A stretch of DNA of 64,000 bases from Ignavibacteria bacterium (lineage in GTDB: Bacteria; Bacteroidota; Ignavibacteria; Kapaibacteriales; UBA4661), in contig JACVZY010000018.1 of NCBI GenBank assembly GCA_014654705.1, positions 1 through 64,000 of the forward strand, in the 5' to 3' direction. Position numbers and translations under genes: made by a program. Shown here one piece after another: positions 1 through 64,000 of the stretch (positions are counted from its first letter, which is position 1; each line of letters starts with the position of its first letter). The notes under the pieces were generated by a model. The model did not search any database, was not told the origin of the DNA, and worked only from the letters and a program-made list of their open reading frames with translations.

Positions 1-528
1 TTGCTGCGGTGGCGGAGGCAAGTTGGTCAACTTCATCTTGTTGATTGCCGGTCCTCGGCTCACGCCCGACGTATTGACCACAAGAAACAACGAATATCCG
101 CTAAAAAGGAACGTCAGCAGGAATAATGCGCCAAGAAAACCACGCCTCGTAGCAATGGGAATAGTGCGCTTCAGTTCCGAAGTGCGAATAAGCGGCTTAG
201 AGACTTGCTTTGGAAGCAAACCTTCAGATACAGTACGCGACGCAGCAGCACGAGGGACTACTTCTTGTCGTTTCTGAAGTGCCGCCTCAAGGACACCAAG
301 CTGCCTACTATAAAATTCCTCACTTGCCTGAAGCATAGTGCTGGGCTTCGTGATAAAACGGCGTAAATCCTGAAGTGCAATGAGGTCGTCCAACGCAGAT
401 GGGAAGCGGCGCAGAAGTCCGTCCAGTTCACGACGCTCTGATTCTGTAACATCATCGTACAGGATGCTAATCATCAAGTGTTCGAGACGCTCACGGTCTC
501 CGTCGGGTGGAATGGCATCAATTTTCAT
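1..528 (-). CDS. Anti-sigma factor-like membrane protein with TonB-like C-terminal part (partial)
   Basis: The reading frame is open from an ATG at 528 to the window edge, so the C-terminus is missing; 176 residues are visible. The first ~60 residues hold an acidic segment (YDDVTESERRELDGLLRRFP) shaped like the N-terminal domain of anti-sigma factors, without the Cys/His of zinc-binding members. A basic stretch and one membrane helix follow (about residues 138-156), then a proline-rich start of a periplasmic region (LTNLPPPPQQ). The basic-helix-PPPP part closely resembles that of the TonB protein encoded at 1162-1923. The start overlaps the sigma-factor stop as ATGA, so translation is probably coupled. 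I infer a membrane anti-sigma factor whose outer part is TonB-derived. The sigma-binding role comes from position and domain shape only. Confidence 0.7.
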   Translation of the reverse strand, partial: MKIDAIPPDGDRERLEHLMISILYDDVTESERRELDGLLRRFPSALDDLIALQDLRRFITKPSTMLQASEEFYSRQLGVLEAALQKRQEVVPRAAASRTVSEGLLPKQVSKPLIRTSELKRTIPIATRRGFLGALFLLTFLFSGYSLFLVVNTSGVSRGPAINKMKLTNLPPPPQQ

Positions 529-1154
529 GGATTCTGTGCTCCTTCGTGGACATTTTTAAGGAGAATTTGGAGTTTTTTCATCGCCCTGAAATGGAGGGTT
601 TTCACCGTACCATCCGTTACGCCAAGCGCGGCAGCAATTTCTTTGAACGGCATATCTTGGAAGTGCCTTGCCCGAAAGACCGTTTGCTCCGCAAGCGTAA
701 GCGACTGAATAGCCCGCTCTATCTGCATTTGTAGTTCGTCTGCTTCAGCGAGTGTCATAGGATTGGCTTCGGGAGCGTGGTCTATGAGCACGTGAGTGTG
801 CTCAAATTCTTCGGTGAGACTTTCTTGGACAAGTTCACGCTGTGTGCGCTCTGATGCTGACTTTCGCATATCCAACCACGTGCGAAGCGCGACCGTCCTC
901 ACCCACGCACCAAATGAGGCATCCCAATGCTCGGATTCGCCTCGGAAGGAACAGATATTGAACACAAGTTTGAGCCAGATTTCCTGCGAAAGGTCTTCCG
1001 CCGACGCATTACCGCTAAGGCGGGCAGCGGCGGCGAACACAATGCGCTTGCACGCTGCATAGAGCGGGCGAAACGCATCATTCTCACCGCCAACGCAGTA
1101 GCGGCGCAGAAGTTCAGGGATATTTTTTTCTTCGTGATTCATTGCCACAGCCAT
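525..1154 (-). CDS. ECF-type RNA polymerase sigma factor
   Basis: This 209-residue protein has the two conserved parts of ECF sigma factors. Region 2, which melts the -10 element and binds core polymerase, lies around residues 27-100 (AEDLSQEIWLKLVFNI, then a tryptophan/arginine-rich helix). Region 4, which reads the -35 element, lies around 140-200 with the helix-turn-helix PFKEIAAALGVTDGTVKTLH. Region 3 is absent, as usual for the class. The ATG at 1154 sits 7 bases after the TonB stop codon, and the gene ends in a 4-base overlap with the anti-sigma-like gene. A TonB-sigma-anti-sigma order points to a cell-surface or envelope signalling unit. The target promoters cannot be read from the window. 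Confidence 0.93.
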   Translation of the reverse strand: MAVAMNHEEKNIPELLRRYCVGGENDAFRPLYAACKRIVFAAAARLSGNASAEDLSQEIWLKLVFNICSFRGESEHWDASFGAWVRTVALRTWLDMRKSASERTQRELVQESLTEEFEHTHVLIDHAPEANPMTLAEADELQMQIERAIQSLTLAEQTVFRARHFQDMPFKEIAAALGVTDGTVKTLHFRAMKKLQILLKNVHEGAQNP

Positions 1155-1161
1155 TCTTCAG

Positions 1162-1923
1162 TTATCGTAAACGGAAAACAATAGGAATACTTACCCAACA
1201 TTCAACAGGTCTGTTATTCTGAATAGCAGGCGTGAAGACAGAACCCATCACAGCTTTGGCAGCAGACTCATTCAGCAATTCCGAATCGCTTTGCCAGATG
1301 ATGTATTTCTTCGGAACACCAGTTTTAGCGATAAGCACACGAATACTGACTCTCCCTTCAATGCCGGCTCGTTTGGCAGTCTCAGGATAGACCACTTTTT
1401 TTTGCAAATCTTTAATATCAACGTATGGTTCCTTTTCTACCGGATAAAACTCGCGCGGATCCGGCTCTTCTTCCTCTCGGACTTCCACGGTAATATCGCT
1501 CACAAGCGCTGGAAAACCGTCATCAAGACCATTACCGCCATTCAGTTTTGCATGGAAGATTTCATCCACGTTTGCAAAGTCAGGTAGGTCTGCCAAAGCT
1601 TCATCTGGCACCGGAATCGGCGTTCCGGCACGGGCGAGAGGAGCATTCGGAAGCGCGGGTGGCGGTGGCTGGACAACTTCAGTGACAGGTGGTGGTGGCA
1701 GGGTCATTATCTTCGTGCTATTGATAACGGGGGCAGAGTGTAGCGACAAGTGATTTGCCAGCGCAAAAACGCTATACCCAACAAAAAACAGCACCAGAAG
1801 CGACATGGAACCCCAAAAGCCCCGTATGGTCGAAGTACGAATGTACGATTGGAGTTCCACAGCGCCATAGCGATTTGGCGTCATTGTCTGATTATTCAGA
1901 CGGGAAGGAATGTGCATCGTCAT
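1162..1923 (-). CDS. Energy transducer TonB family protein
   Basis: TonB proteins couple the inner-membrane proton gradient to outer-membrane receptors. This one has a basic cytoplasmic start, a single membrane helix (about residues 37-57), proline-rich stretches (LPPPPVTEVVQPPPPALP), an acidic linker with EVREEEEPDP, and a C-terminal TonB_C domain (VVYPETAKRAGIEGRVSIRV to the end). I chose the ATG at 1923 because GGAGG lies 5 bases upstream; an in-frame GTG at 1935 would overlap that ribosome-binding site. It is the first gene of the sigma/anti-sigma operon, and its helix region resembles the anti-sigma-like protein, suggesting duplication. No exbB or exbD is visible nearby. Confidence 0.9.
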   Translation of the reverse strand: MTMHIPSRLNNQTMTPNRYGAVELQSYIRTSTIRGFWGSMSLLVLFFVGYSVFALANHLSLHSAPVINSTKIMTLPPPPVTEVVQPPPPALPNAPLARAGTPIPVPDEALADLPDFANVDEIFHAKLNGGNGLDDGFPALVSDITVEVREEEEPDPREFYPVEKEPYVDIKDLQKKVVYPETAKRAGIEGRVSIRVLIAKTGVPKKYIIWQSDSELLNESAAKAVMGSVFTPAIQNNRPVECWVSIPIVFRLR

Positions 1924-2015
1924 GGTAGCCTCCACAAAAGCAGTAAGAAATATGGGCGAAGTAGCCCTTTCCTACCATGACGACGTTTTTTTGAGAAAGG
2001 TTGACAAGCCACAAT

Positions 2016-2045
2016 ATTATACGCGAAAAAGCTGTTTAACCTCAA
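2016..2045 (-). promoter_or_regulatory. Possible promoter of the TonB-sigma-anti-sigma operon
   Basis: On the minus strand TTGAGG (2045-2040) and a perfect TATAAT (2021-2016) are separated by 18 bases, about 90 bases upstream of the chosen TonB start. The match is to the general housekeeping sigma consensus. The call rests on sequence alone. Confidence 0.4.
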
Positions 2046-2090
2046 TACTGAAGCTATCCACAACGACTTGTGAGCAAGTACTTTTTCTCC

Positions 2091-5000
2091 TTATGCTTCC
2101 GCAAGCACCGTTTCATGAGTTTCTTCAGGTGCTTTATCGCCCGCAGTCGGCTTCTCTTCGAGGCTTGAGTTCTTCTTACTTGCCAGATAGGTGTACATTG
2201 CCGGAATGACGTAGAGCGTCAAAACAAGCGAAAACATCACCCCACCAACAACGACAATACCAAGCGGAACACGGCTCTGGGAGGCAGCTCCAATGGAAAG
2301 TGCAATAGGAAGTGCGCCAATCGCCGTTACCAAGCTCGTCATCAAAATCGGTCGCAGACGTGCCGCAGAGCCATCCAGAACTGCTTCTTGCAACGTTCGC
2401 CCCTCACCACGAAGATGATTACTAAATTCCACAATCAAAATCCCATTCTTCGTTACCAAGCCGATAAGCATGATAATCCCGATTTCCGAAAAGATATTCA
2501 GCGTCTGGTTAAATACCCACAACGACAGAAGCGCACCCAAGACCGCAAGCGGCACGGTGAGCATAATCACAAACGGGTCGCGGAAACTCTCGAACTGTGC
2601 AGCCAGAATGAGATAGATAAGCAATAACGCCAACACAAAGGCAAAACTCGTGTTAGAAGCGCTCTCGGCAAAGTCGCGCGAAGCGCCTGTGAGCGACGTA
2701 CTGAAGCTGTCGTCTAATATCCGCGCCGCTATTGCATCCATAGCCTTCACGCCGTCACCAATCGTTTTGCCGGGTGCAAGCCCGGCTGATATCGTTGCGG
2801 ACTTGTAACGATTATAGTGAAATACTTGCGGTGGATTAGAAATTTCCTCAAATTTCACAAGATTATCCAGTGGAATCAGTTGACCACGGCTGTTGCGAAC
2901 GTAGAATCCTTGCAGAGCCGACGGGCGGTCGCGGTCGTCGCGCTCCACCTGTCCGATGACTTGGTATTGCTTGCCGCTCATCAAAAAATATCCAAAACGC
3001 CTATTGGAAAGAGCCAGTTGGAGCGTGTTCGAGATGTCACGCACCGAAACACCGATTTCCGTCGCTTTCAAGCGGTCAATCGAAACAGTCAGCTCGGGCT
3101 TGTTAAACTTCAAATTGATGTCCACCGCTTGAAATGTCGGGTCTTTTTGCGCTTCTTCGAGGAATTGTGGTAATTTACTTTTCAGTTTTTCAAAATCAAG
3201 GTTTTGGATAACAAACTGTACCGGCAGACCAACTGAGCCAAAGCCTGTGGAAATTGTCTGCTCCTGCACCGGTATAGCTCGTGCTGCATTGAAACCGCGC
3301 ATTTTTTTACCGATATACTCTGCAATTTGCATCTGTGAGCGCTTGCGCTCTTCCGGCGGCGTGAGTTTGATACTGATAAAACCTGCATTCACAGCACCAA
3401 CCGACCCACCACCAGCTGCGGTGATACCAAAGACCATTTCATGCTCCGGCACAGAATCCATCACGAATTGCGCGGCAGTAGAAATGACATTTTCCATCGC
3501 ATCGAAACTTGTGCCTTCCGGTGCAGTCATCGGCATACGGAGCCATGATTTATCCTCAAGAGGAGCAAGTTCGCTTTTGAGCGTGATACCGAGAAGATAG
3601 ATAGCACCAAAACTGACAAGTAAAATAATTATGCCCCACACACGATGCTTCAAGAAGGTTCCTAACGACCGACGATACGAGCGGTCGAGCCACTGGTAAA
3701 ATGGTTCGGTCATCTCATAGAACCGCGAGCGCTGGTGGGAGCTGGAAAGTTTTGCACTCAAGACAGGCGTAAGCGTGAGCGAAACAAAGGCAGAAATCAG
3801 CACCGAGCCTGCAATGACCACGCCGAACTCACGGAAGAGTGCCCCGACAAAGCCCTGAAGGAAAATCACGGGCAGAAAGACAGCCGCTAACGTGATAGAT
3901 GTAGAGATGACGGCAAAAACAATCTCCGTCGAACCCGCACGAGCGGCTTCAAGCGGCGACATACCCTGTTCAATTTTTTTGTAGATATTCTCCGTTACTA
4001 CAATACCGTCGTCCACCACCAGCCCCGTTGCCAGCACGATAGCGAGCAGCGTCAGGACATTGATGGAAAAACCAAAAATGTACATGATGAAAAACGCACC
4101 AATAAGCGAAACCGGAATATCAATGAGCGGACGCAGCGCAATTTTCCAATCGCGGAAAAAGAGGAATATCACAATAACCACAAGTACAAATGCAATTGCA
4201 AGCGTTTCCTGCACTTCCTTAATTGAGGCACGAACCGAGCGACTGCGGTCAATACCAACGGCTATGACAATATCTGGCGGCATTTCACGCTTAATAATCT
4301 CAAAGCGGCGATAGAATTCATCAGCAATATTAACCAAATTTGCACCGGGCTGTGGAATAACGGCAATGGAAACACCCGGTGAATTGTTACGCTTTAGAGA
4401 AGATTCCTCATTTTCAGGACCAAGCTCCGCACGTCCAATATCGCGGAAGCGAATAATGCGATTCTCCGTCTGGCGCAAAATCAGGTTGCTAAAGTCTTCC
4501 TCATCGTCCAAGCGACCGAACGTTTTGACGGTCATTTCGGTCTGATTACCATAAATTTTACCACTTGGAAGTTCGACGTTTTCACGATTCAGAGCATCTT
4601 GTACATCTTGAATGGTAAGATTATAGGCGGCTAGACGAGCCGGGTCAATCCACAACCGCATAGCATAGCGCTTCAACCCAAAGACCAGCACTTGGCTCAC
4701 GCCCGGAATGGTTTGCAGGCGTTCTTGCAAAACGTTTTCCGCATACGCCGAAAGCTGTAAAATGTTCATGGAACGGCTTTGGACGGGCATAAAAATTATC
4801 GGGTCGCCGCTCGCGTCCGCCTTTGTGACCACAGGCGGCGCATCGATATCCTGCGGAAGCTGCCTAAGCGCCTGCGAAACCTTGTCCCGAACGTCATTGG
4901 CAGCTTGCTCTAGGTTCGCCTCTACGTTGAATTCCACAGTGATACTGCTTACCCCCAGAGCGCTCGTGGACGAAATTGTCCGCACGCCCTGTACCCCGTT

Positions 5001-5213
5001 AATTGCTTTTTCAAGCGGTTCTGTGATTTGTGACTCGACAATCTCAGGATTTGCACCTGAATATACCGTGCGAACACTGATGACAGGAGGGTCAATAGCG
5101 GGAAATTCGCGCACACCCAAAAAGGTGTAGCCCATTATGCCAAAGAGGGTGATGACAAGCGACATAACAACTGCAAAAACGGGGCGCTTGAGACTTAGAC
5201 TGGGGAGATTCAT
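2091..5213 (-). CDS. RND efflux permease, HAE-1/AcrB-like
   Basis: At 1040 residues this has the full length of proton-driven RND multidrug exporters in the inner membrane. It starts with the usual short cytoplasmic segment and first membrane helix (PVFAVVMSLVITLFGIMGY). The paired aspartates of the proton relay appear near residue 400 in GLVVDDGIVVTENI, and the partner lysine near residue 920 in GLVTKNGILIVEF, so it should be active. Two large periplasmic porter domains lie between helices 1-2 and 7-8. The hydrophilic tail of about 30 residues is not conserved. AcrB-type permeases normally sit beside a membrane fusion protein and a TolC-type channel; neither adjoins it here, so its partners must lie elsewhere. 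Substrate unknown. Confidence 0.95.
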   Translation of the reverse strand: MNLPSLSLKRPVFAVVMSLVITLFGIMGYTFLGVREFPAIDPPVISVRTVYSGANPEIVESQITEPLEKAINGVQGVRTISSTSALGVSSITVEFNVEANLEQAANDVRDKVSQALRQLPQDIDAPPVVTKADASGDPIIFMPVQSRSMNILQLSAYAENVLQERLQTIPGVSQVLVFGLKRYAMRLWIDPARLAAYNLTIQDVQDALNRENVELPSGKIYGNQTEMTVKTFGRLDDEEDFSNLILRQTENRIIRFRDIGRAELGPENEESSLKRNNSPGVSIAVIPQPGANLVNIADEFYRRFEIIKREMPPDIVIAVGIDRSRSVRASIKEVQETLAIAFVLVVIVIFLFFRDWKIALRPLIDIPVSLIGAFFIMYIFGFSINVLTLLAIVLATGLVVDDGIVVTENIYKKIEQGMSPLEAARAGSTEIVFAVISTSITLAAVFLPVIFLQGFVGALFREFGVVIAGSVLISAFVSLTLTPVLSAKLSSSHQRSRFYEMTEPFYQWLDRSYRRSLGTFLKHRVWGIIILLVSFGAIYLLGITLKSELAPLEDKSWLRMPMTAPEGTSFDAMENVISTAAQFVMDSVPEHEMVFGITAAGGGSVGAVNAGFISIKLTPPEERKRSQMQIAEYIGKKMRGFNAARAIPVQEQTISTGFGSVGLPVQFVIQNLDFEKLKSKLPQFLEEAQKDPTFQAVDINLKFNKPELTVSIDRLKATEIGVSVRDISNTLQLALSNRRFGYFLMSGKQYQVIGQVERDDRDRPSALQGFYVRNSRGQLIPLDNLVKFEEISNPPQVFHYNRYKSATISAGLAPGKTIGDGVKAMDAIAARILDDSFSTSLTGASRDFAESASNTSFAFVLALLLIYLILAAQFESFRDPFVIMLTVPLAVLGALLSLWVFNQTLNIFSEIGIIMLIGLVTKNGILIVEFSNHLRGEGRTLQEAVLDGSAARLRPILMTSLVTAIGALPIALSIGAASQSRVPLGIVVVGGVMFSLVLTLYVIPAMYTYLASKKNSSLEEKPTAGDKAPEETHETVLAEA

Positions 5214-5277
5214 GGCGGGGTGGTAATTAAATTGTAGAAAAAACTTCGGCAGGGTCGTGTTCTCACATCAAGACTCA

Positions 5278-5339
5278 GACACGGATTGGAAAGATTGCTA
5301 CGGATGCCCACATCCGTTTGTACTCTACCAATCCGTGTC
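5278..5339. repeat. Nested palindromic repeat (REPIN-like)
   Basis: The outer arms GACACGGATTGG (5278-5289) and its perfect complement (5328-5339) enclose an inner 7-base pair of arms, ACGGATG (5300-5306) and CATCCGT (5311-5317). The element lies in the 258-base gap upstream of the RND gene. The ACACGG core resembles the arms at 43307-43355. Confidence 0.6.
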
Positions 5340-5400
5340 CTCCTCTCTTTCATTTTTATAGTAGTGCTCAAGTTAGAGATTATGTTTTTGAGTATATGTA

Positions 5401-5420
5401 CCACAGGTTTGTTCCTGTGG
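5401..5420. repeat. Short hairpin, possible single REP unit
   Basis: CCACAGG and CCTGTGG pair across a six-base loop. The layout resembles one arm of the CACAG/CTGTG palindromes at 49811-49878 and 57543-57610, and the bases that follow (GCAGCGATTTCACTC) resemble the spacer of those elements. It lies 50 bases downstream of the outer-membrane barrel gene, so it could instead act as a transcription-end hairpin. Confidence 0.4.
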
Positions 5421-5471
5421 GCGTTGCAGCGATTTCACTCAAAAATTTATCCCTCAAAACTTAGCACTTTT

Positions 5472-6269
5472 TTAGAATTTATACTTCACCGAAAGCCCCG
5501 GACGGAGCGAGTTTACCGACCATTTCAAGTCTTTGACCACCGGCATAATCCCAAAGGAATAAAATACTTCAGGGTGAACAGTCAAACGGTCAATAATCGG
5601 AATGGCATAACTTATTCCGGCAAAAGGCGCGACAGTAAAGGTATTCGCATTGGGTAAATCACCCGTTGACGCATTACGAGTGCGGAAGGGTGTAGTACCG
5701 GAGAAAAAGCTGCCATCGCTTGGTTCCAACAAAGTTTCTACTTGGTAGTATTTGGCTGAGTTGACGAAATTTAGTCTCACGCCGACGTGGACGGACAACC
5801 CCTCCCACACATTATAGCTTACCATTGGCTCCACACCTATCATTTGGAGCGTATCATTGATGGTATATTCGCTTACCGCATTGGCAAACGTACCGTCATC
5901 ACGCCCAACGCGGTAACTGGCTCTCGTAGCAAGACGGACATTCTGCGTTGCATAATTAGCTCGCAAACCCACCGAAAGGCGGTCATCAATCAAGTACTCC
6001 ATCACGATACCAAATGCAGGATTCCAAGCGTTTGTACTAGAAAATGCTGTTGGTTCATTCGTGCCACCTGTACGCGGCGTAAATATCGGCACATTGGGCA
6101 GGTCGAGGAAATTCACATTGTGCATATCCAGACCGTATGCGCCGTACAGCCCAAGCGAGAAACGCCGCGTACGAACGCTTTGCGCCTCAAGCGTGGGAGC
6201 AATCCACGCGCTAAGTAGAGTGAGCGCAAACGCCAGAAAAAGCGCGGTTTTGAAAGTGTTGCGTTGCAT
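5472..6269 (-). CDS. Outer-membrane beta-barrel protein
   Basis: The 265-residue product opens with a signal peptide (basic start, hydrophobic TALFLAFALTLLSAWIAP, cleavage near LEAQS). The mature part is rich in alternating polar and aromatic residues typical of 8-10 stranded barrels (FSLGLYGAYG, LSVGLRANYA, LSVHVGVRLNFV). It ends in an aromatic strand finishing with Phe (GLSVKYKF), the usual signal for barrel assembly. It fits the small-barrel families common in Bacteroidota, but nothing gives a substrate or partner. It follows the subtilase gene by 82 bases on the same strand and precedes the RND gene; it is not a TolC homologue. Confidence 0.8.
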   Translation of the reverse strand: MQRNTFKTALFLAFALTLLSAWIAPTLEAQSVRTRRFSLGLYGAYGLDMHNVNFLDLPNVPIFTPRTGGTNEPTAFSSTNAWNPAFGIVMEYLIDDRLSVGLRANYATQNVRLATRASYRVGRDDGTFANAVSEYTINDTLQMIGVEPMVSYNVWEGLSVHVGVRLNFVNSAKYYQVETLLEPSDGSFFSGTTPFRTRNASTGDLPNANTFTVAPFAGISYAIPIIDRLTVHPEVFYSFGIMPVVKDLKWSVNSLRPGLSVKYKF

Positions 6270-6311
6270 AGATATTGAAAATTGAGATTAAAAAATTTCG
6301 TTATTCAATGC

Positions 6312-6341
6312 CGTGCAGCCCGCCCTAAAGCAGGCTGCACG
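6312..6341 (-). terminator. Hairpin downstream of the subtilase gene
   Basis: CGTGCAGCC (6312-6320) pairs perfectly with GGCTGCACG (6333-6341) around a 12-base loop, 11 bases after the subtilase stop codon. No run of T follows directly on the minus strand, so a factor-independent terminator is only a possibility. Confidence 0.4.
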
Positions 6342-6351
6342 TGCAAGAGAT

Positions 6352-9300
6352 TTAGCGCACAATCTGAATCGTTTGGGTCGCTTTGCCTTCGCCGGAGCGC
6401 AGTGTCAGCAAGTACGAACCGCTTGGAAGCGTTGCAGTAGCAACGCGAGCAGTATGCTCGCCTGCCTTAATGCTACTCAAAAGTTCCTCGCGCACAGTTT
6501 TGCCGCTAATATCGCTCAGTGTCATGGTAACATCGCCTTCATCCGCTTTGCGGAAGGTAACAGTAATACCATCCGTAGCCGGATTAGGGCTGCTCCGCAC
6601 AATCACCAAGCTGGCTTTTGGCGAGAAAAATAATTGTTGTCCGCCTGCTTGATTGAACTTCGTCAGCAGGAAACTGCCGGACGGCTGCAAGAGCACCAAA
6701 TCCCCTGATGCCGGGTCGGCGAGTTTGATGGTGTTGAGCATCGTTACGGTCGAACCTGTCGCGCTACCAATAGCCGCACGGAAGGTCGGCGTGATAATCG
6801 TATCGGTCGCACTTCCGGTGGGTATAGCGAATACCACAGTCCGCACGGCGCTTGCCACCGAATTTCCGGCAGCGAGGCTCGTGAGATTAGTCGGCTCAAG
6901 CAGCGTCGCATTATAGCTTATTGAAGCCAGCAAGAAACGCCCTGTGGGAATACGGTGACGGTTACGCACTACTATCGGCATCGAAACTGTTTCGCCTTGT
7001 GGCGCCGAATATACCGCGCTTGATTGCCCAGCAGCAACTTGCAAGAAGGCTTGCGGAGCACCCGTCAGAGTAAGCCTGCCCGATACCGTACTGATATTGG
7101 CATTCGTTGCAAAGGCATCTTCCAAACGCAAAACCGTCGTGGTATCATTACCAAGTTGCGCACGGTAGCGCAGACGCGCCATGACTGTATCCGTGCCGTT
7201 CGGAGTAAAAGTAAGACGCACCACGCGCTGATTGTCATAGACACTACCTGTCGAGGCAGCATCAAGCGGTTGCAGCACGGTTGCATTCAAACGCAAGTTA
7301 GCGTAAATGGTCGTGTTCGCTGCCAGATTACGAACACCGCGAAGAATTATCGGTACTGTAATATCGTCGCCGATTTGCGCCGTCGCATCTACTGTCGCCA
7401 GCGTTGCGCGAGCTGCGGCGGCTTCGGCGCTTGCACGCAAGTCCACCGTCATCACGGGAAACTCAGCATTGCTGCGCACTACGAGGCGGGCTTCTTTTTG
7501 TCCGCCCGAAGTCGGAGCAAAAAACACTGTTGCCGTCGAGGAAGCGTTTGGAACAATTCTTGTGCCGGCGGGAATTTCTCGCAGGAGGCGGAACTCACTC
7601 GCATTCTTGCCCTCAAAGGAAACACTCGTTACCGTAACGGTTTCACGCCCTGCGCTGCGAATGCCCAAGCCTATCGTCGAAGACGTTGCGTTCGGCGCAG
7701 TTGTCGCAAAGAACACGGTCGAAATCGGCACGGCAAGGCGGCGCAGTGCATTACCACTGCCCAAAAGCAGAACAGTTTCCGAGCCGGGCGCTTGGTCGTG
7801 CGCAACGGTCATTGTCCCGATACGAGCACCCACATCTTTCGGACGGAAGGATACTGTGAGCGCAAGACTTTCATTCGCTGCCAAACGAATCGGGAATGCT
7901 GTGCTGACGGTAAAGTCACTGCCATTCACACCTCCAAAATCAATCCGCGAAATACTCATGCTGGCTGTGCTGCTATTGCGAAGCGTGATGCGCTGTGTCG
8001 CGCTTGTATTCACACTCACCAGCCCGAAATTGAATTGGTACATACTCGGCGTTGTATTGATGATGTCGGTTGTTCCTCGTGCCGTTACTTGGACTGCTCT
8101 CGGAATACCGCCAACACTACCAACACGCAATCGAGCTGAATCTGCTTTATCGCTGAACATAAAAATATCAACCAGCTTTTCACCCGCTTGTGTGGGCGAG
8201 TACGCAATCGAAAGCTGCTGCTGTGCTCCGGGCTGCACGGTGAAGGGAAGCGATGTCAAGAGCCTAAATTCGGTACTTTGCACAGTGTTCAGTGTTGCGT
8301 GTACGAACGCTGCTCGCGTGACGGTTATCGGCTCTGTGCCCATATTCCGCAAGGAAACCAGATTCACCACTCGTGTCGCACCTATTGGCACAAGACTCAG
8401 AGGCGGCAACGTGCCGGTAAGCGAGAACGGTGGTAAGCGGTCAAAACGGCTAAAGAAGCCGGTTGTTCCAGTCAAATCTACTCCGACATCATTGTAAAAC
8501 CGCAAAAGATTCGTCGGGCGTTGCCCTTCGCCTACAAGCGGCATTACGTCTGTTACACCATCGTAGGTAATGCGCAATCCGGCATCACGTACACGTGGCA
8601 GACTTGGCGAAAATGCGACCTGTACGGCACTTGTCCCGTTAGGGGCAATCGTTATGGGTGTTTGGGTCAGAACACGAAATTCACCGCTTGTACCATCCAC
8701 TGACGGAGTAATGTTTAAGCCTGTTATTGTCAACGGATTCGCACTGATATTCGCTAGGGTAACGGTAAGAGTTTTGACCGTACCAATGGTAACAGGCTGA
8801 ACCGAAACAACCGTTCCGCCAAGACGAATAACGTTATTGAAGTCTAAGCCTGTCGCAAGCGGCGGGTTAGTCCAGAGAACGCCGCCGGAGCGGGCTGTAG
8901 CAGTAAGCTGCGTCGTGCGCTGGAAGGAAACAATACGTGGCGTATTGAGCGCGGCAAAATCGCCCGGGGTGTAAACATACACCAAACCCGACGGCGGCGC
9001 AATTTCGGGGAAGAGATCGCACCTATCAGCTGCGGCAGTGGCAGGCGAAGAAGTAAGCCAGTCGTTGAGTTGAAAATTAACCAGACGGCTGTTAAAATCT
9101 GACGGATTTTTCCCGCGCAGACCTACCTGCCCACGTATCAAGAACCCGTCCAATGTATAGTCCATTTTATCGTATGCCAGTTCAATACGATTGCTACCTT
9201 CGTATAATCGAATCTGAAAATTCAAATCAGCGTTGGGGTTTGGACCGGTATTTGTGAATAGTGAAGCACGTTTCCACTGCACGACAAAGATGCGGTTCGG

Positions 9301-11961
9301 CTCTGCACCTAGTGTGGCATATCGAATTGTCCCATCGGGATACATCAAAATATCTGATGCAAATGCGGAAATAATGCCTTCGGCAATGAGAGGCGCGTTT
9401 GCAATGGGATCAACGATAGCACTGCCATTATCAAGCGCTGACCCCGAAGCGGTCATACCCAACGCCAAAAAGCCATTGGAGACCAGACGAACACTCGTGT
9501 AGGTATTTTGACCAAACTGGAAGGAAAATGGTAGTGGTATATCCTTTTCTTCGTCATCCACACTCGCTCCGGCGGTGGCGAAAGGAAAATTATTGTCCGT
9601 AATTTCGGTATAGGTCTCGCGCTTGGTAGAGAACCGATACCCATTGGCTATCGGCGTACCTGCACCACTTGTGGGCACAACGCCATCGGACATTCCCACA
9701 AGATTAAAATTCGCCGTGCGCTGACCCGTTGTGCCCGCAGTGAGCGTAAAGCGGACTTGCCGTGTGGTCGAGGCTCCCGGCTCAAGCGTGGTGCCATCAA
9801 GCGGTGTCACCAGAGAGAATTCACTTGCATTGGTTCCCGTGAATGCCTGTGTGGCAGCTGTTACGCGCACATTTTGATTGCCGATGTTAGAGATACGCAC
9901 CGTAGCTGTGGTGGGCACAGGGGTTGTACCAAAATCAAGCGTCGGCGAGACGGCAAGTTGCGGCGTGGAGCCTGATGCTAATTGGAAGAAAATTGTAACG
10001 CGCTCATAGTTCACGTACGAACCGGAACGGTAGGTAATAAGAAAATCCGCAAAATCCAATGCTCCTGCTGATGCTGTCGCACCGGGCTGAAGTTGAATAG
10101 TGAACTCAGCATCTTTGCGCTGCCCTGTAGCCAAGTTACCGATACTGACCGTCGGCTGCAATGCAGTAATCGTAGGGTCAATGGGAGTAAGCGTAACGCT
10201 CACATCGGTCGCATTAGAAAGAACATTTTTTACGCCGAGGATAAATCGCTTCGGCTCGAAACTTGTCAATAAGCCGTTCACCGCATCAAGGCTATTACCC
10301 GCGCCAACGATGCCCGGCAGTAGGTCGCCGTCACCGTTCAGTGTGCGGTTGATGTTCAGCGCCCTGTATGCATTCATGCGCCCGAAGTACGACGACGGAC
10401 GCGCAGAAGCGCCCGGGACAAGGACGTTATCGGACGTACCGCGAATCTGCTGGGTTACTTGCTGTGGAGTCCATTCCGGGTGTAGTGTGCGCACCAATGC
10501 TGCCACACCTGCTGCCAAAGGTGAAGCCATAGAAGTACCGTTAAACGATTCATAGCGGCTGCCAATAACGGTGCTAATGATGCTGCTTCCGGGTGCAAAA
10601 ACAGAGGTTTTTACACCGAAATTAGAAAAGCCGGACGGCACGTCATTTTCGTCCGATGAACCGACGGACATTACATTCTCAAATGAAGCCGGCATAAAAA
10701 TATCATCCATGAGTGTACCACTATTCCCCGCCGCTGCCACGACAAGCGTACCGAGAGCTGTTGCCGTATTGATGATATCTTGTTGCGCTTGGCTAAAGCC
10801 ATTTGCGCCGCCCCACGAGCAATTCACGATGTGGGCGCCCATTTGTGCGGCATAAAGAATACCTTCATAACCGAGAATAACACTTGTCGAATTTGCGGCA
10901 TCTTCCGTGGCTTGCTTGATGGGCAGAATACGGCATCGGAAACCCGAACCTAAACCACCCGCAGTATTATTTGCCGTCGCTCCGGCAATACCCGCCACGT
11001 GCGAACCGTGATTGAGTCCGTCTTCGGTGTCAAGGTCGCGGAAGGGGCGTGGACGAGGGTCGTTGTCAGGGCGATAGATTGATGCAGTGCGATCTGTAGC
11101 GGTAACATTACCGATAAAATCCCAGCCACGCCAGTCATCTGTTTTGCCGTTGTTGTCGTCATCCACACCATTGGTTCGTTTGTCGCGCCCCATAGCGTCC
11201 ATGCCGGATTCACCCGGATTAGTCCAGATATTATCTTTCAAGTCTTCATGTTCAATATCCACCCCGCTATCGCAAATGGCAATAATCGTTTTTTCGCTGC
11301 CTTGCGTGATGCCCCAGGCTTTTTCCGCCTCAATACGCGCCCAGTGGTACTGCTTTGTGAAAAGCGGGTCGGTGGGGGTAACGCGGTCTTGCATCTGCTG
11401 ATAGATATAAATCGGCTCGGCGTATTCCACTTCAGGATTTTTAGCAAGGTCGTTGCAGAGCTTTTGCACATCCACACCCGGCTCGAAGCGCACAGCATAA
11501 AGACGACCTATGCCGTACGTGTCTGATGTGAGCATAGCACCGCTATTGTGCGGCGTGGAAACGGGGCGAATCTCGCGCACATTCACGCCTTCCAGAGCGG
11601 TCATCAGCACGGATGATTGAAAGGTCTTTGCGCCTTTGCCCATCACAAAAAGTTCACGGGTCTTCACATAAATTGCGCCTTTTTCGTAGGTGCCTTCTTT
11701 GAGCGGTGCCACGCGGCGTGCCTTGGCGAGTGTGTACATTCCACCGCCAAGCGAACTGCCGGGAATCAGCGTCAGACGTTTCACTTGGAACACGGTGTTG
11801 GCACGGGCATCCTTCTTGGTACGCGCGGGCAGCGCATCAGAAAGGGAAGTTTGCGCAAAAATTTCGGAAGCGAAGGGCAAAAGGAATACCCAAGCCATAG
11901 CGAAACGCAATGTTGCAGACCGCGATGCACGAGAGGTCGCACCAGTACGAGGTTGATTCAT
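6352..11961 (-). CDS. Secreted subtilisin-like serine protease (S8) with a type IX sorting domain
   Basis: The 1869-residue multidomain protease starts at the ATG at 11961, preceded by AAAGGAT; the reading frame runs 41 codons further upstream without a signal-peptide-like start. A signal peptide (to about residue 37, FASEIFAQ) is followed by an inhibitor-like pro-region (about 150-190). The S8 domain then has Asp231 (CDSGVD), His318 (NHGSHVAG), the oxyanion Asn413 (AAGNSG) and nucleophile Ser477 (NGTSMASP). The middle and C-terminal thirds hold several immunoglobulin-like 'choice-of-anchor D'/ASH repeats (for example LDFGTTPVP, FNFGLVSVNTS). The last ~80 residues (SSPNPATDGITV to IQIVR) are a type A sorting domain. 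I expect export through the T9SS and surface attachment or release. Substrate unknown. Confidence 0.95.
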   Translation of the reverse strand: MNQPRTGATSRASRSATLRFAMAWVFLLPFASEIFAQTSLSDALPARTKKDARANTVFQVKRLTLIPGSSLGGGMYTLAKARRVAPLKEGTYEKGAIYVKTRELFVMGKGAKTFQSSVLMTALEGVNVREIRPVSTPHNSGAMLTSDTYGIGRLYAVRFEPGVDVQKLCNDLAKNPEVEYAEPIYIYQQMQDRVTPTDPLFTKQYHWARIEAEKAWGITQGSEKTIIAICDSGVDIEHEDLKDNIWTNPGESGMDAMGRDKRTNGVDDDNNGKTDDWRGWDFIGNVTATDRTASIYRPDNDPRPRPFRDLDTEDGLNHGSHVAGIAGATANNTAGGLGSGFRCRILPIKQATEDAANSTSVILGYEGILYAAQMGAHIVNCSWGGANGFSQAQQDIINTATALGTLVVAAAGNSGTLMDDIFMPASFENVMSVGSSDENDVPSGFSNFGVKTSVFAPGSSIISTVIGSRYESFNGTSMASPLAAGVAALVRTLHPEWTPQQVTQQIRGTSDNVLVPGASARPSSYFGRMNAYRALNINRTLNGDGDLLPGIVGAGNSLDAVNGLLTSFEPKRFILGVKNVLSNATDVSVTLTPIDPTITALQPTVSIGNLATGQRKDAEFTIQLQPGATASAGALDFADFLITYRSGSYVNYERVTIFFQLASGSTPQLAVSPTLDFGTTPVPTTATVRISNIGNQNVRVTAATQAFTGTNASEFSLVTPLDGTTLEPGASTTRQVRFTLTAGTTGQRTANFNLVGMSDGVVPTSGAGTPIANGYRFSTKRETYTEITDNNFPFATAGASVDDEEKDIPLPFSFQFGQNTYTSVRLVSNGFLALGMTASGSALDNGSAIVDPIANAPLIAEGIISAFASDILMYPDGTIRYATLGAEPNRIFVVQWKRASLFTNTGPNPNADLNFQIRLYEGSNRIELAYDKMDYTLDGFLIRGQVGLRGKNPSDFNSRLVNFQLNDWLTSSPATAAADRCDLFPEIAPPSGLVYVYTPGDFAALNTPRIVSFQRTTQLTATARSGGVLWTNPPLATGLDFNNVIRLGGTVVSVQPVTIGTVKTLTVTLANISANPLTITGLNITPSVDGTSGEFRVLTQTPITIAPNGTSAVQVAFSPSLPRVRDAGLRITYDGVTDVMPLVGEGQRPTNLLRFYNDVGVDLTGTTGFFSRFDRLPPFSLTGTLPPLSLVPIGATRVVNLVSLRNMGTEPITVTRAAFVHATLNTVQSTEFRLLTSLPFTVQPGAQQQLSIAYSPTQAGEKLVDIFMFSDKADSARLRVGSVGGIPRAVQVTARGTTDIINTTPSMYQFNFGLVSVNTSATQRITLRNSSTASMSISRIDFGGVNGSDFTVSTAFPIRLAANESLALTVSFRPKDVGARIGTMTVAHDQAPGSETVLLLGSGNALRRLAVPISTVFFATTAPNATSSTIGLGIRSAGRETVTVTSVSFEGKNASEFRLLREIPAGTRIVPNASSTATVFFAPTSGGQKEARLVVRSNAEFPVMTVDLRASAEAAAARATLATVDATAQIGDDITVPIILRGVRNLAANTTIYANLRLNATVLQPLDAASTGSVYDNQRVVRLTFTPNGTDTVMARLRYRAQLGNDTTTVLRLEDAFATNANISTVSGRLTLTGAPQAFLQVAAGQSSAVYSAPQGETVSMPIVVRNRHRIPTGRFLLASISYNATLLEPTNLTSLAAGNSVASAVRTVVFAIPTGSATDTIITPTFRAAIGSATGSTVTMLNTIKLADPASGDLVLLQPSGSFLLTKFNQAGGQQLFFSPKASLVIVRSSPNPATDGITVTFRKADEGDVTMTLSDISGKTVREELLSSIKAGEHTARVATATLPSGSYLLTLRSGEGKATQTIQIVR

Positions 11962-12386
11962 TGAACTATCCTTTGGAAAGATGGAAAAATCACAATGTGA
12001 ACGATTGAAAAGGTTATATGCTATCTGGGCTGGTATCGTCATGAAATACATTACGTTAAGGGTATTGACAATAATGGAGAACATGAGACAAAACGAGACA
12101 AAATTCTATTGGACGAAGCGTGCTGTTGGGTAGTGAGTGTGTAAGACTTGGAAACTAGGGAATTTTTCGCATAAAATCAATATCAAATCACTGACAGCGC
12201 ACATTTCTGATAAATTTCTCTCCGAAAACCGTTTTTGCGTATTCTTCCTTTGCAGAGAATGTTTGTATGATTATTTTGAGCCTACTTTAGAAAAGCCGCA
12301 ATTTTATGCGTTTTTCGGCGCGTTTTTCAGTACTTAAACTGATTTTTGCGCACATTTTTTTGCGAATTCGAGGAGAATTATCCATT
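11962..12386. other. Divergent intergenic region between the subtilase and phosphohexomutase genes
   Basis: This 425-base A+T-rich stretch must hold the promoters of both divergent genes. Two copies of GAGACAAAA lie at 12085-12093 and 12095-12103, one helical turn apart, possibly an operator. AGGAG at 12370-12374 is the probable ribosome-binding site of the phosphohexomutase. No convincing gene, RNA or terminator is seen. Confidence 0.5.
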
Positions 12387-13775
12387 ATGCCATTTATTCG
12401 TTCTATCTCCGGAGTACGCGCCACCCTTGGCGATGCGCTCACGCCATTTGTAGTGGCAGAATATACCGCGGCGTTTGCCTCGTACTTACCACCGGGCATT
12501 GTCGCTGTCGGGCGTGACGGCAGACCATCGGGGCAATGGATTGAGAAAATTGTCTGCGCCACACTTGCCGCCTGCGGGCGCGAAGTGCTAGAGCTTGGCA
12601 TTGTGCCTACGCCCACCGTCCAACTCTTTTCTGAGCATCAGGCTGTTGCAGGTGGCATTTCGATTTCTGCATCGCATAATCCGGTGGAGTGGAACGGCAT
12701 GAAATTCATCAATGGTGATGGTGTTTTTCTTGGAGCCGACGAAAATGCTGCCTTTTGGCACTGCCTTGACGAGCGGCGATTCCGCTTTGTAGCCGACCAG
12801 CACGGCGAAAGCATGACCACGCACCAAAATCCCGCCTCGCATCACACCGAATCCATTATGCTGCTGCCCGTGTTCTCCAATTCCGGCAACGTGGAACTTA
12901 TCCGCAAGCAGCAGTTTCGGGTTGTCGTGGATGCCGTCAATGCATCAGGCTCACACTTTATTCCCTATCTGCTCAAAGCATTTGGTTGTGAAGTTATCCC
13001 ACTCTACTGCGACGGCACGGGCGTTTTCCCGCACACGCCAGAGCCAATACCGGAAAACCTTGGCGATTTGGCAAAAGCGGTCTTAGAACACAAAGCCGAT
13101 TTCGGCGTTGCCGTTGACCCCGATGCAGACCGCCTTGTACTTGTGGATGAGCGCGGGCGCGTAGTGTTCGAGGAGTTTACAATTGTTATTTGTGCGCTCT
13201 CGGCTTTGCGCAACAAGCAGTATTTCGGCGAAAAAGCGGATGCGCCAGTTGTGGTAAATCTTTCCACGACCCAAGCCATTGAGGACGTAGCCGCACACTA
13301 CGGCGTGAAAGTCATCCGTACTCCCGTCGGCGAAATCAATGTCGTCCGAGCGATGATGGAGCATGAAGCGCTTATCGGTGGTGAAGGCAGTGGCGGCGTG
13401 ATTCTGCCTGCTTGCCATGCCGGACGAGATTCTCTTGTCGGCACGGCATTGGTGCTGCTTCTGCTCGCACAAGTCAAGCAGGAGCGACCCAAAATGACCC
13501 TTTCCAGCGTTGTTGCCGCACTGCCGCATTATTCGATGGTCAAGCGCAAAAAAGAATTTAGCGGCAACGTCCATGACGTTTTTGAAGCAGTCAAAACTGT
13601 GTTCCCAAGCGCCGAAATCAATACTGAAGACGGGCTTCGCCTGACTCTCCCCAATAAATGCTGGGTACATCTTCGCACATCCAACACCGAGCCAATTATC
13701 CGCGTCATCGCCGAAGCACAAAGCGACGAAGAAGCGGAAAAGATTGCAGAAGCGTGTATGGAGAAGATTCATTGA
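12387..13775 (+). CDS. glmM: Phosphohexomutase (phosphoglucosamine/phosphomannomutase family)
   Basis: The 462-residue enzyme belongs to the alpha-D-phosphohexomutase family, which moves phosphate between C1 and C6 of a hexose. The four active-site loops are present: the phosphoserine loop SISASHNPVEWNG, the metal-binding DPDADR, the sugar-specificity loop GEGSGG, and the phosphate-binding RTSNTEP near the C-terminus. Its start (MPFIRSISGVRA) fits GlmM-like enzymes of Bacteroidota, which make glucosamine-1-phosphate for peptidoglycan and LPS. The ATG at 12387 follows AGGAG; an upstream in-frame ATG at 12306 would add an unrelated hydrophobic leader. It leads an operon with cdsA and an acyltransferase. 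The exact sugar cannot be fixed from sequence, so the symbol is tentative. Confidence 0.9.
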   Translation: MPFIRSISGVRATLGDALTPFVVAEYTAAFASYLPPGIVAVGRDGRPSGQWIEKIVCATLAACGREVLELGIVPTPTVQLFSEHQAVAGGISISASHNPVEWNGMKFINGDGVFLGADENAAFWHCLDERRFRFVADQHGESMTTHQNPASHHTESIMLLPVFSNSGNVELIRKQQFRVVVDAVNASGSHFIPYLLKAFGCEVIPLYCDGTGVFPHTPEPIPENLGDLAKAVLEHKADFGVAVDPDADRLVLVDERGRVVFEEFTIVICALSALRNKQYFGEKADAPVVVNLSTTQAIEDVAAHYGVKVIRTPVGEINVVRAMMEHEALIGGEGSGGVILPACHAGRDSLVGTALVLLLLAQVKQERPKMTLSSVVAALPHYSMVKRKKEFSGNVHDVFEAVKTVFPSAEINTEDGLRLTLPNKCWVHLRTSNTEPIIRVIAEAQSDEEAEKIAEACMEKIH

Positions 13776-13806
13776 CATTTTTCCTTTCCTCAAAAAAACA
13801 CTTCCC

Positions 13807-14718
13807 GTGAGCAACACCACCACCCGCATCATCGTTGCCGTCATCGCCGCACCCATCATCATCGGTTTGGTAGTTTTGGGCGGCGTTTGGTTCTGGCTTT
13901 TTGCCGAAGCGCTTGCTATTCTGGCACTCAAAGAACTCTATGACTTAGGCAAACACACCTCCGCCTCGCCACAGCGCGTTATCGGCTATGTGGGTAGCTT
14001 TTGTGCAGGTGCATATTTTTTTGTGGTAAATGCTCTTCCGCCTGCGATTGCGAACATCGTATTTCCGGCATTTGTTCTTCTTTTTGTGCTTGCTGTTTTA
14101 ATTATCGAACTCCTGCGCAACGCCCCGCACCCACTTTGGAATGCTGCTATCACGACCTTTGGTGTGTTTTATGTAGGCTTTTTTCTGACGAGTCTCGTGG
14201 GGCTGCGTATGACCTTTAGCGGTGCTATGCTTGACCTGCCCGTCATTGCCCCATTTCTTACTCATCTTTCGCAATCGGAACGTCTCGCCCTCGGCGACCA
14301 ATGGGGTGCATGGCTTGTCTTTGCGACGTTCATTGCCATCTGGACGTGCGATTCACTGGCATTTTTTGCTGGAAAAGCCTTCGGGCGACACAAACTTTTC
14401 CCGCGCGTCAGTCCCAACAAGTCGTGGGAAGGTGCTGTGGTGGGCTTTCTGGCTTCGTCGGCAGCATTTGTGGCGATTGCGCATTATCTATTACCATTTT
14501 TACCGCCGCTTCATGCGGGAATTATCGGCGCTTTGGTGGGAATTATCGGGCAGTTTGGCGATTTGGTTGAGTCCCTCTTTAAGCGCGATGCGGGCGTGAA
14601 GGACAGTTCCAACATCATTCCCGGGCACGGCGGAATTTATGACCGCTTCGATGCCGCCATGTTTGTTGCGCCAGTTGTGTATGTTTATGTACATCTCTTT
14701 TTGCTTCTTACCCCATGA
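13807..14718 (+). CDS. cdsA: Phosphatidate cytidylyltransferase
   Basis: CdsA makes CDP-diacylglycerol from phosphatidic acid and CTP in the inner membrane. The protein has about eight membrane helices and the family signature near the C-terminus: SLFKRDAGVKDSSNIIPGHG followed by GIYDRFD, which carries the metal-binding aspartates. SPNKSWEGAVVG, another conserved CdsA block, precedes it. I chose the GTG at 13807 because it gives a normal start (SNTTTRIIVAVIAAP); an in-frame TTG at 13744 would overlap the previous gene by 32 bases, and neither has a clear ribosome-binding site. It ends in an ATGA overlap with the acyltransferase, the next step backwards in phospholipid synthesis. Confidence 0.93.
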   Translation: MSNTTTRIIVAVIAAPIIIGLVVLGGVWFWLFAEALAILALKELYDLGKHTSASPQRVIGYVGSFCAGAYFFVVNALPPAIANIVFPAFVLLFVLAVLIIELLRNAPHPLWNAAITTFGVFYVGFFLTSLVGLRMTFSGAMLDLPVIAPFLTHLSQSERLALGDQWGAWLVFATFIAIWTCDSLAFFAGKAFGRHKLFPRVSPNKSWEGAVVGFLASSAAFVAIAHYLLPFLPPLHAGIIGALVGIIGQFGDLVESLFKRDAGVKDSSNIIPGHGGIYDRFDAAMFVAPVVYVYVHLFLLLTP

Positions 14719-15380
14719 TTGCCGCTTCCCCACAAGGCTGGGCACACACTATTTTTCGACGCTATCTTCGCTCCCTTGTCAAAAAACGATTTCATGCGCT
14801 TCACGTGCTGGGCGATGTGCCGAAGGTCAGCAGCGACACCCCCGTTCTCCTTCTCCCCAATCATTCTACGTGGTGGGATGGCTTCTTTCCGTACGTGCTG
14901 AACGACATCGTTCTCAAGCGTGAGTTTTTTATTATGATGCTCGAACACCGACTGCGCGAATTCTGGTTCTTCCGCTTCGTTGGCGCGTTCTCTATCAATC
15001 AACAATCTCCCAAAGGCATCGCCCAATCGCTTGATTACACCGCCTCGCTGCTTCAGGGCAACCGCCTCGTTGTCCTCTTTCCCCAAGGAGAACTCACAGC
15101 ATGGGGCAAGCGCCCGCTCGGCTACAACAGAGGTGTGGAGCGGGTGATACGGAAGTCTATTGAACAGGGCAAACGGCTTGCCGTCATCCCACTGGCAATG
15201 CGCTGCGAATTCCTTGCGGATGAAAAACCGCACGTGTTCTTGCTCTGCGGTGCACCCATTATCACTGACGCAACCACTCCCCGAAGCACAGCCGACGAAC
15301 TGGAGCGCCTCGAAACGGCACTCTTGGAGGAATTGGAAAGGCGCATCACGGCAGGGGACGTTGGGGAAATACTTTTGTAA
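14715..15380 (+). CDS. 1-acyl-glycerol-3-phosphate acyltransferase family protein (PlsC-like)
   Basis: This 221-residue protein has the acyltransferase motif I as NHSTWWD (the NHxxxxD form, residues 49-55) and motif III as FPQGE, where Gln replaces the second residue of the usual FPEG. Such enzymes transfer an acyl chain to lysophosphatidic acid or a related acceptor at the membrane. No long membrane helix is evident, as in other short PlsC proteins. Its start overlaps the cdsA stop (ATGA), implying translational coupling; its product, phosphatidate, would be the CdsA substrate. Acceptor specificity is inferred from that pairing. Confidence 0.85.
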   Translation: MIAASPQGWAHTIFRRYLRSLVKKRFHALHVLGDVPKVSSDTPVLLLPNHSTWWDGFFPYVLNDIVLKREFFIMMLEHRLREFWFFRFVGAFSINQQSPKGIAQSLDYTASLLQGNRLVVLFPQGELTAWGKRPLGYNRGVERVIRKSIEQGKRLAVIPLAMRCEFLADEKPHVFLLCGAPIITDATTPRSTADELERLETALLEELERRITAGDVGEILL

Positions 15381-15410
15381 AACCTCACTACTTTAAGCCC
15401 TCCACACTCA

Positions 15411-15460
15411 AAAAAAAAAGCCCCGACACGTTCAAGCATTGTGCTTGTGTGTCGGGGCTT
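15411..15460 (-). terminator. Strong intrinsic terminator for the giant adhesin gene
   Basis: AAGCCCCGACAC (15418-15429) pairs with GTGTCGGGGCTT (15449-15460), and the loop adds a six-base stem (CAAGCA/TGCTTG). Read on the minus strand the hairpin is followed directly by ten T residues (15420-15411 region). It lies about 130 bases after the adhesin stop codon. On the plus strand, after the acyltransferase, it lacks a T run. Confidence 0.85.
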
Positions 15461-15586
15461 GCCCTATCTATCATTCACTCGCTGCGAAGGCGAGCGTGGG
15501 AGAGAGATTTTTCTATGTGAAATTCTAGCGAAACAACCGCGCGTCGCCCACCTTGACGGCAGACGACACGGGGTACTGATTGGATA

Positions 15587-18500
15587 TTAGCGTTTGATGA
15601 GTTTATCGGTAAACCGGCGCTCTCCGTCGGTCATCTCGAAGAAGTACACCCCTGTATTGAGTGCGCTCACATCAAGTTGCTGCGAGAATCTGCCTGCGCC
15701 GACTGCTTGCGTGAAGAGTACAACAGTGTTCCCAAGAACATCCGTGATACGAACACGCAACTGTCCTGCTTTTGGTAGATTTGCCTCAAAGCTGACCATA
15801 TCTTCCATCGGGTTCGGATAGACGCTGCCGGACATAACCTCGACTGTTTGCACTTCACGAACACTTACAGCAAACGCGCCGGGGAGTGTAAATGAGCGTC
15901 CGTCAGGATTAACAATCCGCACAGTTGGGTCGCCCAAGAAGAAGCCCGCTGGAGCAACTGCCGTAATTTGGTTTGCACCAATGTTGGTAATGCGGAGCGG
16001 TACGCCGCCTACGGTAACGGTTGCGCCTTGTTGGAAGTTAGAACCGTTTATCGTGAAGGTAACATCAAAGTTGTACTGCGGACGCAATGCGCCGGGCGAT
16101 ACGCTAGAGATAATCGGACACAAGGAGCAAAGGACATTCACCGAAGCCTGTGCAAACTGCGTGTCGGGGTTGATTATCTGTACAACAGCATTGCCTTCTT
16201 GGCTATTGACACCTGCCGGAACGAATGCCGTTACTTGCGTTGGGCTTGCACCCAAGATTTGCAGCACCGTACCGTTGTAGCGGATTTGGAAGCCTGCCAG
16301 TGGTTGCCCTTGCGGCGTTACACCGAAGTTCAGACCAGTGACCGTAATGACAAACGGCGTACCGGTTGCATTGGTGGTCGAAGGCGACACCGCAGTGATT
16401 CTCGGACCGTTTGGCTGACCAATCGTAAAGGTTGATTCAGCTTGCAGACCGTCAGCATTGGCAAGTGTTATCGGGAATACACCCGGCGTACCGTTGAATC
16501 CGGCAGCTATTTGAACAATTACCTGCGTATCGGATGTGGAAACAATCGGTACTTGTGTGCCGTTAAATCGTACCGTTAGTCCTTGGCGGAAGCCCCTACC
16601 TGTTATCGCTAACTGGAATGGGAAGACCGAAGCTGCTGTTACGTTTTGACCGGAAACAGCACCACTTGCCGTCAGGACGCTTGTAATAGCAGGCGAAGGA
16701 TAGCCGACATTAAAGAGCGCTGCTGCATTGAAGCCGCCGGGATTGCTCACACGAATTTGGAAAGTACCAAAATTGGTGAGCATACTTGCCGGAATCAATG
16801 CGGTAATCTGAGAGGTCGAGCGCGGCGGATTGGACAGTACTTGAATCGGAAGGAAATTGAAAGTCACATCCGCATTCAAGAAGAAGCCCGAACCTGCAAT
16901 CGTGACCACAATCGCAGAAGTACCAACAATCGCACGTGCCGGTGTGATACTATTGATAACAGGTCTACCCGGATCGCTGATGGTAATTGTTCCTTGTACT
17001 TGCTGACCGTCGGAGTTCCGCACAACGATTGTGAGCGTTTGCGGCACTTGATTGAGGTCTGCAGGGACAAGCACGCGAAGTTGTGTTGAACTTGCAGAAA
17101 GCAACGTCAATGAACGTCCATTTGCTGTTACTGTCGTACCGGCTGCACCGAAGAAGTTCGTGCCGTTGATAGTAGCAATAAAGGCGACACCGCTCGCTGA
17201 GGTCGTGCTTGGCGTAATACTTGTCAGGGTCGGTGTACTTCCGGCAACAAGCTGGAACGGAATGTTCGCCAGTTGACCATCGGCGTTTAAGACGGTGACA
17301 AAACGTTGCCCGACCATATTATTGAACGTACCGGAAATCGTAGCGCGAATCTCCGTAGCCGAAACGCTTTGGACAGAAATGCGCGACGACGGGCTAATAG
17401 CCTGCGGCGAGTTACTCAGCGAGAAGTACACGCCTGATTGAACTTCTGTCGAACCAGGGTTCAGATTGATATTAAAGTTCGAACCACGAATGATAATCGG
17501 AATATCCTGACCATTAACAATAGCAGAGTTTGGTGTCACACTGCTGATTGTTGGAGCTACATTATAGGTAAAGAGCTGGGCAGAAGTACCGACACCACCA
17601 GCAGTTGCAATCGTTACCGAACCAATTCGCTGCGTAAGCGACGAACCGGAAATCAGAACTGTCATCTCCGTACCGGCAGCATTGATACTCTGCACCGTGC
17701 CAGCTACACCAGCAACGTTTACAGTGAAGAGATTCATCAATGTACCAAAGTTCGAGCCGCTAATCGTAAGAATCGTGCCCGTTCCACCGGATGTAGGAGT
17801 AAAGGACGAAATGCTTGGCGGTATACCAACGGTAAAGATGGCAGTGGATGTACCGAAGCCACCTGGATAGCCTGGTCCCGGAGGACGCGAAACCGTAACC
17901 GGTCCCGTAACTGCGCCGGCAGGAACAACCACCGAGATGAGATTATCACCAAGTACGGTAAACGTCGTAGCAGCCGCACCATTAAACGATACACCATTAA
18001 CACCGGTGAAGTTCGAGCCGCTTATCAGCACTGTGGTGCCGGGTCCGCCCGTAGCAGGAACAAATCCTGAGATAGCGGGGAACACCGCAGATGCAGAAAT
18101 AGTAACAATTGCGGATGTAGAGGCAATTGGTCCTGCGCCTGCTGTTGTGCTAACCACGAGTCGTACCTGTGTAGTCGGAGCAGTTGGATTCGTCCATGTT
18201 ACTGTTACACCATTCAGTCTGATGCCAGCTTGGTTGACAAATACACCAGAGGAATTACCGCCGACACTAAAGGTGTTTCCACCCGATACGGCTTGTGCGG
18301 TTAGAACAACCGATGAGTTAGAAAGCGAATTAGCCAAAACACCGAATGCGTCAAACAAGCCAAGATCAACGTTGAACGGAACACCATTAGCGATATTCGG
18401 GTTATTACCGTTAATGCCCTGTGTACCGGTTGAGGAAATTTGACTGAATGCCAACGCTACCGGTACACTTGCGCCCGTTGAAAGGGTAATGGTTGCCTCG

Positions 18501-21500
18501 GTAGAAAGAATCACACCATAGAGAGGTGCCAAATTCTGCGGTGTCAAGCGAACTACAACGCTAATCGGTCCTGCAACCGTAGGGTTACGCCAGTTCAGGA
18601 CAACATTCTGTATGGATGATTGGCGAGCACCAAAGACCAACGGAATCGAGGAGTTCCCGTCAATTGTTACCGTCTCGGTTGCAGGAGTTACACTGACAAT
18701 AGAGAGCTGTACCGGCTGACCTGAACCTGTTGCCAAGACATCAGCTTCATTGAAGAAACCGAAATCAATATTGAACGGACGACCGCTCGGGATGTTACGG
18801 TTGCCGCCATTAATGCCAATACCACCGATAGCCGTAGTGGAATGACCGGTACGAGGTCCGATGCTTGCATTAAACGATGTTCTCGTTGCAATAGAACCGG
18901 TTGTGGTAATCCACACCTGTGCGGTGGTCGTCAGAAGCGTCGTCTGACCGCTCACTGCTGTCAACGTTACAATCGCAGCTCTCTGACCAGGGGTATTTGC
19001 CGTGTAGAAAATACGCGGGAAGAGCGAGCCAGTACCATCTACTTGAGAGACTGCCGTAGCTGTTGTACCGTCCATCGTAAAGACTTCGCCGGGGTTAATC
19101 GGATCCGGTGCGATGGAAAGTTGTACTTGTGTGGGCGATGTTGGGCGAATAACAGCACCGTACTCAACAAAGGAAGCAAAATTCACACGAATTTGCTGAC
19201 CGCTCGTTATCGGTGTACCGGCACCAAAAATACCACCATTGAAGCCATTCGTACCGGTTGCCGCCGCCAGAAGATCACCCGAATTTACCGAATATCCAAG
19301 TCGAGTCGGCACGGGAGCCGTACCGCTCGTGCTCAGCACAACCGTTACGGTTGTCGAGCCGATACCGGGTGCAGAGAGAGTAATAAGTGCCTTGGTAATA
19401 CCACCATTAACTGGAGGATTTGTCCAGTTAAATATTGGGAATATGAAACCACCAGTAGCACCTAAAGCAACGGTCTGAGGGTTGATAGCACCATTCGATC
19501 CGCCCGGTGTGGTCGAGAAAATTGAACCCGGATTATCAGGATGAACAGCGATACTAGCCACAACCGTTGTAATATTGGTCGTAGCAGCTAAGAAGTTTGA
19601 ATTAGAGAAGAAGCCAAAGTTAATCGGAATACCCACGCCACCGGTGATGTTAAATTGCCCCAAACCGCCGCCATTGAAGCCCAGTGTACCATTGCTGGAA
19701 TTTTGGACTTGGGTGTAGGCGATGGTGGAAGCACGAAGCGGTGGAGCAAGAATTGTTACTGTTAGCGTTGCAGAGGTCAATGTACCTCCCACGCCATTCC
19801 AGAACAAAAGCGTTGCTTGTGTGCTTGCTTGATTGCCGGGATTAAGCCAGTCAAACGTCATATTCGCCGATGTAGCGCTTATAGGATTGCCGGGCAGCGG
19901 AAGAGTCGGACTTAACACAAGCGGTGTTGCAGCACTTCCTGTACCGGTGGTATTGAAAATTGCCGTACCACCCGGAAGAGCAACAAGATGCGCCTGTATG
20001 TTTGTAGCAGCCAGAACAGGTGAGCGCTGGTTCAGACCATTAAACGAACTGATACGCAGTGTAAAAGGCGTACCACTCGTAATTGTGAGATTACCCGCAG
20101 CCGGACTTGCAAAACCATTTGGCGTTACGGGATTAAAGCCACCGGATCCATTGATTGAGAGTGAATCAGCTGCAACGATAATCGCAACCGGCGGATTCAG
20201 AACAACAAACGGCGTGTTGCTGTACGACGTAACAGGTATTGCATTCGATGCACTGTAGTATGTGCCGCCAGCTGCCCACGTTGTATTACTTACACCACCC
20301 AAGGCATTGTTGCCCAAGTTATCATATCCGGAACCATTCCAACGTGCGGTAAAGGCGTTCGTGCCGATAAAACCGCCTGCTTCGTGTAATTGATCCCACG
20401 AAAAATCGAGCCTATCACCAACGGTTGTACCACTGGCTTTACCAACATTCCACTGAACATTCACTTTCTGAGGATACGTTGTGCTTTGGTTCGTAATGAT
20501 AGCTTGTGCCGAAACTGTATAGTCATCCGACACACCACTGGTGTTTGTTATCATCAACGGCGTAAGGAATGGCGAACCGAGAGGAGCAAGCGTAGTAGTA
20601 GTTCCGACAAGGAATGTCCGGCGTGCACCGGCTGCAATAGGCATTGTCAGACTAGAACCAAGTGCAGTTTCAATGAAGTTATTATCCCGTAGAGCTGTGA
20701 TGCCTGCGGATGTAGCATTCACGCGGAAATTGACTCCGGGCATGAGGCGGATAGAACCACCACCTGCTGCAGGAGCTTGAGATGTGCTATTCAGCGTTAA
20801 GGTATTTGCGACAACAGTTGATGTGGTAAGCGTTACAAGAGGATTCGTAATCGGTCCCGTTGCGGAGTTTACCGTCATTGTACTTAATTGATTACCCGCT
20901 CCACCTGCCATGCGTACGACCGATTGACGCGGCGAGGTAAAGGCAAGATTTGATGTAGCGCTACCGGTGAGCGTACCAGCGGCAGAGGCTATAAAACCAC
21001 CAACCGTATTATTGCCAGTAAAGCTCAGGGTATTACCGCTCATGTTCAAATTTGCGGTGCCTTGCAAAAGCAAGCGACCAGCGATACCATCGGTAAGAGG
21101 ATTCACACCTTGGAATGTCGCGCTGGTTCCGGCAGCCATCGTCATTGTAGCATTAGTAACTGTCAATGCACTAAGGAATACGGGATTGCTGAGTGAAGCA
21201 TCGAAATGCAAATTCGCAGCAGCAGGATTATTGTATTCAATGCGGGCATCAGTCGGTGTAGCTGCCACAGCAATCGTGCGGAACATACCCATAGTGGTCG
21301 GCATATTCAGCGGAGCATTCATCGTAAAACGTTGCCCACCGCCACCTGTCAAATCAAGTGCGCCATTGAGAATGTTAACCGAAGCACCCGTTGCCGTCAC
21401 AGAAGCACCGAGAGAAACCATATTTTGGTTAAGATTAGGGAGCGGTGCACCCTTAGCAAAACCTTTATCTATTTCAAGTGTTCCACCAAAACCGAAAGTC

Positions 21501-24500
21501 GCACCGGCAGCACCGAGACGCTGTGAAAGTTCGACTCCATTGCTAACGGAACCTTGACCCGAATAACGAAGTTTTGACGTTGTTGCCAAATACGCAACCG
21601 GCACATCCGGCAACGCTACCGTAGTTGTAATAGCACCGGCACCGGAGCTTTGCATCTCCAGCGTACCTGTTGTGCCAATCATAATGCCGGAAGGACGGTT
21701 CACAGCAATCGCGGCGTGGGGAGCACCAGCAGTCTGACTAATAGCCATACGCCCTGCTACAAGAACACGCCCCGGGTCGGCTGCTACGGAAATTAAACCG
21801 CTCGTTACGCCGTCAGCCAGCGTCAATGTATCGGCGGGGCTAACATACAAACCAAAATCATTATTTGCTTTGATAACATTCAAACCAACCATGCCAATCA
21901 AAGACAGATTGCGGCTTGATGCCAAGACAACTTGCGCATTGATATTGTCAATGAGCAACGTTCCAAGCTGGCGATCAACAGCCGCGTCGCCGGTGAAGCG
22001 GAGAATGGACTGACCTTGACCACGCAACCATAGCTCTGTACCGACGTTGTTGTTACCGATAATAGTAGCACCAGCGGCAACATTCAACGTAGAATTTTGT
22101 GAAACCGGAGCTGTGCCAACAAGAACCTTTTGATTGGGTTGGAAGAGCCAACGACCGGATGTAACACTATTGACACCGTTCAGATTGACATCGCCAATAA
22201 TAGAGAAATCCCTGTTTGCACCAGTACGGTTGACAACAACACTAGCACCAAAGGCAGCAACAGGAGCTGCTGAGCCCCATTGGTTGGTAGCTAGGGGTGT
22301 GCTGCTTACCGCAAGAGCCGAATTTTCCGTGTAGGTCACAATTGGCGGCGGTAATGTAGTCGAAATAGGCGAATACGGGTTAATGGGCGAACCGAGGAGT
22401 GGTACGTCAGGCGAACCGTATTGCAACGTGGTCGTCATACCTTTTGTAAATGTACCACCTGCCATATTAAGTGTTGCACCGCTGGCAATAATCATGCTGG
22501 CAGTAGCCACATTGACAGTATGGTTGAAGGTTGAAGGAGCATCCAGACGCAGCGTACCGAAGACGATACCGCGCTCGAAGTTACCTGCTACCGTCGGAGT
22601 AATATTCAGATTGGTACCAGCCAGACGCAAAGTGGAGTTTGTAGCGATATGGAGCGATTCTCCAAAGAATGTGCTCACATCACCAGCTATCATTTGCTGC
22701 GCAAGATTCAGCGTTGTTCCTTGCGTGAAGGACGGCGAAGCACCACCCATGACAGTTAAGCGTTGAATGGCTGTTGGAATATTGGTAGCAATTGACGGTG
22801 CATCGACAGCACGGTCAAAAATTGCCCAATCATTGATGCCTGGAGGTGAAGCGCTACCGGGAGTACCATTAGAAGACGAAGCCCAGTTCGTAGTCGTACC
22901 CCAATCGGTATTGTTGTTACCGACCCAATAAATTGGAAAGAGCGCGTTGGAAACAATAAATGGTGTATTTGACAAGTTTCCGGTATAGGTTGCCTGCAAG
23001 GTGCGCGGCGGACCAAAAACAGGAAGTGTTGTTGGCAGAACGTTGGCATAGGATGTACCAGCCCAGCGTCTAATACTTGTCAGAGCGGAGTTGCTCGTGA
23101 GGGATGTATTAAATGCAGCTGGTTCATCCAGTAAATTCCACTGGAGGGTAAGCGGACCGTTGTAAGCAGCAGCGCCCTTGCTGACCGTCCACTGTGCATT
23201 CACGCTACGTGTAAGAAGGTTTGCCGGAATTGCCGGAACATTGACGATAGCTGTGGTCACACTGACGGTATAGTTTTCAGGAGCGGTAGTGTTATTAAGC
23301 GTTACAGGAAGATAGCGTGAAGCTACTCCTGCGCCCACATTTGCACCTATAGGGAAGGTGTAGGTAGCAACGCCAATATTCTGTACAATAAGACGACCAC
23401 CGCGAGAAGCGTCAATAAAATTCCCTGCCGGAGAAGGTACACCAGCAATATTCGAGTTTGTGAGCGTAAGATCACCCGTACCAATTTGCAAAATTGCATT
23501 ATTGGAGAACGTTATTGCCGGAGCATTATTAATGGTCAGCGGTGTCAATAACGAAACGAGATAATCTATCGGTGCGGTCGGCATAGCAGCAGGCTGTAAA
23601 TAGAGATTGCCAATAACCTGACCGCCGGGCGCCATTCGCAGATACGAACGAATTTCCTGTGATTGGAATTCAATCTGTGTACCTGTATTACCCAATATAC
23701 CGGCTGTATTTGTTGCGGGAATGTGCCCACCTTGCCCAAGACCAACGCCGGCAGGATTTGCACCAGAGAACCGTAGCAACAACGAACCACTGGCAACAAT
23801 GTTTCCTGTATTATTCAGGAGCAATTGTCCATTTGCATTATTAGCAACTGTCTCGTAGGCAGCAACGTATGTTGAACCGTTAATCTGAACTTGACCGTTC
23901 ACCGACAGGTTACCGGTATTGGTAACGCCGAAGTGGTTAAAAATCGTCAGTGTGCTATTAGTGGTACGAATAGTAGTAGCGGCAGGATTATTATAGACAA
24001 ATGCCGAACCCGTAGCAGCGGCAGAACCAGCAATATAGCCGCCGGCAGCTAATGTTACGTTCCCATTCAGAATCATTCTATTTCCATTCATACCGATACC
24101 GCCGGAAACAAGATTGAGATTCCCGTTTTGCGTTACCGGACCATTGAGCAGAATCAGATCCAAATCGGCAGCAATTGGTCCAAGGCGATTCACCGTGATT
24201 GAGCCGTTCATTGTAGGGGGAATTTCTTGCGGTGTAGTGCCACGTGCCATCAAGCCCGGATTTTGGGCATCTTGATAGTCGGCAACAGAGGTAGCATCCG
24301 TATAGAATGTATTTCCTGCCCCGGGCGTAATCTGTGGTGCATTCCCCCAGAATTGAATTCGCCCGCCGGAACCGATCACAAGCCCTGAGGCAGCACCGGT
24401 TGCAGCAGTATTGGTATTGCTAATTGTCGAACCAGTCGAGAGGATAAGTGTTCCGTTGACGATTAAACGACTGGTTGTAAAATTTCCGATGTTACTGACG

Positions 24501-25849
24501 GCATTATTCCGTACAGAAACAGTGCGTCCGGCTGCAATGGTAATCTGACCACCTTGATTGATACCTGCTACTGCTGCTGCATCAGCAGCTTCAATACCAC
24601 TTGTAGCAGAACCAAAGACCTGCATATTGGACGATACGCTTAAATTGAGCGAAGTAACACGATTACGAAGACGAGTAACCATTGCCGGAGGCGTAAATGC
24701 CAAATCGGAGGTTGTCGCACCAAGTGGTGTTGCTAATGCAATCTCTTCATAATTAAGCTCAATCGGCATGGCAGGATTATCAACGGTTGTAATTGTACCG
24801 CCTGCTATCATACGACTAGCAGCCATAGTAACAATTGTGTTAGCCGGTATAGAAAGAACCGACACAAGATTTTCTACTGTGAGCGTTCCAGCAAGTTGAT
24901 AAGAGCTACCAGCAGTCATTTGGGTAACCGCAGAAACACTGCGGCGAACGGTAAGATTTCCGAGCGGTGTTGCCGGTATCTCTGCTGTGCCGCCTGGAGC
25001 GGGGATGGTTTGCGTAGCATTATCAGTGCGGTCATAGATGAGCGAGCCGCGAGCACCAGTTTGAGCATATTGAATTGCTCCAGCGGCACTTCCATATGTG
25101 CCACCCGACATTCGCAAGGCACCACCATCTTCGATACTAAAATTTTGGGCAACGGCGTTGCTAACAATGCCGAAAGGAATTAAACCTGTGCTGCCTACTG
25201 CAATGCTTCCGAAGATTCGTGCGCTCACCGGCGTACCGCCGGCATTTGCAGCAATCGAAACTGTTACATTGCTACCGACAAAAAGAGTCGAATTCGGCGC
25301 AACAATAAGAGGCGCATTGAGGTTATCAGCAACAATACCGTTGAGTTGTAGCACAGAAGCTGAGCCATCGCTTAGTGTGATGGTAACCCCCGACTGAACG
25401 ACAACCCGCCCAACCTGAGCGGTAATACCGCCGATATTAATCGTTACGTTACCTGTAAGATTATCAAAAATAGCAATGTCATTCACGCCTGGAATACCAG
25501 CACCACCGGCACCACCCGAGGTAGCACTCCAATTAGCGGCAGAATTCCAAGTGCCTCCACCAATGCGGAAGAATGTTGCTGCTGTCGCAATATTCGCCGT
25601 AGCGAAAAGTACCAGGACGAATACCATAGCCTGCACCGCAGAGCTTCGCGCTGCGGTACGTGTCGCCTTCAAAACAGTACGCAGCGTACGCTGGAGCAAG
25701 GATACATCCTGCTTCATCGCATCCAAAGCCTCAAGCGAGGGACTCGCGGCTTTGGCACTTGCACTGTCCACGGCGCGTCCGCTCAGGGGGCGCAGTGCTA
25801 CGCCACGAATGGGCGAGCGCTGCTGAGCAGAAGTGTGTAGAAAGTTCAT
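15587..25849 (-). CDS. Giant secreted adhesin-like protein with IPT/TIG repeats and a type IX sorting domain
   Basis: The 3420-residue protein starts at ATG 25849, with GGAGA just upstream. A Ser/Ala/Arg-rich leader of ~70 residues precedes a hydrophobic signal segment (71-90, ending in AxA). Two large modules follow, about 95-968 and 970-1885, each opening with a Trp-rich NW...PGxNDxAIFD motif and continuing as Asn/Gly/Thr-rich beta-helix-like sequence. Next come about five degenerate ~115-residue repeats (~1890-2590) with motifs such as GINGGNRNIPSGRPFNIDFG. Eight IPT/TIG immunoglobulin-like repeats follow (~2590-3325), then a sorting domain (VYPNPMEDMVSFEANLP to LIKR). No catalytic motif is seen. 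I infer a long surface fibre or adhesin exported by the T9SS. Its own terminator suggests single-gene transcription. Confidence 0.9.
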   Translation of the reverse strand: MNFLHTSAQQRSPIRGVALRPLSGRAVDSASAKAASPSLEALDAMKQDVSLLQRTLRTVLKATRTAARSSAVQAMVFVLVLFATANIATAATFFRIGGGTWNSAANWSATSGGAGGAGIPGVNDIAIFDNLTGNVTINIGGITAQVGRVVVQSGVTITLSDGSASVLQLNGIVADNLNAPLIVAPNSTLFVGSNVTVSIAANAGGTPVSARIFGSIAVGSTGLIPFGIVSNAVAQNFSIEDGGALRMSGGTYGSAAGAIQYAQTGARGSLIYDRTDNATQTIPAPGGTAEIPATPLGNLTVRRSVSAVTQMTAGSSYQLAGTLTVENLVSVLSIPANTIVTMAASRMIAGGTITTVDNPAMPIELNYEEIALATPLGATTSDLAFTPPAMVTRLRNRVTSLNLSVSSNMQVFGSATSGIEAADAAAVAGINQGGQITIAAGRTVSVRNNAVSNIGNFTTSRLIVNGTLILSTGSTISNTNTAATGAASGLVIGSGGRIQFWGNAPQITPGAGNTFYTDATSVADYQDAQNPGLMARGTTPQEIPPTMNGSITVNRLGPIAADLDLILLNGPVTQNGNLNLVSGGIGMNGNRMILNGNVTLAAGGYIAGSAAATGSAFVYNNPAATTIRTTNSTLTIFNHFGVTNTGNLSVNGQVQINGSTYVAAYETVANNANGQLLLNNTGNIVASGSLLLRFSGANPAGVGLGQGGHIPATNTAGILGNTGTQIEFQSQEIRSYLRMAPGGQVIGNLYLQPAAMPTAPIDYLVSLLTPLTINNAPAITFSNNAILQIGTGDLTLTNSNIAGVPSPAGNFIDASRGGRLIVQNIGVATYTFPIGANVGAGVASRYLPVTLNNTTAPENYTVSVTTAIVNVPAIPANLLTRSVNAQWTVSKGAAAYNGPLTLQWNLLDEPAAFNTSLTSNSALTSIRRWAGTSYANVLPTTLPVFGPPRTLQATYTGNLSNTPFIVSNALFPIYWVGNNNTDWGTTTNWASSSNGTPGSASPPGINDWAIFDRAVDAPSIATNIPTAIQRLTVMGGASPSFTQGTTLNLAQQMIAGDVSTFFGESLHIATNSTLRLAGTNLNITPTVAGNFERGIVFGTLRLDAPSTFNHTVNVATASMIIASGATLNMAGGTFTKGMTTTLQYGSPDVPLLGSPINPYSPISTTLPPPIVTYTENSALAVSSTPLATNQWGSAAPVAAFGASVVVNRTGANRDFSIIGDVNLNGVNSVTSGRWLFQPNQKVLVGTAPVSQNSTLNVAAGATIIGNNNVGTELWLRGQGQSILRFTGDAAVDRQLGTLLIDNINAQVVLASSRNLSLIGMVGLNVIKANNDFGLYVSPADTLTLADGVTSGLISVAADPGRVLVAGRMAISQTAGAPHAAIAVNRPSGIMIGTTGTLEMQSSGAGAITTTVALPDVPVAYLATTSKLRYSGQGSVSNGVELSQRLGAAGATFGFGGTLEIDKGFAKGAPLPNLNQNMVSLGASVTATGASVNILNGALDLTGGGGQRFTMNAPLNMPTTMGMFRTIAVAATPTDARIEYNNPAAANLHFDASLSNPVFLSALTVTNATMTMAAGTSATFQGVNPLTDGIAGRLLLQGTANLNMSGNTLSFTGNNTVGGFIASAAGTLTGSATSNLAFTSPRQSVVRMAGGAGNQLSTMTVNSATGPITNPLVTLTTSTVVANTLTLNSTSQAPAAGGGSIRLMPGVNFRVNATSAGITALRDNNFIETALGSSLTMPIAAGARRTFLVGTTTTLAPLGSPFLTPLMITNTSGVSDDYTVSAQAIITNQSTTYPQKVNVQWNVGKASGTTVGDRLDFSWDQLHEAGGFIGTNAFTARWNGSGYDNLGNNALGGVSNTTWAAGGTYYSASNAIPVTSYSNTPFVVLNPPVAIIVAADSLSINGSGGFNPVTPNGFASPAAGNLTITSGTPFTLRISSFNGLNQRSPVLAATNIQAHLVALPGGTAIFNTTGTGSAATPLVLSPTLPLPGNPISATSANMTFDWLNPGNQASTQATLLFWNGVGGTLTSATLTVTILAPPLRASTIAYTQVQNSSNGTLGFNGGGLGQFNITGGVGIPINFGFFSNSNFLAATTNITTVVASIAVHPDNPGSIFSTTPGGSNGAINPQTVALGATGGFIFPIFNWTNPPVNGGITKALITLSAPGIGSTTVTVVLSTSGTAPVPTRLGYSVNSGDLLAAATGTNGFNGGIFGAGTPITSGQQIRVNFASFVEYGAVIRPTSPTQVQLSIAPDPINPGEVFTMDGTTATAVSQVDGTGSLFPRIFYTANTPGQRAAIVTLTAVSGQTTLLTTTAQVWITTTGSIATRTSFNASIGPRTGHSTTAIGGIGINGGNRNIPSGRPFNIDFGFFNEADVLATGSGQPVQLSIVSVTPATETVTIDGNSSIPLVFGARQSSIQNVVLNWRNPTVAGPISVVVRLTPQNLAPLYGVILSTEATITLSTGASVPVALAFSQISSTGTQGINGNNPNIANGVPFNVDLGLFDAFGVLANSLSNSSVVLTAQAVSGGNTFSVGGNSSGVFVNQAGIRLNGVTVTWTNPTAPTTQVRLVVSTTAGAGPIASTSAIVTISASAVFPAISGFVPATGGPGTTVLISGSNFTGVNGVSFNGAAATTFTVLGDNLISVVVPAGAVTGPVTVSRPPGPGYPGGFGTSTAIFTVGIPPSISSFTPTSGGTGTILTISGSNFGTLMNLFTVNVAGVAGTVQSINAAGTEMTVLISGSSLTQRIGSVTIATAGGVGTSAQLFTYNVAPTISSVTPNSAIVNGQDIPIIIRGSNFNINLNPGSTEVQSGVYFSLSNSPQAISPSSRISVQSVSATEIRATISGTFNNMVGQRFVTVLNADGQLANIPFQLVAGSTPTLTSITPSTTSASGVAFIATINGTNFFGAAGTTVTANGRSLTLLSASSTQLRVLVPADLNQVPQTLTIVVRNSDGQQVQGTITISDPGRPVINSITPARAIVGTSAIVVTIAGSGFFLNADVTFNFLPIQVLSNPPRSTSQITALIPASMLTNFGTFQIRVSNPGGFNAAALFNVGYPSPAITSVLTASGAVSGQNVTAASVFPFQLAITGRGFRQGLTVRFNGTQVPIVSTSDTQVIVQIAAGFNGTPGVFPITLANADGLQAESTFTIGQPNGPRITAVSPSTTNATGTPFVITVTGLNFGVTPQGQPLAGFQIRYNGTVLQILGASPTQVTAFVPAGVNSQEGNAVVQIINPDTQFAQASVNVLCSLCPIISSVSPGALRPQYNFDVTFTINGSNFQQGATVTVGGVPLRITNIGANQITAVAPAGFFLGDPTVRIVNPDGRSFTLPGAFAVSVREVQTVEVMSGSVYPNPMEDMVSFEANLPKAGQLRVRITDVLGNTVVLFTQAVGAGRFSQQLDVSALNTGVYFFEMTDGERRFTDKLIKR

Positions 25850-26267
25850 AATTATCTCCAAAAACAAAAATACTTGTGAATTGAAAAAGAGGGTTTTCTG
25901 TTTAGTCGGTTTCTGTAAGAGAAGCCGTAAGCGAGCATGGGGCTTAAAGGGACTTAAATGAGCATGAGGCTTCAGGAATTGTACAATTGCATGAGAGAAT
26001 AATCATCTAAAGCATTGTACTTTAACACTACTATCTCACTTACCTCACGTTATTTGTGGTGCGTGGCAAAGATACGCTTTATTTCACAGACTGTGCTATG
26101 TCTTTGCATATTTTTCCACAAAATTTTCCACATTCCTCACAATAAAACATTCCATAGAGGAAAGGCTGTTCACAGCACAAATTGAAAATGCAAAAAATGT
26201 GCCAAGTCATTTTTCTTCCAACGAATCTACTCATGTCATTCCTATTCGAGTGATACTATCGTTGTGG
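25850..26267. other. Upstream region of the giant adhesin gene
   Basis: This A+T-rich region contains imperfect direct repeats GAGCATGGGGCTT (25933-25945) and GAGCATGAGGCTT (25960-25972), and a 12-base palindrome AATTGTACAATT (25977-25988), about 85-140 bases from the adhesin ATG. They may be regulatory. No gene is seen here. Confidence 0.4.
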
Positions 26268-26295
26268 GTAGAGACGCGATACATCGCGTCTCTAC
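26268..26295. repeat. REP-like perfect hairpin
   Basis: GTAGAGACGCGAT and its exact complement ATCGCGTCTCTAC form a 13-base-pair stem with a two-base loop. It resembles the short extragenic palindromes scattered in many bacterial genomes. No transposase gene is nearby. Confidence 0.6.
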
Positions 26296-26362
26296 GGTAT
26301 AGAATCTACGTCATGGATGACGAATCTATCGTCCGAAAGGGAATAAGACACGAATGATATTA

Positions 26363-26474
26363 AATAGGACTTTCGCCAACCCGCGTGTTTGTGGGCAAGA
26401 GGTTCAAAACCCTTGTTTGGTACGTCATTAATTAATCAATACCCTTTGTCTTCTGTATCTGCGAAAGTCCTATT
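26363..26474. mobile_element. Possible miniature inverted-repeat element
   Basis: Perfect 14-base inverted repeats, AATAGGACTTTCGC (26363-26376) and GCGAAAGTCCTATT (26461-26474), bound a 112-base stretch with no coding potential. TTAA-like sequence lies at both outer edges. This is the layout of a MITE moved by a transposase encoded elsewhere. A single copy is seen in the window, so mobility is inferred. Confidence 0.45.
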
Positions 26475-26477
26475 AAA

Positions 26478-26521
26478 AAAGAGCAAAGCGCAGAAGGCTA
26501 TACCTTCTGCGCTTTGCTCTT
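26478..26521 (-). terminator. Intrinsic terminator of the 89-residue gene
   Basis: AAGAGCAAAGCGCAGAAGG pairs perfectly with CCTTCTGCGCTTTGCTCTT around a five-base loop. On the minus strand it is followed by TTTTTTAATA, giving a strong terminator about 60 bases after the small gene's stop. Confidence 0.85.
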
Positions 26522-26582
26522 AATTACTTTCAACAAACAGTATGTACTATGATTCTTACGATTTTTACATCATTTCTACTTT

Positions 26583-26852
26583 TTAAGCATCATATGGCAA
26601 CAATTCAGGGTGCGCCGCAAGCAATGTATTGATTTCCACCAGCAGGCGCTGAATGGACTGTAAGCGCTCCGCTGCAAGCAAGGTGCTATATCTGCGAGTC
26701 ATGCTTAGCGCGAGTGCGCCCGTTGCCAAATCAGCACGGGAAAGGCGCTCATTTCGATGAATTTTGACGAGAATCTCACGAATCTCATGCTCAAGCCATT
26801 CTCCGGCGTGACCGGTGGTCTTGGTAGCATTGGAAGCTGCGTAGGCTGTCAT
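26583..26852 (-). CDS. Small helical protein of unknown function
   Basis: The 89-residue product (ATG at 26852, GGAAT upstream) is predicted mostly helical and amphipathic (EWLEHEIREILVKIHRNERL, then LLAAERLQSIQRLLVEINTL). It has no signal peptide, membrane helix or cysteine motif. I do not recognise the family. It stands alone between two intergenic regions and has its own terminator, which supports a real gene. An in-frame start further upstream would add a hydrophobic leader but lacks a ribosome-binding site. Confidence 0.6.
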   Translation of the reverse strand: MTAYAASNATKTTGHAGEWLEHEIREILVKIHRNERLSRADLATGALALSMTRRYSTLLAAERLQSIQRLLVEINTLLAAHPELLPYDA

Positions 26853-27283
26853 GGTCGTATTCCAAAAATTAGTATGTAGAAAAAAAACAAAAACCACTAG
26901 GAGATAATGTGCTTTGACGCTGCTCTGCTGTTATTCTAAAACAGCATAACAAAAACTATATTCTCTGGTGCAAATATCGGAAAATTTCACGTTCTGTGAT
27001 AGTATCGCAAAGTAATTATTTTTACTGACTAAAAGTCATAATGTTTTCGGAAAAATTTTTTCCGATGACTTTTTGCAAAAGCAAAAAAAATCGAAAGCTA
27101 CTGACCATCCACAAAACCTTGCTTGGCATAACATTTGATTGATAAGAGAGCAAGGATTTTACCCTTTCAATCACAATGCCAATGGTGTGTTTCATGTTGA
27201 TACTTCAACACTTTTTTTCTCATGGGCTGTCTCACTTTGACGGCAAAGCGAGGGCGCTTAGTTTATTCACACACAACGCAAGT
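26853..27283. other. Divergent intergenic region with a nested palindrome
   Basis: The region separates the 89-residue gene (minus) from the NlpC/P60 lipoprotein gene (plus). It is A+T-rich and contains the nested palindrome at 27026-27073. No ORF with coding character or RNA gene is seen. Confidence 0.5.
27026..27073. repeat. Nested palindrome
   Basis: AAAAGTCAT (27031-27039) pairs with ATGACTTTT (27065-27073), and inside them TCGGAAAAA pairs with TTTTTTCCGA (27056-27065). TGACT/AGTCA (27026-27038) can also pair locally, so alternative folds exist. It may be an operator, an RNA structure or a degenerate terminator. Confidence 0.45.
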
Positions 27284-27898
27284 ATGAAATCACTGTTTCA
27301 TTTTTCTTCACGGAGTGTGAGGCTTTTTCTCCTTGCAGCGCTTGTTGTCATGCTGTCTTCATGTCAAAGTGCTATTCGCTTCAGCTCGGCGGTAAAGGGT
27401 AATACACCTTCATCCACAGCTACTTCTTCGTATTCTACTCCCAAAAGCCATGCCAGTTCAAATCATAGCAGTTCAAGCAAAATATCCTCTCATTCGATCT
27501 CAAAGGCTTCCATTCCACTTTCTATATCGCAAGAACGCCTCTTGACGGCTGCCGAGCGCTGGCTGGGCACTCCCTACCGCTATGGCAGTACCACCCGCAC
27601 AGGAACAGACTGCTCCGGATTCGTTATGCGCGTGTACGAGGAAACGGGTATGAATATTCCACGAAGCACAAAAGACCAGTTTACAAGCGGCATAGCAGTT
27701 GAACGAGAAGAACTCAGTGTGGGCGACCTCCTCTTTTTTAACACCAACGGCGCGGGCGTTTCTCACGTCGGTATCTATGCCGGAGCAGATACCGTTATTC
27801 ACGCATCCAGTACCTACGGCGTTGTGAAACAGTCTTTTTCGGACACCTATTTGGCAAAGACCTTCATCGGAGCACGGAGAATGAGAAACCAAGAATAA
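27284..27898 (+). CDS. NlpC/P60 (C40) family lipoprotein, probable cell-wall endopeptidase
   Basis: The 204-residue protein starts at ATG 27284 with a lipoprotein signal (VRLFLLAALVVMLSSC), so it should be lipid-anchored. A serine-rich linker of about 65 residues (residues 30-85) leads to an NlpC/P60 domain: catalytic Cys in TDCSGFVMRVY, His in SHVGIYAG, and a third polar residue in VIHASS. Such enzymes cut the D-Glu/diamino acid bond in peptidoglycan peptides, as in E. coli Spr/MepS. The frame continues upstream to 27176 without a better signal peptide. No strong ribosome-binding site is seen. The specific bond cut is inferred from the family. Confidence 0.9.
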   Translation: MKSLFHFSSRSVRLFLLAALVVMLSSCQSAIRFSSAVKGNTPSSTATSSYSTPKSHASSNHSSSSKISSHSISKASIPLSISQERLLTAAERWLGTPYRYGSTTRTGTDCSGFVMRVYEETGMNIPRSTKDQFTSGIAVEREELSVGDLLFFNTNGAGVSHVGIYAGADTVIHASSTYGVVKQSFSDTYLAKTFIGARRMRNQE

Positions 27899-28019
27899 CG
27901 GCGTACTTTGACACCCGAAAAAATCCTTTGTTTCTTGGCGTTGAACGCCTAAATTGCGCTGTGTTCAGAATCATTCTCACAATTCTTCTTCCAACCATTT
28001 TCTGCGGGAGTTCAGGGCT

Positions 28020-29228
28020 ATGCTTGAAAAATTACAGCGCAGTTTCACGACTGAAAATTACACCGAAGAACGCTACGCAGCACTGCTGAAAGATATAGAC
28101 CAAACACTCAACACGACGGTCGAGTTCCGCATTTGCGAAATGCCACTTTTTCTTTCAAGCGGTTTTGCAAAAAAACTTGAAGATGCTGCGGTTTCGATTT
28201 TACTGGAATGCGTCACGCCGGACTACCTCGCCTACGCAAAGCCTTCGCTGGAAGAGCGCTATACCGTTCCCAAGCAACACCCACACCCGCTTTTTGGCAT
28301 TGTGGACTTCGCTGTGACGAAAGATGCAAGCGGCGAATACGAGCCAAAACTCATTGAATTACAAGGTTTTCCTTCGCTTTACGGCTTTCAGCACATTTAC
28401 TCCGTCAAGGCAATGGAGCATTTTCAACTCGACCCACGCCTCTACTACACCCTCAGCGGCAAAACCCCCGACGAATATCTTACCACACTCCGCAAAAATC
28501 TTCTGGGCGGTCATAATGTTGAAAATGTTGTTTTAATGGAGCTTACGCCCGACAAACAAAAGACCCTTCCCGATTTTCGTGCGACCGAGCTACTCACAGG
28601 CGTTCGCGCTGTCGATATTTGTTCCCTCAAAAAAGACGGTAATAAACTACTCTACGAGCGCGATGGCAAGTGGACACCGATTCATCGCATCTTCAACCGT
28701 GCTATTATTGACGAACTCGACGATGCAAAAGCTGTCATTCCTTTTAACTGGACAGACGATCTTGATGTAGAATGGGCAGGGCATCCGAACTGGTACTTCC
28801 TCATTAGCAAATACTCTATGCCATATTTGAAACACAAAAGCGTTCCGAAAACACACTTTTTACATACTCTTTCCGAAATCCCGCACGACATTGAAAACTA
28901 TGTTCTGAAACCACTCTTTGCCTTCGCGGGCAAAGGTGTAAACGTGAACCCCACACGAACTGATGTGGAAAATGTTCCCGCCGTCGAACGCGACAAATGG
29001 ATTCTTCAAGAGCGCGTTCACTATGCTGAATCGGTCTATACGCCAGAGGGCATGAATAAAGCGGAAGTGCGTATTCTCTGCATCTGGGAGCCGGACGCGG
29101 AGAAACCTGTTCCGTATATGTCGCTTTTACGCTCCGGTCGTGGTGCAATGCTGGGTGCGCGGTACAATCGCAGCCCGTGGACAGGAGCGTCCAGCTGCTT
29201 CTTTGGTGATGAAACAATTTTCGGGTAA
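28020..29228 (+). CDS. ATP-grasp-like protein of unknown function
   Basis: The ~402-residue cytoplasmic protein has features of an ATP-grasp ligase: the lysine-containing strand and glycine-rich loop YVLKPLFAFAGKGVNV, then WILQERV, and a later AEVRILCIWEPD strand. An acidic motif occurs early instead of late (PKLIELQGFPSLYGFQ), an order reminiscent of glutathionylspermidine synthase-like proteins. No membrane helix or signal is present. I chose ATG 28020 after an AGGG; the frame also opens at 27954. It lies between an NlpC/P60 lipoprotein gene and an MFS transporter gene on the same strand, 64 bases before the latter. A peptide- or amine-ligase role is possible; the substrate cannot be named. 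Confidence 0.65.
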   Translation: MLEKLQRSFTTENYTEERYAALLKDIDQTLNTTVEFRICEMPLFLSSGFAKKLEDAAVSILLECVTPDYLAYAKPSLEERYTVPKQHPHPLFGIVDFAVTKDASGEYEPKLIELQGFPSLYGFQHIYSVKAMEHFQLDPRLYYTLSGKTPDEYLTTLRKNLLGGHNVENVVLMELTPDKQKTLPDFRATELLTGVRAVDICSLKKDGNKLLYERDGKWTPIHRIFNRAIIDELDDAKAVIPFNWTDDLDVEWAGHPNWYFLISKYSMPYLKHKSVPKTHFLHTLSEIPHDIENYVLKPLFAFAGKGVNVNPTRTDVENVPAVERDKWILQERVHYAESVYTPEGMNKAEVRILCIWEPDAEKPVPYMSLLRSGRGAMLGARYNRSPWTGASSCFFGDETIFG

Positions 29229-29292
29229 AACTTCAGGGCAAAGTTCTTGTCTTTTCACCACTTTGCTGCCTCTCTACTACAATCATTCCTTT

Positions 29293-30609
29293 ATGCCTAC
29301 ACCAAATTTCCCGCCTTCGCGTACAGGCTGGTATGCCGTCGCTATTTTGCTTCTGGCATACACCTCGTCTATGATTGACCGCGTTATTCTTGGCTATCTT
29401 GTCGGTCCGATTAAGCAAACCTTCGGCGTCACCGATTCACACTTGAGTCTGCTGATGGGCATCGCCTTCACACTTTTCTATACGCTTTTGGGAATACCCG
29501 CCGGACGGCTTGCGGATAACGCCACACGGCGGAACGTCATTGCAGGCGGTATTGCACTATGGTCGCTCGCAACGGCATATTGTGGCATGGCAAAATCATA
29601 TATTCAGCTCTTCATAGGACGTGTAGCTGTAGGCGTTGGCGAAGCAACGCTTAGCCCAAGCGCATACTCACTCATTGCCGACCTTTTCCCGCCGGAAAAG
29701 CGTACCACCGCAATGAGTGTTTATTCAATGGGCATTTCCATCGGGAATGGTACAGCGGTCATACTCGCGGGCACAATTGCGGGATTTGCTGCTACTGCCG
29801 GAATGATGACGCTTCCCATCGTGGGCGAAATTCATGCATGGCAATACATTTTCTTTCTCGTCGGCTTGCCCGGACTTGTTATCAGTTTGCTCTTTTTCAC
29901 CGTCAAAGAACCCGCCCGCATTGGCGCAGACAATATGCGCAGTGTCCGTGTCCGCGAGGTGCTGGGCTATCTGAAACAACACAAAAAAGCGGCACTCTGC
30001 CACACGATTGGCTTCGGGATGTTTTCCATATTCAATCAAGGTGTAGGCTTTTGGTTTCCTGAATTTTTCCTGCGTACTTACGGCTGGAAGCGCCCCGAAA
30101 TAGGACTTTGGCAAGGTTCGACAAGTATTATTTTCGGTACGCTTGGTCTATGGGCTGGTAGCCGTCTTGCTGCATATTTCTTGAAGCGTGGACACGCCGA
30201 CGCAAATATGCGCGTCATGCTCACGGCGGCGGCGTGCTTGCTCCCCGTGGCAGTAATTATGCCTCATATGCCCACTGGCACAATGGCGGCGATGTGTTTT
30301 GTGTGGACGGGATTTTTTGGGTTTATGCCCTACGGAGCGGCTCCGGCAGCGATTCAACAACTTATGCCGAATAAAATGCGCGGGCAAGCCGGTGCCATGT
30401 TCTTGTTTGCAATTAACGTGATGGGAGGCGGTACGGGACCGTTTATTGTGTCATCCTTCACTGACTTTGTTTTTCACAATGACGCAGCACTGCGGTATTC
30501 GATGAGCATTGTTGCTGCACTGAGCCTCACAGGAGCAGTGGTGCTGTATAGAATCGGGTTAAAACATTTTCGAGCAAGTCTTGCGGGAGTAGGCACGACC
30601 ACAGAATAA
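29293..30609 (+). CDS. MFS transporter, Spinster-like
   Basis: The 438-residue inner-membrane protein has twelve predicted helices in two halves. Loop 2-3 carries the major facilitator signature (GIPAGRLADNATRRNVIAGG), and helix 1 contains the polar YTSSMIDRVILG typical of the Spinster/hexuronate-type branch. A second GRVAVGVGEATLSPSAYSLI motif in helix 4-5 is also characteristic. I used ATG 29293, which gives a usual short hydrophilic start; a frame open to 29140 would overlap the upstream gene by about 90 bases. It may form an operon with the ATP-grasp-like gene. Substrate not predictable. Confidence 0.88.
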   Translation: MPTPNFPPSRTGWYAVAILLLAYTSSMIDRVILGYLVGPIKQTFGVTDSHLSLLMGIAFTLFYTLLGIPAGRLADNATRRNVIAGGIALWSLATAYCGMAKSYIQLFIGRVAVGVGEATLSPSAYSLIADLFPPEKRTTAMSVYSMGISIGNGTAVILAGTIAGFAATAGMMTLPIVGEIHAWQYIFFLVGLPGLVISLLFFTVKEPARIGADNMRSVRVREVLGYLKQHKKAALCHTIGFGMFSIFNQGVGFWFPEFFLRTYGWKRPEIGLWQGSTSIIFGTLGLWAGSRLAAYFLKRGHADANMRVMLTAAACLLPVAVIMPHMPTGTMAAMCFVWTGFFGFMPYGAAPAAIQQLMPNKMRGQAGAMFLFAINVMGGGTGPFIVSSFTDFVFHNDAALRYSMSIVAALSLTGAVVLYRIGLKHFRASLAGVGTTTE

Positions 30610-30631
30610 CAAAATAATAGTTTACCAAGCC

Positions 30632-31822
30632 TCAACGCTTGCGAACGCTAGAAGTCGTTGTTGTGGCTGTGGTGGCACTAAGACTGAGATGAGCCATTGC
30701 CGAAGCGGGTAGGGGTAGAATCTCGCGTAAAAGTTTGCGCAAGGCGCGGTAGGTAGGAGCCATTTTCCGAAGCGGTGTGTGCGTTGCCAGCACCCCGATA
30801 ACACCACGCTGCACGTCTATCCACGGACTGAATCCCAAACGTCCCTGAGAGCTAAGTTCACAGAGAGCACCTGGTGCAAGCAGTATTGGTGAGGGTTCTA
30901 CCGCAATACGCCAGACACCCACCCCATAGTCTGCTTTTGGGCTTGTGTGGTGCATACTTACATCCGCAGGGTCGTAGGCTGCTTGCTGAAATTGCTTCAT
31001 CACAGGCACGCATCCCGCTTGATTACTCAGCATTTCGCTGATTGCGGTTTCAGAAAGAACTCTCCGCCCATTCCACACTCCTTTATTCACGAGCATTTGC
31101 AAGAACCGTGCGTAGTCTCGTGCAGACGACTGTGCGCCACCAGCCACGAGGGGATTTTCAGTCACGCCCAACCCATAAAAATTGGTGTGTGTCATTCCAA
31201 GCGGCTTTGCAAGACGCTCTTGGAATAATTGCGCCCACGGCTTGCCACCCGCAATCTCGACAATACGCCCGCCTACTTGCATAGAAGCACCGCCATATGC
31301 AAAGGCAGTACCAGGCTTGTATTTCAGTCGTTCTTGGCAAATAGCATACGCAGCATTTTTCATAGTGAGATTCATGTCCCGCATAACGGGTATTTCCCCG
31401 GCAAAGCCCGATGTATGCGAGAAAAGCTGTCGGACTGTTATGGTGGCTTTTGTGCCTGAGAGGTATTGCAAATACTTCCCAATGGAATCGGAGAGCGACA
31501 ATTTATGTTCATCCACCAAGGTTAGCAGCAACGCCCCAGAAAGCCATTTGGAAGCGGAGGCAATTGGCATCACCGAATCCGCAGTTAGCCCACCAAAACC
31601 TTTCTCATAAATAATCCTGCCATCGTGGATAAGCACAAGCGCACATCCGCCGTCGAAGTGGGAAAGTGAATCGCGCAGGAGCTTATCCACACGCGAAAAA
31701 TCGTAGAAATGGGCATCAGGAGTTTGGGAGAGCACATAAGGCACTGACACAAAATACACAGACAAGAGTGTCTGTGCTACGAAGAAAAAAAATGTGCGAA
31801 GCCGGCTACACCTGCTTTGCAA
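30632..31822 (-). CDS. Serine hydrolase, class C beta-lactamase-like
   Basis: The ~396-residue exported protein has the beta-lactamase/penicillin-binding fold with catalytic SASK (the SxxK motif, in MPIASASKWLSG) and the Tyr of YGG in place of YxN; HTSGFAGE and GVGVW are also family blocks. Members include esterases, peptidases and beta-lactamases; which applies here cannot be said. The start is uncertain: no ATG exists near the N-terminus, and TTG codons at 31822 or 31879 are the options, both overlapping the end of the MATE gene. The hydrophobic signal segment (FFFFVAQTLLSVYFVSVPYVLSQ) is partly encoded by a palindromic repeat unit at 31757-31784. It is probably cotranscribed with the MATE gene. 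Confidence 0.8.
   Translation of the reverse strand: MQSRCSRLRTFFFFVAQTLLSVYFVSVPYVLSQTPDAHFYDFSRVDKLLRDSLSHFDGGCALVLIHDGRIIYEKGFGGLTADSVMPIASASKWLSGALLLTLVDEHKLSLSDSIGKYLQYLSGTKATITVRQLFSHTSGFAGEIPVMRDMNLTMKNAAYAICQERLKYKPGTAFAYGGASMQVGGRIVEIAGGKPWAQLFQERLAKPLGMTHTNFYGLGVTENPLVAGGAQSSARDYARFLQMLVNKGVWNGRRVLSETAISEMLSNQAGCVPVMKQFQQAAYDPADVSMHHTSPKADYGVGVWRIAVEPSPILLAPGALCELSSQGRLGFSPWIDVQRGVIGVLATHTPLRKMAPTYRALRKLLREILPLPASAMAHLSLSATTATTTTSSVRKR
31757..31784. repeat. REP-like unit inside the serine hydrolase signal-peptide region
   Basis: CACAGACA and its partner TGTCTGTG form a near-perfect hairpin, followed by CTACGAAG. The unit matches the CACAGACAAGAATGTCTGTG arm of the palindrome pairs at 49811-49878 and 57543-57610 except for one or two bases. 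On the minus strand it encodes FVAQTLLSV. Confidence 0.6.
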
Positions 31823-33188
31823 GCCATTTTTTTGCAGAAAGCTGCCAATATGCGAGAGCTGCGCCAAGAATATATCCAATTAAAATACCGTACCAAATTC
31901 CGTGAACTCCAAACGTCATCCAGCGTGATAGAATCAGCATTGTCGGTGCTTGCACTGCGAAAAGTACAACAACCATGAGCACCATACTTCGCTTCGCATC
32001 GCCGGCGCCCGATATGACACGTAATGCTAAAATAAGAACGACAAACCACGGGTACGACAGCGCAGAAACACGCATATACGCCACTGCTCCATGCAAAACG
32101 TTTTCATCACGGGTGAAGAGTTGTGCAAAATACTCACCACCGAGAAAAACTGCAAGCCCTAAAATCACCACAACAATAATCATTTGCACAGTAGCAGCAC
32201 GGAAAAATTTGAAGACACGCTCCACATTTCGCGCTCCCAAGCATTGCCCCGTAAAGGTTTCCATTGCCACACCCATAGCAAAAATGGGCATAAAAACGAA
32301 AAAATCTAATCGTAATCCAAGCGTGTAAGCCGCGGCAGCAGTTGTTCCGAAACCGTTATGCAGCGTCATCGAAAGCGCCCGCGAAGCCCCAACGGCGAGA
32401 TATTGCAGCGACGAGGGTATGCCGATGGAGAGAATTGCTCGTGTTGTCTGCGGTCGCGGCAAAGGCAGTTTCCATCTGACGCGAAAGCGTGTCGCACCAC
32501 GAACAAGCATGTACATTCCCAAATACGCCGCACCCACATTGGCAAGAGTCGTCGCCAAGCCCGCACCAAACATTCCCAGTGCCGGAATCACTTGTACGCT
32601 TGCTATGCGCACACCGAAAATGAGTACGGGAGCGAACACAAGATTGAATACGGTAAAAGCAACAAGCGTTCGCATAGCAAAGCCGGAATTACCCGTTGCC
32701 CGCGCTGTGACATTCATTTGATAAATGAGATTACTAAAAGGCAATCCCGCCAACAATACGGGCAAATACTCATGGACATACACGAGAGTTTGCCCCCGCA
32801 CACCGACAAGCGGCAGCAGAAAAGGCAACGCACACTGCACCGTCAGCACGAGCACACCCGACATAAACAACACACCCGCCAAGCCCTCGACAGCAACTGC
32901 CTCAGCCTCTTTTTCATTTCCTTCGCCCATTCGCCGCGCAATAATGATGCCCGTACCAATGGTAAAGCCACTTCCTGCCGTAAAAATGAAATAATTTAAT
33001 TGCTCCGAAATGCCGATAGCGGCTATTGCCGATGCTCCAAGATGGCTAATAAAATAGGTGTCTATCCACGAATAGACAATCGTCAGCAAAAAACTGAAGA
33101 CGAGGGGAGTTGTGAATGACCACAACGTCGGCGTGATTGCTCCATGCAGAATGTCATTGCGGGTTGTTGATTGTGCTTTGCCCGACAT
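31806..33188 (-). CDS. MATE family efflux transporter
   Basis: The 460-residue protein has twelve predicted membrane helices in two homologous bundles of six. The start (HGAITPTLWSFTTPLVFSFLLTIVYSWIDTYFISHLGASAIAAIG) is characteristic of the NorM/DinF-type MATE fold, which exports cationic compounds using Na+ or H+. The second half begins with a similar pattern (GIPSSLQYLAVGASRAL). The ATG at 33188 lies 131 bases from the divergent nrnA start, so the shared gap holds both promoters. The downstream serine hydrolase overlaps its 3' end. Substrate unknown. Confidence 0.93.
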   Translation of the reverse strand: MSGKAQSTTRNDILHGAITPTLWSFTTPLVFSFLLTIVYSWIDTYFISHLGASAIAAIGISEQLNYFIFTAGSGFTIGTGIIIARRMGEGNEKEAEAVAVEGLAGVLFMSGVLVLTVQCALPFLLPLVGVRGQTLVYVHEYLPVLLAGLPFSNLIYQMNVTARATGNSGFAMRTLVAFTVFNLVFAPVLIFGVRIASVQVIPALGMFGAGLATTLANVGAAYLGMYMLVRGATRFRVRWKLPLPRPQTTRAILSIGIPSSLQYLAVGASRALSMTLHNGFGTTAAAAYTLGLRLDFFVFMPIFAMGVAMETFTGQCLGARNVERVFKFFRAATVQMIIVVVILGLAVFLGGEYFAQLFTRDENVLHGAVAYMRVSALSYPWFVVLILALRVISGAGDAKRSMVLMVVVLFAVQAPTMLILSRWMTFGVHGIWYGILIGYILGAALAYWQLSAKKWLAKQV

Positions 33189-33319
33189 AGATTGATTCCA
33201 TTATCCAAAAAATACTTCTGCACGAAGATAGCAAAAACTAGATATTTCCTATTTGCCTCGCATCAATTCGCAGTGTATTTTTGGATAACTGTCTCGGTAT
33301 TTTTCCATTTACAAACTTC

Positions 33320-34360
33320 ATGCAAACATTAACGTTTACTCCTCTCGCCTCTATTCCCGCCTTCGATGCGGGCTTGGCAGAGTGCCTCAACATCATCACA
33401 CGCCACCAATCCTTTTGCATCGTCACGCACGTCAATTCCGACGGCGACTCGCTTGGTTCGCAGCTCGGACTCACGCACCTTTTGAGGCAACTTGGCAAAA
33501 CGGTGCATTTGGTCAATCCCAGTCACGTACCAGAGAACTTGCGTTTTATCCCCGGCAGCGAGGAAATTCGCGTCTTTGAAGCGGAGCGTGACGCAGCGCT
33601 GCTTGCAAGTGTGGATGTGCTTTTTGTGCTGGACGGCAACAGCCCCTCCAGAATGCGCGGCATGGAAGAAGCAATCATAAGCTCTCCGGCAGTAAAAGCG
33701 GTCATAGACCACCACCAAGAACCCGCTCAATTTGCCGACACCTACGCAATAGATACCAACGCCTGTTCGACCGCCGAACTTATCTACCGTTTGCTGGTGC
33801 TGTTTGAAAAACGCGACGGCAAGACGTACTGCACAAAACCACTAGCCGAAGCACTCTACACGGGCATTATGACGGACACCGGTAATTTCCGTTTTCCACG
33901 CACCACGCCCGATGTCCACCGCATTATTGCGCGGCTTATTGAAGTTGGCGTTGATCCGTATTATATTTTTGACAGCGTTTTCAATCAAAACCCGATGAAC
34001 CGCGCACGGCTACTGGGCAAGACGCTCGCTACGATGCAAACCTATCACGATGGGAAGTTGTGTATGATGCTCGTGAGCCACGCAATGATGCTGGAAACAG
34101 GCACCAACGTTGACCACATCGAAGGCTTTGTGGAGCAAACGCTTGGCTTGCAAGGCGTACAAATGGGCGCAATCGTTGTGGAACTAACGAATGAAATCAA
34201 GATGTCCTTGCGTTCCAAAGGCGTAATTCCTGTGAACAAAATCGCCCAGCATTTTGGCGGCGGCGGGCATATTAACGCTGCCGGATGCCGCACCACCTCT
34301 ATGAGTTTTACAGAAGCGCAGGAAACGATTGTACGCCTCGCAAGGGAGTATGTAGCATAA
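33320..34360 (+). CDS. nrnA: DHH-family phosphoesterase, NrnA-like
   Basis: The 346-residue protein has the DHH motifs: HVNSDGDSLGSQLGL (motif I, metal-binding aspartates), the DTGNFRFPRTTP loop, and DHHQEP (motif III). A C-terminal DHHA1 domain ends with GGGGHINAAGC. NrnA enzymes degrade short RNA oligomers and dephosphorylate pAp from sulphur or acyl-carrier metabolism, in the cytoplasm. The length matches the family. I preferred the ATG at 33320 to an in-frame TTG at 33281. It is transcribed away from the MATE gene. A cyclic dinucleotide-linked phosphodiesterase of the GdpP class is less likely because no membrane or PAS part is present. Confidence 0.88.
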   Translation: MQTLTFTPLASIPAFDAGLAECLNIITRHQSFCIVTHVNSDGDSLGSQLGLTHLLRQLGKTVHLVNPSHVPENLRFIPGSEEIRVFEAERDAALLASVDVLFVLDGNSPSRMRGMEEAIISSPAVKAVIDHHQEPAQFADTYAIDTNACSTAELIYRLLVLFEKRDGKTYCTKPLAEALYTGIMTDTGNFRFPRTTPDVHRIIARLIEVGVDPYYIFDSVFNQNPMNRARLLGKTLATMQTYHDGKLCMMLVSHAMMLETGTNVDHIEGFVEQTLGLQGVQMGAIVVELTNEIKMSLRSKGVIPVNKIAQHFGGGGHINAAGCRTTSMSFTEAQETIVRLAREYVA

Positions 34361-34372
34361 ATTTTTGCACCA

Positions 34373-34410
34373 TTAACATTTCCTTAACATCCTTTAACGT
34401 CTGCTTAACA
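34373..34410 (+). promoter_or_regulatory. Four phased TTAAC direct repeats, probable response-regulator binding array
   Basis: TTAACA (34373), TTAACA (34384), TTAACG (34394) and TTAACA (34405) recur every 10-11 bases, one per helical turn. Direct repeats with this period are how OmpR/PhoB-type response regulators bind in tandem. The array ends 21 bases before the TATATTTG element at 34432. Confidence 0.6.
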
Positions 34411-34431
34411 GCCAAAAAGCTAGTGCCTCCG

Positions 34432-34439
34432 TATATTTG
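34432..34439 (+). promoter_or_regulatory. Promoter -7 element (TAnnTTTG)
   Basis: TATATTTG matches the Bacteroidota -7 consensus TAnnTTTG exactly, 52 bases before the ATG of the exported helical protein. No good -33 TTG/TTTG lies at the usual distance, so the promoter may depend on the activator bound at the TTAAC array. Confidence 0.45.
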
Positions 34440-34490
34440 CGGGTAGAGAATCAACATACCATTTCTTTCCACAATTTTCGGAGCTACATC

Positions 34491-35279
34491 ATGTACCCCA
34501 AGACACAATTTTCGTTTTCTCGCCTGAAAAGTACAGCGTTATGCGCCATGGCGGGAATATTTTTCACCACAGCCATTGTCTTTGCACAATCAGCACCCCC
34601 ACCTCCTTCGGCACCGGACGCGCCCAAAGCACCAAAAAAACGCGGTAATGTAACCATCATCAAAAACGGTGAGGTTGTGTATTCTAGTTCCGAGGGCAAG
34701 CCAGGCGATTGGAAGCGTCTTGAATCTATGTTCGAAGACGGCGAAGGCGACAGTATTCGTACTCGTGTACAGTCAATTGTACGAGAAGTAGGCAAACGCG
34801 TTCGTGTTAGCTCGACTAACAACACAATGACGATTATGATTGACAAAGACGGTGATGGTGACAACGACCGCAATGTAACGATGCAATTTTCTGGCGATGA
34901 TATGGAGCGCTGGGGACGCGAATTTAGCCGCTCATTTGGTAGAGGTATCAATCAATTCCACTTCGACACGCGCCCCTTCCAAGACATGGCACGGCACTTC
35001 CGTTTCTCTATGCCGCATCCGCCCAAAATGCCTCACGCACCAAACGTCTGGCGCTTTGATGACGATGATTTCGAGTCCAAAAAAGCAGAAGATTTAGCCG
35101 AGCAAGCTAATGACCTTTCCCGCGAAGCAGAAGCCGTCCGCAAAGAAGCAGAAGCAATGCGCCTCGAAGCAGAAGCAATGAAAAAACGCGCTGAAGCACT
35201 TCGTCTGGAAGCCGACGCTCGCAAAAACAAAAAATCTGACAGCAAAGACGACAAATCCAGCAGCACTAAGAAAAAGTAA
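34491..35279 (+). CDS. Exported charged protein with a C-terminal Ala/Glu coiled coil
   Basis: The 262-residue product starts at ATG 34491 with GGAG 9-12 bases upstream. A signal peptide (TALCAMAGIFFTTAIVFAQ) is followed by a proline-rich linker (SAPPPPSAPDAPKAPKKRG). The central part is soluble and rich in Asp, Arg and Phe, with an acidic loop (IDKDGDGDNDRN) that could bind calcium. The last ~65 residues repeat a seven-residue pattern (EAEAVRK/EAEAMRL/EAEAMKK/RAEALRL) that should form one long helix or coiled coil, ending in a lysine/serine tail. I do not recognise the family. The phased TTAAC operator suggests control by a two-component system and an envelope role; a periplasmic chaperone-like function is only a guess. 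Confidence 0.8.
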   Translation: MYPKTQFSFSRLKSTALCAMAGIFFTTAIVFAQSAPPPPSAPDAPKAPKKRGNVTIIKNGEVVYSSSEGKPGDWKRLESMFEDGEGDSIRTRVQSIVREVGKRVRVSSTNNTMTIMIDKDGDGDNDRNVTMQFSGDDMERWGREFSRSFGRGINQFHFDTRPFQDMARHFRFSMPHPPKMPHAPNVWRFDDDDFESKKAEDLAEQANDLSREAEAVRKEAEAMRLEAEAMKKRAEALRLEADARKNKKSDSKDDKSSSTKKK

Positions 35280-35310
35280 GATCTCTCATCGTTGCTTATA
35301 CGCTTTTGTT

Positions 35311-35361
35311 CTCGCGGCACTGTTCGGCACATTATCGCCGGAGAGTGCCGCGAGTGTTTTT
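35311..35361 (+). terminator. Intrinsic terminator of the exported helical protein gene
   Basis: CTCGCGGCACT (35311-35321) pairs perfectly with AGTGCCGCGAG (35344-35354) and is followed by TGTTTTT, 32 bases after the stop codon. Confidence 0.75.
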
Positions 35362-35454
35362 AGCAAAATAGGACAAAGGAAAAATTTGTGCAGAAAGCGT
35401 AAGTTCGGCATATTCGCGCTGCAAACGCCGTCAATTTTTATCATTCTCACCGCT

Positions 35455-36294
35455 ATGAACCCCATTCTCGCCGGAGCAATAGACATCGGTAATACGCGAA
35501 TCAAGATTCTTGCCGACGGACAGTTTTTCGCCGCCGACCTGAATACTAACTGGCAAGAGCCAATGCACAAGTATTTATGGAATTTTTCCGGCAAACAGGT
35601 TTTGTTTGGTGTTTCGTCGGTTAATCCCGATGTGTATGCCCAACTTGAAAGCGAACTCAAAAAGCGCAGCAACGTCCGTTGGAATCCGCTTGCCGATATT
35701 GTTCGCGCTCAAACGCTCATTGACGTTTCGGGGATACAGGGTATCGGTAGTGACCGCGTACTGAGCCTGATTGGGGCATTACATCATAATCTTCAGCACA
35801 ATCCCACGCTTGTCGCGCCGCTCATCACAGTTGACTGCGGGACGGCAGTAACTATCAACGCTGCCAACACACGGCGTAAATGCTTGGGCGGGGCAATACT
35901 TCCGGGCGTAGGAACGCAATTACGCGCCCTGCATCATTTCACGCAACTCTTGCCCGAAGTCGAACCCGGATTTGAAGATGCTACTTCCGGCACAAATACG
36001 GCGCAAGCAATGCGTATCGGCGTTGTACGTGGTATTGGCGGGGCAATTAAAGAAATAGTCGAAAGCATTGTCGGAAAGGAATTTCAGGGCGAAAGCCCGC
36101 TCGTCTTCATCACAGGAGGCGATGCCGCTATGGTGCAAAGAGCACTTGGCGACTGGCGCTTACAACCACAACACGAGCAGCATTTGGTGCTCTACGGCGC
36201 AAGCGCCCTTATGTCGCAATGGATGCAAGAATACACCGCCGGAAAGCAGTCTGCAAACGAGTTGACAAGCGGTTTTGCGCAAATAGTAGCATGA
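35455..36294 (+). CDS. coaX: Type III pantothenate kinase
   Basis: CoaX phosphorylates pantothenate, the first step of coenzyme A synthesis, and is not feedback-inhibited by CoA. The 279-residue protein of the ASKHA fold shows AIDIGNTRIK (phosphate 1 motif), GIGSDRVLSLIGA (the GxDR substrate motif), ITVDCGTAVTIN (phosphate 2 motif), LGGAILPGVG and ITGGDA (adenosine motif). The ATG at 35455 gives the normal start (MNPILAGAIDIGNT); the frame continues upstream to 35386 without family similarity. It is a single gene after a terminator. Length is slightly above the usual ~255, because of loops in the C-terminal half. Confidence 0.93.
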   Translation: MNPILAGAIDIGNTRIKILADGQFFAADLNTNWQEPMHKYLWNFSGKQVLFGVSSVNPDVYAQLESELKKRSNVRWNPLADIVRAQTLIDVSGIQGIGSDRVLSLIGALHHNLQHNPTLVAPLITVDCGTAVTINAANTRRKCLGGAILPGVGTQLRALHHFTQLLPEVEPGFEDATSGTNTAQAMRIGVVRGIGGAIKEIVESIVGKEFQGESPLVFITGGDAAMVQRALGDWRLQPQHEQHLVLYGASALMSQWMQEYTAGKQSANELTSGFAQIVA

Positions 36295-36605
36295 ACTCAG
36301 AGGAGCATAAAAGCTCATTCCATAGCAACGATGCTACCACAACCGCTTCATGGCACGGTTGACAGAGCAAATTGCGAAAGATAAAAAAAAATGATACATT
36401 TGTACTTGTGAATAACGACACTCTTCATACCGAAACCAATGTGCGAATATCGCACAAGCGCCGATTATCGCGGCTTGGATTATCAAGGTTTGCAATACAA
36501 CCTTCGTGTGATAGATTTCTTTCGCTGAATATGCGCCCTTTGCTTGACATTCCCTTTTTGGATGTTCACAAAGGGTATTTTTTTGAATCTTCCTCATCTC
36601 GCGCT
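36295..36605 (+). other. Leader region before the small gene and carB
   Basis: This 311-base A+T-rich stretch has no convincing protein start, although the frame of the next gene stays open back to a TTG at 36372. CCCTTT (36551-36556) and AAAGGG (36570-36575) could form a short hairpin followed by TATTTTTTTG; a second CCCTTT lies at 36538. That could be a weak attenuator or a regulatory RNA structure. No RNA family is recognised. Confidence 0.3.
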
Positions 36606-36812
36606 ATGATGACTGATGCTCTACGCAATGATACGGATTTTCTTCTCTCTAATCCTGCAACAGCAGAAAGCATCCTTAGTTCTCTACGAAATATAGAACA
36701 GGGTGTCAATCTTGTGGAAATCACCACCGAAAGCTGGGAAGAAAAAGATTCGTTCCCAATTGTAGGGGTTATCTCAATTGCAAATCATACCACGAATAAC
36801 TTCAATCAATAA
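36606..36812 (+). CDS. Small protein, possibly antitoxin-like
   Basis: From ATG 36606 the frame encodes 68 residues (MMTDALRNDTDFLLSNPATA...). The segment FLLSNPATAESILSSLRNIEQG resembles the C-terminal helix of Phd/YefM/RelB-type antitoxins, which binds the toxin. No toxin gene follows; carB starts three bases after its stop. The frame is open for 78 more codons upstream, so the protein could be longer (start TTG at 36372, 146 residues). The gene may be a remnant or a chance frame; I regard it as plausible only. Confidence 0.4.
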   Translation: MMTDALRNDTDFLLSNPATAESILSSLRNIEQGVNLVEITTESWEEKDSFPIVGVISIANHTTNNFNQ

Positions 36813-36815
36813 CCC

Positions 36816-39800
36816 ATGCCAAAACGCACCGACCTCCATACTATCCTCGTCATCGGCTCCGGTCCTATCGTCATCGGGCAAGCCTGCGAATTTGATTATA
36901 GTGGCACTCAAGCCTGCAAAGCCCTACGCGAAGAGGGTTTTCGCGTCGTGCTGATAAATTCAAATCCCGCAACGATTATGACCGACCCAGACATAGCGGA
37001 TGCAACCTACATTGAACCAATAACATCGGAGTACATCGAAGCCATTATCGCCAAAGAGCGCCCCGACGCGATTCTTCCGACCGTCGGCGGACAAACGGCG
37101 CTCAATGCCGCTCTGGAATTGCACCGCTTAGGCATTTTGGAGAAATATGGCGTGGAGCTTATCGGCTCAAAGCCGGAATCTATCAAAATGGCGGAAGACC
37201 GCGAAGAATTTCTCGAAGCAATGAAGCGTTGCGGCTTGGAGATGCCTAAAGGCGGCTTTGTGAACTCACTCGTAGAAGGCTGGGCGATTGCAAAAGAAAT
37301 CGGCACATTTCCGCTTATTATTCGCCCCTCCTTCACGCTGGGCGGCACAGGCGGCGGCATTGCCTACGATGCAGAAGATTTTGTCCAAAAGTTGAGCGCA
37401 GGCTTGGAAGCAAGCCCTGTACGGCGCGTTCTTGTGGAAGAGAGCATCATCGGTTGGAAAGAATACGAACTCGAAGTAATGCGGGATACAAAGGATAATT
37501 GCGTGATTGTCTGCTCCATCGAAAATTTCGACCCAATGGGCGTTCACACCGGCGACAGTATCACGGTAGCGCCCGCACAAACGCTCACCGACCGCGAATA
37601 CCAATTCATGCGCGACGCAGCACTGGCAATTATGCGCGAAATCGGCGTGGAAACAGGTGGCTCTAACGTACAGTTTGCCGTCAACCCCAAAGATGGGCGC
37701 TTAATTATTATTGAGATGAACCCCCGCGTTTCGCGTTCTTCGGCACTGGCATCGAAAGCAACGGGTTTCCCGATTGCCAAAATCGCAGCGAAACTTGCCA
37801 TTGGCTACACGCTGGACGAAATCACGAACGACATCACGAAGAAAACGCCAGCCTGCTTCGAGCCGACGATTGATTACGTGGTCGTGAAAGCGCCGCGCTG
37901 GGATTTTGAGAAATTCAAAGGTGTTGATGACGAACTTAACGTCCAGATGAAATCGGTTGGTGAAGCAATGTCCTTCGGTCGCACGTTCAAAGAAGCGCTC
38001 CAAAAGGCATTACGCAGCATTGAGAAAAGCCGTTACGGTTTCGGCTATGACAACGCCTCGTTTCTTGAGCCAATTTCCACCTTCCGTGTAGATAAAGAAG
38101 TCCATTTGAAGCGGCTTTTCCGTCGCAAATCCGATTCCATTTTCGACCTCGCCGAAGCACTCAGAATGGGCATGACGACCGACGAAATCCACGCAGCAAC
38201 AAAGTATGACGTGTGGTTCATTGAGCAATGCCGCGAAATTGTGAATGAGGCAGAGCAACTATTAGCCGATTACCGAGCTTTCTCAAATACCACTCAGAAT
38301 TTCCTCGCAACGCTTGATGCCGCGCGACTTTTCCACCTGAAGCAATACGGTTTTTCTGACCGCCAATTAGCACTGCTCACCGGCACAACAGAAGCCGAGG
38401 TACGCAAACACCGCATCACGCAAGGCATTAAGCCTGTCTTCAAAACGATTGATACGTGCGCCGCTGAGTTTGAATCCGAAACGCCGTATCACTACTCCAC
38501 CTACGAACAGGAGAACGAGTCGGTGCGCTCTCCGCGCAAAAAAGTAGTAATTCTGGGCGGCGGTCCAAACCGCATCGGACAGGGCATTGAGTTCGATTAT
38601 TGCTGTGTGCAAGCCGTTTTTGCCTTGAAGCAAGCGGGCTACGAAGCAATTATGATTAACTGCAATCCCGAAACTGTTTCCACCGATTACGACATTACCG
38701 ACAAACTATACTTTGAGCCGCTCACGCTGGAAGACGTGCTGAACGTGCTGGAACACGAGCAGCCCGACGGTGTCATCGTTACCTTCGGCGGGCAAACTCC
38801 GCTCAAACTCGCCCATGCTATTGATGAAGCGGGCTTCCGTATTCTCGGCACATCGCCCGAAGGCATTGACCTCGCCGAAGACCGCAAACGTTTTGGCAAA
38901 CTTATTGATGAACTCAAAATTCCTTGCCCCAAATACGGTACGGCGACAACGGTTGACGAGGCAATCACTATTGCGGCGCGTATCGGCTATCCCGTACTCG
39001 TGCGTCCCAGCTATGTGCTAGGCGGACGCTCAATGCAGATTTGCTACAACGATGCTTCCTTGCGCGAATACATGAGCCGCGCCATCAACGTCTCGCCGGA
39101 GCGCCCAATTTTGGTTGACCAATTTCTGGAAAATGCTTACGAATTTGATGTGGACGCAGTCTGTAATAGCGGCGAAGGCGACGCAAAGCGCATCGTAATA
39201 GGCGGCGTGATGCAGCACATCGAAGAAGCCGGTGTCCATTCGGGCGATTCTTCGTGTGTGCTGCCGCCGTACAACATCACCAACGAGCAATTCGACCGCC
39301 TCATTGAGTACACCCGCACTCTAGCACGGGCATTGAACGTGGTGGGCTTGATGAACATTCAATTTGCCATGCAGGACGACGACATTTACGTTCTGGAGGT
39401 CAATCCCAGAGCCTCGCGTACGGTTCCTTTCATCTCCAAAGCGCGTGGCGTCTCGCTGGCGCAAATTGCAACATGGCTAATGGTCGGCAACTCCTTCGGC
39501 GACGAAGGCGTTCCTGCGATTGATGATTTCTCGTTGGCAACGAACCGCGTGGCGATTAAAGAATCGGTGTTTCCATTCAACAAATTCCCGAAAGCGAATT
39601 TGTACTTGGGACCCGAAATGCGCTCCACAGGCGAGGTGATGGGCATAGACACTACCTTCGGCAGCGCAATGATGAAAGCGAATATTTCCGCAGGTATCAA
39701 CATTCCGCAGACCGGGCGCATCTTTGCTTCGCTCTGCGACCGTGATAAAACCTCACGTGCAGCGCAAATGATTAAAAGCTACAACGACATGGGTTTTGAA

Positions 39801-40115
39801 ATTCTCGCCACGCAAGGCACGGCTGATTGGCTCAAGAATCACGGCGTGGAAGCCGCAACACTGCTTAAATACTACGAAGGCAGCCCGAATGTGATTGACC
39901 GCATTGAGCAGGGCGATATTCACCTTGTCATCAATACGCCCAAAGGCGAGAATTCCCGTGTGGACGAAATGGTGATGGGACGCGCTGCGATGAAGTTCAA
40001 GGTGCCGTTCATCACGACGCTGGCTGCTGCACAAGCGAGTTTGAAGGGGCTTCAGTTCATGCGTTCCGGCGGAACGGGGCAAGTGAAGCCGCTTCAGGAG
40101 TATTATGCGGAGTAA
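36816..40115 (+). CDS. carB: Carbamoyl-phosphate synthase large subunit
   Basis: At 1099 residues this is a complete CarB, which makes carbamoyl phosphate for arginine and pyrimidine synthesis from bicarbonate, two ATP and ammonia passed from CarA. Two ATP-grasp halves are visible: the first starts at [21 protein letters not shown] (residues 13-33) with [21 protein letters not shown], the second at [21 protein letters not shown] (near 580) with [18 protein letters not shown]. The C-terminal regulatory MGS-like domain ([10 protein letters not shown] to the end) includes LVINTPKG. The first carB domain is a few tens of residues longer than E. coli's. carA is not nearby. It is followed within 34 bases by the TraB/GumN gene. 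Confidence 0.98.
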
Positions 40116-40149
40116 AGAATTCACGAAACAGTAACATAGCTCAAATACT

Positions 40150-41091
40150 ATGAAAGCCCGATTATTACTGGTAATTCTGATGCTGATTGCACCATTGGTT
40201 ATGCTCTCCGCGCAACCAATGCTACAAAATTCGCTTCTTTGGCGGATTTCCGGCAAAGGGCTTGTAAAGCCATCCTATTTATATGGAACAATTCATGTAA
40301 TCTGTCCGCAAGATTATGTATTGCTTGGGCAAACGATTGAGGCGATGAACCGATGTAGGCGTATTGCTTTTGAAATAGATTTGTTCAATAAACAAGAGGC
40401 AACGATTATTGCACAACAATATATCAATTCTCAGCCCAATAACTACAAACGTTGGCTAGGTGAAAAAGACTACGAACAGGTGCGGCAATTCATGGCAACA
40501 ACCGCTAAAATTTCTGATACAACATGGATGAAGGTACGACCTTTTGTTCTTGGAAGATTGGTTCTAAAAAAAATGATGAATTGCATGGAACTTGGCGCAG
40601 AACAAGTTGTGTGGGGTATCTCAAGACGTGATAACGATAAACGTGGTTACGTCCATGAATTTATCGGTTTGGAAAATGCCGCAGACTATGAGAAATTGAG
40701 ATTTCATCCTACCGAACAAGATTCCACAGAGGCTCGCTATCTTCACCGATGGATCTGTCATTGGAAAGAGTCTCAACAAGCTATGCAGCATCTTGTCAAT
40801 CTCTACAAAACCGAAGATATTGCCGGAATGCAAAATCTTTCAGAATTTATTCCATATTCCAAAACACAAACGGATACGAAGCAGGTTCAAAAGCAAAAAG
40901 TGGTTCTCGTGGATAACCGAAATCGTCTATGGCTTCTACGCATGGAAAAAATGATGCAAGAAAAACCGACATTTTTTGCTGTTGGTGCAGGGCATTTAGC
41001 CGGAAAAGAAGGTTTAATCACACTCCTACGCAATCAAGGCTACAACCTTGAACCAATAACCAAACGCGAACAAGTTCTTAATTTCAAGTAA
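40150..41091 (+). CDS. TraB/GumN family protein
   Basis: The 313-residue exported protein has a signal peptide (KARLLLVILMLIAPLVMLSAQ) and both signature ends of the TraB/GumN family: SYLYGTIHV (residues 42-50) and AVGAGHLAGKEGLITLLRNQGY (near 280-300). The conserved GxxH at each end suggests a metal-dependent hydrolase fold related to the Tiki proteases, but bacterial substrates are not established. It lies 34 bases after carB and 9 bases before the hexosaminidase gene, so the three are probably cotranscribed. Confidence 0.85.
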   Translation: MKARLLLVILMLIAPLVMLSAQPMLQNSLLWRISGKGLVKPSYLYGTIHVICPQDYVLLGQTIEAMNRCRRIAFEIDLFNKQEATIIAQQYINSQPNNYKRWLGEKDYEQVRQFMATTAKISDTTWMKVRPFVLGRLVLKKMMNCMELGAEQVVWGISRRDNDKRGYVHEFIGLENAADYEKLRFHPTEQDSTEARYLHRWICHWKESQQAMQHLVNLYKTEDIAGMQNLSEFIPYSKTQTDTKQVQKQKVVLVDNRNRLWLLRMEKMMQEKPTFFAVGAGHLAGKEGLITLLRNQGYNLEPITKREQVLNFK

Positions 41092-41100
41092 ACATTTTCC

Positions 41101-42222
41101 ATGAAAAAAACACTTCTTTCCATATTTATTCTCTCATTTACTATTGCGTCAGGTTCGTGTATAGCACAAACACGCGACTCGCTCGACCTCAAAATCGCGC
41201 AAATGCTTCTCGTCGGCTTTCGTGGTATGACACTTGCCGAAAGTGACCCATTTTTACGTGATGTGAAAGCAGGACGTGTGGGAAGTGTGATTTTGTTCGA
41301 TTACGACGTTCCAACGAAAGAATACAAACGCAATATCGAGTCGCCCCAGCAAGTACGAGCACTCACGGCGCAGCTTCGCAAAGCCGCCAGCGAAAGTGGA
41401 ACAGGCATTCCCCTTTTCGTTAGCATTGACCAAGAAGGCGGCAGGGTAAATCGCTTAAAACCACGCTATGGCTTTCCCGCTTCGGTTTCACAGCAATATT
41501 TGGGCAAATTGAACAACCCTGATTCTACCCGCTTCTATGCAGCAAAGACCGCACAAACACTTGCTGAGAATGGTTTCAATCTCAACTTTGCCCCGTCTGT
41601 GGATGTGAACGTTAATCCCGACAATCCCGTTATCGGCAAGGTAGAACGGAGTTTTTCAGCAGAACCACGAGTCGTAGCCGCTCAAGCGGCGATTATTATT
41701 GAAGAACATCGCAAGCAAGGTATCATCACGACGTTGAAGCATTTTCCCGGACATGGCTCATCGAAAGCAGATTCGCACAAAGGGTTTGTGGATGTAAGCG
41801 ATACGTGGAAGCCTGATGAAATCAAACCTTACGCCGACCTCATTGCCAAAGGCAACGTGGATATGATTATGACTGCGCATATTTTCAACAATCGCTTAGA
41901 TGCGAATGTTCCGGCAACACTTTCAAAGCGCATCATTACGGGAATCTTACGCGACAGCTTGAAGTATCAAGGCGTGATTATTTCCGACGACATGCAAATG
42001 GGCGCAATAGCTGACCACTACGGGCTTGAGACAGCATTGGAAAAGTGTATCAATGCAGGCGTGGATATTGTTTGCTTCGGAAATAATCTTCAATATGACC
42101 CAGATATTATTACGAAAGCGATGAGCATAATTAAACGTTTGGTCGTGGAAGGAAAAATCCCTCGCACAAGGATTGATGAATCATACAAGCGAATTATTGC
42201 ACTAAAAAACAACATCAAATAA
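41101..42222 (+). CDS. Glycoside hydrolase family 3 beta-N-acetylhexosaminidase
   Basis: The 373-residue enzyme has a signal peptide (LLSIFILSFTIASGSCIAQ), so unlike cytoplasmic NagZ it should act in the periplasm. The GH3 motif KHFPGHGSSKADSHKG carries the His/Asp acid-base dyad loop typical of N-acetylglucosaminidases, and VIISDDMQMGAI carries the nucleophile Asp. SIDQEGGRVNRL is another family block. It likely removes GlcNAc from peptidoglycan fragments or other glycans. It begins 9 bases after the GumN-like gene and ends 13 bases before the PseI-type gene. Confidence 0.93.
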   Translation: MKKTLLSIFILSFTIASGSCIAQTRDSLDLKIAQMLLVGFRGMTLAESDPFLRDVKAGRVGSVILFDYDVPTKEYKRNIESPQQVRALTAQLRKAASESGTGIPLFVSIDQEGGRVNRLKPRYGFPASVSQQYLGKLNNPDSTRFYAAKTAQTLAENGFNLNFAPSVDVNVNPDNPVIGKVERSFSAEPRVVAAQAAIIIEEHRKQGIITTLKHFPGHGSSKADSHKGFVDVSDTWKPDEIKPYADLIAKGNVDMIMTAHIFNNRLDANVPATLSKRIITGILRDSLKYQGVIISDDMQMGAIADHYGLETALEKCINAGVDIVCFGNNLQYDPDIITKAMSIIKRLVVEGKIPRTRIDESYKRIIALKNNIK

Positions 42223-42235
42223 TCAACACCATATC

Positions 42236-43288
42236 ATGCAAGACTTTCACATAGGCAAGCATACTATCGGCACGGCTCACAAACCCTTTGTTATCGCTGA
42301 GATGAGCGGCAATCATAATCAATCGCTTGACCGTGCGCTAGAAATTGTTGAAGCAGCCGCGAAATCGGGCGCACACGCTATCAAGCTCCAGACCTACACG
42401 GCGGACACAATGACGCTTGATTTGCAAGACGGGGATTTTTACATCAGCGACCCCAATAGCCTTTGGAAAGGTGAATCGCTGCACAAACTCTACCAGCAAG
42501 CATATACACCGTGGGAATGGCACAAGCCTATCTTCGACCACGCACGGAAATTGGGATTGGAAGCATTTAGTTCGCCATTCGATGAAACAGCAGTGGATTT
42601 TCTGGAAGAATTGGGCGTACCGTGCTACAAAATAGCGTCGTTTGAAAATACCCATCTGCCGCTTATCCGCAAAGCAGCGCGGACGGGCAAGCCACTTATC
42701 ATCTCAACCGGTATGGCAAGTGTTGCAGATCTGGACGAAGCCGTCCGCGCCGCACGAGAGGCGGGCTGTAACAATTTAATCTTGCTCAAGTGCACCAGCA
42801 CCTACCCCGCAACACCGGAGAACACGAACCTTCTCACCATTCCGCATTTACGCGAACTGTTTGGCTGCCACGTTGGGCTGTCTGACCACACGATGGGCAT
42901 TGGCGTATCGGTAGCTTCGGTGGCGCTGGGGGCGCGAGTAATTGAGAAGCATTTCACTCTTCGTCGTGCGGACGGTGGCGTAGATTCGACATTTTCGATG
43001 GAACCGGAAGAAATGGCAGCCATTGTCATTGAGTCCGAGCGAGCGCACCAAGCACTTGGCGCAATTACCTACGGCGCAACCGAAAAAGAGAAGAAATCGC
43101 TCCAGTTCCGCCGCTCGCTCTTTGTTGCAAAGGATATGCACGCAGGCGAGACTTTTACGGCAGAAAATTTACGCATCGTTCGTCCCGGAAGCGGCTTGCC
43201 ACCGAAGTTTTACGAGACACTACTCGGTAGAACCGTAAAGCACGACCTCAAAAAAGGTACGCCCGTGAGCTGGGATATATTGGGATAA
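42236..43288 (+). CDS. pseI: Pseudaminic acid synthase (NeuB family)
   Basis: The 350-residue enzyme condenses a six-carbon amino sugar with phosphoenolpyruvate to a nine-carbon nonulosonic acid in the cytoplasm. It follows Campylobacter PseI along its length: FVIAEMSGNHNQSLDRALEI, IKLQTYTADTMTLD, YTPWEWHKPIFDHA, KIASFENTHLPLIR, LKCTSTYPA and VGLSDHTMGIG, ending in an antifreeze-like SAF domain (SLFVAKDMHAGETFTAENLR...PGSGLPPKF). All metal and PEP-binding blocks look intact. It is the first gene of the surface-sugar cassette. Legionaminic acid synthase is the alternative; the resemblance to PseI is closer by eye. Confidence 0.9.
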   Translation: MQDFHIGKHTIGTAHKPFVIAEMSGNHNQSLDRALEIVEAAAKSGAHAIKLQTYTADTMTLDLQDGDFYISDPNSLWKGESLHKLYQQAYTPWEWHKPIFDHARKLGLEAFSSPFDETAVDFLEELGVPCYKIASFENTHLPLIRKAARTGKPLIISTGMASVADLDEAVRAAREAGCNNLILLKCTSTYPATPENTNLLTIPHLRELFGCHVGLSDHTMGIGVSVASVALGARVIEKHFTLRRADGGVDSTFSMEPEEMAAIVIESERAHQALGAITYGATEKEKKSLQFRRSLFVAKDMHAGETFTAENLRIVRPGSGLPPKFYETLLGRTVKHDLKKGTPVSWDILG

Positions 43289-43306
43289 ATCATCCCGGCA
43301 TCAGAG

Positions 43307-43355
43307 GTAAACACGGGTTTTGAAGAACACACAATTCATCAAAATCCGTGTTTAC
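43307..43355. repeat. Inverted repeat between pseI and the aldo/keto reductase gene
   Basis: A 17-base arm (GTAAACACGGGTTTTGA, 43307-43323) pairs with TCAAAATCCGTGTTTAC (43339-43355) with one G-T wobble. It lies 18 bases after the pseI stop. It may be a REPIN-type element or a weak terminator dividing the cassette. The core resembles the arms at 5278-5339. Confidence 0.55.
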
Positions 43356-43424
43356 TTTTAGTTTCATTCTATTTATTTAGCCAAACGGCTATCCACGAAT
43401 CGCTTTCCACCACTCAGAGGCATT

Positions 43425-44312
43425 ATGCTGCACAAACTTGTTCTCGGCACGGTTCAACTCGGTATGCCCTACGGTATCAACAATACAAGCGGGCAGCCCA
43501 GCAATGAAGAAGCGTTTACACTATTGCGCGAGGCGTGGACGCTTGGCATACGCACACTGGACACCGCCGATGCTTACGGTACGGCAATAGAGCGTATTGG
43601 TGATTTTCACGCACATCATAACGCAACTTCTTCGGAACGCTTTCGTATTATTACAAAGTTTCATGCCGACTCCGGCACAGAACTTCTCACAAAAACGCCT
43701 CAAACCCTCACAAAACTTCACGTCCCATCGCTCACCTGCTACCAGTACCATCGCTTTTCTGACGTTTCAGCGTTTCCGCATATTCAGAACCAATTACAAA
43801 CCCTCAAAGAACAGGGCGTTATTGAGCGCATTGGCGTTTCGGTCTATACAAACGACGAAATTGCCGCCGCCGCCTCATCACCGCTGATTGATGTGATTCA
43901 GTTCCCTTTCAATCTGCTGGACAATATGCGTCTTCGGGGCGATGCAATGCGACACGCCAAGGATTGCGGAAAGGAACTGCACACACGCTCGGTCTTTCTG
44001 CAAGGATTATTTTTCAAATCTCTGGAGGATTTTCCGGCAAAACTAGCACCGCTTCAATCTGCTATTCAACGCTTGCACAGGCTTTGTAAAAGCAGTAACT
44101 TTGCTCTTCGCACAATGCAAGAATTGGCGCTCAATTATGCGCTCCACAATCCGCTTATTGATGCTGTTCTGTTTGGCGTGGAAACAGCTTCCCAGCTTAC
44201 CGAGACACTTGGTGCTGTCCGCGACAATTTTGACCCCGCGTTGGCACGAGAAATCGACGCTCTGACTGTCCCAGATTACCAGTTACTGAACCCAGTCCAT
44301 TGGTCGTCATAA
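43425..44312 (+). CDS. Aldo/keto reductase
   Basis: The 295-residue protein is a TIM-barrel aldo/keto reductase: LGTVQLGMPYG at the start, DTADAYG with the catalytic Tyr, ITKFH with the Lys, and YQYHRFSD. LQGLFF near residue 188 resembles enzymes found in nonulosonate and O-antigen clusters. It would use NAD(P)H in the cytoplasm. The context suggests reduction or oxidation of a sugar intermediate, but the substrate cannot be read. It is separated from pseI by an inverted repeat and followed by the spsF-like gene. Confidence 0.88.
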   Translation: MLHKLVLGTVQLGMPYGINNTSGQPSNEEAFTLLREAWTLGIRTLDTADAYGTAIERIGDFHAHHNATSSERFRIITKFHADSGTELLTKTPQTLTKLHVPSLTCYQYHRFSDVSAFPHIQNQLQTLKEQGVIERIGVSVYTNDEIAAAASSPLIDVIQFPFNLLDNMRLRGDAMRHAKDCGKELHTRSVFLQGLFFKSLEDFPAKLAPLQSAIQRLHRLCKSSNFALRTMQELALNYALHNPLIDAVLFGVETASQLTETLGAVRDNFDPALAREIDALTVPDYQLLNPVHWSS

Positions 44313-44399
44313 AAACATTCCATCAACGATGAATTTTGAGAGAGATTTTGCATGGGTTTCGCCAAAACATATAAAGCCATTTAACCGAATGAAATTATT

Positions 44400-45191
44400 A
44401 TGACCAATATCGTCGCCATTGTCCAAGCCCGCATGACTTCTACACGTCTGCCGGGCAAAGTCTTGAAAGCACTTGGAAGCAAGCCTGCATTGGCTTATGT
44501 TATCCATCAGCTTTCGGGCGCACAGCGCGTCAACCATATCGTCCTCGCTACCAGCACGGAGGACAGTGACGAACCGCTTGTACAGTGGGCGCGACGAGCA
44601 AAAGTTGATTGCTTTCGCGGCAGCCTCGCGGATGTGTTAGACAGATACTATCACACAGCCCTGCACTGTAAAGCAGACGTAGTAGTGCGCATTACCGCAG
44701 ATTGTCCGCTTCTTGACCCGACCGTTGTAGATAAATGCGTTGAACGTTTCTTGCAAGGCGATTGCGATTATGTATCGAATGTCAATCCGCCCACCTTTCC
44801 TGACGGTTTGGACAATGAGGTGATGAGTTTTGCAGCGCTGGAACGCGCATGGAAACAGGCTTCTCTGACGGCAGAGCGTGAACACGTGACACTCTACATT
44901 CGCAACCACCCTGAACTTTTTCGTTTGGCAAATGTTGAGAACTCCCACGATTACAGCAAAATGCGCTGGACCTTGGACACGCCCGAAGATTATGCCTTTC
45001 TCAACCGCGTTATTCAAAAATTAGAAATGAATCATATTCGGGAGCACAGCCCCCGTTTTACCATGAATGAGGTATTGGAATTATTACACACTGATAAAAG
45101 TCTTCTCGAAACCGCTACTGCACCAATGGATTTTGCAGAAAAAGAGCGGTATTTTTCTTCGCTCCAGCACGACTTTATGCCGCGTTTGTGA
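44400..45191 (+). CDS. SpsF-type cytidylyltransferase family protein
   Basis: The 263-residue protein opens with the nucleotidyltransferase signature VAIVQARMTSTRLPGKVL and contains RITADCPLLDPTVVD (metal-binding Asp) and FPDGLDNEV. This is the SpsF branch related to CMP-sialic acid and CMP-KDO synthetases. In this cassette it may activate the nonulosonic acid made by the PseI-type enzyme with CTP. The alternative is a glycosylation helper acting on another sugar. It lies 39 bases before the aminotransferase gene. Confidence 0.85.
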   Translation: MTNIVAIVQARMTSTRLPGKVLKALGSKPALAYVIHQLSGAQRVNHIVLATSTEDSDEPLVQWARRAKVDCFRGSLADVLDRYYHTALHCKADVVVRITADCPLLDPTVVDKCVERFLQGDCDYVSNVNPPTFPDGLDNEVMSFAALERAWKQASLTAEREHVTLYIRNHPELFRLANVENSHDYSKMRWTLDTPEDYAFLNRVIQKLEMNHIREHSPRFTMNEVLELLHTDKSLLETATAPMDFAEKERYFSSLQHDFMPRL

Positions 45192-45230
45192 GCTAATCAT
45201 CTCACTTTCTTCGCACTTTTTTCTTTTTTC

Positions 45231-46589
45231 ATGGAACGCATCACAAATTTCACAAAATCCAATGAATATCGTGCCCGCATTCACGACCTTATTCCGGGCG
45301 GAGCACACACCTACTCACGTGGCGACGACCAATTCCCACAGCTTTCCCCAAGCGCCATTTCGCACGGCAAAGGTGCTTATCTCTGGGATATTGACGGCAA
45401 CAAATACCTCGACTGCCCAATGGGATTGACCTCTGTCAGCCTCGGACACGCCTACGAACCTGTGCTGGAGCGCGTCCGCGAGGAGCTATTGCGTGGCGTA
45501 AATTTCCAGCGCCCGTCAAAAATTGAAGGCGAAATGGCAGAAAAATTCCTTGCCCTTGTGCCACAGCACGATATGATAAAGTTTGCCAAAAACGGCTCCA
45601 GCGTTACTACGGCAGCCGTAAAGTTGGCGCGAGGTTTTACAGGACGCAAACTCATTGCTTTCCCCGGCGACCACCCGTTTTACTCCTTTGATGATTGGTT
45701 CATCGGCAAAACCGCCTGCGACAAAGGTGTTCCTGAAGAATTTTCGGCATTATCAGTCACGTACAAAGGTTGCGATATTGAATCACTCCGTGAACTTTTT
45801 GCCAAGTATCCCGGGCAAATAGCAGGCGTGATTACTGAGCCGGAACGTAATGCCTGTGGCAACGGCTGTGGCTGTGCGCACGGACAGGAAGCACCCAAGC
45901 GCTTTTTGCAGGAAGCTATTGCACTCGCGCACAAAGAGGGTGCGCTTTTCATCATTGACGAAATGATTACCGGCTTCAAAACACACTTCCCCGGCACACT
46001 TGTTAAATACGGCGTGGAACCTGACTTAACTACGTGGGGCAAAGGCATTGCCAATGGTTTTTCCTTCTGTGCTTTGACGGGTAAAAAAGAAGTGATGGAA
46101 CTGGGCGGCATCCGCAAAACAGGCACAGAAAAGCTCTTTCTCATTTCCAGCACGCACGGCGGCGAGACGCACGCAATTGCGGCAGGTCTGGCAACGATTG
46201 ACGAGTTTGTAAAGCACAACGTTGTGGCGCACAATCACGCCATTGGTGATGCGTTTATTGCAAAGAATCGCACCGTCATCGCCAAACATGGCTTGGAATC
46301 ATACGTTCAGGTTGTGCCGTCGAATTGGATGCCGCTGCTGACCTTCAAAGACAAAAACGGTGATGTTTCCAACGGACTCCGTACGCTTGTGATGCAGGAA
46401 ATGATTGCGCGAGGTGTGCTTTTCCAAGGCGCATTTGTGCCGTGCTTCAGCCATACCCGCGAGGATGTAGATTTCTTCGCCGCAGCACTAGATGAGTCGC
46501 TGGAAGTCTTCAAGCGCGGGCTGGAAGACGGCTACGAAAAGCATCTTGTGGGTGAAGCAGCAAAACCTGTATTCCGCAAAATTTTGTAA
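45231..46589 (+). CDS. Class III PLP-dependent aminotransferase (glutamate-1-semialdehyde aminomutase-like)
   Basis: The 452-residue enzyme has the class III fold: SRGDDQFPQLSPSAISHGKG (substrate-entry strand), KFAKNGSSVTTAAVKLAR (phosphate loop), FIIDEMITGF with the PLP-binding Asp, and TWGKGIANGFS with the Schiff-base Lys (near residue 270). A cysteine-rich insertion (ERNACGNGCGCAHGQEAP) around residue 205 is unusual and could bind metal. It resembles GSA aminomutase, but position between SpsF and the amidotransferase suggests it aminates a keto-sugar in the cassette. That substrate role is inferred. Confidence 0.85.
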   Translation: MERITNFTKSNEYRARIHDLIPGGAHTYSRGDDQFPQLSPSAISHGKGAYLWDIDGNKYLDCPMGLTSVSLGHAYEPVLERVREELLRGVNFQRPSKIEGEMAEKFLALVPQHDMIKFAKNGSSVTTAAVKLARGFTGRKLIAFPGDHPFYSFDDWFIGKTACDKGVPEEFSALSVTYKGCDIESLRELFAKYPGQIAGVITEPERNACGNGCGCAHGQEAPKRFLQEAIALAHKEGALFIIDEMITGFKTHFPGTLVKYGVEPDLTTWGKGIANGFSFCALTGKKEVMELGGIRKTGTEKLFLISSTHGGETHAIAAGLATIDEFVKHNVVAHNHAIGDAFIAKNRTVIAKHGLESYVQVVPSNWMPLLTFKDKNGDVSNGLRTLVMQEMIARGVLFQGAFVPCFSHTREDVDFFAAALDESLEVFKRGLEDGYEKHLVGEAAKPVFRKIL

Positions 46590-46624
46590 ACTACGACCAT
46601 TATCACGCAATTTTCTCAACAACC

Positions 46625-47836
46625 ATGATTGATACATCCCTCCAACGCTGTACGCGCTGCGTTACACCCGAAACCCACGAAACAATCACCTTCGATGAAG
46701 AAGGCGTTTGTAATATTTGCCGTGGGCAAGACATTAAAAACCAACAGATAGACTGGTCGGCTCGCAAGGTGGAGTTGGACGAACTGATAGCCCAGTATCG
46801 CGGCAAGTACGATTACGATTGTATCGTACCGTGCAGTTTCGGCAAGGACAGCACATGGACGCTGCACTACCTTGTAAAAGAATACGGTTTGAAGCCGCTC
46901 GTCGTGCGGTTCGACCACGGATTCTATCGCCCCAATATCAATGAAAATGCGAAGAAAGTACAGCGCAAACTCGGCGTAGATGTCCACCAGTTCACACCAA
47001 ATTGGAAAGTCGTCCAAAAGCTCATGTTGCAATCGTTCTTGGAAAAAGGCGATTTTTGCTGGCATTGCCACACAGGAATTTTCTCGTACCCGATGTGGGT
47101 AGCCCTTCGATACAATGTACCGCTCATTTTCTGGGGCGAGCCGTCAGCAGAATACACCAACTATTACAGCTACGACCAACCGGAAGAAGTGGATGAAAAG
47201 CGCTTTAACCGCTTTGTCAATCTTGGCATCAATGCCGACGATATGTACGTCCGCTTAGAAGGACAAGTGGACAAACGTGATTTAATGCCGTTTTCATACC
47301 CGCCACTCAAAGACTTACGACGCTTGCAGTACCGTTCTGTGTGCTTGGGTTCTTATATTCCGTGGGATGTACAAAAGCAATCAAAAATCATCACGGATGA
47401 ACTCGGTTGGCAGGGTGATGAGGTAGAAAATGTACCGCCTGAGTACAACTACGAAAAAATTGAGTGTTATCTGCAAGGCGTTCGAGATTACATCAAGTAC
47501 ATCAAACGCGGCTATACACGCCCTACACACCTTGCCTCCATTGACATTCGCAACGGGCGCTTGGACAGATATCATGCGTTAGAAATCATTGACCAGTACG
47601 AAGGTAAGCGTCCGCCAAGCCTTGATATTTTCTTGGAAATGGTAGGACTGAGCGAGGCAGAATTTATGGAAGTGGCGCTTGGACATCAGGTTTCGCCTTA
47701 TCATCACGACCCATCAAAAATCACCCCGGGCAAAAAACTTGCTGATTTTGATGTCTGGTCGCGTGAGGGCGCAATGAAACGCGAAGACGCAGAGAAGCAG
47801 ATTTCACGCTGGAAAGAGCGGACACAACAGGCATAA
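46625..47836 (+). CDS. N-acetyl sugar amidotransferase (PseA/WbpG family)
   Basis: The 403-residue protein carries an N-terminal Cys cluster (Cys9, Cys12, Cys29, Cys32), an ATP pyrophosphatase-type PP-loop (CSFGKDST, residues 70-77; Phe replaces one Gly of the usual SGGxDS), and a CWHC pair. PseA of Campylobacter and WbpG of Pseudomonas use ammonia to turn an acetamido group of a sugar into an acetamidino group; WbpG receives ammonia from HisH/HisF-like partners. hisH and hisF-like genes follow here after 27 bases and a small 2TM gene, so the same three-part system is likely. The target sugar is inferred to be the cassette's nonulosonate or its precursor. Confidence 0.9.
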   Translation: MIDTSLQRCTRCVTPETHETITFDEEGVCNICRGQDIKNQQIDWSARKVELDELIAQYRGKYDYDCIVPCSFGKDSTWTLHYLVKEYGLKPLVVRFDHGFYRPNINENAKKVQRKLGVDVHQFTPNWKVVQKLMLQSFLEKGDFCWHCHTGIFSYPMWVALRYNVPLIFWGEPSAEYTNYYSYDQPEEVDEKRFNRFVNLGINADDMYVRLEGQVDKRDLMPFSYPPLKDLRRLQYRSVCLGSYIPWDVQKQSKIITDELGWQGDEVENVPPEYNYEKIECYLQGVRDYIKYIKRGYTRPTHLASIDIRNGRLDRYHALEIIDQYEGKRPPSLDIFLEMVGLSEAEFMEVALGHQVSPYHHDPSKITPGKKLADFDVWSREGAMKREDAEKQISRWKERTQQA

Positions 47837-47863
47837 AATATATTTCTTGTTATCATTTCTATT

Positions 47864-48487
47864 ATGACCACAGTCCATCTCGTAGATACCGGCGTAAACA
47901 ACCTGCTTTCCATCTGCAATGCACTGGAAATGGCTGGCGCAAATCTCGAAATCTGCCGTTCGCCAGAAGAATTAGCCGGAGCAGAACGTCTTGTGCTACC
48001 CGGAGTCGGCGCGTACAGAGACTGCATCGGCGGCTTAATCAACGGCGATTTTGTACCGATTCTGAATGAACTTGTTTTTCAGAAAAAATTGCCCATTTTA
48101 GGCATCTGCGTCGGAATGCAAATGATGGCACGGCGCAGCTACGAAGGCGGCGAATACGAAGGTTTGGGGTGGTTTGAGGGCGATGTGGTCAAGATTCAGC
48201 CCGGCGATTCCTCGCTCCGGGTTCCCCAAATCGGCTGGAACACGACGACGTTTCGCACTGGAGAACCGCTTGCAATCGGACTTCCGGCAGATCCTGATTT
48301 GTACTATGTTCACTCGTATTACCTCAAGTGCGATAACCCCGACGATATTGCCGCGACGTGTGATTACGGCATAGCGGTTACATCGTCAGTTCGCAAAGGA
48401 AATATCGTCGCCACGCAGTTTCATCCTGAGAAAAGTCAAGATTTTGGTTTACGCATTTTGGAAAACTTTTTACGATGGAAACCATGA
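47864..48487 (+). CDS. HisH-type glutamine amidotransferase subunit
   Basis: The 207-residue class I glutamine amidotransferase releases ammonia from glutamine. The triad is intact: Cys82 (GICVGMQMM), His187 and Glu189 (QFHPEKS). VGWNTTTF-like and VHSYYL blocks match HisH. In histidine synthesis HisH feeds HisF; here the location after a PseA/WbpG-type gene and the altered HisF suggest it supplies the sugar amidotransferase, as the HisH2-type protein does in Pseudomonas O-antigen clusters. Its 3' end overlaps the 2TM gene. Confidence 0.9.
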   Translation: MTTVHLVDTGVNNLLSICNALEMAGANLEICRSPEELAGAERLVLPGVGAYRDCIGGLINGDFVPILNELVFQKKLPILGICVGMQMMARRSYEGGEYEGLGWFEGDVVKIQPGDSSLRVPQIGWNTTTFRTGEPLAIGLPADPDLYYVHSYYLKCDNPDDIAATCDYGIAVTSSVRKGNIVATQFHPEKSQDFGLRILENFLRWKP

Positions 48488-48933
48488 GCCTTCCAGAAAA
48501 ATACTCGAATGACGAAATGGAGCGCATTCTGCAACGCGCTCTTGCAAAAACTTCTTCCGCAAATGTTTCGCGTGAACAGCTGATGGAAGTGGCAAAAGAA
48601 CTGGGTTTATCGAACGCTGCTATTGAACAGGCAATCAGGGACGAACTCACCTTCGGTGGCATGGAAGAGGCAAAAGAGGAATGGCTTGCGAAACGACGTA
48701 GTGATTGGAAATCCCATCTTCTCACATACGTTGGCGTAAATGCTCTTACGATGGGACTTAATTTCATGCAGGAAGATGGTCATTTTACGTGGGCGCTCTG
48801 GATGCTTTTCGGGTGGGGAATTGGGATGGTTTCTCACACAGTGGACACCTTCTTCCCTAATCAAAAAAAGCTCGAAAAAGGAGCCCGCAAGATTCTGCGC
48901 AAACGCGGCAAATACAACGAACTTGGGGAATAA
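48484..48933 (+). CDS. 2TM domain-containing small membrane protein
   Basis: The ~149-residue protein has an N-terminal helical part (ANVSREQLMEVAKELGLSNAAIEQAIRDE) and then the 2TM domain: a basic stretch, helix LLTYVGVNALTMGLNFM, a short turn, and helix FTWALWMLFGWGIGMVSHTVDTFF. The start at 48484 overlaps the hisH stop as ATGA; ATG 48475 is in frame too. The 2TM family is often fused to histidine kinases or stands alone, and its role is unclear. Its place between hisH and hisF-like genes implies cotranscription. It might tether the amidination complex to the membrane, but that is only suggested by position. Confidence 0.8.
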   Translation: MSLPEKYSNDEMERILQRALAKTSSANVSREQLMEVAKELGLSNAAIEQAIRDELTFGGMEEAKEEWLAKRRSDWKSHLLTYVGVNALTMGLNFMQEDGHFTWALWMLFGWGIGMVSHTVDTFFPNQKKLEKGARKILRKRGKYNELGE

Positions 48934-48980
48934 GTGATTGCTCGCCCCAGAATAAACTCAATTACCAACAAACACCTTTC

Positions 48981-49766
48981 ATGCTCAAACGCCGCTTAAT
49001 TCCTAAACTCCAGATGAAGCAAAGTCGCTTTGGTACGGAACAAATGGTACTTGTCACGACCGTACAATTTGATAAAGTCATCGAAGTCGGCGATCCCGTA
49101 TCGCAAGCAAAAATTTATCAGGCGCAAGCCGCCGACGAGTTGGTGTTTCTTGACCTTGACGCTACGCCGAACTCGCGCAAGCCGATGGCACAGATTATGC
49201 GCAAAGCCGCCGAAGAAATTTTTATGCCGATGACCATTGGCGGCGGCGTGAAAACATTGGCAGATTTCAGGCTTATGTTGGAAAATGGTGCCGATAAAGT
49301 TGCCATCAATACCGCAGCCATCGAAACGCCAACGCTTATCACCGAAGCCTCCGAGCGCTTTGGAGCGCAATGCGTCGTAGTGAGCATTGATTTCAAACAG
49401 GACGAAACGGGCAAATATGCAGTCTGGACGCGCTGCGGCAAGGAACAAACCAATCTCGACCCGCTCGAATGGGCGCAGCAAGCCGAAGCGCTCGGCGCAG
49501 GCGAACTCATGCTTACGTCCATTGACCGCGATGGTACTCGCAAAGGATTGGACGTAGAAATGACACGCCGCGTAGCAGAGAACGTTTCCATTCCCGTCAT
49601 TGCGGCGGGCGGGTGCGGCGTGGCGGCAGATTTCATCAACGGCTTTATCGAAGGCAAGGCGGATGCGGTTTCGGCAGGAACGTATTTTTGCTTTCAAGAC
49701 CAGAACCCGATGCAGACCCGCGCCCACATTGCGAATGCCGGAATCCCCATTCGACTCCATACCTAA
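48981..49766 (+). CDS. HisF-like protein lacking catalytic Asp11
   Basis: The 261-residue TIM barrel matches HisF over its length: LVFLDLDAT, MPMTIGGGVKTL, ADKVAINTAAIE, LLTSIDRDGTRKG-like and VIAAGGCG. In HisF, Asp11 and Asp130 perform the cyclase reaction; here the first motif reads RRLIPKLQMKQSRFG, with Gln at position 11 and Gln at 14, while the other Asp is kept (VVVSID, Asp137). It may therefore bind HisH and stimulate glutamine hydrolysis without making imidazole glycerol phosphate. It fits the WbuZ/HisF2 type associated with sugar amidotransferases. It is the last gene of the cassette, followed by a palindromic repeat. Confidence 0.9.
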   Translation: MLKRRLIPKLQMKQSRFGTEQMVLVTTVQFDKVIEVGDPVSQAKIYQAQAADELVFLDLDATPNSRKPMAQIMRKAAEEIFMPMTIGGGVKTLADFRLMLENGADKVAINTAAIETPTLITEASERFGAQCVVVSIDFKQDETGKYAVWTRCGKEQTNLDPLEWAQQAEALGAGELMLTSIDRDGTRKGLDVEMTRRVAENVSIPVIAAGGCGVAADFINGFIEGKADAVSAGTYFCFQDQNPMQTRAHIANAGIPIRLHT

Positions 49767-49810
49767 GGAACGTCAGAAAAATAAGTTGCTAAAGTTCTTT
49801 GGCTTCGGTA

Positions 49811-49878
49811 GCACAGATATTCTTGTCTGTGAGGTTTGAAACGATGTTCAAGAGTTACACAGACAAGAATGTCTGTGC
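49811..49878. repeat. REPIN-like palindrome pair, copy 1
   Basis: GCACAGATATTCTTGTCTGTG (21 bases at 49811-49831, shown with its partner at 49858-49878) forms two inverted arms, each itself able to fold. The whole is 68 bases. Arm sequence, spacer and total length match the copy at 57543-57610. It lies directly downstream of the hisF-like gene. Confidence 0.65.
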
Positions 49879-49986
49879 CACAAAGAAAAGTTTGACCACT
49901 TGTTTTTGATCCATACGTGAGTATCGAATTTGAGAACAAGGTGAGAGACGAAAATCCTTGTAGATACCTTTTTTGACCAGAATTGT

Positions 49987-50973
49987 ATGCGCCAAATACG
50001 ACTATTATTGATGATACTTGCTGTTGCTCTTGCAGCACAGATAAGCCTTTTTGCCCAAGATGTGCGCGTTCGTGCCGTGCTGGACACTACTGCACTGCGT
50101 ATCGGCGAGCAGACCGCACTGCGGCTCTCCATCGAACACTCGCCCGGTGTAGTGGTGCAATTCCCCTTTATTGCCGATTCTCTCGTGAGCCGTGTGGAAG
50201 TAGTTGACCGCACTGCCATTGATTCCTCTCAGCAAGGCAACGGAAGCGTTCTGGAACGCCAATCCTTTACCATCACATCGTTTGAAGAAGGTTTGTACGA
50301 CCTACCCGCGCTCACGTTCACCTATCGCAAGCCCAACGACCCCGCAGAATACAGCATCCAAACCCAAACGATTGCCCTTACCGTCACGAGCGTTCCACTC
50401 GCACAGAATCAGGATTCAAGCGGAACAGCGCCAGAGAGCACGGAGAATATACGCGACATCAAGCCGCCGCTCTCCGTGCCACGCACATTCATGGAAGTCG
50501 CGCCGTATCTGGCTGCTGCACTTGCTGTCATCGGAGGAATCATTTGGACTGTCTGGTACATCCGCAAACGGCGTGCCAATGCTCCGTCGGTACTTGAAGT
50601 GAAGCACGTTCCCCAGCGCCCTGCGTATGAAGTCGCAATGGAAGCGTTGGAGCGCCTCCGCGAAGAGCGCCTCTGGCAAAGCGGCGCAGTGAAGGACTAC
50701 CACACGCGGCTAACCGACATTTTACGAGTCTATGTGGAAGAAACCTTTGGCGTAACGACGCTCGAAGCCACAACCGACGAGATTCTTGCGGAACTTCCCA
50801 CAAAATCATGTCCCGCAAGCATTATCGAAATGCTCCGCTCTGTACTGGAAAAAGCTGATATGGTCAAATTCGCCCGCTACGAGCCGCTTGCCGACGAGAA
50901 CGAACGCAGCATCAGAATTGCAACCGAACTCGTACAAATTACCGCACTCAAAGAACAGACAACAAACGCATAA
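49987..50973 (+). CDS. BatD-like/DUF4381-type membrane protein
   Basis: The 328-residue protein has a signal peptide (LLLMILAVALAAQISLFAQ), a periplasmic beta-rich domain of ~130 residues (VRVRAVLDTTALRIGEQTALRLS), a membrane helix (VAPYLAAALAVIGGIIWTVWYI, about 168-190), and a cytoplasmic helical part with RLREERLWQSGAVKDYHTRLTDILRVYVEETFG. This order matches proteins found in MoxR-DUF58-BatA/B/D operons, which support stress resistance and cofactor or complex assembly. Here it is separated from the batA-like gene at 56499. The exact function is not established. Confidence 0.8.
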   Translation: MRQIRLLLMILAVALAAQISLFAQDVRVRAVLDTTALRIGEQTALRLSIEHSPGVVVQFPFIADSLVSRVEVVDRTAIDSSQQGNGSVLERQSFTITSFEEGLYDLPALTFTYRKPNDPAEYSIQTQTIALTVTSVPLAQNQDSSGTAPESTENIRDIKPPLSVPRTFMEVAPYLAAALAVIGGIIWTVWYIRKRRANAPSVLEVKHVPQRPAYEVAMEALERLREERLWQSGAVKDYHTRLTDILRVYVEETFGVTTLEATTDEILAELPTKSCPASIIEMLRSVLEKADMVKFARYEPLADENERSIRIATELVQITALKEQTTNA

Positions 50974-51036
50974 CGACTGGAAAAACGCCAAGCGCATAAT
51001 TGCTTGCGAACGCCACCACCCTTATCAACAACCACT

Positions 51037-51240
51037 ATGGATGCCAAATCTTTCCACTACGAAGTCTTTTTCAAAGGTGGTGCCCGATTGAGCGTCGCCG
51101 GTTATCTCCACGTCGGACGGGAATCGCACCTCATCTACGAAAGCACCGCACAAGGCTCGAAAATCGTCGCCGTGATTTCTTCGGAAGAATGTCAAGCTAT
51201 TGTCCGCAAAGACGCACTCATGGATGTATCTGAAGATTAG
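51037..51240 (+). CDS. Conserved-looking small protein of unknown function
   Basis: The 67-residue product (MDAKSFHYEVFFKGG...) is predicted to be beta-rich, with KIVAVISSEECQAIVRKDALM at the end and one Cys. No signal or membrane segment. It follows the BatD-like gene by 63 bases on the same strand. I do not recognise the family. The frame opens further upstream to 51004, with no better start. Even composition of charged and hydrophobic residues supports a real protein. Confidence 0.5.
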   Translation: MDAKSFHYEVFFKGGARLSVAGYLHVGRESHLIYESTAQGSKIVAVISSEECQAIVRKDALMDVSED

Positions 51241-51264
51241 AAAACTAACGCCGACACTTCCCTT

Positions 51265-52305
51265 TCACCGCATCTGCACTATTCGTTCGGCAATTGCATG
51301 CGCTTCAATGGCGGAGGCTTCAAGAACAGACAAGCTCTTGGGGTCGCGCCGCGAAAGCCCTTTTGCATAAGTAGTATCGTAATAGTGCAGAGTGAGAGCG
51401 GCACAATCTTTCAGATTACCATTATCTAACGCCTCAAGCGCCCCTTTCGTCGCTGCACCGCCCAGACGCTTCTGAATCCGCAGCACCGATTCCTTCAATT
51501 CCTCTATGGTAAACTCCCCATAGATTTCCGCTAGATACCGCAAACGCTCTTCCGTAGGCACTTCCAGAATGAGCGTTGGCGCAGTGCGCATTTGCTCCCA
51601 CAGCGTTGCGGGGATCATCAGCCGTCCCACCATGCGGCTTTCATCCTCTATCCAAACGCAGCGCGAAGCGTTCATCTCCCACAACGCCGTACCAATGCGG
51701 TTTTCAAATTCTTCCTGCGTTGGTGGCGGCTCTTCGCCCAACGCGCCGAAGGCAGAACCTTTATGGTGCGCCAGTGCTTCCAAGTCCAGCACTTGTTCGC
51801 CGCGCTCTCTAAGCGCTTGCAAGACAAGCGTTTTTCCTGAACCCGTTTTTCCGCCAAGAATGGTAATCTCACGTGGTTTCTCAAGCGTATCCAGTGCCAA
51901 TCGGCGATACGCCTTGTAGCCGCCGCGCAAAGTGAAGACCTTATACCCCACCAAATCCAGAAGCCACCCCACGCTACCGCTTCGCATACCGCCGCGCCAG
52001 CAGTGGACGAGAAGCGTTTTATTATTTGGGTTAGCAGAAGCAGCATTGATGCGCTCTGCGGCTTCCACGAGTGAACGCATTTTCACACCGACCATATCCA
52101 AGCCCAGCATAATTGCGGCTTCGCGTCCTTGCTGCTTGTACGCCGTGCCCACGATGACGCGCTCTTCATTGGAGAAAAGCGGCAGATTATGCGCCTTAGG
52201 CAAATGTGCGCGGTCATATTCCGCCGGAGTTCGCACGTCTAGAATCGGCGCACCCGTTTCGCGGGCGAGAGTGAGAAAGCGCTCTATTGATAATGATTCG
52301 ACCAT
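51265..52305 (-). CDS. mnmH: tRNA 2-selenouridine synthase
   Basis: MnmH (SelU/YbbB) replaces sulphur with selenium, through a geranylated intermediate, in the wobble 2-thiouridine of some tRNAs. The 346-residue protein has an N-terminal rhodanese domain with active Cys102 (LLVHCWRGGMRS) and a C-terminal P-loop domain with Walker A GGKTGSGKT (151-159). Length and block order match the family. It is convergent with the small gene upstream and divergent from the comM gene. selD is not in the window, so selenophosphate supply cannot be judged; the enzyme also geranylates without selenium. Confidence 0.92.
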   Translation of the reverse strand: MVESLSIERFLTLARETGAPILDVRTPAEYDRAHLPKAHNLPLFSNEERVIVGTAYKQQGREAAIMLGLDMVGVKMRSLVEAAERINAASANPNNKTLLVHCWRGGMRSGSVGWLLDLVGYKVFTLRGGYKAYRRLALDTLEKPREITILGGKTGSGKTLVLQALRERGEQVLDLEALAHHKGSAFGALGEEPPPTQEEFENRIGTALWEMNASRCVWIEDESRMVGRLMIPATLWEQMRTAPTLILEVPTEERLRYLAEIYGEFTIEELKESVLRIQKRLGGAATKGALEALDNGNLKDCAALTLHYYDTTYAKGLSRRDPKSLSVLEASAIEAHAIAERIVQMR

Positions 52306-52436
52306 AGTGTTACAAAGAATTGTTCTCTCGATTATTCGCTTGCATTCAAGCGCTCTTTTGTGGCGTTTTTACGAGAAAATGTGTAGATTTGCCGCTACAA
52401 ACATACCATTTCTTACCCATACTTCCCTACTTGCTC

Positions 52437-53978
52437 ATGTTTTCACGGCTCCGCACTGCATCTACGCTTGGCGTTGGCGCGTTTTTGGTTGAAATAGAAA
52501 CACACCTTGAAAATGCGCTCCCGGCGTTTGTGGTTGTGGGTTTGCCGGATTCTGCTGTCAAGGAGTCGCGCGAGCGCGTCTCGGCGGCAATTAAAAATTC
52601 GCACTTCGTTTTTCCCAATAAAAAAATCACCGTTAATCTCGCACCCGCCGACGTTCGCAAGGAAGGAAGCGCCTTTGACTTGCCTATTGCGGTCGGGATT
52701 CTGAAATCAATGGGCATCGTTTCGGCGCAAGATCTCGACAAAACCTTGATTCTGGGCGAACTGGCGCTGGACGGCACACTCCGCCCCATTCACGGCGCAT
52801 TGCCAATAGCGATTACCGCCAAAAACGACGGGCTTGTGCGTGTGATTCTGCCAGCGCAAAACGCTGATGAAGCAGCCGTTGTGAGCGGTGTAGAGATTAT
52901 CCCCGTTCAGTCTTTGCGTGAAACAGTGGAATTTTTGAATGGTGAAAGCCGCATCACACCTCGCTTCATTGACCCTTCGACACTCTTCAACCGCAAGGAA
53001 ACGTATTCGGTGGACTGGAACGACGTAAAAGGGCAGGAAAACGCCAAACGCGCTCTGGAAGTGGCAGCAGCAGGCGGACACAATGCAATCATGGTGGGCG
53101 CTCCCGGAAGCGGCAAAACGATGATTGCCAAACGCCTTCCGACAATTTTACCCCCGCTCACGCTCGACGAAGCGCTTGAAACCACGAAGATTCATTCGGT
53201 AGTAGGCTTGCTGCCGGAAAATGATGCGCTGATTACCATTCGCCCTTTTCGCGCACCACACCACACCATATCCGACGCGGCACTTGTGGGCGGTGGCGTA
53301 GGCGTGGCGCGTCCGGGCGAGATTTCGCTGGCGCACCACGGCGTGCTCTTTATGGACGAACTGCCCGAATTTGCCCGGAATGTACTGGAAGTGCTGCGGC
53401 AGCCGCTTGAAGACAGGCGCATCACAATTTCGCGTACCAAGCAAACGATTGAGTATCCGGCAAATTTTATGCTCGTCTGCTCCATGAATCCTTGCCCCTG
53501 CGGAAATTTCGGCAACCCGCAACACGAGTGTTCGTGCACTCCACAACAAATTCAGCGCTACATGGCAAAAATTTCGGGACCGCTCTTAGACCGTATAGAT
53601 ATTCACGTGGACGTTACGCCCGTCAAGTACGACGACCTCTCGTCCGTGCGGCAGGGCGAGACTTCCGACCAAGTGCGTGAGCGCGTCGTGCGGGCGCGTG
53701 AGGTGCAGAAGCGCCGTTTTGCGAGGCGCAAAGGCGTTCACAAAAACGCCGATATGAGTTCGCAAGACCTTCGGAAATTTTGCGCTTTGGATGCCGACGG
53801 CGAGGCACTAATGAAAAAAGCTATGACCGTGATGGGCTTTTCCGCACGGGCTTTCGACCGCATCTTGAAGGTAGCCCGCACCATTGCTGACCTTGCCGAC
53901 CGCGATAATATCTTGCCGCAGCACATCAGCGAGGCGATTCAGTATCGGAGTTTGGATAGGCAGTATTGGAACGCTTAA
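52437..53978 (+). CDS. comM: ComM/YifB family Mg-chelatase-like AAA+ ATPase
   Basis: The 513-residue protein has an N-terminal Lon-protease-like S5 domain (AFVVVGLPDSAVKESRERV...NLAPADVRKEGSAFDLPIA), a AAA+ core with Walker A GAPGSGKT near residue 220 and the FRAPHHTISDAALVGGG block, MNPCPCGNFG with the conserved Cys residues, and a C-terminal magnesium chelatase-like domain. ComM is a hexameric helicase that promotes branch migration during natural transformation in Gram-negative bacteria. I used ATG 52437, which gives the usual length; an earlier in-frame start at 52320 adds an unrelated segment. No other competence genes are adjacent. Confidence 0.93.
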   Translation: MFSRLRTASTLGVGAFLVEIETHLENALPAFVVVGLPDSAVKESRERVSAAIKNSHFVFPNKKITVNLAPADVRKEGSAFDLPIAVGILKSMGIVSAQDLDKTLILGELALDGTLRPIHGALPIAITAKNDGLVRVILPAQNADEAAVVSGVEIIPVQSLRETVEFLNGESRITPRFIDPSTLFNRKETYSVDWNDVKGQENAKRALEVAAAGGHNAIMVGAPGSGKTMIAKRLPTILPPLTLDEALETTKIHSVVGLLPENDALITIRPFRAPHHTISDAALVGGGVGVARPGEISLAHHGVLFMDELPEFARNVLEVLRQPLEDRRITISRTKQTIEYPANFMLVCSMNPCPCGNFGNPQHECSCTPQQIQRYMAKISGPLLDRIDIHVDVTPVKYDDLSSVRQGETSDQVRERVVRAREVQKRRFARRKGVHKNADMSSQDLRKFCALDADGEALMKKAMTVMGFSARAFDRILKVARTIADLADRDNILPQHISEAIQYRSLDRQYWNA

Positions 53979-54024
53979 TCAACGACGAATCACAAATTAC
54001 GAATTTCGCATACCACAAATTTTC

Positions 54025-55035
54025 ATGAATACATCCCCCAAATCCGGCTTCGTTGCTATCATCGGCGAACCCAACGTCGGCAAATCTACGCTGATGAACG
54101 CTATGCTCGGCACGAAACTCTCAATCGTTTCGCCGAAGCCACAGACCACACGCCGCAGCGTTCTCGGCATTTTCACCGAAGGCACGGAAGAAAGCGGTAC
54201 GCAAATCGTCTTTTTCGATACGCCCGGCATTCTTTCCAAAGCCACCTACGAGCTGCACCGCTCCATGCTGGACTTTGTGAAAACGTCCATCGAAGGCGCA
54301 GATGCGGTCTTGATTGTGGTGGATGTGCAGAAATTGGTGGATAAGCCCAAGCCCGCACAACGCCAGCAGTTCGGAAAAGCTAAACCAGCCCCCGCAAGTC
54401 CGCCACACGCCAACGAGCGCGGCGCAAAAGCGCTTCAAACCCTGATGATGCGCCTGCAAATGCGCCTCGAAACAGTAGATAAGCCGATTGTGATTGCGCT
54501 CAACAAAATGGACGCGCTGCACGACAAAAAGCTCGCCCTGCCTGTGATGGACGCGCTGATGAAACTGCCCTTCGTCAAACACGTTGCGCCGATTTCTGCG
54601 CTGGAAAACAAGTACGTGGACGAACTTTTGCTAAAACTGAAAGAATTCATGCCGGAACATGGCTTTTTCTACGATGCAGAAATGCTTTCCACACAGCCGC
54701 AGCGCTTCTTTGTGAGCGAACTCATACGCGAGGTGATTTTCATGCGCTACCGCGAGGAAATACCGTACTCGACCGAAGTAGGCATTGTGGAATTTAAGGA
54801 GCGCGAGCACGGCAAATGGTATATTTCGGCGGATATTGTGGTCGAGCGCGACACGCAAAAGCAAATCCTCATTGGCAAAGGCGGCGCATCGCTGAAGGAA
54901 ACGGGAAGCCTCGCACGTAAGGCGATTGAGGAATATCTGGAATGTTCGGTCTTTTTGGAACTCTTTGTGAAAGTCCGCGAAGACTGGCGCAATAGCTCGG
55001 CGCACCTGCGGTCGTTTGGGTATGGGCAGAAGTAA
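54025..55035 (+). CDS. era: GTPase Era with an insertion
   Basis: Era is an essential GTPase that binds the 3' end of 16S rRNA and assists 30S maturation. The 336-residue protein has G1 GEPNVGKS (14-21), G2 TTRR, G3 DTPG (65-68) and G4 NKMD (160-163), then a C-terminal KH domain with ADIVVERDTQKQILIGKGG and VREDWRNSS. Between G3 and G4 there are about 35 extra residues rich in Pro, Ala and Lys (roughly 102-136, DKPKPAQRQQFGKAKPAPAS), absent from ordinary Era of ~300 residues. The ATG at 54025 gives the canonical start. It begins 46 bases after comM. Confidence 0.96.
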   Translation: MNTSPKSGFVAIIGEPNVGKSTLMNAMLGTKLSIVSPKPQTTRRSVLGIFTEGTEESGTQIVFFDTPGILSKATYELHRSMLDFVKTSIEGADAVLIVVDVQKLVDKPKPAQRQQFGKAKPAPASPPHANERGAKALQTLMMRLQMRLETVDKPIVIALNKMDALHDKKLALPVMDALMKLPFVKHVAPISALENKYVDELLLKLKEFMPEHGFFYDAEMLSTQPQRFFVSELIREVIFMRYREEIPYSTEVGIVEFKEREHGKWYISADIVVERDTQKQILIGKGGASLKETGSLARKAIEEYLECSVFLELFVKVREDWRNSSAHLRSFGYGQK

Positions 55036-55064
55036 TTTTCATTCTCTATTTCTTTTCGTTATCT

Positions 55065-55706
55065 ATGCTCCTCCATCGCTTTTCATACTTTCGCAGTTAT
55101 GCGGTGTTTCTCTTTTTGTGCGCTTTGCTGACACAGAAACTCGCGGCACAAGGACCTGTAATCACGAGGATAGAAACAAGCTCTAGAAGTTTTAGTGGAA
55201 ATAGCTGCTTAATTGCTGGTGCGGGAACGAGAGTGACCATCTACGGCAGGAATTTTATCCATCCCTCCCTTGTGTACATTAACAATGTTCTTCAGGCAAA
55301 CATACTGTGGATTTCTAACGAGCAGATAGTTTTCGTTATATCGGCACTTGCAACAGGGTTTCTTGAGGTACGAAACCAATTGGGAATTGCACGATATTGC
55401 ACATGGATTGGTGTTGATAATCCTGCTTCAAGTACACAGGAAACTGATGCAATAAGCATGGATATTTATCCGAATCCTTCAAATAATACAGCCCAAGTCC
55501 GATATTACCTTGCTCAAGCAGGTTTCGTCAGTATAAAAATTTTCGATGCTCAAGGCAAGTTTCTCCAAACGGACGTAGAAGAATTGCAGCAAGCAGGCGT
55601 ACACAATTTGCAGCTTACCCTCAAGGCTCTTCCAAGTGGCACTTATACACTCGTTACAGAGATAAACCGAATTCGCACAACGAAGCCTTTTGTCATTGTT
55701 CGATGA
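55065..55706 (+). CDS. Small secreted protein with TIG domain and type IX sorting domain
   Basis: The 213-residue product has a signal peptide (to about residue 29, LLTQKLAAQ), one IPT/TIG-like immunoglobulin domain (VITRIETSS...GAGTRVTIYGRNFIHPSLVYINN, residues 31-115) and a type A sorting domain (DIYPNPSNNTAQVRYYL to FVIVR, from ~138). It would be exported through the T9SS. It is essentially a minimal version of the C-terminal repeats of the giant adhesin. Function unknown; a surface-binding role is inferred. It starts 29 bases after era but has no known link to it. Confidence 0.88.
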   Translation: MLLHRFSYFRSYAVFLFLCALLTQKLAAQGPVITRIETSSRSFSGNSCLIAGAGTRVTIYGRNFIHPSLVYINNVLQANILWISNEQIVFVISALATGFLEVRNQLGIARYCTWIGVDNPASSTQETDAISMDIYPNPSNNTAQVRYYLAQAGFVSIKIFDAQGKFLQTDVEELQQAGVHNLQLTLKALPSGTYTLVTEINRIRTTKPFVIVR

Positions 55707-55708
55707 AG

Positions 55709-55737
55709 CGTTTAGGAAAAAATCTAAACGTGCGTTT
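55709..55737 (+). terminator. Weak hairpin after the small sorting-domain gene
   Basis: CGTTTAG (55709-55715) pairs with CTAAACG (55724-55730), and AAACG/CGTTT can form an alternative fold. It begins 3 bases after the stop codon, but no continuous T run follows. A terminator is plausible, not proven. Confidence 0.35.
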
Positions 55738-55764
55738 CATTTGTAGCAACCATTTTTGTTTTTC

Positions 55765-56439
55765 ATGACACAACCACCATTCATCTCATTTCTCGAACAC
55801 CGCCTGACACAGCCGCTTCCGGGCTACGACGGGCAGCGCCGTATGGCTCCTTTTGCCAAGACCATCTACGAGCCGCCGACGGATATTGACACCTACAAGC
55901 AAAGTGCTGTTCTGGCGCTGCTTTTCAATAACCACGAAACCGCACCGAATGGTGCTGCGTCAGCGGAACATCTGGAAATTTTGCTCACCGTCCGCAGCAG
56001 CGAACTCAAGAACCATAGCGGGCAGATTAGCTTCCCCGGCGGGCGCAGCGATGCGGGCGAGACTATCCGGCAGACCGCACTCCGCGAGACCTGCGAAGAA
56101 GTGGGTGTCGGGCGTGAGCGCATAGCGCTTCTAGGTGATTTAACGCCGCTCTATGTGCCGGTGTCGCGCAGCATGATTTATCCTGTCATTGGCTTTCACG
56201 ACGGCAAGCCTGAAACCCGCCCCAATGCTGGCGAAGTAGAAGAAATTTTTTCGGTGAGTTTTGCTGATTTACTCAATCCGGCAAACATTGACCGCAAGCC
56301 GTGGACAGTGCTGGGGCGCGAAGTCGAAGTACCGTTCTGGAACGTCGGCAAGCAAACTCCGCTCTGGGGCGCAACAGCAATGATGATTGCCGAAATCGTT
56401 ACGCTTTACGAAGAATTTACTTCCATCGGCAACACTTGA
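55765..56439 (+). CDS. Nudix hydrolase, CoA pyrophosphatase (NudL-like)
   Basis: The ~224-residue protein contains a Nudix box (GGRSDAGETIRQTALRETCEEVG, about 92-114, too long to quote as a single motif elsewhere) preceded by the LLTVRSSELKNHSGQISFPGG block that marks the CoA diphosphatase subgroup. Such enzymes cut CoA and acyl-CoA to phosphopantetheine and 3',5'-ADP. Catalytic Glu residues of the RExxEE core are present (RETCEE). The start ATG 55765 is preferred to an upstream TTG at 55756. It lies directly before batA, 59 bases apart. Confidence 0.88.
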   Translation: MTQPPFISFLEHRLTQPLPGYDGQRRMAPFAKTIYEPPTDIDTYKQSAVLALLFNNHETAPNGAASAEHLEILLTVRSSELKNHSGQISFPGGRSDAGETIRQTALRETCEEVGVGRERIALLGDLTPLYVPVSRSMIYPVIGFHDGKPETRPNAGEVEEIFSVSFADLLNPANIDRKPWTVLGREVEVPFWNVGKQTPLWGATAMMIAEIVTLYEEFTSIGNT

Positions 56440-56498
56440 GAAAATCTTGTGTTCGCACTCAACATTTAACATTCAAAACTCAATATTTCCCCCGCGCA

Positions 56499-57494
56499 AT
56501 GAACCCGTTTCCTTTTACCTTCAAGAACCCTGAATTATTCTGGCTTTTGCTTGTGCTGCCTTTGCTTGTCTATCGCTATTGGCGCGTCGGGGCGGCACAG
56601 GGAGAAATACAAGTCTCGACGCTACGCGGCTTCGAGGGCACGAAACCATCACTGCGTCAGCGCGTTCGGCATTTGCCGTTTATTCTACGTCTGCTGGCAA
56701 TCGTGTGCTTGGTGGTGGCGCTTGCCCGCCCACAGTCTAGCGCACGGGGGCAAAATGTAGAGACCGAAGGCATCGATATTGTGCTGGCGATGGACATTTC
56801 CGGCTCCATGCTGGCAGAAGATTTTAAGCCCAATCGCATAGAAGCCGCAAAGAAACTGGCGGTAGAATTTATTGATTCGCGGCAAAATGACCGCATCGGG
56901 CTGGTAGTCTTTAGCGGTGAGAGCTTCACACAATGCCCGCTCACGACCGACCACGACGTACTCAAGAACCTCTTTGGTGCTATAAAAAGCGGCATGGTGC
57001 TAGACGGCACTGCTATTGGTTTGGGACTGAGCACAGCAGTAACGCGCCTGAAGGACAGCCAGGCAAAAAGCAAAGTCGTGATTTTGCTCACCGACGGTGT
57101 AAATAATGCGGGGTCGGTGGCTCCGCTGACGGCAGCCGAGATTGCGCGGACCTTTGGCATCAGGGTTTACACGATTGGCGTGGGGACGTATGGTTTTGCG
57201 CCGTACCCAGTGCAAACGCCGTTTGGGATTCAGTATCAAAATTTGGAAGTGCAGATTGACGAAGACGTGATGAAGCAAATCGCCCAGATGACGAGCGGCA
57301 AGTATTTCCGCGCCACGAGCAACACAAAACTGCAAGAAGTCTATACCGAAATTGACAAACTGGAAAAGACCAAAATACTCGTCACAGAGTTCCGACGCTA
57401 TTCAGAAGAGTTTTTTCCGTTTGCCATTGCAGCTGCAATCTTGCTGTTTATGGAGCTTGCCTTGCGAAAAACAGTATTGCGGAGTATTCCGTAA
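56499..57494 (+). CDS. BatA-like VWA domain protein
   Basis: The 331-residue membrane protein begins with the BatA motif FKNPELFWLLLVLPLLVYRYW (a helix), has a second helix near residue 60, then a von Willebrand factor A domain with an intact MIDAS: DISGSM (99-104), a Thr/Asp in DGTAIG, and LLTDGVNNAG. A final helix (FFPFAIAAAILLFMELAL) anchors the C-terminus. BatA works with BatB and BatD next to MoxR ATPases in stress response. I chose ATG 56499; an upstream frame to 56301 overlaps the Nudix gene. The BatD-like gene lies at 49987; no moxR is seen. Confidence 0.92.
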   Translation: MNPFPFTFKNPELFWLLLVLPLLVYRYWRVGAAQGEIQVSTLRGFEGTKPSLRQRVRHLPFILRLLAIVCLVVALARPQSSARGQNVETEGIDIVLAMDISGSMLAEDFKPNRIEAAKKLAVEFIDSRQNDRIGLVVFSGESFTQCPLTTDHDVLKNLFGAIKSGMVLDGTAIGLGLSTAVTRLKDSQAKSKVVILLTDGVNNAGSVAPLTAAEIARTFGIRVYTIGVGTYGFAPYPVQTPFGIQYQNLEVQIDEDVMKQIAQMTSGKYFRATSNTKLQEVYTEIDKLEKTKILVTEFRRYSEEFFPFAIAAAILLFMELALRKTVLRSIP

Positions 57495-57542
57495 CGCGTA
57501 GGATTGCTCAAAAAATAATGTAACAAAAAAATCCCTTTGGTG

Positions 57543-57610
57543 GCACAGACATTCCTGTCTGTGATGTTTGAAGCGATTTTCGAGGACTACACAGGCAAGA
57601 ATGCCTGTGC
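57543..57610. repeat. REPIN-like palindrome pair, copy 2
   Basis: Two inverted 21-base arms (57543-57563 and 57590-57610, with core GCACAGACATTCCTGTCTG and its partner) flank a 26-base spacer that resembles the spacer of the 49811-49878 copy. Total length is again 68 bases. It lies between convergent batA and the NCS1 permease gene. Confidence 0.65.
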
Positions 57611-57707
57611 CACCAATGAGAAATTGGATTCCTTATTGGAGGCATTCTTCGCGTTCGTTGTGTGAATTTCCGAAAGTACACAAAAAAAGTATTTTTCAGA
57701 TACTTTC

Positions 57708-59501
57708 TTAGCTGACACGACGACCTTGCATCGTCAGCCAATACACCACAAATGCGACAATAAAGCCCGTGAACCACGAAAGGCTAAAAAGCGGCTCTAG
57801 CGCAGAAATCCATTTCCCCGCAAGAGCAAGGACAACGCCCGCGACCACAGCCAGCATTGCGGAGGGATTATAGCCCGCACGGTACGAATACTCACCGCTC
57901 GGTTTGTACATTTCGGCAAGGTTGAGTTCCATCTTGCGAATAACGAAATAATCGCAGAGCATCACGCCCAGTACCGGTCCCAGCAAGCCACTCACGAAAA
58001 TAAGCGCGTTGCTAATCTCGTCCAAAAGCAACCACGGGCAAATCGCCACGCCGATAAGCCCTGCTATTAAGCCGCCCATACGGAAACTGATTTTTTTCGG
58101 AAACAAATTCGAGAAGACATTTGCCGGAGCAATGACGTTTGCGGCAATATTTGTGCTGAGAGTTGCGATAATCATTGCTATTTGTGCAAAAACAACGACA
58201 AACGGGCTTTGAAACTTCGATACCAGCGTTACCGGATCCCACGGAGCATCCTCGGCAATCAGCACATCGCCAAAACTGACCACTGCCGCGCAAGTCACGA
58301 AAATTCCCACAAACGAATAAAATATCATCGTTCCCGGCAACCCCATGAACTGCCCCGTAATTTGGTCGCGCTGCGATTTGGCAAAGCGCGTAATATCAGC
58401 AATACTGAGCGACATCGTTGCCCAAAAACCTACCATTGCCGTGAACCACAAAATATAATTCCACAACTGGCTTGCCGTGCTTTGTGCTTGCGTAGCGTCT
58501 ATTATGCTTGAGTAGATGTACTTGTTGTTCGCTTTGTCAGAAGACTGACTTTCAGCAGGCTGACCATCAGCTGTGGTGCGCACTTGCACTCGCACGGTTC
58601 GTTTACCAGCGCGAAGTCCTGCGTTATCAATGTTGTTGCCAGCCGCTCCATCAAGCACAAGCGTTGTATCACCTGCAAAGGGCTTCCAACCTGAGCCGAC
58701 AGATGACGTATTATCGCCCGCAAGCGGAAGCCAGTATTGAAACTCTTTTGCTTTGGGCGCTCCGGCGAGATTTTTGATTGGTTGAAGTCGTAGAGTGATA
58801 GTGTTTGTGGCATCCGTATTTGCCGGAATGGTAAGCGTTGCCGTTGCGCGTTGGAGCTGCTCACCTTGATTGAGTACCGTCATAAAGCCTGACGCGCTTT
58901 GGTAGCCCCAGCCTATCAGCACCAAACCAATCACAATCAGAATCGGCGCGGAATAATCTTCCAGCCACTTGATGCTTTCGGTGCCTTTCCAAATGAAGTA
59001 CATATTGACCACCCAGAAGAGCGCAAAAGCAACAAACTTGCCAACGCTCAGTCCCGAAGCAGCTTCTGCACCCGTCACGGCGTTCCAGATAGAATAAAAC
59101 GCCAGACCGCCAATCCACGTTTGAACGCCAAACCAGCCACACGCCACCAAACCACGCACAAACGACGGCGCGTAAATCCCTTTCGTACCAAATGCCACGC
59201 GACCAATCACGGGAAAAGGTACGCCGTAACGAACCCCTGCATGACCATTTAACGCCATCGGCAGTGTGATGACAAGATTTGCCAGCCCGATGATAATGAG
59301 TGCCGCTTGCCACGATAACCCAGACTTCATCATGTACGAAGCCAGAATATACGTCGGGATACAAACAGCCATGCCCACCCAGAGGGCGGCAAGATTCCAT
59401 CTATTCCATGTTCGCTGCTGTTCTGGAACAGGCGCCAAATCTGGGCTGTAAAGCGGCGACTGCGAAACGTCTTCGGTGAGGCGTACAATGTCGTGATTCA
59501 T
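57708..59501 (-). CDS. NCS1 family nucleobase permease with a large extracytoplasmic insertion
   Basis: NCS1 transporters carry uracil, thymine, hydantoin or allantoin with Na+ or H+. The protein shows NRWNLAALWVGMAVCIPTYILA, WQAALIIIGLANLVITLPM, VPFPVIGRVAFG, and after the insert ILWFTAMVGFWATMSLSIADITRFAKSQRDQ, which together mark the family. At 597 residues it is about 100 longer than usual. The extra part is a ~130-residue insertion (about 212-345) between helices 5 and 6, rich in beta strands and lying outside the membrane (LTIPANTDATNTITLRLQ, WLPLAGDNTSSVGSGWKP). It follows the aminotransferase gene by 63 bases, and the neighbouring pyrimidine catabolism genes suggest a uracil/thymine or hydantoin substrate. 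Confidence 0.9.
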   Translation of the reverse strand: MNHDIVRLTEDVSQSPLYSPDLAPVPEQQRTWNRWNLAALWVGMAVCIPTYILASYMMKSGLSWQAALIIIGLANLVITLPMALNGHAGVRYGVPFPVIGRVAFGTKGIYAPSFVRGLVACGWFGVQTWIGGLAFYSIWNAVTGAEAASGLSVGKFVAFALFWVVNMYFIWKGTESIKWLEDYSAPILIVIGLVLIGWGYQSASGFMTVLNQGEQLQRATATLTIPANTDATNTITLRLQPIKNLAGAPKAKEFQYWLPLAGDNTSSVGSGWKPFAGDTTLVLDGAAGNNIDNAGLRAGKRTVRVQVRTTADGQPAESQSSDKANNKYIYSSIIDATQAQSTASQLWNYILWFTAMVGFWATMSLSIADITRFAKSQRDQITGQFMGLPGTMIFYSFVGIFVTCAAVVSFGDVLIAEDAPWDPVTLVSKFQSPFVVVFAQIAMIIATLSTNIAANVIAPANVFSNLFPKKISFRMGGLIAGLIGVAICPWLLLDEISNALIFVSGLLGPVLGVMLCDYFVIRKMELNLAEMYKPSGEYSYRAGYNPSAMLAVVAGVVLALAGKWISALEPLFSLSWFTGFIVAFVVYWLTMQGRRVS

Positions 59502-59564
59502 TGGGTTTTGAAAAAGATGGTGACGTTTTCGTGAACTGCGGCTGTGTCTTCCCCGTTTCGGCTG

Positions 59565-60929
59565 TTACTTGCAATGCGCGTCGGCAATACCAATCGCTTC
59601 TGAAATTATTGCCAAGCCCTCGTCAATTTGTTCTTTCGTCACCGTCAGCGGTGGTGCGGTAAAGATATAATTCCACCGTACAAAGGTAAACATACCGAGT
59701 TCGCGGATTTTGGCTGCCACTTGGTTCATAATGGCATTATCTTCGGGTTTACTGCTGTTCCAGACTGCCATCGGCTCTTTTGTTTCGCGGTTTTTCACCA
59801 GTTCAATACAGCCCAGCAAGCCTGTATTGCGGTAGTCTCCAATAGACGGGTGTTTTTTCTTCATTTCCTCGACGCGTTCCTCCATGTAGCGCCCCATTTC
59901 TGCGGCACGTGCCACGAGGTTTTCGTCCTCATAAACTTTTATCACCGCAAGCGCCGCAGCGCATGAAACCACGTGCGCCGAATAGGTCAGCCCCAGCATA
60001 AGCGGTTTGTCGTCGAAGTACGACGCAATTTTATCGGAAACGATGATGCCGCCAAGCGGCACGTATCCTGCGGTGATGCCCTTTGCCATTGCCATAATGT
60101 CCGGCACAACGCCGCTATGGTCAATGCCAAACCATTTGCCCGTGCGCCCGAAGCCGCTCATTACCTCGTCGGCAATCAGCAATATCCCATGTTTGTCCGC
60201 AAGTGCACGTAATTTCTGCCAATAATCCGGCGGATACTTAATGCAGCCCGAAGAGCCGGACTCGCCCTCCATCAAGATTGCAGCAATCGTTCCGGGTCCC
60301 TCAAATTCAATGACACGCTCAATGTGCGACACGCATTCGCGCTTGCAGGTCTCAATTTTCTGCGACCACGGGCAACGATAGCAAAACGGATCTTCGACAT
60401 GAACAAAATTCGGTGCTTGTTGCGCGTCGCTGGCGATTTTGCGCGGGTCACCTCCGGCAGACATCGCACCATACGAAGCGCCGTGGAATGCACGGTAGCG
60501 CGTGATAATTTTATGCCGTCCAGTGTAGAGCCGTGCGAGCTTGATGGCGTTTTCAACCGCTTCTGCACCACCCAAGGTGAAGAACGTTTTCGTGAGATTG
60601 CCGGGCGTGATTTCCGCCAGTTTTTTGCCCAAATCTCCCCGTGCTTTTGTTGTCATACCCGGATAGACGTAAGAAACATCCCTCATTTGTGCAGCAATGG
60701 CATCGGTAACACGCTGGTCGCCGTGCCCAATGTTGACGTTCATCAATTGTGACGAAAAATCAATGTATTTTTTGCCATCATAATCCCAGAGATACACTCC
60801 TTCGGCACGCTGAATATTTATTGGAACTAATCCCGCTTGCTTGGACCATGAAAAGAGTGTGTAATCAAGGTTATTACGAACAATTTCGGCTTGTTCTGCC
60901 GGCGTGAGGTTACTTGTGTGTGAAGGCAT
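59565..60929 (-). CDS. Class III omega-aminotransferase, probable beta-alanine aminotransferase
   Basis: The 454-residue PLP enzyme has GGAEAVENAIKLAR (phosphate loop), YRAFHGASYGAMSAGGDPRK, LLIADEVMSGFGRTG (Asp that binds PLP nitrogen) and MAMAKGITAGYVPLGG with the Schiff-base Lys. A Cys-containing loop (DPFCYRCPWSQKIETCKREC) near residue 190 is notable. In the reductive pyrimidine pathway beta-alanine or beta-aminoisobutyrate is transaminated to a semialdehyde; the divergent dihydropyrimidinase and ureidopropionase genes make this the likeliest role. 2-oxoglutarate or pyruvate could be the acceptor. Confidence 0.9.
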   Translation of the reverse strand: MPSHTSNLTPAEQAEIVRNNLDYTLFSWSKQAGLVPINIQRAEGVYLWDYDGKKYIDFSSQLMNVNIGHGDQRVTDAIAAQMRDVSYVYPGMTTKARGDLGKKLAEITPGNLTKTFFTLGGAEAVENAIKLARLYTGRHKIITRYRAFHGASYGAMSAGGDPRKIASDAQQAPNFVHVEDPFCYRCPWSQKIETCKRECVSHIERVIEFEGPGTIAAILMEGESGSSGCIKYPPDYWQKLRALADKHGILLIADEVMSGFGRTGKWFGIDHSGVVPDIMAMAKGITAGYVPLGGIIVSDKIASYFDDKPLMLGLTYSAHVVSCAAALAVIKVYEDENLVARAAEMGRYMEERVEEMKKKHPSIGDYRNTGLLGCIELVKNRETKEPMAVWNSSKPEDNAIMNQVAAKIRELGMFTFVRWNYIFTAPPLTVTKEQIDEGLAIISEAIGIADAHCK

Positions 60930-61149
60930 ACATTTGGAATAAACTGGGATAAGTAATTTCGATTGTGGCTCAAACTACAAAATCTCTCCAAGAATCCAAT
61001 ACCAAAATTCAGCCATCGTCGCACCATTTTATGCAGAGTACATTTTGTGACGACAATAAAAAATTCACTCCCGAAATTCCTTTGGAAATTCACCATTATT
61101 TTTTGTAAGTTCTTCACTCTTGTTTGTTCCACTCTATTTTAAGCGGGCT

Positions 61150-62535
61150 ATGGCTTCTCTCCTCATCAGCAATGGAACTGTTGTCACGGCGGCAGACACC
61201 TTCACGGCGGATATTTTTATCGAAGACGAGCGCATCAGCGCAATCGGCACGAACCTCAAGGTGCAAGCAGACCGCACAATTGATGCCACAGGCAAACTCG
61301 TATTTCCGGGCGGCATAGACCCGCACGTTCACCTTGATATGCCCTTTATGGGAACGTTTTCGAGCGACAGCTACGCGACCGGTACGCAAGCTGCATTACA
61401 CGGCGGCACGACAACGGTGATTGACTTTATCCTCCAAACGCAAGGTAAATCGCTGCGTTCAGCATTGGAAGAATGGCAAGGACGCTCGAACGGCAATTGT
61501 TACAGCGATTATTCTTTTCACCTTGCCGTGACGGACTTCAACGAACGCACCAAACCTGAAATTCAGGAAATGGTCGAAAAAGAAGGTATTACGTCCTTCA
61601 AGACGTTTATGGCGTACAAAGGCGCACTGATGATTGACGACCGCCAAATGATAGGACTGATGGAAGAAGTAAAACGCTGCGGTGGTCTTGTCACGGTTCA
61701 CGCCACACACGGCGACATGATTGATTACCTCATTGACAAACACCGTTCGGAAGGCAAACTTTCGCCTTTGTATCATTATCTGTCGCAACCCGAAATCACC
61801 GAATCGGAAGCATCGGAGCGCTTTGCAGACATGGCGTATTATACGGGCGTTCCGGCATATATTGTGCATCTCACCTGCGAAGGCGCACTGAATCACGTCC
61901 GCGATGCCACGCGGCGCAACCAAACCGTTTTTGTCGAGACGTGTATTCAGTACCTTCTTCTGGACGCTTCGCTCTATGAAAAGGACTTTGAAGGCGCAAA
62001 ATGGGTGATGAGTCCGCCACTACGTCAGAAAAAAGACCAAGATGCTCTTTGGGCGGGTTTGAATCAAGGACTGGTAAGGGTTGTGGCAACTGACCATTGC
62101 CCCTTTACGTGGGAGCAGAAAAAAATGGGCGAACACGATTTTTCAAAAATTCCGAACGGACATCCTGCTATCGAACACCGCATGGAACTTCTCTTTTCAG
62201 AAGGTGTTCGCACGGGCAAAATCAGTCTGAACAAATATGTGGAAGTAACCTCCACCAACGCCGCGAAAATTTTCGGAATGTTTCCCCGCAAAGGCACTCT
62301 TTCTATTGGCGCAGATGCGGATATCGTGATTTTTGACCCGAACGAAAAGCACACTCTTTCTGCCAAAACGCACCACCACAACACCGATTACTCCGCTTAC
62401 GAAGGCTGGGAAGTGACGGGCAAATGCAAAACCGTGATTCTGCGCGGTCGCGTGGCAGTAGATGAGGGGAAAATGCTTCTTGAAAAAGGCTATGGGCAGT
62501 TTCTACGCCGCAATAAAACGTCGCTTATCGTATAA
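61150..62535 (+). CDS. hydA: Dihydropyrimidinase
   Basis: The 461-residue cytoplasmic amidohydrolase opens dihydrouracil or dihydrothymine to the N-carbamoyl amino acid. It has the metal-binding PHVH (58-61), carboxylated Lys151 (SFKTFMAYKG), His in VTVHATHGD, His in IVHLTCEGAL and the Asp in ATDHCPF. Where hydantoinases often read HAENGD, this reads HATHGD. The ATG at 61150 follows AAGCGGG. It is the first gene of the plus-strand catabolic operon; beta-ureidopropionase follows after 69 bases. A D-hydantoinase is the alternative, but the neighbours favour the pyrimidine enzyme. Confidence 0.93.
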   Translation: MASLLISNGTVVTAADTFTADIFIEDERISAIGTNLKVQADRTIDATGKLVFPGGIDPHVHLDMPFMGTFSSDSYATGTQAALHGGTTTVIDFILQTQGKSLRSALEEWQGRSNGNCYSDYSFHLAVTDFNERTKPEIQEMVEKEGITSFKTFMAYKGALMIDDRQMIGLMEEVKRCGGLVTVHATHGDMIDYLIDKHRSEGKLSPLYHYLSQPEITESEASERFADMAYYTGVPAYIVHLTCEGALNHVRDATRRNQTVFVETCIQYLLLDASLYEKDFEGAKWVMSPPLRQKKDQDALWAGLNQGLVRVVATDHCPFTWEQKKMGEHDFSKIPNGHPAIEHRMELLFSEGVRTGKISLNKYVEVTSTNAAKIFGMFPRKGTLSIGADADIVIFDPNEKHTLSAKTHHHNTDYSAYEGWEVTGKCKTVILRGRVAVDEGKMLLEKGYGQFLRRNKTSLIV

Positions 62536-62604
62536 CGCAGCCGTGTAGCGCACCAACAGACTTACAATAACTATCATTCTCTTCACGTACACATCCTAAT
62601 CATT

Positions 62605-63471
62605 ATGCCACGCATCATCAAATCCGGGCTAATTCAAATGAGCCTTCCCAAAACCGAAGGCGAAGGAACGATTCAAGAAATCGTTAATGCAATGGTGGAT
62701 AAGCATATACCCTACATCGAAGAAGCCGGGAAACAAGGCGTACAAATCTTGTGTTTGCAGGAAATTTTCAACACGCCCTATTTTTGCCCCGGTCAAGACA
62801 AACAGTGGTATGCGTCCGCCGAAATGATTCCGGGACCAACCACCGAGCGCATGGCAGAATATGCGAAAAAATACAACATGGTCATCATCGTGCCGATTTA
62901 CGAAAAAGAGCAAGCGGGAGTATTCTACAACACGGCAGCAGTAATTGATGCGGATGGAAAGTATTTGGGTAAATACCGCAAAAATCATATTCCGCACACA
63001 TCAGGCTTTTGGGAAAAGTTTTTCTTTAAGCCGGGTAATTTAGGCTATCCGGTGTTTCAGACGAAATACGCCAAAGTGGGCGTGTACATTTGCTACGACC
63101 GCCATTTCCCTGATGGTGCGCGGTGTCTGGGGCTGAACGGTGCGGAAATTGTCTATAATCCATCAGCAACAGTTGCGGGTTTGTCGCAATACTTATGGAA
63201 ATTGGAGCAGCCCGCACACGCTGCTGCGAACGGCTATTTTATGGGCTGCATCAACCGCGTTGGCACGGAAAAGCCGTGGAATCTGGGTAAATTTTACGGC
63301 ACGTCGTACTTTGTTGACCCACGCGGACAAATTTTCGCCAGCGCATCGGAAGATAACGATGAATTGCTTGTGGCGGAGTTTGATTTAGACATGATAGACG
63401 AAGTACGCGCTACATGGCAGTTCTTCCGCGACCGCCGACCGGAGACCTACGGCAAATTGGTGGAGTTGTAA
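62605..63471 (+). CDS. Beta-ureidopropionase (N-carbamoyl-beta-alanine amidohydrolase)
   Basis: The 288-residue enzyme of the nitrilase superfamily has the catalytic triad Glu53 (CLQEIF), Lys126 (KYRKNHIP) and Cys163 (VYICYDRHFPDGAR). It releases ammonia and CO2 from N-carbamoyl-beta-alanine, giving beta-alanine. Its length fits the bacterial carbamoylase group. The gene lies between dihydropyrimidinase and the dihydropyrimidine dehydrogenase subunit, matching the third step of the reductive pathway. An N-carbamoylputrescine amidase is a less likely alternative given the context. Confidence 0.92.
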   Translation: MPRIIKSGLIQMSLPKTEGEGTIQEIVNAMVDKHIPYIEEAGKQGVQILCLQEIFNTPYFCPGQDKQWYASAEMIPGPTTERMAEYAKKYNMVIIVPIYEKEQAGVFYNTAAVIDADGKYLGKYRKNHIPHTSGFWEKFFFKPGNLGYPVFQTKYAKVGVYICYDRHFPDGARCLGLNGAEIVYNPSATVAGLSQYLWKLEQPAHAAANGYFMGCINRVGTEKPWNLGKFYGTSYFVDPRGQIFASASEDNDELLVAEFDLDMIDEVRATWQFFRDRRPETYGKLVEL

Positions 63472-63490
63472 TCCACAACAAGCGCGTCAT

Positions 63491-63566
63491 GGAGTGCGGA
63501 ATTTTAATTCCGCAGCAAGCATTAAAGCGGGTAGCGTATGCTGGCGGAATTAAAATTCCGCACTCC
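63491..63566. repeat. REPIN-like inverted repeat
   Basis: A perfect 23-base arm (63491-63513) pairs with 63544-63566. The core of each arm, GCGGAATTTTAATTCCGC, is itself palindromic, so two hairpins or one long stem can form. It lies 20 bases after the ureidopropionase stop and before the dehydrogenase subunit gene. Confidence 0.65.
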
Positions 63567-63652
63567 GCAGGAAATACCCATGTTGTATTCCTTTGCGCTT
63601 TTTGCGTAAATTCTTTGCCTGAAAATTTTCCAAACCCCAATCCTTCGTCGTT

Positions 63653-64000
63653 ATGCCACTCGAAAGCCAGCGCCTCGCGCCTGAAGAATACAAACGTAAT
63701 TTTGCAGACCTGCATCCGCCCTTTGAACTCTTAGACACGGCGTTTATCGAAGCAAATCGTTGTCTCTATTGCTACGATGCGCCCTGCACGAAGTCCTGCC
63801 CAACGAGCATTGACGTGCCGCAATTCATCAAGCAGATTTCGACAGGAAACATCAAGGGTTCGGCGGAAACGATTTTTTCTGCAAATATCATGGGTGGCGG
63901 ATGCGCAAAGGTGTGTCCCGTCGAAAAGCTCTGCGAAGGCGCGTGCGTCTATAATCTCTTGCACGAAGAGCCGATTGCCATCGCCAAACTTCAGCGTTTT
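63653..64000 (+). CDS. Dihydropyrimidine dehydrogenase Fe-S/FAD subunit (PreT-like), partial
   Basis: From ATG 63653 the frame is open to the window edge (116 residues); the C-terminal part is cut off. Two clusters of four Cys (37, 40, 45, 49 in CLYCYDAPCTKSC, and 84, 88, 94, 98 in CAKVCPVEKLCEGAC) match the N-terminal Fe-S domain of PreT/PydA-type subunits and of glutamate synthase small chains. The subunit would pass electrons from NAD(P)H to the pyrimidine-reducing partner, the first step of the pathway. GltD is the alternative, but dihydropyrimidinase and ureidopropionase upstream favour dihydropyrimidine dehydrogenase. Confidence 0.85.
   Translation, partial: MPLESQRLAPEEYKRNFADLHPPFELLDTAFIEANRCLYCYDAPCTKSCPTSIDVPQFIKQISTGNIKGSAETIFSANIMGGGCAKVCPVEKLCEGACVYNLLHEEPIAIAKLQRF

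Follow-up and report, generated by a model that had tools for sequence, protein, structure and literature searches.

Can an ECF anti-sigma factor have a TonB as its outer part, and what would such a protein sense? The question is raised by an operon at the very start of a contig from an Ignavibacteria bacterium (genome G000), whose third and last gene had been taken in the initial annotation for an anti-sigma/TonB chimera with its C-terminal end off the DNA. The window referred to below is the whole stretch of 64,000 nucleotides that was analysed. The missing gene end is the end of the contig, since base 1 of the window is also base 1 of contig C18 (82,966 bp).

Results

Operon layout and promoter

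The features of the operon, in the order in which it is read, are:

1979..2006, minus strand: ECF-type promoter TGTCAACC-N16-CGTC of the tonB-sigma-fusion operon (exact pattern match, G000 contig C18)
1162..1923, minus strand: tonB, gene 1 of the operon (Pfam TonB_C, E 6.6e-19)
525..1154, minus strand: ECF sigma factor gene (Pfam Sigma70_r2, E 3.3e-8; Sigma70_r4_2, E 5.8e-15)
525..528, minus strand: ATGA common to the sigma stop and the fusion start (sequence, ORFs)
1..528 (528 to <1), minus strand: anti-sigma/TonB fusion gene, open at the contig end (ORF, full-length relatives)
265..528, minus strand: anti-sigma-like domain, residues 1-88 (profile match to relatives; fold of the G007 relative)
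22..177, minus strand: TonB-type juxtamembrane segment and membrane helix, residues 118-169 (identity to TonBs, BLASTP)
1..55, minus strand: 55 bases shared exactly with the start of contig C95 (helix region of an ExbBD-linked TonB, at its end, LPPPPQQ)

Both the order TonB, ECF sigma factor, third gene and the ATGA overlap, which had been read by eye, were confirmed, the former by ORFs and Pfam matches on the minus strand and the latter at 525-528. The tonB reading frame opens at 1935 and ends at 1162, its ATG at 1923 being preceded by GGAGG, and the sigma protein also matches the NCBIfam model sigma70-ECF (E 4.7e-27). The third gene is present with 176 of about 346-370 codons and is cut at LPPPPQQ; the truncated protein gave no significant Pfam match. 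Its similarity to the adjacent TonB in the helix and LPPPP region, likewise noticed by eye, was upheld in a BLASTP alignment of the juxtamembrane-helix-LPPPP stretch (25/57 identities, E 6e-14, in a single comparison).

The motif TTGTCAACC-N16/17-CGTC lies upstream of tonB in 5/5 genomes with the tonB-sigma-fusion operon (G000, G002, G004, G007 and G009). Matches to TGTCAACC-N15-18-CGTC numbered 24 in 10 genomes versus 16 for the reversed control, a modest excess, and five of the 24 precede tonB-sigma-fusion operons while six precede another ECF sigma gene. We infer that the tonB-sigma-fusion operon may be autoregulated, through a motif common to other ECF sigma genes by which the regulons are not separable. 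The matches before the other ECF sigma gene have the form TGTCAACC-N16-CGTC in six genomes (G000:C81:89095-89122, L204, L210, L212, L213, L215), and the same TGTCAACC motif was seen by eye before DUF1573-like genes (L217, L218, L220).

Full-length relatives and distribution

The fusion is present in seven of the 10 family genomes searched, the truncated window copy in G000 being counted, and was not found in the other three (G001, in about 570 contigs; G003; and G008, which is 70% complete). Full-length proteins have 348 residues in G002 and G004, 362 in G007, 346 in G009 and 370 in G005 and G006. The fused outer domain, predicted beyond the edge of the window, was borne out in these relatives: no full-length gene without TonB_C was encountered, and Pfam TonB_C was above cut-off in 6/6 (E 5e-17 to 3e-19). 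The domain order in the relatives is a class I anti-sigma-like N-terminus, a TonB-type membrane helix, a proline-rich linker, with LPPPP visible in the fusion alignment, and TonB_C. No FecR domain was found in six fusions by Pfam (E <= 1 for four, E <= 0.1 for two).

All seven fusions are directly behind an ECF sigma gene, with a spacing of -4 to +8 nt. A tonB gene is upstream of the sigma gene in five of the seven loci, the order tonB-sigma-fusion occurring in G002, G004, G007 and G009 in addition to G000. In G006 a TonB_C gene is behind the fusion, and in G005 one is before the sigma gene. Matches spanning the anti-sigma part and the helix were confined to the host family among 123 order genomes and a 395-genome phylum sample, as judged by a profile of those two parts (E <= 1e-5 in the phylum sample) which more divergent fusions would escape.

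The anti-sigma-like N-terminal domain

No anti-sigma match to Pfam or NCBIfam above cut-off was obtained in the window copy or the full-length relatives, the best sub-threshold matches being RskA_N (E 0.014) and PRK13920 (E 0.0011), both in G009. The fold was modelled with AlphaFold2 on the G007 protein (9 alignment rows; mean pLDDT 61.9 and pTM 0.28, low mainly owing to the linker). The model has helices at 7-21, 27-39 and 41-58, mostly with pLDDT 84-88, and a separate helix of lower pLDDT at 70-97, beyond which the chain continues as a long membrane helix and, past a disordered linker, ends in a TonB_C fold. Among solved folds the N-terminus was closest to RsiW (Z 6.6, rmsd 8.3 over 70), MucA (Z 6.5, rmsd 2.7 over 54) and RslA (Z 6.4, rmsd 2.9 over 54), ahead of UPF0291 (Z 4.7) and RskA (Z 4.6); the anti-sigma Z values of 6.4-6.6 are modest for helices. 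Foldseek alone gave no significant match for the G007 N-terminus (RsiW, E 1.4). A class I anti-sigma domain is described as a three-helix bundle flexibly linked to a helix 4, with helix 1 contacting sigma region 4 and helix 4 contacting region 2 (PMC7406223), and in the AlphaFold2 model the fusion N-terminus has this bundle of helices 1-3 plus helix 4. A co-fold of the sigma factor and the anti-sigma part reached pTM 0.41.

A profile of the N-terminal domain identified 14 unfused proteins, 10 from order genomes and four from the phylum sample, of which 12 are directly behind an ECF sigma gene (L037, L146-L148, L161-L164, L227-L230). A sigma gene is absent from the stretch around each of the other two, L149 and L150. 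One unfused protein, L230, has a Pfam zf-HC2 finger typical of anti-sigma factors (E 5.2e-9) and matches the domain of the G009 fusion with 15/40 identities (E 1e-6, single comparison), by which the fusion N-terminus would be linked transitively in sequence to a zf-HC2 protein; L147 matched an NCBIfam anti-sigma model with E 2.1e-5, far below cut-off. We regard it as probable that the product of the third gene is an ECF anti-sigma factor of the inner membrane, whose sensor would be a whole TonB.

The anti-sigma-like genes without a sigma gene nearby are located at L149:2422-3534 (G005) and L150:2149-3123 (G006), the former followed by a TonB-dependent receptor gene as read by eye. A PDB sequence search with the N-terminal profile returned two prefoldin entries at E about 0.02, which were judged to be chance.

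The TonB half and its nearest relative

The window helix segment is identical in 30/52 positions to the ExbBD-linked TonB on contig C95 of the same genome and in 20/50 to the neighbouring TonB. Over all seven genomes, the 52-residue segment shares 48-73% of its residues with the genome's own ExbBD-linked TonB; identity to the neighbouring TonB is 32-54% in six genomes, where for G006 the TonB gene behind the fusion was used. The ExbBD-linked TonB is the closer one in 5/6 genomes with both, G009 being tied (28/52 each). The initial annotation stands as regards the architecture, on the grounds of full-length relatives, folds, synteny and selection, but the adjacent TonB, to which it had compared the second half, is less likely to be the nearest kin of the fused half in five genomes.

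The last 156 residues share 91-97% identity with the genome's own ExbBD-linked TonB in 6/6 (DNA only 76-82%), the truncated window fusion and C95 TonB being left aside. In G005, G006 and G009 this exceeds the likeness to fusions at other loci (82-90%). Four of six neighbouring TonBs entered this comparison, because those of G002 and G004 lacked the motif at which the sequences were cut. In G009 the C-terminal DNA is closer to the neighbouring TonB (84.5% versus 77.7% for the ExbBD-linked one) and the protein to the ExbBD-linked TonB (95.5% versus 92.3%). For the G007 C-terminus, the first 14 fold matches listed are all to TonB or FusB domains of solved structure (Z 8.7-11.9), and in the model the fusion folds as TonB_C at its C-terminus, which is the end of the protein. 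In the close pairs G002-G004 and G005-G006, dN/dS is about 0.06 for TonB_C versus about 0.3 for the anti-sigma part. Given this identity and strong purifying selection, the outer part has been kept as a TonB, and by its sequence the TonB half is a complete TonB, its own helix included. Recent gene conversion is unlikely to be the sole cause of the likeness in the six complete genomes, given synonymous sites at or near saturation (fusion versus ExbBD-linked TonB: dS 1.2-2.8 in three genomes and not computable in three; dN 0.035-0.053).

The window genome itself adds a particular observation, in that contigs C18 and C95 are identical in their first 55 bases and in 61/128 positions thereafter, where C95 opens within an ExbB-ExbD-ExbD-TonB operon, inside its TonB gene. 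Such exact overlaps are typical at the contig starts of k-mer assemblers, and both TonB-type genes therefore probably enter one collapsed repeat, a copy of which was not found when the G000 assembly was searched with a TonB C-terminal query. Indirectly, this points to a window gene that would continue like the ExbBD-linked TonB, and in this genome the 55 identical bases do suggest recent exchange. In G001, the ExbBD-linked TonB is cut at the end of C370 and C259 starts with a TonB_C fragment (L140, L139), which is a possible second instance of a collapsed TonB repeat.

Fused and unfused states at one locus

A gene for a VWA-domain protein, read by eye, is upstream of the sigma gene in six genomes, and the VWA proteins are 68-91% identical to that of G006. 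At this locus the sigma gene is accompanied by the fusion in G005 and G006, whereas its companion in G000, G001, G002 and G007 is an anti-sigma factor that is unfused and has a different membrane helix; in G005 a small TonB_C gene lies between the VWA gene and the sigma gene. Fused and unfused rows interleave in the sigma tree, where the fewest changes are two, which also fits one gain plus one loss. Constraining all fused rows to one group was rejected, though weakly, when the long row G021a was included (AU p 0.039), and was not rejected in its absence (p 0.515). Repeated fusion of this first scaffold is accordingly suggested by synteny and TonB_C similarity, not by the tree. A locus with and without TonB_C in sister genomes is a natural before-and-after comparison.

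A second sigma-linked scaffold

Behind another ECF sigma gene, 7/10 family genomes encode a protein of 551-684 aa. Its N-terminal part is short, TonB_C lies in mid-protein ahead of a tail, and in 6/7 a membrane helix is predicted:

C71:267300-269303 (L138:1798-3852): second scaffold, G000 copy; relatives in L132-L137

The tail of the G000 copy matches a T9SS sorting domain, and the others align to it. Eight loci with the same tail, out of at least 11 such matches outside TonB_C proteins, were examined; among these order matches listed, none has TonB_C and 8/8 have an ECF sigma gene upstream, with one gene between in L196. On gene context this second scaffold is a putative anti-sigma factor. 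As it carries TonB_C too, TonB_C has therefore joined two unrelated sigma-linked scaffolds. In G000, the region C31:29719 to 32259 (L128, L044) encodes a further TonB_C protein, with 352 aa and a long cytoplasmic N-terminus, whose gene adjoins an opposite-strand gene with a Plug-domain match.

Receptors and classical signalling parts

In classical cell-surface signalling, the STN domain of a receptor acts together with FecR (PMC9249621). Plug matches number 56 in G000. The search for STN domains was negative in all 10 family genomes and positive in 4/14 control genomes. FecR-domain proteins occur in 9/10 family genomes, and the classical parts are therefore not wholly absent.

Discussion

The fusion can be set against four known systems. 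With FecA-FecR-FecI it shares the tie between TonB-dependent transport and an ECF sigma factor via a membrane anti-sigma protein; there, however, the STN domain of the receptor touches FecR (PMC9249621), whereas the fusion has no FecR domain and the family no detected STN. With class I (ASDI) anti-sigma factors it shares a three-helix bundle and fourth helix, one membrane helix and a sigma-coupled gene, but its outer part is a TonB, a word absent from the main text of PMC7406223. As in the TonB transducers of ExbB-ExbD, a membrane helix and a proline-rich linker are found, together with a TonB_C 91-97% identical to that of ExbBD-linked TonB; the difference is an added cytoplasmic anti-sigma-like domain of roughly 100 residues and the position behind a sigma gene. 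Dma proteins join an anti-sigma domain, a helix and a tether to a beta-barrel (PMC13088901); the N-terminal anti-sigma domain, membrane helix and long disordered tether towards the outer membrane are alike, but Dma ends in its own barrel, whereas the fusion ends in TonB_C and would dock on other barrels. Among the open-access entries listed in literature searches, no title or start of an abstract names an anti-sigma/TonB_C fusion, with most subscription papers lying outside. From its sequence the fusion appears to be a hitherto undescribed variant among membrane-bound ECF anti-sigma factors, detected in one family only, and such proteins may already be in databases as "TonB family protein".

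We consider it probable that the fusion holds the sigma factor and that its working TonB arm senses TonB-dependent transport, where binding, energisation and signal are inferred from the sequences and the model. The cytoplasmic domain would bind and silence the adjacent sigma factor, the helix would be able to sit in the ExbB-ExbD complex, the proline-rich arm would span the periplasm and TonB_C would dock on loaded outer-membrane receptors at their TonB box. Either this docking or a pull exerted by ExbBD would alter or destabilise the anti-sigma part, perhaps via cleavage, and set the sigma factor free. The freed sigma factor would transcribe its own operon, giving more TonB and more of the fused brake, a loop that would match TonB supply to transport demand. 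The fusion would take over the roles of FecR and of the STN domain carried by receptors, its TonB arm reading receptor engagement with or without ExbBD energy.

A stricter form of this reading, which we put forward tentatively, is a force- or energy-read anti-sigma factor: a TonB with a sigma factor on its cytoplasmic end, in which ExbBD-driven engagement of a loaded receptor would directly release the sigma factor. A single protein would then replace the STN-FecR relay, with TonB_C placed on two unrelated sigma-linked scaffolds within one bacterial family.

In known TonBs the helix segment is the part that meets ExbBD, and this bears on an alternative that we regard as unlikely, namely a passive occupancy sensor. 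Here TonB_C would bind exposed TonB boxes or compete with TonB, and its bound state would set sigma release independently of ExbBD or the proton-motive force. The conservation of TonB_C would be equally expected, and cooperation of the fusion with ExbBD is a prediction from similarity. However, the helix segment is TonB-like as well, at 48-73% identity to ExbBD-linked TonB in 7/7 genomes, whereas a different helix is found in the family's unfused anti-sigma factors.

Somewhat more doubtful still is that the protein is mainly a further TonB, whose anti-sigma-like part keeps the sigma factor at the membrane until it is released by protein turnover or an unrelated envelope stress. The stronger constraint on TonB_C than on the anti-sigma part would agree with this, as would the tonB gene in the same operon in 5/7 cases; but other TonB_C proteins are already encoded in the genome, sigma genes are also followed by the unfused form of this anti-sigma scaffold, and TonB_C has been taken up by the second sigma-linked scaffold too. 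A join created in assembly, or a resemblance due to chance, was rejected as very improbable once full-length relatives were found, for although the window gene stops at a contig edge within a repeat, the whole fusion is present in six relatives from separate assemblies, and the domain-helix join of the window copy falls outside the common 55 bases.

An anti-sigma factor with a transport-sensing TonB arm, the reading preferred here, would matter for how transporters are heard. The STN-FecR relay is the best described route by which a transporter reports its loading to the cytoplasm, and in a family with no detected STN and with anti-sigma factors carrying TonB, a shorter signalling route is on offer. 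It raises the question whether the TonB motor passes a signal inwards besides energy outwards. In this uncultured Kapabacteria lineage, gene control may be coupled directly to nutrient uptake at the cell surface.
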